Below are positions 1-25,487 of a stretch of DNA of 25,487 bases, one piece after another. The stretch lies in the IMG/VR virus record IMGVR_UViG_3300032267_000103, positions 1 to 25,487 of that record; one strand, given 5' to 3'. The notes under the pieces are model-generated. The model was given only the letters and a program-made list of their open reading frames with translations, did no database searches and was not told where the DNA came from. The DNA is from a virus. Within the stretch, counting starts at the first letter, position 1; the number at the start of each line of letters is the position of its first letter. Made by a program: the position numbers and the translations under genes.

Positions 1-130
1 CCTACCCCCCCCACTTGGGTTCCCCCCCCCCGGCACCTTCAAGCCCCATTATCTAGGGATTTGGAACCTTAAGGTACCCCCCCCCCCTACCCCCCAAAAA
101 AAACAGGGAACCTTTTGGGTCCCCTGCTAG
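1..130. other. Low-complexity contig end (poly-C and poly-A runs)
   Basis: This stretch is dominated by runs of 8 to 12 C, a run of 8 A and short fragments between them. It has no credible reading frame and its composition is unlike anything else in the window. It most likely reflects sequencing or assembly error at a contig end rather than biology. The first trustworthy sequence begins around position 130. Confidence 0.6.
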
Positions 131-138
131 GTAGGCGG

Positions 139-161
139 TAAAATGTTTCACGGGAAACATT
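139..161 (-). terminator. Hairpin after the minus-strand operon
   Basis: A perfect 8-bp stem (142-149 with 154-161) closes a 4-nt loop. It lies 11 nt beyond the stop codon of the leftmost minus-strand gene. Read on the minus strand the stem is followed by only three more T before A, so the U-tract is short. Position supports a terminator; the weak U-tract and the parS-like sequence of the stem leave other roles open. Confidence 0.4.
144..159. other. parS-like 16-bp palindrome (15/16 to consensus)
   Basis: TGTTTCACGGGAAACA differs at one base from the chromosomal parS consensus TGTTTCACGTGAAACA, the centromere-like site bound by ParB. No parA or parB gene is in the window, so if it is real it would be used by host or distally encoded ParB. 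The same bases form the hairpin of a possible terminator, so the match could be coincidental. Confidence 0.3.
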
Positions 162-172
162 CTCACGAATTG

Positions 173-433
173 TTACTCTTCGTCTTCCTCTTCATCCTCT
201 TCCACGTCATCCCAATCCTGAAGCTCAAGCTCTTCGATCAGGTCAACCAGAGCCTCTTCGGCGGTGCTACCAAAACCACGGTAGTCACCTTCCACCTCCC
301 CAAGGACGCATCCGTCATTGTCTTCGTTGCTATTGCAGTATTCTGCAACCCACTCCAGACCGGGGATGTAGAACAGGCCGAACTCCTTGTTAGGAACCGG
401 ATAGTCCATGATCTTTTCAATAAGCCACTTCAT
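173..433 (-). CDS. Very acidic hypothetical protein (86 aa)
   Basis: I do not recognise this small protein. The N-terminal 55 residues look globular and aromatic-rich (starts MKWLIEKIMDYPVPNKEFG). The C-terminus is strongly acidic, ending in a run of Asp and Glu (DWDDVEEDEEEDEE). The start is supported by a CTCCTT (AAGGAG on the minus strand) at 440-445, six bases from the ATG. It is the last gene of the minus-strand unit, 96 nt beyond the DUF551-like gene, and is followed by a hairpin. An acidic tail of this kind could make it a DNA mimic or a charge-based binding protein, but nothing in the sequence proves that. Confidence 0.65.
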   Translation of the reverse strand: MKWLIEKIMDYPVPNKEFGLFYIPGLEWVAEYCNSNEDNDGCVLGEVEGDYRGFGSTAEEALVDLIEELELQDWDDVEEDEEEDEE

Positions 434-529
434 GCTTCTCTCCTTGTAGCCCTGTAGAAGGAACTTAGAGATAATGAAGCTAGAGTGTGTCTTTTTGATA
501 ACCGGGACTATCCAGTGGCCTTGCCGGGA

Positions 530-736
530 TTACTCCTTCGGCTTTTTGGGTCCCTCTGGAATGTGCATCCAGTGCGTCGGCTCAATCACCATGTCATAGC
601 CAAGCACATGCCACTGTTCGTCTTCGGGTTCCCAGATACCCATCCAAGCCACCCCTTCCTTGGTAAGTTTGCCTTCAGCCCACAACAGCAGCTCTGCTGC
701 ATCTTTAGGCGCACTCTTAATCGGCTTCCACTTCAT
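530..736 (-). CDS. DUF551-like small phage protein (68 aa)
   Basis: The protein has the layout of DUF551, a small family of unknown function common in phages and prophages. An N-terminal W-x-P-I-x-SAPKD segment (residues 3-12) leads into a hydrophobic LLLW strand. A Trp-rich middle follows, and the end has the pattern THWMHIPEGP (residues 54-63). A clear AGGAGGG ribosome binding site lies just upstream of the ATG on the minus strand. The start is 13 nt after the stop of the upstream Tat-like gene, so the two are probably co-transcribed. A second, diverged member of the same family lies at 2323-2508 on the other strand. Family assignment is by recognised pattern, not by search. Confidence 0.75.
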   Translation of the reverse strand: MKWKPIKSAPKDAAELLLWAEGKLTKEGVAWMGIWEPEDEQWHVLGYDMVIEPTHWMHIPEGPKKPKE

Positions 737-749
737 GATTACCCTCCTG

Positions 750-1343
750 TTAAACGATAGACTTTACGGCAGGCTTGAACTTAACTTTAGGCAACTGACC
801 AGTAGCTTTGTTTGCATCCCTGAAGGCCGCCCATTTGTCGTAATCCCATTTGTCGCTATTGCCGGTAGACAGTTCGTACATATGGGCAACATCAACCCTA
901 TGCTGGTCCTTGCCTTCAATTTCCCAATCATCATTGCGGGTTCTATTACATTTTTCAAGTTCAGCCAAATGTTCTGCGTGTCGATCTCCCCAATGTTCTT
1001 TTAAGTCAAGTTTTTTAATAGAAGCTGGTTCGTTAATGTAGTAGTCCCTATCATGCCAATGCGGGTAGTGCGTAGGAAGAATTGATGACACTGAAGGATT
1101 GGTATAAATCCAATCCGTTACTTCCCGAAATTTTTCAATGTGACCACCTAAACATTCTGGTCCACCAAATTGGGCAACCGACATAGGTTTCCACAATGGA
1201 ACTTCAACAACTTCTAAATCCCAACCAACGCCCCATACCGTAGCCCATCTTTCTGGAATAACATGAACCGGCATTAACTTGTCCGCAGCAATAACAGCCG
1301 GTGCTGCTATTAAGCCACCCAATACCCAACGTCTTGTTAACAT
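750..1343 (-). CDS. Putative exported protein with Tat-like signal (197 aa)
   Basis: The start at 1343 is chosen because AGGGGG (minus strand, 1349-1354) sits five bases upstream and because longer versions would run into the tRNA. The N-terminus MLTRRWVLGGLIAAPAVIAA has twin arginines at 4-5, a hydrophobic stretch and an alanine-rich cleavage-like end near residue 20, resembling a short Tat signal. Phage proteins beginning with a similar RR-x(n)-GLIAAPAV-x(n)-LMPV leader are known to me as an uncharacterised group. The remaining ~175 residues are rich in Trp and His, notably HYPHWHDRDYY at 92-102, which could bind a metal. Function is unknown; a periplasmic or envelope role is inferred only from the leader. 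Confidence 0.7.
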   Translation of the reverse strand: MLTRRWVLGGLIAAPAVIAADKLMPVHVIPERWATVWGVGWDLEVVEVPLWKPMSVAQFGGPECLGGHIEKFREVTDWIYTNPSVSSILPTHYPHWHDRDYYINEPASIKKLDLKEHWGDRHAEHLAELEKCNRTRNDDWEIEGKDQHRVDVAHMYELSTGNSDKWDYDKWAAFRDANKATGQLPKVKFKPAVKSIV

Positions 1344-1358
1344 ACCATCCCCCTTGTT

Positions 1359-1432
1359 TGGTTCCCGCGCATGGATTCGAACCACAACTGCCTGAGTCAA
1401 AGTCAGGTGTCCTACCCTTAGACGACGCGGGA
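1359..1432 (-). tRNA. tRNA-Gln (anticodon UUG), CCA encoded
   Basis: On the minus strand a complete cloverleaf can be folded. The acceptor stem is TCCCGCG with CGCGGGA (1426-1432 with 1363-1369), and the D-arm stem is GTCT/GGAC. The anticodon stem CCTGA/TCAGG closes the loop CTTTGAC, giving anticodon TTG. The T-arm holds the canonical TTCGAAT loop. The discriminator is A and the 3' CCA is encoded, giving 74 nt. It would read CAA and, by wobble, CAG glutamine codons. It lies 15 nt upstream of the Tat-like gene, apparently within the same minus-strand transcript, at the junction of the two divergent gene blocks. Confidence 0.93.
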
Positions 1433-1545
1433 CTAGGCGTCATTACATTACCGGCTAGGTATTGTGTCGTCAATTAAATAACGTCAACCCCTAGCATGGC
1501 GTCATTTTATTGTGTAAGGTACTATTAGCAATAGGGGGAATATGA
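1433..1545. promoter_or_regulatory. Divergent intergenic region with CGTCA repeats
   Basis: This 113-nt region lies between the tRNA (leftward) and the first rightward gene, so it should hold promoters for both directions. The pentamer CGTCA occurs four times (1439, 1468, 1482, 1500), twice inside the longer repeat GGCGTCATT (1437-1445 and 1498-1506). ATTGTGT occurs twice (1461-1467 and 1509-1515). TACTAT at 1520-1525 is a possible rightward -10 box but lacks a good -35. The repeats look like binding sites for a regulator or transcription factor; no protein is identified. Confidence 0.4.
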
Positions 1546-1830
1546 ATGATGCTAGATGCCATGTCTCCATTTTCGCAGGAGCTACGGTCCATGTTCAGGC
1601 TCAAGTACGGCGTGATGGATGCCGAAGACGCAATGGCGCGGGAGCTTATAGAGCTTAACCGTATCATCATGAAGCTGGAGAACCGAATCGAACGCCTAGA
1701 AAACGACCGCCTCCGCAGTTTTCACAGGGAGGCTCCCCGTGCTTATGCCCCACCTAAGGCACCTATTCTCCACAACCCAGTGGATGACGATGCTTGGCTG
1801 GCGACAGGAAAGGATAACGGCAATGGATGA
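1546..1830 (+). CDS. Small coiled-coil protein (94 aa)
   Basis: This is the first gene of the rightward block. AGGGGG at 1533-1538 lies seven bases before the ATG; an ATG codon follows immediately and could also serve. Residues ~33-58 form a heptad-rich helix (ELIELNRIIMKLENRIERL), so the protein is probably a dimeric or oligomeric coiled coil. The C-terminus is proline-rich and then acidic. I do not recognise the family. Its position, four genes ahead of terminase, would fit a small packaging-associated or regulatory protein, but that is a positional guess. Confidence 0.65.
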   Translation: MMLDAMSPFSQELRSMFRLKYGVMDAEDAMARELIELNRIIMKLENRIERLENDRLRSFHREAPRAYAPPKAPILHNPVDDDAWLATGKDNGNG

Positions 1831-2053
1831 TGATGATGATATTGTCACGCTTGTGGACGCTGAAGACTTGGACATCTATTCGGATGCCCTTGCCCAGCGC
1901 ATGATGGCATTTGTGTCATTGGCAAACTGCGCCGACAATTTGGCCGGTGAAGAAACCAAAGACCTTGTTCACGCCATGATGAAGAAGGTTACGTCTACCA
2001 TCAAGGCTTCTTCCACAGCAGACCTGAAAGTCATTGGTGGCGGCAAAACTTAG
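1823..2053 (+). CDS. Small acidic hypothetical protein (76 aa)
   Basis: The start at 1823 overlaps the previous gene by 8 nt (ATG and TGA interleaved), a sign of translational coupling. An alternative upstream start at 1739 would overlap by 92 nt and encode an unlikely Trp/Met-rich N-terminus. The protein begins with M followed by five Asp. It continues as a mainly helical segment (ALAQRMMAFVSLANCADNLA) and ends KVIGGGKT. No family is recognised. It could be a partner of the coiled-coil protein encoded just before it, given the coupling. Confidence 0.6.
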   Translation: MDDDDDIVTLVDAEDLDIYSDALAQRMMAFVSLANCADNLAGEETKDLVHAMMKKVTSTIKASSTADLKVIGGGKT

Positions 2054-2107
2054 CACTGGCGTCAAAGCCACTGGTAAGTTATGATGCAGCGCACCACAGG
2101 GGGAACA

Positions 2108-2323
2108 ATGCGTAAGAAAGCTGACAGAAACTCAATTTTAAATGACTGGGCCAGCGGAATGACATCCGCTGAGATTGCTGCGGCATACGGTGTATGCCGT
2201 GGGCATGTCTGCAATATAGTACTCCGTGCCAGAGATTTGCGGACAGATGAACTGCCCAATGGAGACCCAAGGGCTATCAAGCGCCCCCGTGGACCCCGCA
2301 AGAAGCAGAAGGAGGCTGTGTGA
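2108..2323 (+). CDS. Helix-turn-helix DNA-binding protein (71 aa)
   Basis: The chosen ATG has AGGGGG at 2098-2103; starts further upstream lack one. Residues ~9-43 (ILNDWASGMTSAEIAAAYGV then CRGHVCNIVLRARDL) have the pattern of a homeodomain-like or GcrA-like helix-turn-helix: W-x-x-G-M-T-x-x-E-I-A, a turn, then a recognition helix. The C-terminal tail is basic (KRPRGPRKKQK), consistent with DNA contact. Placed two genes before the large terminase, it is a candidate small terminase subunit or a late-gene regulator. Neither can be decided from sequence. Its stop overlaps the next ATG (TGATG). Confidence 0.65.
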   Translation: MRKKADRNSILNDWASGMTSAEIAAAYGVCRGHVCNIVLRARDLRTDELPNGDPRAIKRPRGPRKKQKEAV

Positions 2324-2508
2324 TGGATTGGAACCCGCCTGAAACCGCACCCAAAGACCGCGACATTCTTGTGTGGAATGGCTACATGGTCGAAATAGCT
2401 TGGTGGGACGATTGGGACGACGAATGGACCTCCGAAGGCGGTCTTGATGGCGGCAACCCGTTCTTGTGCTGGATGGACCTACCGGAGCCTCCGTTTGACG
2501 ACGCTTGA
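2323..2508 (+). CDS. DUF551-like small phage protein, second copy (61 aa)
   Basis: The ATG at 2323 follows GGAGG (2311-2315) with seven bases between and overlaps the preceding stop codon by one base. A GTG at 2320 is possible but badly spaced. The protein shows the DUF551 pattern: W-x-P-P-E-TAPKD-x-DILVW at the N-terminus and CWMDLPEPP near the C-terminus. The middle (WWDDWDDEW) is Trp- and Asp-rich. It is a diverged relative of the gene at 530-736. Its function is unknown. Its 3' end overlaps the terminase reading frame. Confidence 0.65.
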   Translation: MDWNPPETAPKDRDILVWNGYMVEIAWWDDWDDEWTSEGGLDGGNPFLCWMDLPEPPFDDA

Positions 2509-4216
2509 CCTAGACGGCAAGCATATCGACATTGAACGTCAGTTGCAGGAACTAGACCGTGCAGACTGTGAAGACAGCCTGTACACGTTCCTGAAACATG
2601 CTTGGCGGTACATTGATGCGTCACCCTTTACCGAAGGGTGGCCCATCGAAGCTATTGCCGAACACTTGCAAGCGGTTGTTGACGGTGACATTAGGCGGCT
2701 AATCATCAACATCCCGCCCCGTATGGGCAAGTCGTCTATTACGTCCTGCGCGTTCCCCGCATGGATTTGGGCGCAGCCTTGGGCCTCCCCAACATCCGGG
2801 CCGGGAGTGCAGTTGCTGCACGCCTCTTATGCCCAGCAGCTTTCATTGCGCGATTCGGTTAAGTGCCGCCGCTTGATTGAAAGCCCGTGGTACCAGTCCA
2901 TGTGGGGCGATAGGTTCAAACTGACCAGTGACCAGAACACAAAGACAAGGTTCGACAACGACAAAAACGGCTCGCGTCTTTCCACCTCAGTAGGCTCTGC
3001 CCTTACGGGTGAAGGCGGGTCAATCATTGTCGTTGATGATCCTAATGCCGCCCAAGAAGCCTTCTCCGAAGCTACCATTGCATCGACCATCGACTGGTGG
3101 GACTCTGCGCTATCGACACGCCTTAATGATCCCAAGACGGGAGCGTATGTCGTAATCCAGCAGCGCCTGTCAGAAGAAGACCTGACCGGCCATATCATGT
3201 CAAAAGACATGGGTGAGTGGACGCATCTTTGCCTTCCTATGCGGTACGAATGGCAGCGACACAGCTACACATCAATTGGCTGGAATGATCCGCGCGGCGT
3301 AGATGATGACGGTGAAGCACTGGTAAGTGTTGCCAGCAATGGCGACCGCGTACCAGTTTCCCCCGAAGCCCAAGTAGAACTTGATGACCGGGAAGGCTTG
3401 CTTCTTTGGCCGGAACGCTTTGGGGAAACCGAAGTTACCATTTTGGAAAAGCAACTTGGCCCGTGGGCGGCGGCTGGTCAGTTGCAGCAGCGACCAGAAC
3501 CCAAAGGCGGCGGTATCATCAAGCGTGATTGGTGGCAGCCGTGGGACGCCCCCAACTATCCCAACATGGACCTAGTAATTGCTACACTAGATACCGCATA
3601 TACTACCAAAACAGAGAATGACCCGTCTGCCATGACGGTATGGGGCGTGTTTTCTAGTGAAATGTCCGTACAGGCGTCAACCCATGCCGGGGGCCGACAC
3701 GGTGGCTTGGTAGATGCAGCACGAAATTACACCGAAGTATCTCCTAAAGTCATGCTCATGTACGCATGGCAAGGGCGCTATGAGCTTCATGATCTGGTCC
3801 AAAAAGTGTCGGAAACGTGCCGCAAGCTAAAGGTTGACGTGCTTCTGATCGAAAACAAGGCCGCTGGTTTCTCCGTAGCGCAGGAAATCCGGCGGATGTA
3901 CGGACATGAGAAGTTTGGCGTCCATATGTTTGACCCTAAAAGCCAAGACAAGTTGGCTAGGCTCTATTCTGTACAGCATTTGTTTGCCGAAGGGCTAGTA
4001 TATGCCCCTAACAAGCAATGGGCAGAGATGGTTATCACCCAAGTTGGTCAGTTTCCCAAAGCAAAGCACGACGATTTGGTAGATACCGTAAGCATGGCAA
4101 TGCGGCATTTGCGGGATACCGGGGCTATTATGCGCGGTGAGGAATGGGAAGCGGATACCGAAGAGCGGTTTTCGTTCAAAGGTAATAATACTTACCAAGC
4201 ACTATACCCAATTTAA
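2495..4216 (+). CDS. terL: Terminase large subunit (packaging ATPase and nuclease)
   Basis: This motor cuts concatemeric DNA and pumps it through the portal. With the TTG start used here (573 aa), a Walker A variant IPPRMGKSS lies at 73-81 and Walker B IIVVDD at 177-182. A conserved VIQQRLS segment follows near 220. The C-terminal RNase H-like nuclease shows its acidic residues at D366 (LDTAY), E453 (LLIEN) and D526-D527 (KHDDLVDT). The start is uncertain. TTG 2495 has GGAG at 2484-2487 and overlaps the previous gene by 14 nt. ATG 2447 would overlap by 62 nt and add residues that look like a frame-shadow of that gene. Family identity is secure. Confidence 0.95.
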   Translation: MTTLDLDGKHIDIERQLQELDRADCEDSLYTFLKHAWRYIDASPFTEGWPIEAIAEHLQAVVDGDIRRLIINIPPRMGKSSITSCAFPAWIWAQPWASPTSGPGVQLLHASYAQQLSLRDSVKCRRLIESPWYQSMWGDRFKLTSDQNTKTRFDNDKNGSRLSTSVGSALTGEGGSIIVVDDPNAAQEAFSEATIASTIDWWDSALSTRLNDPKTGAYVVIQQRLSEEDLTGHIMSKDMGEWTHLCLPMRYEWQRHSYTSIGWNDPRGVDDDGEALVSVASNGDRVPVSPEAQVELDDREGLLLWPERFGETEVTILEKQLGPWAAAGQLQQRPEPKGGGIIKRDWWQPWDAPNYPNMDLVIATLDTAYTTKTENDPSAMTVWGVFSSEMSVQASTHAGGRHGGLVDAARNYTEVSPKVMLMYAWQGRYELHDLVQKVSETCRKLKVDVLLIENKAAGFSVAQEIRRMYGHEKFGVHMFDPKSQDKLARLYSVQHLFAEGLVYAPNKQWAEMVITQVGQFPKAKHDDLVDTVSMAMRHLRDTGAIMRGEEWEADTEERFSFKGNNTYQALYPI

Positions 4217-4267
4217 CAAAAATGATGTATTATTGCCTAATGCTGGACAGCATCATTGGGGATATAC
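4217..4267 (+). promoter_or_regulatory. Short intergenic region with nested inverted repeats
   Basis: AATGATG (4221-4227) is complementary to CATCATT (4251-4257), and inside it ATGCT/AGCAT (4240-4244 with 4249-4253) can form a smaller hairpin. The larger fold would pair bases directly upstream of the GGGG ribosome binding site of the next gene. There is no T-tract, so a terminator is unlikely. It may modulate translation of the portal-proximal gene pair. Confidence 0.25.
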
Positions 4268-4486
4268 ATGGATCAAGTGTTTGCAAATGCCGTTGTGGAC
4301 GTAATCAAACCCTCAACGCCCCGATCTATTGGTCGGTTTTCCGTCGAAGTCTGGGGCAAGCAACCTCATGACTATGTGCGGGTCTATGAAATTTTGGCAA
4401 AATCAGATACAATAGCTGCACAAGAGGGTATTCGTCGGTTTGTCAAAGAAATCGAAGCCCTGATTTCCGGTAAGGAAGCCGTTTAA
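4268..4486 (+). CDS. Small hypothetical protein upstream of portal (72 aa)
   Basis: The start at 4268 is supported by GGGG at 4258-4261. The protein is a mix of strand and helix, with a central aromatic segment (VEVWGKQPHDYVRVYEIL) and a C-terminal helix (AAQEGIRRFVKEIEALI). No family is recognised with confidence; small genes of this kind often sit between terminase and portal in phages of this type. Its stop codon overlaps the portal start (TAATG), so translation of the two is probably coupled. Confidence 0.7.
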   Translation: MDQVFANAVVDVIKPSTPRSIGRFSVEVWGKQPHDYVRVYEILAKSDTIAAQEGIRRFVKEIEALISGKEAV

Positions 4487-6807
4487 TGTCCATGACCCCC
4501 GGCCTGATGCCCAACATTCGTCAGCCTGCACCCGAAGACGACCTTCCGGGCGTTGAAGACCTGATTGTTGAGGTTGAAGACGGGGATGATGTGCCAAAAA
4601 TTGACTCAAAAGGCGCAATTCTTGAAATTGAACACGCCGATGGGTCAATTACCGTGTCTTTGGACGGCAAACCCATCGAAGACCACAAGGAAGAGCGGGA
4701 TGAAAACGACTGGTTCCGTAATTTGGTTGATGATGTAGCCGAAGGGCAGCTAAACAAGATTTCCCAAGACCTTTTGCGGGGCATTCGGGACGACCTTGAA
4801 AGCCGCAAGGACTGGATTGAAGATCGGGCGCAAGGAATTAAGCTCCTTGGCCTGAAGATTGAAATTCCCGGCTTGCAGGGTGCGTCTGATGGCGCACCGA
4901 TTGAAGGCATGTCTAAGGTCCGACATCCGCTGCTGCTTGAAGCAGTGCTGCGATTCCAAGCAAACGCCCGTTCTGAACTACTTCCCACCGATGGGCCGGT
5001 CAAAGTTCGCAATGACAACAACAATGCGACCCTGCAAGACGACCAACTTGCCGGTTGCCTTGAGCGCGACCTTAATCACTACCTGACCGCAACCGCCAGT
5101 GAGTACTATCCAGATACAGACCGCATGTTGCTCATGCTTGGCTTCGGTGGCACCAGCTTCAAGAAGATTTACTATTGTCCGTTGCGAAATCGTCCCGTGT
5201 CAGAAAGCGTTGACGCCAACGACTTGATTGTTAATAACTCTGCCACGGACCTGTCTAATGCCACGCGCATTACGCATCGGTCATTTATGCGCCCTAGTAC
5301 CGTCAAGAGGCTGCAAATCCTTGGTGTGTACAAAGATGTAGACCTGTCCACGCCCAAGTTGCCCGATCTGGATAGTGTTCAGCGCGAAAAGAACGCCCAG
5401 CAGGGCATTTCTTTTGATGCGTTTAACCCGGAAGACCGTGACCGGGAGATTTATGAAGTTTACTGTGAACTGGATGTGCCCGGCTTTGAGCATAAGCACA
5501 AAGGCAAGCCGTCCGGGTTGGAAATTCCATACATCGCAACTATAGACGTGTCTTCACAGACAATACTTTCACTTGTTCGCAACTATAGTGAGGATAGTGA
5601 TGGCCTTCCAATCGCTAAGAAGCGTTTTGTCAAGTACACTTTTGTTCCCGGCATGGGTTTTTATGATATTGGCCTTTTGCATATACTTGGCAATACAACA
5701 AACGCTATCACGGCTGCGTGGCGTGAACTTCTTGATGCTGGTATGTATAATAATTTTCCCGGTTTTCTTATGGCTGATACTGGTGCCAGACAAAACACCA
5801 ATATCTTCCGCGTCCCCCCCGGTGGTGGCGCACTAGTAAAAACCAACGGTATGCCCATCAATCAGGCCATCATGCCCTTGCCCTACAAGGAGCCTTCTGG
5901 GGCGCTGATGAACCTTGTCACTCAGATGGCTGACACGGGTGCGCGCGTGGGCGGCACTTCTGAGGCTGCGGTGGGTGAGGGCCGGGCGGATGCGCCGGTT
6001 GGCACTACGTTGGCCTTGATTGAACAGGCGCAGAAAATCCTTAACTCTGTCCACAAGCGCCTTCATGCCGCGCAGGCCGAAGAGTTTGAGCTTTTGATTG
6101 AATGTTTTCGGGAGCATCCCGAAGCGTTCTGGATCAAGGCCCGCAAGCCCGCATTTCCGTGGGACGAAAAGACGTTTACGGACGCTTTGGACAACTACTA
6201 TTTTGTCCCGCAGGCTGACCCCAATACTTCCAGCCAGACGCAGCGCCTGATGAAGGTGATGGCACTAAAACAACTAGTAAGCAGTAACCCATCTCTGTAT
6301 GACCCGATTGCGGTTGATACTGCTGCGTTGCAAGCCCTTGGTTGGTCTAATCCATCGCAGTTCATGTTGCCCAAGTCCGTCCAAGGCAACCCGCCGCCTG
6401 AGCTTATTCAGGCAATGGCTAACATGCAGAACCAGAAGAGCAACGCCGAAGCCCGTATGCTGGATAGCCAGACCCGCGCCAAGGAGTCTGAAGCTAAAAT
6501 CCAACTGGATCAGGCCCGCCTCCAAATGGAAATGGGCAACAGTCAGGGCGACCCGGCAAAGATGGCTGACCTTCAGGTTCGTCAAAATGAAGTGGACCAA
6601 CGCGCACAGGACACTGCGTTGGATGCTATTAACCGCAAGAGGGACCGGGAAAGCCGCGAACGTCTTGCCACCATCAAGCTTGCTGAAGAGTTGATTCGCA
6701 ACCCAGCCGGGATACAAGTCGCTGAGTCTATCATTGACCCCGGCATGTTGCAGCGGTTGGAGCAAAACGAACCAACCCTTGACGGCACACAGACTGGAGA
6801 ATTGTAA
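4486..6807 (+). CDS. Portal protein, P22-like (773 aa)
   Basis: The dodecameric portal forms the vertex channel through which DNA enters and leaves and docks the terminase and head-tail adaptor. Length (773 aa; P22 gp1 is 725) fits a podoviral P22-type portal, as does the clip/wing-like core, for example FGGTSFKKIYYCPLRNRPVS around 224-243. The segment at ~643-738 is a long, charged Ala/Gln/Glu-rich coiled coil, the position of the C-terminal barrel in P22. The first ~70 residues are acidic. The start overlaps the previous stop by one base; an ATG two codons later is an alternative. It lies directly after terminase, the usual packaging order. Confidence 0.9.
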   Translation: MSMTPGLMPNIRQPAPEDDLPGVEDLIVEVEDGDDVPKIDSKGAILEIEHADGSITVSLDGKPIEDHKEERDENDWFRNLVDDVAEGQLNKISQDLLRGIRDDLESRKDWIEDRAQGIKLLGLKIEIPGLQGASDGAPIEGMSKVRHPLLLEAVLRFQANARSELLPTDGPVKVRNDNNNATLQDDQLAGCLERDLNHYLTATASEYYPDTDRMLLMLGFGGTSFKKIYYCPLRNRPVSESVDANDLIVNNSATDLSNATRITHRSFMRPSTVKRLQILGVYKDVDLSTPKLPDLDSVQREKNAQQGISFDAFNPEDRDREIYEVYCELDVPGFEHKHKGKPSGLEIPYIATIDVSSQTILSLVRNYSEDSDGLPIAKKRFVKYTFVPGMGFYDIGLLHILGNTTNAITAAWRELLDAGMYNNFPGFLMADTGARQNTNIFRVPPGGGALVKTNGMPINQAIMPLPYKEPSGALMNLVTQMADTGARVGGTSEAAVGEGRADAPVGTTLALIEQAQKILNSVHKRLHAAQAEEFELLIECFREHPEAFWIKARKPAFPWDEKTFTDALDNYYFVPQADPNTSSQTQRLMKVMALKQLVSSNPSLYDPIAVDTAALQALGWSNPSQFMLPKSVQGNPPPELIQAMANMQNQKSNAEARMLDSQTRAKESEAKIQLDQARLQMEMGNSQGDPAKMADLQVRQNEVDQRAQDTALDAINRKRDRESRERLATIKLAEELIRNPAGIQVAESIIDPGMLQRLEQNEPTLDGTQTGEL

Positions 6808-8396
6808 TGGCTGACCGGTACGACGATCAATACTCCAGCCCGGAAGCCCTTCGGCTGGCTAAAGCTTTGGGTATCAACCCCAAAGGCAAGCTTACTGCCA
6901 GCAACCCTGACCTAACCGGCTCCAATGCTGCTTTGGCAAAGCAAATGGCCGCCCGAATGGCAGCACAGAAGGCTGCAAACCGGCAAGAAGAATATGAACT
7001 TGCAAGAGATGCGGATGGGAATACTATTCTTGTTCCAAAATCTGCACCTGAACCTAAAAAGGACCGAAACCGTGTTATGGAGGGCATAACGGAAGGTTTT
7101 GGCGAACAGCCTCTTTCTGGTGTGTCTGAACGTGACCGCGAAAACTACCCTACGATGTCGCGGTATGTTGATCCTGTTGCAAAGGCGCTTAACGCCGTTG
7201 TTCGTACCCCCGGCGCAATCGTAGGCGGCGCTTCTGGCGCTTATGGCGCTGGTGTCGAAGCCGCAACCGGCGATTCTGGCTATGCCAACGCAGAACAGCG
7301 CCGTATGCGTGAGTTTCTGGATTATCTTGGCATTAATAGTGCGGCAACAATGGGTGGCGCACGGGCTCCTGCGCCCGCCCGCAAGGTTGATCCGACAACC
7401 CAATACGCAATGCGGTACGAATCAATTCCGCCAGAAGGCGCTATTGGCCCCGTACAAGCACCTGTTGGCAGCGCCCGTAACCCTGAAATGGGCGGGCAGG
7501 CTTATTCACAAAATGTCGCGCGGCAAGCCCGCATTGATGACATCATCAAGCAGGCGGCTGGCGATACTGCACAGACCCGCCAAAATTCAGCGGTTCAAAA
7601 TGCCATTGACGCCGCAGCCCAACGCGCTAGGGAGGGTATGCCGCGTGAAATGAATGCTGATGAAATTGCTGCTATGCAACGGTCATTTGCTGAAAAGAAC
7701 CCGCCATCCATCGGCCCAAGTACATTTGAAGGTGCTGGTCGCCAAATGACTGCCGACGAAATTGCAGCCATGCAGCGGTCGTTTGCAGGAGCTAACCCGC
7801 CATCTGCAAGCCCGATGAGCCTGCCGGTGGCTACCGGAACCGTTGTTGCGGGCGCAATGACGCGCCCCGGCAAAGGGACGCCCCCCAGCAGCGCGGGAAT
7901 GGATCGGGCGGAAGATGAGGGTTTTTATCGCAGCGTTGGCGCAAACACATTTCGCAATAGTCCGGCTTTAGATCGTTCTGAAGATGAAAATTTTTACCGC
8001 AGCGTTGGCGCGGCCCGTTTGCCCAGCAGTACAGGGATTGACCAGACCGACTACCCAATGCGCTCTTCCGCAGTTTCTGCCGCCAAAAAGCAAGTGGCTT
8101 CTAGGATGCCAGAAACTATTGACCTTAATTCAGGGTCATCTAACGCTTCTAGCCCCGGTATTTTGTCCCGTATCTTTTCGGGCAAAGATTACCAATCCAA
8201 TAGCAGGCCAGTTATGGAAGATGGAACTGTCAATTGGGGCAACCCTGACAGTGCTGCTGACTTCTTCCGTGCCGACAAGGCCCGCATGGCTATGGAAGGT
8301 CGGGCAAGCGGCGGCAGTGTTAATGGCAAGCCCGACAAAGATGCTGCGCTGCATAAGGCGCTGGAAATCATTCACCATATGATCCGTTCGCGCTAA
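6807..8396 (+). CDS. Putative virion/ejection protein with internal repeats (529 aa)
   Basis: No family is recognised. The start overlaps the portal stop (TAATG). Visible features: an Ala/Lys-rich N-terminus; a Gly/Ala-rich hydrophobic stretch (residues ~131-155) of glycine-zipper type; two copies of ADEIAAMQRSFA (around 284-295 and 316-327); and two copies of a DR[AS]ED-E-x-FYRSVGA unit (366-379 and 389-402). A C-terminal module, SGG then DAALHKALEIIHHMIRSR, resembles the end of the next protein. Position after the portal and the amphipathic low-complexity make-up suggest an internal head or DNA-ejection protein. This is an inference; it could also be an assembly factor. Confidence 0.6.
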   Translation: MADRYDDQYSSPEALRLAKALGINPKGKLTASNPDLTGSNAALAKQMAARMAAQKAANRQEEYELARDADGNTILVPKSAPEPKKDRNRVMEGITEGFGEQPLSGVSERDRENYPTMSRYVDPVAKALNAVVRTPGAIVGGASGAYGAGVEAATGDSGYANAEQRRMREFLDYLGINSAATMGGARAPAPARKVDPTTQYAMRYESIPPEGAIGPVQAPVGSARNPEMGGQAYSQNVARQARIDDIIKQAAGDTAQTRQNSAVQNAIDAAAQRAREGMPREMNADEIAAMQRSFAEKNPPSIGPSTFEGAGRQMTADEIAAMQRSFAGANPPSASPMSLPVATGTVVAGAMTRPGKGTPPSSAGMDRAEDEGFYRSVGANTFRNSPALDRSEDENFYRSVGAARLPSSTGIDQTDYPMRSSAVSAAKKQVASRMPETIDLNSGSSNASSPGILSRIFSGKDYQSNSRPVMEDGTVNWGNPDSAADFFRADKARMAMEGRASGGSVNGKPDKDAALHKALEIIHHMIRSR

Positions 8397-8409
8397 GGCG
8401 GGGTAAGTC

Positions 8410-11034
8410 ATGGCTGGTAAATCCTCCAAGAAGGCAATCAAACTTGCCAAAGGCATTACCAGCCGTACTGGCTACGCTGATGGCGGTCGTCCGATCACCT
8501 CTAAATCATTGGCGGCAAATATGACGCCAGTGGAAGATAACTACAACCCTGATTACAATCAAAAAGTTTTAGGCCAATATCTTCAAGACAAGTTTAACCG
8601 TGCGGTTGATTTGGCAAAAATGCCCGGTGATGTTTTGGCTGGCAATAGGTCATTTGACCCGCGTTCTGATGCAGATATAGCTGACGCAGTTGATTTGGCT
8701 GGGTTTGCCCAAACTGGCGGCATGGGCGGCGTTTCGGCAAAGGCTGGTGAAACAGTACTTGGGTCGGGGCCAATAAAAAAACTTATGCAGCAAATTGAAA
8801 ATGATCGTGGAATTGTTGCTGCCCGTCGTTTAGAAAGGGCGGCAGATGAAATACCTAATTTAGAAAAACTTTACACACCGAATGCTCTTCGCGAAGCTTT
8901 TGTTGGCCCAATGGGAGATGAAAGCCTTTTGATGACTATGAGGCCACAAGACTTTGCAAAGTTTGCGTCTCCTCTTACAGAAGAATTAAAAATAGCCAAA
9001 GAGGGATCATCAAAAGCATGGAATGCTTATGTGCGATCCTTGTCCAAATTACCTCAAACTGGTGGTTTTTCGGACGTTCCCCACCTTACATTTGGTGAAA
9101 TTCAAAACATTCCAGCAATTGTTGGGCATGAAGGCCGCCATAGATCTTTGGCACTTGAAAAAATTAATGAACCAGTTTCTTTGGTTAGGCTTGAGCCATC
9201 TTACCCGATTAAATCTGAAATGATTTCTAACATCCAAGAAAAACTTCCGTATTGGAGACCATATAAAGATGAAAGATTAAAAATGATGTTTTCTGAAAGA
9301 TTGCCGGAAGATTTGCGTGTTGTTCCGCAAACCAGAAGTTTGGATGAATATCAAAAAATTCAACTTCCTGAACCCTACCAGAATGGTGGCGGCGTTGACA
9401 CCGCAGTTGACATAGCCCGCAAGCACTACGCTGCTGGAGGAAGCCCCTTCTACGGCCAAGATGTCTACAATCAGCTTATGGCTGATATAGCTGGTAGGAA
9501 AACAAACATACCAGTAGGACAGTTCGATTTGTACAAAGGTGCAAAAGGAACCGCGCCCGTTGCCCCCAAGGGGACAGCGCCCGGCGGGCAGGACCCTAAG
9601 ATTATTCCACCGACAGACGGCTTTTCTGGGGCATATGACGGCGGCGGATCTGGCGGGTCGGAACAAACAGGAACCCCGCCTGATGGGCCTACCGGGTCGT
9701 TTAATAATCCCTTTTCGGGGATGATTAGCAATGCGGTAAACAACCCCGGAACTACAGCCATTAATGCTGGCGTGGGTTTGTTGGGTGGTCCCTTTGGAAT
9801 TGCAAATTCTGTTTCCGGTTTGTTGGGCGGGCCAACGGTTGGTGGTTTAGTTACCGGAACATACGGGCAACCTACAGCTATCGGGTCCGCTACATCTTAT
9901 GACAAGGGTCCGGCCCCTATCGGGTCTGCTACATCTTATGACAAGGGTTCGACCGCGCCCGATGTAGCTACAAAATCCGTTTCAACTACTTCTGTTGCAC
10001 CAACCAACCAATTTTCTGGTATGTACAACGGAACACCCGTAACAGCAAAAGCTGATGTAGAAGCTGATAAAGGCGTATCAATTGCCAACACCGCCAAAGG
10101 CGTTGCTCAATTAGAAGCTGAAATGGAGGCGCAACAAGCGCAGCAAAACCAAGCGGCAATTGGGGCTCAAATTGGAGCGCAAATCGGCCCAATGCTGGGG
10201 GCCGCTGCACCTAAAGCAGATGTAGAAACTGACAGGGGCGTGTCAATTGCCAATACGGCTAAGGGCGTTTCGCAACTAGAGGGGCGCGACATGCAACCGG
10301 GCGTTCAAGCGCCAAGCCGATCTTCAAGCGTTCCGGGTTTTGCCACTGCGGCGGAATTAGAAAACCCCAATCCCAGCTACACAATGGGCGTTCCTCATGC
10401 GGAATCTGTAAGCGCATATTCTTACGGGACGCTTAACGATCAAAATCAAGCAGCGCAAAATACATTGGGTGACGTTAGCCGGGGTTTAGATGCTTTTGGT
10501 GTCCCCGACCAAACTTCGGTTAGTGTTGCTGACCCCTCTTCCATGTCCCAAGGTATGCAAGATGCTTTGTCGGCAGCAGAAAGCCAATCTCCAAACGACA
10601 ATGCCCCCGGCGGTTATGGCGGCGGCTTTGGCGATGGTTCCATAGGTGGTGAATCTTACGGCGGTGGCGCGTGGGGTGGCGGCGCTGGCAATGACACTAG
10701 CGGCTTTGGCGGTTGGGGCGGTTCTGGCGCTGATGACAGCGGCAGTTATGGCGGCGGCTATGGCGGCGATGGCGATGGTGATGGCGGCGGCGGTGGCGAA
10801 AGCGGCAGTGGAGATAGCGGCGGCGGGGACAGTGGTGGGGGCGATAGCGGGGGCGGTGATGGAGGTGGAGGCGGTGACGGCGGAGGAAGCGGCGAAAAGC
10901 GCGGTGGGTTTATTCGGTTTAAAAAACACGTTCGCCCAAATGAGGCCGCTGTACAAAAGGCATTGAAGATTGCCAACAAGCATACAAAGAACAAAAACAA
11001 GGCTATTGCAAAGAAATCTAGTGTGGTAAAGTAA
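8410..11034 (+). CDS. Large glycine-rich putative virion protein (874 aa)
   Basis: The N-terminus is basic (MAGKSSKKAIKLAKGI) and carries a YADGG motif. Residues ~100-320 look globular and include VGHEGRHRS at 238-246, a GxxGRHR motif that could be catalytic or nucleotide-binding but that I cannot assign firmly. Residues ~441-487 are Gly/hydrophobic and glycine-zipper-like. Then come two direct repeats (ATSYDKG and KADVE-x(2)-GVSIANTAKG types) and a Gly-rich tract with GGGDS units (~733-828). The last 50 residues start with KRGGF and end in a basic helix (EAAVQKALKIANKH), parallel to the end of the preceding protein. An injected or internal virion protein is plausible; the function is not established. 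Confidence 0.6.
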   Translation: MAGKSSKKAIKLAKGITSRTGYADGGRPITSKSLAANMTPVEDNYNPDYNQKVLGQYLQDKFNRAVDLAKMPGDVLAGNRSFDPRSDADIADAVDLAGFAQTGGMGGVSAKAGETVLGSGPIKKLMQQIENDRGIVAARRLERAADEIPNLEKLYTPNALREAFVGPMGDESLLMTMRPQDFAKFASPLTEELKIAKEGSSKAWNAYVRSLSKLPQTGGFSDVPHLTFGEIQNIPAIVGHEGRHRSLALEKINEPVSLVRLEPSYPIKSEMISNIQEKLPYWRPYKDERLKMMFSERLPEDLRVVPQTRSLDEYQKIQLPEPYQNGGGVDTAVDIARKHYAAGGSPFYGQDVYNQLMADIAGRKTNIPVGQFDLYKGAKGTAPVAPKGTAPGGQDPKIIPPTDGFSGAYDGGGSGGSEQTGTPPDGPTGSFNNPFSGMISNAVNNPGTTAINAGVGLLGGPFGIANSVSGLLGGPTVGGLVTGTYGQPTAIGSATSYDKGPAPIGSATSYDKGSTAPDVATKSVSTTSVAPTNQFSGMYNGTPVTAKADVEADKGVSIANTAKGVAQLEAEMEAQQAQQNQAAIGAQIGAQIGPMLGAAAPKADVETDRGVSIANTAKGVSQLEGRDMQPGVQAPSRSSSVPGFATAAELENPNPSYTMGVPHAESVSAYSYGTLNDQNQAAQNTLGDVSRGLDAFGVPDQTSVSVADPSSMSQGMQDALSAAESQSPNDNAPGGYGGGFGDGSIGGESYGGGAWGGGAGNDTSGFGGWGGSGADDSGSYGGGYGGDGDGDGGGGGESGSGDSGGGDSGGGDSGGGDGGGGGDGGGSGEKRGGFIRFKKHVRPNEAAVQKALKIANKHTKNKNKAIAKKSSVVK
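9877..9948 (+). repeat. Tandem 33-nt direct repeat, 39-nt period
   Basis: Two near-identical units (9877-9909 and 9916-9948) encode x-IGSATSYDKG twice, separated by six bases. They lie inside the 874-aa gene and keep the frame, so they duplicate a peptide rather than disrupt the gene. Confidence 0.85.
10048..10281 (+). repeat. Diverged 69-nt direct repeat inside the 874-aa gene
   Basis: Units at 10048-10116 and 10213-10281 each encode a 23-residue segment with the core GVSIANTAKGV. The first is followed by a Gln/Ala-rich linker. Differences are mostly conservative (EADK versus ETDR), so the duplication is older than the 33-nt repeat. Confidence 0.85.
10609..10905 (+). repeat. Glycine-codon-rich tract (GGC/GGT/GGG)
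   Basis: Most codons in this segment are Gly, with Ser, Asp, Tyr and Ala between. The last third is a regular GGGDS repeat. It encodes a flexible acidic Gly-rich linker in front of the conserved C-terminal module of the 874-aa protein. Confidence 0.8.
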
Positions 11035-11105
11035 AGTATAACTTGATGCCGCCCAAGATTAGCGCGGCACCGGGGACGCCCGGATAGACCTAGCTAGGAG
11101 TCGTT
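11035..11105 (+). promoter_or_regulatory. Intergenic leader with two adjacent small hairpins
   Basis: TGCCGC/GCGGCA (11047-11052 with 11064-11069) and CCGGG/CCCGG (11070-11074 with 11079-11083) can form two abutting stems. There is no T-tract. AGGAG at 11096-11100 is the ribosome binding site of the next gene. A role in mRNA processing or stability is possible; no promoter is evident. Confidence 0.3.
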
Positions 11106-12242
11106 ATGTACGAAATGGCAAAAAAGGCCCGTGAGGCCATGAAATCCAAGGCTAAAGCCCTTGCTGCGCCCGGAAAGGGCCAGATGGTTTCTTCTGCCGA
11201 TTGGTCCCCGCCTGAAATGCTTGATGCGGATGTAAAGACGGGGCTCCGTCCCATCAGCCGCCGGGCTTTCAAAAAGGGCGGTAAAGTCATTGGTGAGTCT
11301 GCCAAGGCCGACATGGGCAAGATGCCCCGTAAATCTGGCGGTAAGGCTGAAGCCACTGAATATGCCAATGCCAAAGTCAACCGCAACGTCAAGGAAGCCA
11401 ACGAAGAGCGTGAGGGCATCAAGCACATTGGTGGCATGAAGCGCGGCGGCCCTGCTAGGAAGGCCCTTGGAGGCCCTATGGCTGGCGCAAACAAGATGAT
11501 GATGAGCGCCCACCAGACCGCTGGCGTTCCTGCCGCCCGCATGGATTTCACTGGCGTCAAAAAGGGTTCCCTGTCCCCCGCCAAGGCTGTTGGCCTAAAA
11601 AAGGGCGGCACTGCTGAAAAGCATGATGACGTTAAGCAGGACATGGCGCTCATCAAGAAGATGGTAAAGCCATCTGCCCGTTCCGGCAAAAAGGAAGGTG
11701 GATTCCTCCGCACCCTTGGCGACCGCGTTGCTGGCGATTTGGCTTCTGACACGGCCATGAAGATCAAGGACAAGCTTCTTGGCGGCTTGAGCGGTGATAA
11801 CTACAAAAAGGGTGGCCGCGCCGCTCGCAAGTCTGGTGGCGGCGTGTTTACCGGCCCCGGCTATCCCGGCAAGGTTCCCGGCGTTGTTCCCGGCGGACGC
11901 GATGCCCATGCCCATGGCGGCAAGGCTGGCAAGGGCAAGACCAACATCAACATCATTATCGGCGCTGCAAAGCCCGCAGATGACATGATGGCTCCGGGCA
12001 TGGGCGGCCCTACGCCTCCCCCGATGCCGGTTCCCGTGCCCCCGCCCGCCGCTGGTGGCGGTATGCCTGCCGGTATGCCTATGCCGATGCCCGCCCCTCC
12101 CGCTGGCGGCGCTCCCGCTGGTGGCCCTCCGATGCCCCGCAAGCGCGGTGGCCGCACCTATCGTTCTTACAAGGACATGGATGCTGGCGCTGGTTCGGGT
12201 GAGGGTCGTTTGGAAAAGACTGAAATCCAGAAGGGCAAGTAA
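11106..12242 (+). CDS. Basic K/R-x-GG motif protein (378 aa), putative virion protein
   Basis: The start has AGGAG five bases upstream. The protein is strongly basic and low in complexity. A six-residue K/R-rich motif around a Gly-Gly pair occurs eight times: FKKGGK 55, RKSGGK 75, MKRGGP 111, LKKGGT 164, KKEGGF 195, YKKGGR 233, RKSGGG 241 and RKRGGR 345. A KTNINIIIGAAKP segment at 278-290 is the most hydrophobic part. It is followed by a Met/Pro/Gly-rich tract (~294-344). The family is unrecognised by name. The repeats could bind DNA inside the head or be short docking or cleavage sites. The two preceding genes and the gene at 17340 carry related motifs, which suggests a shared role in the particle. 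Confidence 0.65.
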   Translation: MYEMAKKAREAMKSKAKALAAPGKGQMVSSADWSPPEMLDADVKTGLRPISRRAFKKGGKVIGESAKADMGKMPRKSGGKAEATEYANAKVNRNVKEANEEREGIKHIGGMKRGGPARKALGGPMAGANKMMMSAHQTAGVPAARMDFTGVKKGSLSPAKAVGLKKGGTAEKHDDVKQDMALIKKMVKPSARSGKKEGGFLRTLGDRVAGDLASDTAMKIKDKLLGGLSGDNYKKGGRAARKSGGGVFTGPGYPGKVPGVVPGGRDAHAHGGKAGKGKTNINIIIGAAKPADDMMAPGMGGPTPPPMPVPVPPPAAGGGMPAGMPMPMPAPPAGGAPAGGPPMPRKRGGRTYRSYKDMDAGAGSGEGRLEKTEIQKGK

Positions 12243-12272
12243 TTGCTGGCGACGATAAAGTAGTCAGCGACC

Positions 12273-12307
12273 GGACGGTAGCGTAACCCCCCTTTACGCT
12301 ACCGTCC
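12273..12307 (+). terminator. Perfect 14-bp hairpin, terminator- or processing-like
   Basis: GGACGGTAGCGTAA (12273-12286) pairs without mismatch with 12294-12307 across a 7-nt loop (CCCCCCT). It lies 30 nt after the stop of the 378-aa gene. The 3' side continues CAACCAACC rather than T, so it is not a standard intrinsic terminator. It could be a Rho-independent variant, an mRNA-stabilising end or an RNase III site separating two expression units. Confidence 0.55.
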
Positions 12308-12321
12308 AACCAACCAAGGGG

Positions 12322-12339
12322 AACCGTCAGGGGGCGGTT
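12322..12339 (+). promoter_or_regulatory. Hairpin presenting the ribosome binding site in its loop
   Basis: AACCG (12322-12326) pairs with CGGTT (12335-12339), placing the Shine-Dalgarno AGGGGG (12329-12334) in the 8-nt loop. The ATG at 12345 is 10 nt from the SD, a long spacing that the fold could shorten. The five-bp stem is weak, so this is a tentative regulatory reading. Confidence 0.3.
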
Positions 12340-12344
12340 AAAAG

Positions 12345-12560
12345 ATGTTAACACAGCAAGCATTCTATCAATACGAACTGACCAAACAGATTAAAATGGA
12401 AATAGACCGCCTTAAAGAGGCATTGGTAAGTCTTCACCAAGTAGAAGGGTTTGATTTTTCTTCCTACAAACACCAAGTAGGAAGAATAGAAGGACTTCGC
12501 ACGGCATTGGAGCTTTGCGAAGAAGTAAACGCTACGTTAAGTGGCAAAGAAGGGGGTTAA
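12345..12560 (+). CDS. Small coiled-coil protein (71 aa)
   Basis: This is a short, mostly helical protein. Residues ~8-31 (YQYELTKQIKMEIDRLKEAL) and ~45-65 (VGRIEGLRTALELCEEV) form two helices joined by an aromatic turn (FDFSSYKH), a helical-hairpin design. No family name can be given, though similar two-helix proteins with an LKEAL segment occur beside head genes in podoviruses. It lies directly before the GroES-like gene, whose ribosome binding site is inside its last codons, so both are probably made together. Confidence 0.7.
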   Translation: MLTQQAFYQYELTKQIKMEIDRLKEALVSLHQVEGFDFSSYKHQVGRIEGLRTALELCEEVNATLSGKEGG

Positions 12561-12561
12561 T

Positions 12562-12954
12562 ATGCCTTTTATGACTATGGATCACGAAGTTGATCCTGCT
12601 GGCGCTTTGGTAAAAGAACTTGGCGATCTTAGCAGCGTTGAAGTGTTCAACAATCAAATGCTGGTGGCGGTTTATATCCGCCCTCAGAAAACGAAGAGCG
12701 GGATTATCCTGACCAGCCAGACGACCGACGAAGACCGCTTCCAATCTAAGGTGGGCTTGGTGGTCAAGATGGGGCCGTCTGCTTTTGTTGATAATTCTGG
12801 TGAGTGGTTTGGCGATGCAGAGATCAACGAAGGCGACTGGATTGTGTTCCGGCCATCTGATGGCTGGAGCATTACCGTCAATGGCGTCCTTTGCCGCATG
12901 ATTGACGATGTTAATGTCAAAGCCCGTGTCGATCAGCCTGACCGTGTGTGGTAA
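12562..12954 (+). CDS. GroES-like co-chaperonin (Cpn10 fold, 130 aa)
   Basis: The sequence follows the Cpn10 plan. A first strand (NQMLVAVYIRPQ, 31-42) leads into a mobile loop with SGIIL at 46-50; the I-I-L triplet is where GroES has its GroEL-binding I-V-L. A strand KVGLVVKMGP (63-72) is followed by a dome-region loop and then GDWIVFRPSDG (91-101), the GroES-like 'G-D-x-V-x-F' turn. VNGVLCRMIDDVNV (106-119) corresponds to the GroES C-terminal strands. The N-terminus (~30 residues) is longer than in GroES. Known phage Cpn10s (T4 gp31, RB49 CocO) replace host GroES for capsid folding. Placed among head genes, the same job is likely here. The start at 12562 has AGGGGG at 12551-12556. Confidence 0.75.
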   Translation: MPFMTMDHEVDPAGALVKELGDLSSVEVFNNQMLVAVYIRPQKTKSGIILTSQTTDEDRFQSKVGLVVKMGPSAFVDNSGEWFGDAEINEGDWIVFRPSDGWSITVNGVLCRMIDDVNVKARVDQPDRVW

Positions 12955-12968
12955 TTATGGAGTCTACT

Positions 12969-13853
12969 ATGTCTGACATGGAAGAAACTGTTGAAGTTAT
13001 CTTGGACGACACCCCAAAGGTTGAAGCCAAGAAAGCCGAAGAACAGGAAATTGAGGTTGTTGAAGCCCCTAAAAAGGGCAAGGACGTTGATTCGGCTCTC
13101 AAGGAGCTAAATGCGCGTCTGGAACAAGAGCGTCTGGCCCGCGAACAGGCCGAAGAGCGCGCCCGCGTGTCTGACCAGAAGGCTCAGATGGCATATGGTG
13201 AGGTGTCTGACACCAATATGCACCTTGTTGCCAGCGCAATTGATAGCGTAAAGCGCGATCAGGAAATTCTGAAGTCGCACTTGCGTGATTCGATGGCAAT
13301 TGGTGATTTTGACAAGGCGGCTGACATCCAATCGGCTATGCAAGTCAACTTCAACAAGTTGAGCCAGTTGGAAACCGGCTATGAGGAAATGCGGAACACT
13401 CCGCGTCAGCCTGTAGCACCCCAGTCGCGCGAAATGAACGTCGATACCCTGATTAATCAGGTTACGCCCCGTTCTGCGGAGTGGTTGCGAACAAACCGCG
13501 AACACTTGCCTGATTCGCGTTCAATTCGCGTGATGGCTCGCGCCCATGAGGATGCGGTTGATTACGGTCTGGTTCCCGAATCAGATGGTTACTTCAAGTT
13601 TGTGGAAAACCGCCTTGGCATTGGTGAGTCCAAGCGCGCCATCCCCGGTCTTGATGATGCAACTGACTACGCTGCCAAGCCCACCCAGAAGCGTTCATCG
13701 CCGCCATCGGCTCCGGTATCCCGCTCTGGCACTAGCACCAATCGCTCTGGCGTTGTGACACTGACTGCGGCTGAAGTTGAAGCCGCCAAGATAAGTGGCA
13801 TTACTCCGCAAGAGTATTACCGCAATAAAATGAAGGGCGACACACGCCACTAG
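12969..13853 (+). CDS. Putative scaffolding protein (294 aa)
   Basis: The assignment rests on position (before the capsid genes) and make-up. An acidic N-terminus is followed by a long charged coiled coil (residues ~40-74, LNARLEQERLAREQAEERA) and a second helical region to ~150. A low-complexity Ser/Pro/Arg linker (~240-270) comes next, then a short C-terminal domain (LTAAEVEAAKISGITPQEYY) of the kind that contacts the shell in podoviral scaffolds. The ATG at 12969 has GGAG six bases upstream; ATG 12957 has no such signal. It begins 14 nt after the GroES-like gene. Direct family recognition is weak. Confidence 0.65.
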   Translation: MSDMEETVEVILDDTPKVEAKKAEEQEIEVVEAPKKGKDVDSALKELNARLEQERLAREQAEERARVSDQKAQMAYGEVSDTNMHLVASAIDSVKRDQEILKSHLRDSMAIGDFDKAADIQSAMQVNFNKLSQLETGYEEMRNTPRQPVAPQSREMNVDTLINQVTPRSAEWLRTNREHLPDSRSIRVMARAHEDAVDYGLVPESDGYFKFVENRLGIGESKRAIPGLDDATDYAAKPTQKRSSPPSAPVSRSGTSTNRSGVVTLTAAEVEAAKISGITPQEYYRNKMKGDTRH

Positions 13854-13862
13854 GAGGAATGA

Positions 13863-14465
13863 ATGGATATTGTATCCGAAAATCCGGCCCGTCGCCGTGG
13901 CCGTCCCCCAAAAGCACCGATTGTCCGTGCTGAAGTTGAAGAGGAACAGGTAGTTATGGAAACCCGTGATGCAGACCGTCCCACCATGCGCCCCGCGCTG
14001 CGTGAGGAAGACCCCCGCGCAGCCGCCGCCCGCCGCGCCGCAGAAATTCGCGGGCATTTGGGCGAAATGGATGAGGGGACGGATGAATTTCGCGCCCCCA
14101 AGGCCCCGGATGGCTGGGAGTATGAGTGGAAGCGCAAGACTGTGCTGGGTCAGGAAGATCCCGCATATCAGGTGCATCTTGCTCGCATGGGCTGGGAAGC
14201 AGTTCCCACAACCCGCCACCCGGAAATGATGCCGGGTATGGGTAATTACCCAACCATTGAGCGTAAGGGTCAAACTTTGATGATGCGCCCTGCGGTTATT
14301 TCTGATGAAGCCCGACAAATTGAATATAGGAAGGCTAAAAATCAGGTAAAGCAGAAGGAAGCGCAGCTTAATGCGACCCCTGAAGGCACTTTGACCCGTG
14401 ACGATGCTCGCGTTCGGCCTGTAATTAATAAGGCTTACGAAGCAATTCCGGTTCCCAAAGACTAA
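13863..14465 (+). CDS. AT-hook-bearing head-region protein (200 aa)
   Basis: An AT-hook core RRRGRPPK at residues 10-17 suggests minor-groove DNA binding. It is followed by an acidic then Arg/Ala-rich linker. The rest (from ~78) looks like a conserved domain: GWEYEWKRKTVLGQEDPAYQ, then HLARMGWEAVPTTRHPEMMP, and a C-terminal helix with KAKNQVKQKEAQL. I recall proteins of this plan next to capsid genes in uncultured phages, without known function. A role linking packaged DNA to the shell, or decoration, is an inference. AGGAGG at 13852-13857 sets the start; a terminator follows the stop. Confidence 0.7.
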   Translation: MDIVSENPARRRGRPPKAPIVRAEVEEEQVVMETRDADRPTMRPALREEDPRAAAARRAAEIRGHLGEMDEGTDEFRAPKAPDGWEYEWKRKTVLGQEDPAYQVHLARMGWEAVPTTRHPEMMPGMGNYPTIERKGQTLMMRPAVISDEARQIEYRKAKNQVKQKEAQLNATPEGTLTRDDARVRPVINKAYEAIPVPKD

Positions 14466-14466
14466 A

Positions 14467-14484
14467 ATTGCAATTTATTGCAAT
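14467..14484. repeat. Two ATTGCAAT palindromes ten bases apart
   Basis: ATTGCAAT occurs at 14467-14474 and 14477-14484, start to start 10 bp, i.e. on the same face of the helix. The pair may be an operator, or the two copies may pair as a tight hairpin after the AT-hook gene. Confidence 0.5.
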
Positions 14485-14520
14485 AAAAAAGAGGGTCATC
14501 TATGGGTGGCCCTTTACTTA
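14484..14520 (+). terminator. Intrinsic terminator after the AT-hook gene
   Basis: AGGGTCA (14492-14498) pairs with TGGCCCT (14507-14513) with one G·U pair, flanked by an A-run upstream and TTTACTTATTT downstream. The U-tract is interrupted, so termination may be partial. It separates the packaging/scaffold unit from the capsid unit. Confidence 0.6.
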
Positions 14521-14540
14521 TTTAGAAATTAAAGTATTAT
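14513..14540 (+). promoter_or_regulatory. Candidate sigma-70-type promoter for the capsid unit
   Basis: TTTACT (14513-14518; 4 of 6 to TTGACA) and TATTAT (14535-14540; 5 of 6 to TATAAT) are 16 nt apart in an AT-rich stretch that contrasts with its surroundings. It lies just after a terminator and ahead of the capsid genes, where a strong late promoter is expected. The -35 overlaps the terminator stem. Confidence 0.35.
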
Positions 14541-14654
14541 TTTAATCAGAATCCTATTGGACTCCACCTTCCCCGGCGTGAAGGTTAAACTTTCCCCGGT
14601 TCCTAACTGCCCCGGCGTGCGGTGAAGGACCTCCCTGTAAGAAGGAAAATTCCA
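14541..14654 (+). promoter_or_regulatory. Capsid-unit 5' leader with repeated CCCCGGCGTG
   Basis: CCCCGGCGTG occurs at 14571-14580 and 14610-14619, with a partial copy CCCCGG at 14594-14599; both full copies are followed by a GTGAAGG-like element. AGAAGGA near 14641-14647 is the ribosome binding site. The repeats suggest a structured leader or protein-binding element in the transcript for the capsid genes. Confidence 0.35.
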
Positions 14655-15242
14655 ATGGCGAATACTGATGCGCCTTTTGGTTTCCGTCAATTCAGCGGTA
14701 CTGGTTCTGCCCCTACCTATGAGCAGATCGCCGTTCGTATTGTCTATAATGCCACGAACATCTTCTTTGGCGACCCCGTTGCTCCCGACGCCAACGGCTA
14801 CGTTGTGCGCGCTTCTTCCAACTCCGTTCAGATCGCTGGCATCTTCGTTGGTTGCCAATATCTGTCGGTTGCCCAGAAGCGTACCGTCTGGTCGAACTAC
14901 TGGCCCGGTTCTGACGTTGCTTCTGGCAACGTGGTGATCGGCTATATCGTCAATGATCCGAATGCCAAGTGGGTTGCTCAATCTGATGCAACCGGCGTTG
15001 CCACCACCGACATCAATGCCAACATTGGCTTTGCCATCGGCACGGGTAACACCGCAAACGGTATTTCTGGTGCGTATCTTGATACTAGCACCATCAATAC
15101 CACTAACACGCTTCCCTTCCGCATTATCAGCCTGATCGACTTCCCACCGGGAGCGCCGGGCACTAACAGCAACGGGCAGGCTTATGATTGGGTAGTCGTT
15201 GCGTTCAACAACGTCTCCACCAAGCAGCTTACCGGCATCTAA
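14655..15242 (+). CDS. Capsid-associated (decoration-like) protein (195 aa)
   Basis: The start at 14655 follows AGAAGGA; an upstream in-frame ATG at 14622 lacks a site and adds a basic stub. The protein begins MANTDAPFGFRQF, an opening I know from small structural proteins encoded beside capsid genes in uncultured podovirus-like phages. The rest is beta-rich, with few charges (e.g. QIAVRIVYNATNIFFGDPVA) and many Asn/Thr/Gly turns. It is encoded 13 nt before the major capsid gene in the same unit. A cement or decoration protein on the head surface is the best guess. Confidence 0.65.
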   Translation: MANTDAPFGFRQFSGTGSAPTYEQIAVRIVYNATNIFFGDPVAPDANGYVVRASSNSVQIAGIFVGCQYLSVAQKRTVWSNYWPGSDVASGNVVIGYIVNDPNAKWVAQSDATGVATTDINANIGFAIGTGNTANGISGAYLDTSTINTTNTLPFRIISLIDFPPGAPGTNSNGQAYDWVVVAFNNVSTKQLTGI

Positions 15243-15255
15243 GGAGTAAGGACCA

Positions 15256-16170
15256 ATGGCTGTCAATCTTTCGGCTATCAAAGACCTTCTCCTCCCCGGC
15301 CTCCGGGGCGTTGAAGGTAAGTATGAGCAAATCCCGTCGCAGTACGACAAAATCTTCACCAAGCATGAGTCGAAGATGGCTCTGGAGCGCACCGCTGAGA
15401 TGCGTTTCCTTGGCTTGGCCCAGCTTAAGACCGAAGGCGGCCAGACTGCCTTTGATAACGGCGCTGGCGAACGCTACGTCTACAATCAGGAGCATACGGA
15501 AATTGCCCTTGGGTATGCGATTACCCGCAAGGCGATTGACGACAACCTGTACAAGACCCAGTTTGCTCCGTCGAACCTTGGCCTCATTGAGTCCTTCCAG
15601 CAGACGAAGGAAATCTATGGCGCTAACTTGCTGAACACGGCGACAACCTACAACGCTTCCATCGGCGGTGATGGCGTGGCTCTTTGCTCCGCTTCGCATC
15701 CGATTGACGGTGGCACGGTTGCCAATACGCCCACCACTCAGGTTGATCTGAATGAAGCTACCCTGCTGAACGCGATGATTGCGATCCGCACGAACTTCAA
15801 GGATCAGGCTGGTCTGAAGGTGTTTGCCCGTGGCCGCAAGCTCATCGTCCCCCCGCAGCTTGAGCCGGTCTCTATCCGACTCACCAAGACGGAACTCCGT
15901 CCGGGTACTGCGGACAACGATGTGAACGCTATCATGATGACCTCTGGCGGCCTTCCCGAAGGCTACATGGTCAACGACTTCCTGACCTCCGCGTATGCTT
16001 GGTTCTTGCTGACCAACATCGACGGTCTGTCGTATATGGAGCGCGTGAAGTTTGAATCCGATATGCAAGTCGACTTTGTGACTGACAATCTTCTTGTCAA
16101 GGGTTACGAGCGTTACAGCTTCGGTTACTACAACTGGCGTTCTATCTTCGGCTCCTTCCCCACCTCGTAA
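15256..16170 (+). CDS. Major capsid protein, HK97 fold, Mu gpT-like (304 aa)
   Basis: The protein fits the Mu-like major head subunit (gpT) type of the HK97 fold. After a short N-arm, YEQIPSQYDKIFTKHESKMA (23-42) and AEMRFLGLAQLKTEGG begin the E-loop/P-domain. GAGERYVYNQEHTEIALGYA continues the E-loop strands into the spine helix around 97-134 (AIDDNLYKTQF, then SFQQTKEIYGANLLNTA). The Asp/Asn-rich loop CSASHPIDGG and the C-terminal ERYSFGYYNWRSIFGS are also typical. No prohead protease is encoded in the window and the protein has no long N-terminal delta domain, in keeping with a separate scaffold gene. AAGGAG precedes the ATG. Confidence 0.9.
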   Translation: MAVNLSAIKDLLLPGLRGVEGKYEQIPSQYDKIFTKHESKMALERTAEMRFLGLAQLKTEGGQTAFDNGAGERYVYNQEHTEIALGYAITRKAIDDNLYKTQFAPSNLGLIESFQQTKEIYGANLLNTATTYNASIGGDGVALCSASHPIDGGTVANTPTTQVDLNEATLLNAMIAIRTNFKDQAGLKVFARGRKLIVPPQLEPVSIRLTKTELRPGTADNDVNAIMMTSGGLPEGYMVNDFLTSAYAWFLLTNIDGLSYMERVKFESDMQVDFVTDNLLVKGYERYSFGYYNWRSIFGSFPTS

Positions 16171-16185
16171 GAACGGAGACCGTAG

Positions 16186-17328
16186 ATGTCTGTTAGCGCA
16201 TTCTCTGGCCCCGTAATTTCCTTTGGGCAAGGTCCGTTCCCGGACTACAACCCGGAGGCGGGTACGTCTCTCTTCTTCAACGGCACGGGGGTTCTTGATC
16301 CCCGTGGCCCCTTCACCTATTCGCCCGGTCAGAACTTTGGTGCTGCCACGGCTGGTTTCCTTGGTTCGTCCAACATCCAGACGCTGAACTACCAACCCTA
16401 CGCTCTCAGCACTTCCGCCATTGCGGCTGCTGCGAACGTGGTGTCTGGCACCGCGATGACCTTGGTTTCGTCCAACTCCACCACCACTGGTGTGTCTGTT
16501 AACCAATATACGGTTAACTACAACACCGGAACTCTGGTTAGCGGTCTTCTGATGCTTGATGGTCTTACGTCCTTCACGGGCGTTGTGGCTGCTGGCGTCC
16601 TGACTGCATCCAGCGTGACTGGAACGATCATTGTCGGAATGACAATTTCCGGCACGGGCGTTACCTCTGGCACGACGATCACTGCCCAACTGACTGGCCC
16701 CACTGGCGGCGCTGGAACGTATGCGGTTGTTGGCTCAACGACTGTTTCGTCCACCACCATCACGGGCGTCACCTCTAACTCCACTACTGGCAATCTGGCT
16801 CTTCGCTACGATATGGGCGATGCGGCTACTATCCAGATGTGGAACCCGCAGGCGCTGTGCGCTCGCGCGGTGAGTGTCACGGGTGCAGCTTCCGCCTCCG
16901 GCTCTGTCAGCTTCTTGGTTTCGGGTTACGACATTTATGGCGTCCCGATGTCTGAGCTGATTGGTCCCGTTGCTGCCAGCACCACTGTTAGCGGCAAGAA
17001 GGCGTTCAAGTACATCGCTTCGGTTGTCCCGAATGCGACGGACGCCATCAACTACTCCGTTGGTACGCTGGACATCTTTGGCTTCCCGATCCGCTCTGAG
17101 TTTTTTGGTGATGTGGTTGTAAACTACAACGCCACAGGAATCACGGCTTCGACCGGCTATACCGCCGCCGTTACCACTTCGCCCGCCACCACGATAACTG
17201 GTGACGTGCGTGGTACTTACGCGGTTCAGTCGGTTACGGACAAGACCAAGCGTCTGTTCTTCTACCAGAACCCCCCTGTGACGAACATCGGCTCTATTGC
17301 TGGCTTGTTCGGCGTAACGCAAGCCTAA
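16186..17328 (+). CDS. Beta-rich structural protein with inserted Gly/Thr domain (380 aa)
   Basis: Composition (Gly, Ser, Thr, Val; few charges) and position after the capsid gene mark it as a virion protein. Residues ~129-193 look like a domain I recognise from many phage structural proteins: a short strand repeat followed by SGTGVTSGTTITAQLTG, then GAGTYAV. It appears inserted in an otherwise continuous fold, since SNSTT-type sequence flanks it on both sides. The C-terminal part (residues ~215-380; SFLVSGYDIYGVPMSELIGP) is globular. It may be a head surface or minor capsid protein. GGAG lies seven bases before the start. Confidence 0.65.
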   Translation: MSVSAFSGPVISFGQGPFPDYNPEAGTSLFFNGTGVLDPRGPFTYSPGQNFGAATAGFLGSSNIQTLNYQPYALSTSAIAAAANVVSGTAMTLVSSNSTTTGVSVNQYTVNYNTGTLVSGLLMLDGLTSFTGVVAAGVLTASSVTGTIIVGMTISGTGVTSGTTITAQLTGPTGGAGTYAVVGSTTVSSTTITGVTSNSTTGNLALRYDMGDAATIQMWNPQALCARAVSVTGAASASGSVSFLVSGYDIYGVPMSELIGPVAASTTVSGKKAFKYIASVVPNATDAINYSVGTLDIFGFPIRSEFFGDVVVNYNATGITASTGYTAAVTTSPATTITGDVRGTYAVQSVTDKTKRLFFYQNPPVTNIGSIAGLFGVTQA

Positions 17329-17339
17329 AGGAGGCTCTT

Positions 17340-17639
17340 ATGAAGGGTCGTAAGACTACTAAGGATAGTGGTCCCGCGAAAGGCGTCAATGCCGCCGCGA
17401 TGGACCTTGCTGACAAGCCAAGCCGCCGCAACATTGCGCCGAAGATTTTCGGTGCTGCTGAAGAGCGCAAGCGTGGTGGCAAGACGATGGGCAAGATGGA
17501 AGGCGATTCTGCCATGCATCATGCCGGTCGCAAGCCCCGCAAGTCCGGTGGCCGCGCTGGCTCCAACATGAGCCCGCTTTCGTCTGCTGCCAAGGGCTCT
17601 CCCGCCCCCGGTCGCGATGTTTCGGGTAGCCTTGACTAA
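17340..17639 (+). CDS. Small basic KRGG-motif protein (99 aa)
   Basis: A perfect AAAGGAGG precedes the ATG. The protein is highly basic and probably disordered. It carries RKRGGK (43-48) and RKSGGR (67-72), the same short motif that occurs eight times in the 378-aa protein at 11106, and PRKSGG in particular is shared exactly. No domain is recognised. Being the last gene before a strong terminator in the capsid unit suggests high expression. A DNA-binding or head-interior role is inferred from charge. Confidence 0.7.
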   Translation: MKGRKTTKDSGPAKGVNAAAMDLADKPSRRNIAPKIFGAAEERKRGGKTMGKMEGDSAMHHAGRKPRKSGGRAGSNMSPLSSAAKGSPAPGRDVSGSLD

Positions 17640-17668
17640 CCAAAACGAAAGTTTTAGTTAGTAGTTAG

Positions 17669-17692
17669 CGGGGGCCTAGTGCCCCCGTTTTT
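17669..17692 (+). terminator. Strong intrinsic terminator
   Basis: CGGGGGC (17669-17675) pairs perfectly with GCCCCCG (17681-17687) around a 5-nt loop and is followed by TTTTT (17688-17692). It is the clearest Rho-independent terminator in the window and ends the capsid transcript. The ribosome binding site of the next gene begins three bases later. Confidence 0.92.
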
Positions 17693-17705
17693 CTAGGAGT
17701 TGTTG

Positions 17706-18242
17706 ATGCTAGGCGTAGAAGCCGCAAAAACAAGGAAATCCTGTTCTAAATGTGGGACAGAAAAACCTATATGCGATTTCTATGCGGCTGGCAAAAAAAC
17801 TGATGGAACTCCAAAACGAAATTCTTGGTGCAGTGCGTGTATAAAAGAGAAAATGGCGGCATACCGTAAAAGAAAATGGGGCAATGACGGTTTGCACTTC
17901 AATGCCTTTATGCGAACAAAAACTCCCCGGTCTTACTTGTCTTACCTTTTGGGAAAAGCCCGCAGCCGCCATGAATGTTCTATAGATATTGACCATCTCT
18001 GTACTTTATGGGACAGGCAAAATGGACTATGCGCTATCACTGGATGGACAATGACCATGCAACTTGAGAACGGGGTTGTCCCAACAAACACCAGTATTGA
18101 CCGAATAGATTCTAACATTGGGTATGTTTTTGGCAATGTGCAACTGGTTTGTAGGTGTGTTAATATAGCAAAACACAACCTAAGCATGACTAGTTTTGTT
18201 GAAATGTGTACCGCTGTAACGAAGGAACGGGAAAATGGCTAA
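17706..18242 (+). CDS. HNH homing-type endonuclease (178 aa)
   Basis: An N-terminal zinc-ribbon (CSKC at 13-16 and CSAC at 42-45) is followed by a basic helix. A C-terminal HNH-type nuclease shows CAITG (109-113), SIDRID (130-135) and GYVFGNVQLVC...N-I-A-KHNLS (139-160). This arrangement is that of free-standing phage homing endonucleases, which nick or cut intron-less or gene-less alleles and spread by repair. It is visibly more AT-rich than its neighbours, a sign of separate ancestry. AGGAG at 17695-17699 gives the start. It sits directly after the strong terminator and overlaps the next gene by 8 nt. Confidence 0.85.
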   Translation: MLGVEAAKTRKSCSKCGTEKPICDFYAAGKKTDGTPKRNSWCSACIKEKMAAYRKRKWGNDGLHFNAFMRTKTPRSYLSYLLGKARSRHECSIDIDHLCTLWDRQNGLCAITGWTMTMQLENGVVPTNTSIDRIDSNIGYVFGNVQLVCRCVNIAKHNLSMTSFVEMCTAVTKERENG

Positions 18243-18480
18243 AACACCAGCTTGGCAGCGTTCAGAGGGTAAGTCTGAATCTGGTGGATTGAATGACAAG
18301 GGCCGCGCTTCTTTGAGGGCAGAAGGCCATGATATTAAGCGCCCACAACCAGAGGGCGGGTCGCGCAAGGATAGCTTTTGTGCTAGAATGACTGGTGCCA
18401 AGCGAAAGTTAACCGGCTCTGCCAAGGCGGCTGATCCTAATAGCCGAATTAACAAGGCGCTTAGAAAGTGGGATTGTTGA
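18235..18480 (+). CDS. Small basic protein, DUF6321-like (81 aa)
   Basis: The pattern MAKTPAWQRSEGK, then SGGLNDKGRAS, a Lys/Arg-rich middle, RKDSFCARMTGAK and a final ALRKWDC matches a small family of phage proteins I know as DUF6321-like. It is of unknown function and found in viruses from T4-like to uncultured podovirus-like groups. The ATG overlaps the end of the endonuclease gene by 8 nt, so the insertion probably sits neatly in front of it. The next 54-aa gene starts two bases after its stop. Confidence 0.75.
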   Translation: MAKTPAWQRSEGKSESGGLNDKGRASLRAEGHDIKRPQPEGGSRKDSFCARMTGAKRKLTGSAKAADPNSRINKALRKWDC

Positions 18481-18481
18481 T

Positions 18482-18646
18482 ATGGATAAGCCGTTTTGGG
18501 AAAAAGATGCCCCTAAAGATGCCAAGGTAAAGCATCTTGACCGCAAGCAGAAGCAATCCGCCAAAGCGATGGCTAGGGCCGCCGGTCGCCCTTATCCAAA
18601 TTTGGTTGACAACGTAGCCGCCGCAAGGGCTGGCAAAAGGAGCTAA
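18482..18646 (+). CDS. Very small basic protein (54 aa)
   Basis: This reading frame runs from ATG 18482 to TAA 18644-18646. It encodes MDKPFWEKDAPKDAKVKHL, a Lys/Ala-rich helix (KQKQSAKAMARAAG) and RPYPNLVDNVAAARAGKRS. The W-E-K-x-AP-K and GRPYPNLVDNVAA segments match small proteins I recall next to DUF6321-like genes in uncultured phages, which supports it being real despite its length. It lies snugly between two genes (1-nt and 2-nt gaps), and its last codons contain the AGGAG of the next gene. Function is unknown. Confidence 0.75.
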   Translation: MDKPFWEKDAPKDAKVKHLDRKQKQSAKAMARAAGRPYPNLVDNVAAARAGKRS

Positions 18647-18648
18647 AA

Positions 18649-19449
18649 ATGGCCGCTTTTACATCTACCGGCGCTGTCAGCCAGTCTATTACGCGCGTTG
18701 GCACTTTTGAGCCATTTGAACTTCAAGTTGCTCGCGACCAGATCACATTCCATGCCGAACGGAATGTTTTTGCTTATGGCACAACGCCAGCCACCGCTGG
18801 GCTGTTTCGTACTGTTTGGGAAAACATGGCCTCCACGGAATATGTGTTTCCTAGTTCCGCTTTGACCATGCAGCTTGTTAGTGCAAATGCGGCAGACACA
18901 GCATCCATTACAATCACTGGGCTTGATGCTAACTACGCAGTTATTTCTGAAACTCTTGCTTTGAATGGGACAACCAACGTCCCCACCGTTAACCAATATT
19001 TCCGCATCAATAACATGGTGGTTTCTAGCGGTAGCGCAACAAATCCTGTCGGAGTTATCACACTTTCCAATAGTGGGACTGTGTACGCCCAGATTAACAC
19101 TGCGGTGTACAACGCAACAACGTCCAGCATCGGGCAGACACAAATGGCTGTGTTTACTGTTCCGGCTGGATATACGTTTTATGGCTACCGTTATGGTGCC
19201 TTTTCCTCTTTCAATGGGAACACCGCCAACTACACAACCTACCGTGCAGTTACTAATTCTTCTGCGGGTGTGCAGAAAATCATTGTGCAGACACCGTTCA
19301 ACACAACCTATGAGGTAATGCGACACTTTCCGTTGCCCTATGCTGAAAAAACTGATCTTCGTTGGCAGATCGCTTCAAGCGCAGCAACGGCGGCTGTTGT
19401 AAGCGTCAACATTGGTGGCGTTCTTGTTAAGAATGATGGCTCTCTGTAA
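18649..19449 (+). CDS. Beta-rich virion structural protein (266 aa)
   Basis: AGGAG at 18638-18642 supports the start. The N-terminal half (FEPFELQVARDQITFHAERN) looks globular, followed by beta-rich Ser/Thr/Asn sequence with regular strands (e.g. VFTVPAGYTFYGYRYGAFSS, residues ~167-186). A TVPAGYTFY-type strand like this is frequent in phage structural and neck proteins. It immediately precedes the head-tail adaptor, so a neck, head-surface or tail-sheathless connector role is likely. No specific family can be named. Confidence 0.65.
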   Translation: MAAFTSTGAVSQSITRVGTFEPFELQVARDQITFHAERNVFAYGTTPATAGLFRTVWENMASTEYVFPSSALTMQLVSANAADTASITITGLDANYAVISETLALNGTTNVPTVNQYFRINNMVVSSGSATNPVGVITLSNSGTVYAQINTAVYNATTSSIGQTQMAVFTVPAGYTFYGYRYGAFSSFNGNTANYTTYRAVTNSSAGVQKIIVQTPFNTTYEVMRHFPLPYAEKTDLRWQIASSAATAAVVSVNIGGVLVKNDGSL

Positions 19450-19460
19450 GGTAGTCTGAT

Positions 19461-20180
19461 ATGGCGACCAGCGGCACATACAATTTCAATCCCGGCTTGG
19501 GTGAATTGACGCTTTATGCGTACAACTTGATCGGGATTCGGAATACCGCAGTGCTTCAAGAGCATATGCAAGCCGCGCGCATGGCGACCAATATGCTTTT
19601 GGCCCGCTGGTCTAACCAAGGCGTTAACCTCTGGTGTGTCGATCTTGTAACCACCCCTTTGGTAACTGACCAAGCTACTTACGCCGTTGATCCAAGCACC
19701 GTCATGATTTTGGATGCCTACGTCCAAAACGATGATTCGGGTGCCAACATTGACCGCATAATTCTCCCGATCAGCAGGACGGAATACGCCAGTTACCCAA
19801 ATAAAGAACAGCAGGGCTTCCCAACCGTCTATTGGTTTGACCGCTTGATTAGCTCATCCCGGTCTACCGGGTCTGCGGGGCCGTCCGTTACTCTTTGGCC
19901 GGTCCCAAACACCGACAACGGGCCGCAGTCGCTGAAGTATTACAGGGTTCGGCAAATCCAAGATTCCAATTTGCAGAACGGGCAAACCGTTGAAATCCCA
20001 TACCTCTGGCTAGAAGCTTTTGCATATGCCCTTGCTTACCGACTCTCTCAAATTTGGGCTCCTGCGATGTCTATGGGGCTTAAGCCGATGGCGGATGAAT
20101 CGTATCAGATCGCAGCCGACCAAAACGTGGAAACGGCGCAACAGTATATCTCACCGATGATCTCTGGGTATTTCCGATAA
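19461..20180 (+). CDS. Head-tail adaptor, P22 gp4-like (239 aa)
   Basis: In P22, gp4 binds under the portal, closes the filled head and gives the tail its platform. This protein has the hallmarks: an N-terminal helix pair (ELTLYAYNLIGIR and EHMQAARMATNMLLARWSNQ, residues ~14-53), a Trp-rich beta core (GVNLWCVDLVTTPLV, then VTLWPVPNTDNG), and a C-terminal helical bundle beginning EIPYLWLEAFAYALAYRLSQ (~179-198). Length (239) is longer than P22 gp4 (166). It starts 11 nt after the preceding gene. It pairs logically with the P22-like portal. Confidence 0.82.
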   Translation: MATSGTYNFNPGLGELTLYAYNLIGIRNTAVLQEHMQAARMATNMLLARWSNQGVNLWCVDLVTTPLVTDQATYAVDPSTVMILDAYVQNDDSGANIDRIILPISRTEYASYPNKEQQGFPTVYWFDRLISSSRSTGSAGPSVTLWPVPNTDNGPQSLKYYRVRQIQDSNLQNGQTVEIPYLWLEAFAYALAYRLSQIWAPAMSMGLKPMADESYQIAADQNVETAQQYISPMISGYFR

Positions 20181-20189
20181 GGGGGAGCT

Positions 20190-20921
20190 ATGGGTTACGC
20201 TTCCCGGTCAGGCCGCGCCAGAACAAGTGCCAGCAACCCCCGCGCATTTGCCATTTGTGATCGTTGCGCCCTTTGGTACAACCATGTTGACCTTAAATGG
20301 CAATATGATTGGGCAGGCGCGTCCCTGATTAACAAGCGCATCTTGGTATGCGAAACTTGCTACGATGAGCCACAAAACCAGCTTCGGGCTATTATCGTAC
20401 CCGCCGACCCCATGCCGGTCATCAACCCGCGCGTTGAGCCATATGCTTGGGATGAGACAGATCGCCGTCAGGTGTCGGGCTACAATTCCACCAACCCGCA
20501 AACGGGTATTCCGGTACAGCAAGGTGACACCCGTGTTACCACTGTGGACGGCAATGTGCCGGATCAGACGCGCGTTACACAGCAAACTGGCGAAGCCCCC
20601 GGTGGGACCAACCAGAAGCCGGGCACCGATCCGAACGCCGTTACCTACCGCAACATCATCACTGTCGCTGACAATGGCGCTGGCCTGATTCGCATCACGG
20701 TTACGGTTACTTCTGGATTTATTACCAACCAACGTGTTATAATTGGTGATGTGAATGGCGTACCGGCCAATGGTCGATGGGTCATTACTGTGGTGAACGC
20801 GACTCAGTTCGATCTTCAGGATTCGACGTTTTCGGGCTCATATACCTCTGGTGGGTATGTCATCAACGATCCAAGCCTGCCCTACGGCTTTGATGAAATA
20901 CCTAAGACAGGACCGCTCTGA
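20190..20921 (+). CDS. Zinc-ribbon tail protein with FCCH-like domain (243 aa)
   Basis: Two CxxC pairs (CDRC 23-26 and CETC 54-57) flank LWYNHVDLKWQYDWAGASLI, a compact zinc-ribbon that I recognise as a conserved unit in uncultured podovirus-like phages next to tail genes. A proline/threonine-rich linker (~80-150) joins it to a C-terminal beta domain (~150-225) with TVTSGFITNQRVIIGDVNGV, ANGRWVITVV and TFSGSYTSGGYV. This resembles the FCCH-type beta domain found in phage tails (and in E1 enzymes). The protein probably bridges adaptor and fibre. AGGGGG sits directly before the ATG at 20190. Its stop overlaps the next start (TGATG). Confidence 0.72.
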   Translation: MGYASRSGRARTSASNPRAFAICDRCALWYNHVDLKWQYDWAGASLINKRILVCETCYDEPQNQLRAIIVPADPMPVINPRVEPYAWDETDRRQVSGYNSTNPQTGIPVQQGDTRVTTVDGNVPDQTRVTQQTGEAPGGTNQKPGTDPNAVTYRNIITVADNGAGLIRITVTVTSGFITNQRVIIGDVNGVPANGRWVITVVNATQFDLQDSTFSGSYTSGGYVINDPSLPYGFDEIPKTGPL

Positions 20922-21196
20922 TGCCTAGATACGCTAGTAATGTACAGATACCCAATCTAGGTGCTGCGGTTGCACTCTCTGGCACCGAACAGGTAGAAAT
21001 TGTTCAGGCCGGAACTTCCGTTCGTTGCACTACGCAACAGATTGCCAATCTTGCTACTTTGACAGTAGCGCAGAACGTCACTACGGTTCAGAAAAATGCC
21101 CTTAGTGCGGTATCTGGGCGTGTCGTTTTTGACACCGATCTTGGTAAATTGTGTGTTTACACAGGGTCTGCTTGGCAGACCATAACTTCGGTGTAA
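20921..21196 (+). CDS. Short protein with the fibre-type N-terminal anchor (91 aa)
   Basis: Residues 9-38 ([20 protein letters not shown] onward) match residues 5-34 of the following fibre at 23 of 30 positions, so both carry the same N-terminal module. The rest ([20 protein letters not shown], ending SAWQTITSV) is a short tail-type beta strand pair seen at the end of many fibre proteins. It could cap or scaffold the fibre base, act as an alternative short fibre, or be the remnant of a duplicated fibre gene. The start overlaps the previous stop by one base. Confidence 0.72.
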
Positions 21197-21200
21197 CCTA

Positions 21201-24080
21201 GTGGCAAACTCCCAAATCCCCAATCTTCCTGCTGCAACCTCTCTTAACGGGACGGAACAGCTTGAGATTGTGCAGGCTGGGACATCTAAACGCACAACGA
21301 CTGGCGCTGTTTCAGGGTTAACACCCGGCCCGACCGGCCCCACTGGTGTGTCTGGGCCTACCGGACCCGCCGGGGTTACGGGACCCACGGGAAGTACAGG
21401 CCCCACCGGGGCGGCATCTACAGTAGCAGGACCTACAGGTTCCACGGGCGCTACCGGCCCGACCGGCCCTACTGGTGCTAATTCTACCGTAGCTGGGCCT
21501 ACTGGCACGACTGGTGCCACCGGCCCCACCGGGCCTAATTCCACTGTTGCTGGACCTACAGGACCCACCGGGCCGCAGGGGCAGCTTGGCTCCACCGGGC
21601 CAACTGGGCCTACTGGTACGGCATCTACAGTTCCGGGGCCTACTGGGCCTACTGGACAGCAAGGCTTGCAAGGAACCATTGGGTCTACGGGACCTACGGG
21701 TCCAACATCAACGGTATCTGGACCTACGGGTCCTACAGGGCCTAGCGTTACTGGGCCAACTGGTTCTGCATCAACTGTTCCCGGTCCTACGGGTCCGACT
21801 GGGCAATCTGGGAATGTTGGCCCAACCGGCCCTACCGGCACAACCGGCCCCAGTATCACGGGACCAACTGGTCCAGCTTCTACTGTTGCAGGGCCGACTG
21901 GCCCGACCGGAAGTCCGGGTTATGTTGGTTTGGACGGCCCGACCGGCCCCACTGGGCCTACGGGTGCTGACTCAACGGTTCCCGGCCCCACCGGCCCCGG
22001 CGGCGGCGTCGGCCCAACCGGCCCCACAGGCGCAGCTTCTACGGTTGCTGGGCCAACCGGGCCTACGGGAACCGCCGGAATTAATGGGCCAACCGGACCC
22101 ACGGGCGCTGCTTCAACTGTAGCCGGGCCAACTGGTCCGACTGGTCCTACTGGTGCGGTTTCAACGGTTGCCGGTCCCACCGGGCCTACGGGGTCGCCCG
22201 GCACATCGTCCAATCTGTTTCTGTACTTTGCCAATACGGGCGCAACGTCTGGCTACCCCGGCGATGGCGACATCCTTTGGAACAACGCCACCCAGACCAG
22301 CGCCACGCAGCTTAACGTCAGCCACCTGACTGACAACAATATCGACATTGATATTTTCCTGTCGCTTCTTTCGGTAGGAGAGCAGATTGTCGTCCAGAGC
22401 CAAACGGCCAGCACCAGCTACCAGACTTGGACGATCTCTGGCACTCCCACCAACGTAAACCCCGGCGCGGCTAACTCATACTGGACCTTTCCTGTCACCT
22501 TGGCGGGTTCTGGCGGTGCGGGGACAACAGGATTTGCAAACGGCGCGGCACTATTTTTGGCGCTTGTGAGCGGCGTCAGTGGGCCGACTGGGCCTGCGGG
22601 GCCAACCGGGCCTACGGGGGCGGCGTCTACGGTGGCCGGTCCAACTGGCCCCACGGGAAGCGCGGGCGGCGCAGGAAGCACCGGCCCGACCGGCCCGACC
22701 GGCAATGCCGCTGTAGCGTCCTACACCCGCACCAGCTTCACCGCCACGGCGGGCCAAACAACCTTCACGGTCTCCTATACCGTTGGCTACGTTCAGGTCT
22801 ATCTGAATGGTGTCTTCCTTAATGGATCAGACTATACCGCGACGAACGGAACTTCTATTGTTCTAGCGACGGCTGCTGGGTTGAACGACATCGTTGAAGT
22901 TGTTGCCATCAACGTCAATACGTTTGGGCAAGGTCCGGTAGGTCCGACCGGCACTGCTGGCGCAACCGGCCCGACTGGCCCCGCCTATACAATTTTCCAA
23001 GCTGTGCAGACGGCCAGCTTCACTGCCGTGGCTGGGAATGGCTACCCTGTTAACACCACATCTGGTGTAATAACGGTCACGCTTCCTGCAAGCCCGTCTG
23101 CGGGCAACATTGTCCAAATTACGGATTATGCAGGGACTTTCGGCACCAATTACTGCACCATTAATCCAAATGGCGGCAAAGTTAACGGCATTGCTGCAAA
23201 TGCTTATCTGTCCACAAGCCGGGCCAGCGTTTCTCTTATCTACGTTGATTCAACGCAAGGCTGGCTTGGATACTGGTCTTTCAACCAGTCTTCTATCTCT
23301 CAAATATCCACCTATCTTATCGTCGCTGGCGGCGGCGGGGCTTCCCAAGGCGGCGGGGGCGCTGGCGGCCTTTTGGCTGGAACCATTGGTCTAAACACTG
23401 GAACTACCTACACTGTCACTGTTGGCGGTGGCGGGGCTGGCGGTGCAGGCAGTGGGACCACTGGGACCAGTGGAGGAACATCTTCTATCACTACATTGAC
23501 TGCCGCCGTTGGTGGCGGTGGCGGCGGCGGCGGGGCCAACGGTGTCGCAGGCGGTTCTGGTGGCGGTGGCGGTGCCGGTGGTGGCATAACAAGAACGGGT
23601 GGCGCAGGAACATCTGGACAAGGTTCTGCCGGTGGCGGTAACGGCGCTTTCGCAGGATCACAGCCTGCTGGTGGTGGTGGCGGCGCTGGCGCTGTTGGTG
23701 GCACGGCTACAAGCACTACGGTGGCTGGTGCTGGTGGCGCGGGCCTGTCTTCTTCAATCACTGGGTCTGCGCTTGATTATGCTGGCGGCGGCGGTGGTGG
23801 GGTATATGCCACTGGCGGAACCGCTGGCGCTGGCGGATCAGGTGGTGGCGGCGCGGGCTCTTCAAACACAGCCAACGGCACTGCCGGGACTGTAAACACG
23901 GGTGGCGGCGGCGGCGGCACCGGAAATAACTACACAGGCGGCGCTGGCGGCTCTGGCGTTGTCATCCTTTCAGTCCCAACCGCAGTTTACACGGGCACCG
24001 TCACCGGCTCGCCCACTGTAACCACATCGGGGTCATTTACCATCATCAAGTTCACCGCATCGGGGAGCTATACTGCATGA
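21201..24080 (+). CDS. Collagen-like, glycine-rich tail fibre (959 aa)
   Basis: This is a long modular fibre. Residues 1-35 are an anchor module shared with the preceding protein. Residues ~43-335 are collagen-like, dominated by GPTGPTG. Residues ~339-455 are a globular domain ([20 protein letters not shown]). A second short collagen stretch (~460-502) precedes a fibre beta domain with [19 protein letters not shown] (~503-578), then a third GPTG block (579-595) and another beta domain. From ~702 the protein is Gly-rich ([17 protein letters not shown]), like polyglycine-sandwich receptor-binding tips. The GTG start lies 4 nt after the previous stop without a good SD, so translation may be coupled. 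Confidence 0.88.
21327..22203 (+). repeat. Collagen-coding tandem repeat tract
   Basis: Nearly 900 bp encode imperfect GPTGPTG units. Eleven of them are interrupted by an STV[APS]G segment (mostly ASTVAG, NSTVAG or ASTVPG) at roughly 15-40-residue spacing; a twelfth copy lies in the second collagen stretch near 22630. The DNA is repetitive enough to recombine and to confuse assembly. Confidence 0.9.
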
Positions 24081-24439
24081 GCCATTTTGCAAAAATCTGC
24101 GATGGCAAAGTCATCAATGTCATCGTTGCTGAACCTGAGTTCTTTACTACGTTCATTGATAGCTCGCCCGGCCAATGGATTCAGACTAGCTATAATACGC
24201 GCGGTGGCGTCCATTATGGCGAAGACGGGCAGCCCGATGGCGGTGCGGCCTTGCGTGGAAACTACGCCGGGATTGGCTATACCTATGATTACCAAAACGA
24301 TGTTTTCTATGCGCCGCAGCCTTATCCGTCATGGTCATTGAATACAGACACATGGCTTTGGGAAGCTCCAACGCCCTATCCAACAGACGATGCGGCATAT
24401 GTATGGAATGAATCGGAACAGAACTGGGCGGTGATGTGA
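24077..24439 (+). CDS. Small tail-associated protein (120 aa)
   Basis: The start overlaps the fibre stop (ATGA). The sequence [20 protein letters not shown], followed by [15 protein letters not shown], then [26 protein letters not shown] and a Trp-rich end, is a small family I recognise from T4-like cyanophages and uncultured phages, always near tail genes. The family has no established function; a fibre assembly chaperone or tip protein is possible. The tight coupling to the fibre gene favours a fibre-related role. Length and pattern agree with the family. Confidence 0.75.
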
Positions 24440-24440
24440 C

Positions 24441-24815
24441 ATGACAATCGCGCGCAACCTTTCTATTTTGGCTGAGAATGTAAACGCTGGCGGCGGCTTG
24501 CTGCCCCGTGTTTTAGCGACAACAGCTAACAGCGCGACCCCGACACTGAACACCGACAACTATGACATGCTGGTCATCACGAACCAGAGCGCCACCATCA
24601 CGTCTTTTACGACGAACTTGACTGGCACCCCGGCCAATGGTCAAAGACTTTGGATTTCTATTACTGGGACGGTGGCGGTTGGGATAACTTGGGGTGCGTC
24701 GTTTGAGGCGTCAACAACGCCACTTCCCACGACAACGGTGACGACGACTCGCCTTGACGTTGGTTTTGTTTGGAATGCCGCCACAAGCAAATGGCGCTGC
24801 GTAGCATCAGCCTAA
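24441..24815 (+). CDS. Small beta-rich tail protein (124 aa)
   Basis: The protein starts with a leader (MTIARNLSILAENVNAGGGL) like those at the head of fibre proteins. It continues in regular beta strands: YDMLVITNQSATITSFTTNL, GQRLWISITGTVAVGITWGA, then a C-terminal RLDVGFVWNAATSKWRCVA. This C-terminal pattern is one I recognise at the ends of many phage tail fibre proteins. Here it stands as its own gene, so it may be a detachable fibre tip or a plug-in receptor-binding module. It starts 1 nt after the previous stop. Confidence 0.72.
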   Translation: MTIARNLSILAENVNAGGGLLPRVLATTANSATPTLNTDNYDMLVITNQSATITSFTTNLTGTPANGQRLWISITGTVAVGITWGASFEASTTPLPTTTVTTTRLDVGFVWNAATSKWRCVASA

Positions 24816-24826
24816 AGGGGGATCTT

Positions 24827-25487
24827 GTGGCAACCATAACTTGGATTGGCGGAACGGGAACTTGGAACACCAGCAGCACCACTGGCTGGTCCCCCGCGCA
24901 AGTTCCAACTGCCTCAGATGATGTGGTAATTTCTTCTACAGGCACCATCACACTGGATGGGGTGCTTAATTGCCGCAATTTTACGGTTTCCGTAGCTGTT
25001 ACTTTTGCTGGAACTACATCTCCACTCCTTAACATTTATGGCACAATATCTGTTACGTCAACGGGTGCCATTGGTTGGACTTCTAACGGCTCAACGGGCA
25101 TCACATTTTACATCTCATCGCTTAACAAAAAAGCGGTATTTATCACCAGTGGAACAAGCTTTACCGTCCCATTTGATTGGAATTCTTCCAACAATTTGAT
25201 CCACCTAATCGGCGGCGGCGGCGGCGGTCGTAATGGCTATTCTAGTGGCACTGGCAACAGCACCCGCAACGGTGGTCCCGGCGGCGGCGGCGGCGGTTAT
25301 ACGGCGGTCACAACCTTAACCCTGACCCCCGGCGCATCTGTCTCCTACGCAGTTGGCGCTGGCGGGACAAATGGCGCAACGGCAGGGAACGGAACTGCGT
25401 CAACATTTAATGCTGGTGCGTATTCTGCCGCTGGCGGTAGTGGCGCAACAGGCACAACGGGAACAACAGGCGGCGCTGGCGGTGTCG
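24827..25487 (+). CDS. Second glycine-rich tail fibre, 3' end beyond window (partial)
   Basis: A GTG start with AGGGGG at 24816-24821 opens a frame that stays open to the window end (220 codons seen). The N-terminus (MATITWIGGTGTWNTSSTTG) and ASDDVVISSTGTITLDG resemble the strand repeats at the start of autotransporter-like and tail adhesins. A central beta region is followed, from about residue 125, by LIHLIGGGGGG and long Gly-rich stretches of the same type as the tip of the 959-aa fibre. It is probably a receptor-binding protein. It lacks the QIPNL anchor module seen in the two preceding fibre-type proteins. Confidence 0.75.
   Translation, partial: MATITWIGGTGTWNTSSTTGWSPAQVPTASDDVVISSTGTITLDGVLNCRNFTVSVAVTFAGTTSPLLNIYGTISVTSTGAIGWTSNGSTGITFYISSLNKKAVFITSGTSFTVPFDWNSSNNLIHLIGGGGGGRNGYSSGTGNSTRNGGPGGGGGGYTAVTTLTLTPGASVSYAVGAGGTNGATAGNGTASTFNAGAYSAAGGSGATGTTGTTGGAGGV

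Follow-up and report, generated by a model that had tools for sequence, protein, structure and literature searches.

A GG-helix tag at the C-termini of exchangeable portal-to-GroES proteins, a candidate docking signal in a group of freshwater phages

Most of the large, rapidly exchanged proteins encoded between the portal and GroES-like genes of this phage group carry, at a fixed C-terminal position, a GG turn and, behind it, a short helix that is often amphipathic. This tag is nearly absent from the terminase large subunit (TerL), portal, GroES, scaffold and capsid proteins. The same tag is found behind different domains, and a constant leader together with a constant tag frames the swapped enzymes. 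Only in a few systems is it known how phages choose the proteins that they pack and inject, T4 being the best worked out. We give an even chance to the repeated GG motif being a protein-docking signal of proteins carried inside the virion by this phage group; position and modularity of the tag are read directly from the proteins, and from these we infer packaging, recognition by a receptor, and ejection.

The head-gene region and its K/R-x-GG sites

The stretch of DNA analysed (the window) is an IMG/VR virus contig of 25,487 bases, which according to Pfam and PHROG scans of its proteins contains a tailed-phage head region. It codes for a terminase large subunit, an SU10-type portal, a GroES-like co-chaperonin, a scaffold-like protein, named from its position, and a capsid protein. 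The portal-to-GroES interval is occupied by genes for proteins of 529, 874 and 378 residues, and the gene for a 99-aa protein lies downstream of the capsid gene:

4486..6807, + strand: portal of the SU10 type, conserved locus anchor (PF23899, E 1.8e-14)
6807..8396, + strand: 529-aa protein rich in Ala, Gly and Ser, first cargo gene past the portal
8410..11034, + strand: 874-aa protein, a two-unit cargo
11106..12242, + strand: 378-aa protein, basic, mostly disordered, with eight K/R-x-GG sites; kept 3' of the cargo genes in relatives
12541..12954, + strand: GroES-like co-chaperonin, bounding the cargo interval on the right (phrog_3188, E 3e-13)
15256..16170, + strand: major capsid protein (phrog_371, E 3.1e-10)
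17340..17639, + strand: 99-aa basic protein with two K/R-x-GG sites

The capsid protein (15256-16170) is 91% identical to that of phage MW202675 and the portal (4486-6807) only 62%, a hint of mosaic exchange within the head region; no homologous solved structure was found for either protein. Between the 99-aa gene and that of an 81-aa DUF6321 protein (18235-18480) lies a 180-aa ORF (17700-18242) with a Cys-rich start, which we take to resemble an HNH-type endonuclease. PHROG matches place the DUF6321 domain at the C-terminus of several phage protein families whose members are much longer, so that it may, like the tag, be a C-terminal module. A 959-aa protein (21201-24080) carries long GPTGPTG collagen-like repeats and has a glycine-rich C-terminal part.

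An earlier note on this DNA, made from the sequence alone, had listed eight K/R-x-GG sites in the 378-aa protein, two in the 99-aa protein, a KRGGF in the 874-aa protein and an SGG in the 529-aa protein, and all are present (at residues 58, 78, 114, 167, 198, 236, 244 and 348; 46 and 70; 832; and 502, respectively). When each protein was subjected to 1000 residue shuffles, the 378-aa protein proved enriched in [KR]-x-GG, with 8 sites against 2.03 expected (p about 0.001), and in the 99-aa protein the motif reached 2 vs 0.46 (p 0.063), or 3 vs 0.21 (p 0.002) with the looser [KR]x?GG[KRTVF], a pattern composed afterwards. The motif was unenriched in the 874-aa protein (1 vs 2.14, and 2 vs 3.85 with looser spacing) and absent from the 529-aa protein (0 vs 0.47 expected), which excludes K/R-x-GG as a motif common to all four genes. 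The idea of a common short motif thus holds in part: a motif is shared, with [Y/F]xxGGx[V/I/T] as its core and, in many cases, a helix behind it.

The C-terminal tag of the cargo proteins

The redefined core comes from the cargo proteins, by which we designate the 122 distinct ORFs located between the portal and the 378-aa gene in relatives; since the calls were mechanical and took the first start codon in each case, some of these ORFs may be misjudged. Residues around their GG pairs were compared with shuffled flanks, windows with more than six G being dropped. The [YF]xxGGx[VIT] motif occurred 31 times vs 4.1 expected in cargo (418 non-redundant windows), 9 times vs 0.6 in the 378-aa family, and at most once in each of the core gene sets; one control went against this trend, with 4 occurrences vs 0.7 expected of K-x-GG-x-[VITA] in TerL. 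Past the GG, a helix of the form V-x-x-A-[L/I]-x-[L/I]-x-[R/K/S/H] often follows. Furthermore, GG sites crowd the protein end, 43 out of 105 falling within the last tenth of de-replicated cargo of at least 250 aa.

Among complete ORFs de-replicated by C-terminus, GGx[VITA] is present in the last 45 aa of 31 of the 45 cargo proteins (shuffled 4.8, maximum 11), compared with 2 of 49 core proteins. The helix pattern, which was composed after viewing these sequences, is found in the last 48 aa of 26 cargo proteins (shuffled 0.4) and of none of the 49 core proteins. Both GG and helix are present in 24 of the 45 cargo C-termini, and neither in 11. With the same selection of ORFs, the amphipathic moment reached p<0.05 in only 13 of 31 tags. 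In the GGS[VI]VDRALMLxSxxA subtype, most genuine cases have the GG 16 residues ahead of the stop, with protein lengths from 146 to over 1600 aa; the scan with this pattern was used for the distance to the stop codon only, because it returns many chance matches in antisense or unrelated frames. Different cargo proteins of one genome bear different tag subtypes, and some N-terminal GG units also occur. Besides the tag, GRP is found at or near the end of 6 of the 45 C-termini (e.g., in L086, L069 and L042), often as RGRP or RGRPD past the tag helix, and is reminiscent of the AT-hook core.

Because the helix pattern had been composed on the first set, a held-out set was examined with the patterns fixed. 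It consisted of neighbours of the tag protein in loci found via another motif, from which those resembling the first set had been removed. Among 35 upstream neighbours, which include some portal-like proteins at loci without cargo, the GG is present in 19 (shuffled 2.3), the helix in 12 (shuffled 0.3) and the two together in 9 (shuffled 0.04); both were present in 0 of 83 downstream ORFs. Whole-body clustering of cargo yielded 8 clusters, with 95 of 104 proteins in a single one because modules are shared, and any count of independent cases is weakened accordingly. Clustering by the 200 aa preceding the tag gave 34 clusters, in 23 of which at least half of the members are tagged (shuffled 3.4, maximum 8).

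In the window, the corresponding elements of the 529- and 874-aa proteins are as follows:

8301..8393, + strand: C-terminal GG-helix tag RASGGSVNGKPDKDAALHKALEIIHHMIRSR, residues 499-529 of the 529-aa protein (amphipathic, p 0.010)
8410..8763, + strand: constant leader of unit 1 of the 874-aa protein (GYADGGxxxTPxSLAxNxTPPED ... TGGxGGAxAxAGETVLGSGPI), common to relatives with a differing next domain
9373..9441, + strand: internal GG-helix unit PYQNGGGVDTAVDIARKHYAAGG, residues 322-344 of the 874-aa protein, at the junction of the two units
10891..11031, + strand: C-terminal GG-helix region GEKRGGFIRFKKHVRPNEAAVQKALKIANKH..., residues 828-874 of the 874-aa protein

The 874-aa protein is a fusion, its two units being encoded as separate proteins in relatives. 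The counterpart of unit 1 in one relative (L086) stops right past the tag, and the start of unit 2 resembles separate proteins of other relatives, which begin with MKRxSISEALRLARKRYADGG. In the alignment of unit 1, the constant leader of about 100 residues and the constant GG tag flank a middle that differs between relatives, with LPD23 (L055), ART-PolyVal and SLT (L014) or a weak GNAT match (L059) swapped in behind the leader; in another relative (L032), a Hydrolase_2 domain is located farther downstream in the same protein. The unit 1 domain of the window gave a poor structure model (pLDDT 40.7), and a wider search for its relatives returned close ones only. Its HEGRHR stretch may be ParB-like.

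With regard to cargo domains, Pfam matches in 89 de-replicated cargo proteins of relatives comprise Hydrolase_2 (5), SLT (4), ART-PolyVal (5), LPD23 (5) and PBECR5 (2), as well as single InPase, PcfJ, M23 and amidase matches. Since no Pfam match of the 529- or the 874-aa protein passes the curated cut-off, it is from their position and the sharing of modules that we infer them to be injected cargo.

The basic 378-aa and 99-aa proteins

The 378-aa protein is retained among relatives and, in an AF2 prediction based on 40 aligned sequences, largely disordered (mean pLDDT 55.5). The highest scores fall on three short helices at residues 2-20, 174-186 and 365-377. The second of these comes right after the K-K-GG at 167 and the third comes after the K-R-GG at 348:

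11109..11165, + strand: N-terminal basic helix AKxARxAMKxKAKxL, residues 2-20 (alignment; AF2 helix, pLDDT about 77)
11598..11669, + strand: site 167 (K-K-G-G) with the helix behind it, KKGGTAEKHDDVKQDMALIKKMVK, residues 165-188 (GG and K in 51/51; AF2 helix 174-186, pLDDT 70-79)
12138..12239, + strand: C-terminal tag RKRGGRTYRSYKDMDAGAGSGEGRLEKTEIQKGK, residues 345-378 (AF2 helix 365-377, pLDDT about 77)

Conservation in homologues was found for only some of the sites. In an alignment of 51 homologues, restricted to rows that exceed 300 aa and carry EK or QK close to their C-terminal end, K/R-x-GG is kept at site 58 in 50, and at 114 and 167 in all 51; site 348 is kept in 50-51, a figure inflated by this selection of rows, which leaves the other three unaffected. 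The remaining sites are less kept (78 in about 33 of the 51, 236 in about 27, and 198 and 244 in 11-18). Among the homologues listed (>300 aa), the number of K-x-GG sites per protein ranges from 4 to 13, and the C-terminal tag is present in tandem copies in several relatives. The K-x-GG sites of the 378-aa protein do not match the helix pattern of cargo, and no match is listed for the 99-aa protein either. These two basic proteins share a module, since residues 44-82 of the 378-aa family, taken as a profile, match the 99-aa family (domain E about 1e-5 to 3e-9); the block FKxGGKVxGE...GRKPRKSGG is common to both.

Neither protein belongs to a Pfam or PHROG family, and no solved structure matched the 378-aa profile, the best hit (E 1.3) being a proline-rich chance match. 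Among named phages, the 378-aa protein is found in a single record, MW202675, and its C-terminal tag in MW202675 and as a weak match in a Vibrio phage. The tag also occurs in Rhizobium and Bradyrhizobium genomes; genome-contig matches to the GEGRLEK pattern include chance ones (e.g., L243, L244, L251, L257, L258 and L260). In R. lusitanum, the gene order is portal, a 178-aa tag protein, a 69-aa protein, GroES and a scaffold-like protein. A second, independently fetched group of 20 loci was examined except for L345. In the resulting 19 loci, the tag protein directly follows the portal in 11 and comes after cargo genes in 3 (L347, L351 and L352); elsewhere, the contig ends too early (L344), a tag protein is lacking (L348) or other genes occupy the place (L349, L350 and L353).

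The portal-side proteins of the marine phages HTVC027P and 023Pt_psg01 lack the helix tag, as does the product of the MW202675 gene annotated as internal virion protein D. In the two marine phages, TerL (L112 9263-10741 and L116 9372-10874) has a GG motif, MRFRQGGLIRHPEDYEED and MRFRQGGFVRLPDDFEED, respectively, about 25 residues from the C-terminus. In phage MW202545 (L121 18808-20157), a 449-aa protein with 14 K/R-GG sites is encoded after the capsid gene rather than before GroES. A mimicry of the GroES mobile loop was also considered and dropped, the GG motif being devoid of the hydrophobic triplet of this loop.

Possible function of the tag and comparison with known systems

The tagged proteins are probably packed into the head and injected by this freshwater-phage group. 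The tag would bind a common partner in head assembly, which may be the scaffold, the capsid interior, the portal or, acting as a hub, the 378-aa protein; through this binding, effector and peptidoglycan-hydrolase modules would be packed into the prohead and then ejected with the DNA. With its many GG copies, the 378-aa protein could be a multivalent partner or hub, or else a fellow cargo. In the window, the candidates for such docking would be the 529-aa protein through its C-terminal tag, the 874-aa protein through its internal and C-terminal units and, though their likeness to the tag is weaker, the 378- and 99-aa proteins. Counting against a docking signal are the 11 untagged cargo C-termini out of 45, the lack of the helix tag in the two marine phages and in internal virion protein D of MW202675, and the loose likeness of the K-x-GG sites of the basic proteins to the helix tags. 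The existence of several tag subtypes in one genome also makes for a poor fit to a single receptor. Among the three functions envisaged in the earlier note, a docking tag would nevertheless fit best, the motif being placed at the C-termini of different proteins, tandemly duplicated in relatives and kept across swaps of enzyme domains.

The main rival would be contact with nucleic acid, in which the basic K/R-x-GG sites bind the packaged DNA, either condensing it or anchoring proteins to it. This proposal agrees with the strongly basic character of the 378-aa protein (net charge +36) and the 99-aa protein (+12), as it may with the AT-hook-like GRP or near-GRP ends. However, the GG motif is also present in proteins that are neutral or acidic (net charge +1 for the 529-aa and -14 for the 874-aa protein) and in acidic contexts such as YADGGEVD, while tag-bearing cargo C-termini have charges from -2 to +11; RGG triplets are rare and distant in the 378-aa protein, and its sites are not RGG boxes. 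The RGG-like DNA contact suggested in the earlier note may hold for the two basic proteins but hardly for the other two, and we regard nucleic-acid contact as an unlikely explanation of the motif. Cleavage by a maturation protease after the double glycine, also envisaged there, is disfavoured, and we deem it highly improbable: the GG is indeed conserved within regions predicted to be disordered, but the residues that follow it are conserved as well, the tag is tandemly duplicated, and no prohead protease is annotated in the examined CDS of MW202675, the nearest named genome, or detected among the window proteins that were scanned against Pfam and PHROG.

Two further explanations concern the helix tag itself. 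It may act at the ejection stage rather than in packaging, by inserting in the cell envelope or by assembling ejected proteins, as would suit the amphipathic nature of part of the tag helices and the peptidoglycan hydrolases on several cargo relatives; the tag is nevertheless also borne by proteins with predicted cytoplasmic targets (ADP-ribosyltransferase domains), which have no need of the envelope, and such a role appears improbable. Alternatively, the GG units might reflect descent and low complexity only, being homologous linker modules or recombination joints devoid of binding function. That the proteins are mosaics of shared modules with low-complexity flanks speaks for this, yet the C-terminal position is fixed, exactly 16 residues from the end for one subtype in most genuine cases, and the tag pattern also holds in the held-out set, so that we consider it rather improbable.

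The docking reading may be extended in a doubtful but possible way, whereby a large group of phages with short tails, and of prophages, would use the GG-helix tag as a general C-terminal packaging code for injected effectors. The multi-GG disordered protein, whose gene directly follows those of the portal and its cargo, would be a dedicated cargo adaptor loading the prohead. Were the adaptor real, each tag subtype would fit its own site on this protein, the portal or the scaffold. A tag that predicts cargo from sequence would allow listing the injected effectors of many uncultured phages, would help to find new counter-defence enzymes, and would permit testing protein delivery via tag fusion.

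With regard to known systems, RGG-box motifs likewise place arginine or lysine beside GG in a disordered basic protein, but consist of dense RGG repeats; in the 378-aa protein, closely spaced repeats are not found, the only two RGG triplets being 234 residues apart, the K/R-x-GG sites are far from each other, and the residue two after GG is V, T or A. Double-glycine processed peptides depend on a dedicated GG protease and on leader removal, whereas here no such protease was found in the examined annotation of MW202675 and the post-GG sequence is conserved. Encapsulin cargo-loading peptides are C-terminal, sit on a flexible linker and dock cargo inside an HK97-type shell. The tag resembles them in its C-terminal position, and differs in that the shell concerned is the DNA-packing capsid of a phage.

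The cargo relatives resemble the phage polyvalent proteins of Iyer et al. 2017 (PMC5512222), among whose domains ART, PBECR, InPase and LPD are listed and which were predicted to be packaged in virions and injected. Relatives carry ART-PolyVal, LPD23, PBECR5, InPase and cell-wall hydrolase domains among late genes, and disparate enzymatic or conflict domains are found at their locus in large proteins next to virion genes. The difference would lie in the tag, as the accessible text of PMC5512222 describes no packaging signal and contains neither words starting with 'glycine' nor the phrase 'linear motif'. No packaging signal for polyvalent proteins was found in print, and among the titles and abstract starts listed from open-licence PubMed Central papers none describes this tag.

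T4 provides the closest precedent with its capsid targeting sequence (CTS), a short peptide borne by otherwise different and variable internal or injected proteins, which is proposed to let phages pack varied cargo (PMC9026906). The T4 sequence is N-terminal and removed by the prohead protease gp21, whereas the present one is mainly C-terminal with a GG turn (31 of 45 cargo proteins), and neither the examined annotation of MW202675 nor the profile scans of window proteins revealed a prohead protease for its removal. The tag would therefore act like the T4 CTS while being C-terminal and apparently uncleaved, and may represent a variant of the head-packaging signal, set apart from that of T4 by its position and by the matter of cleavage.
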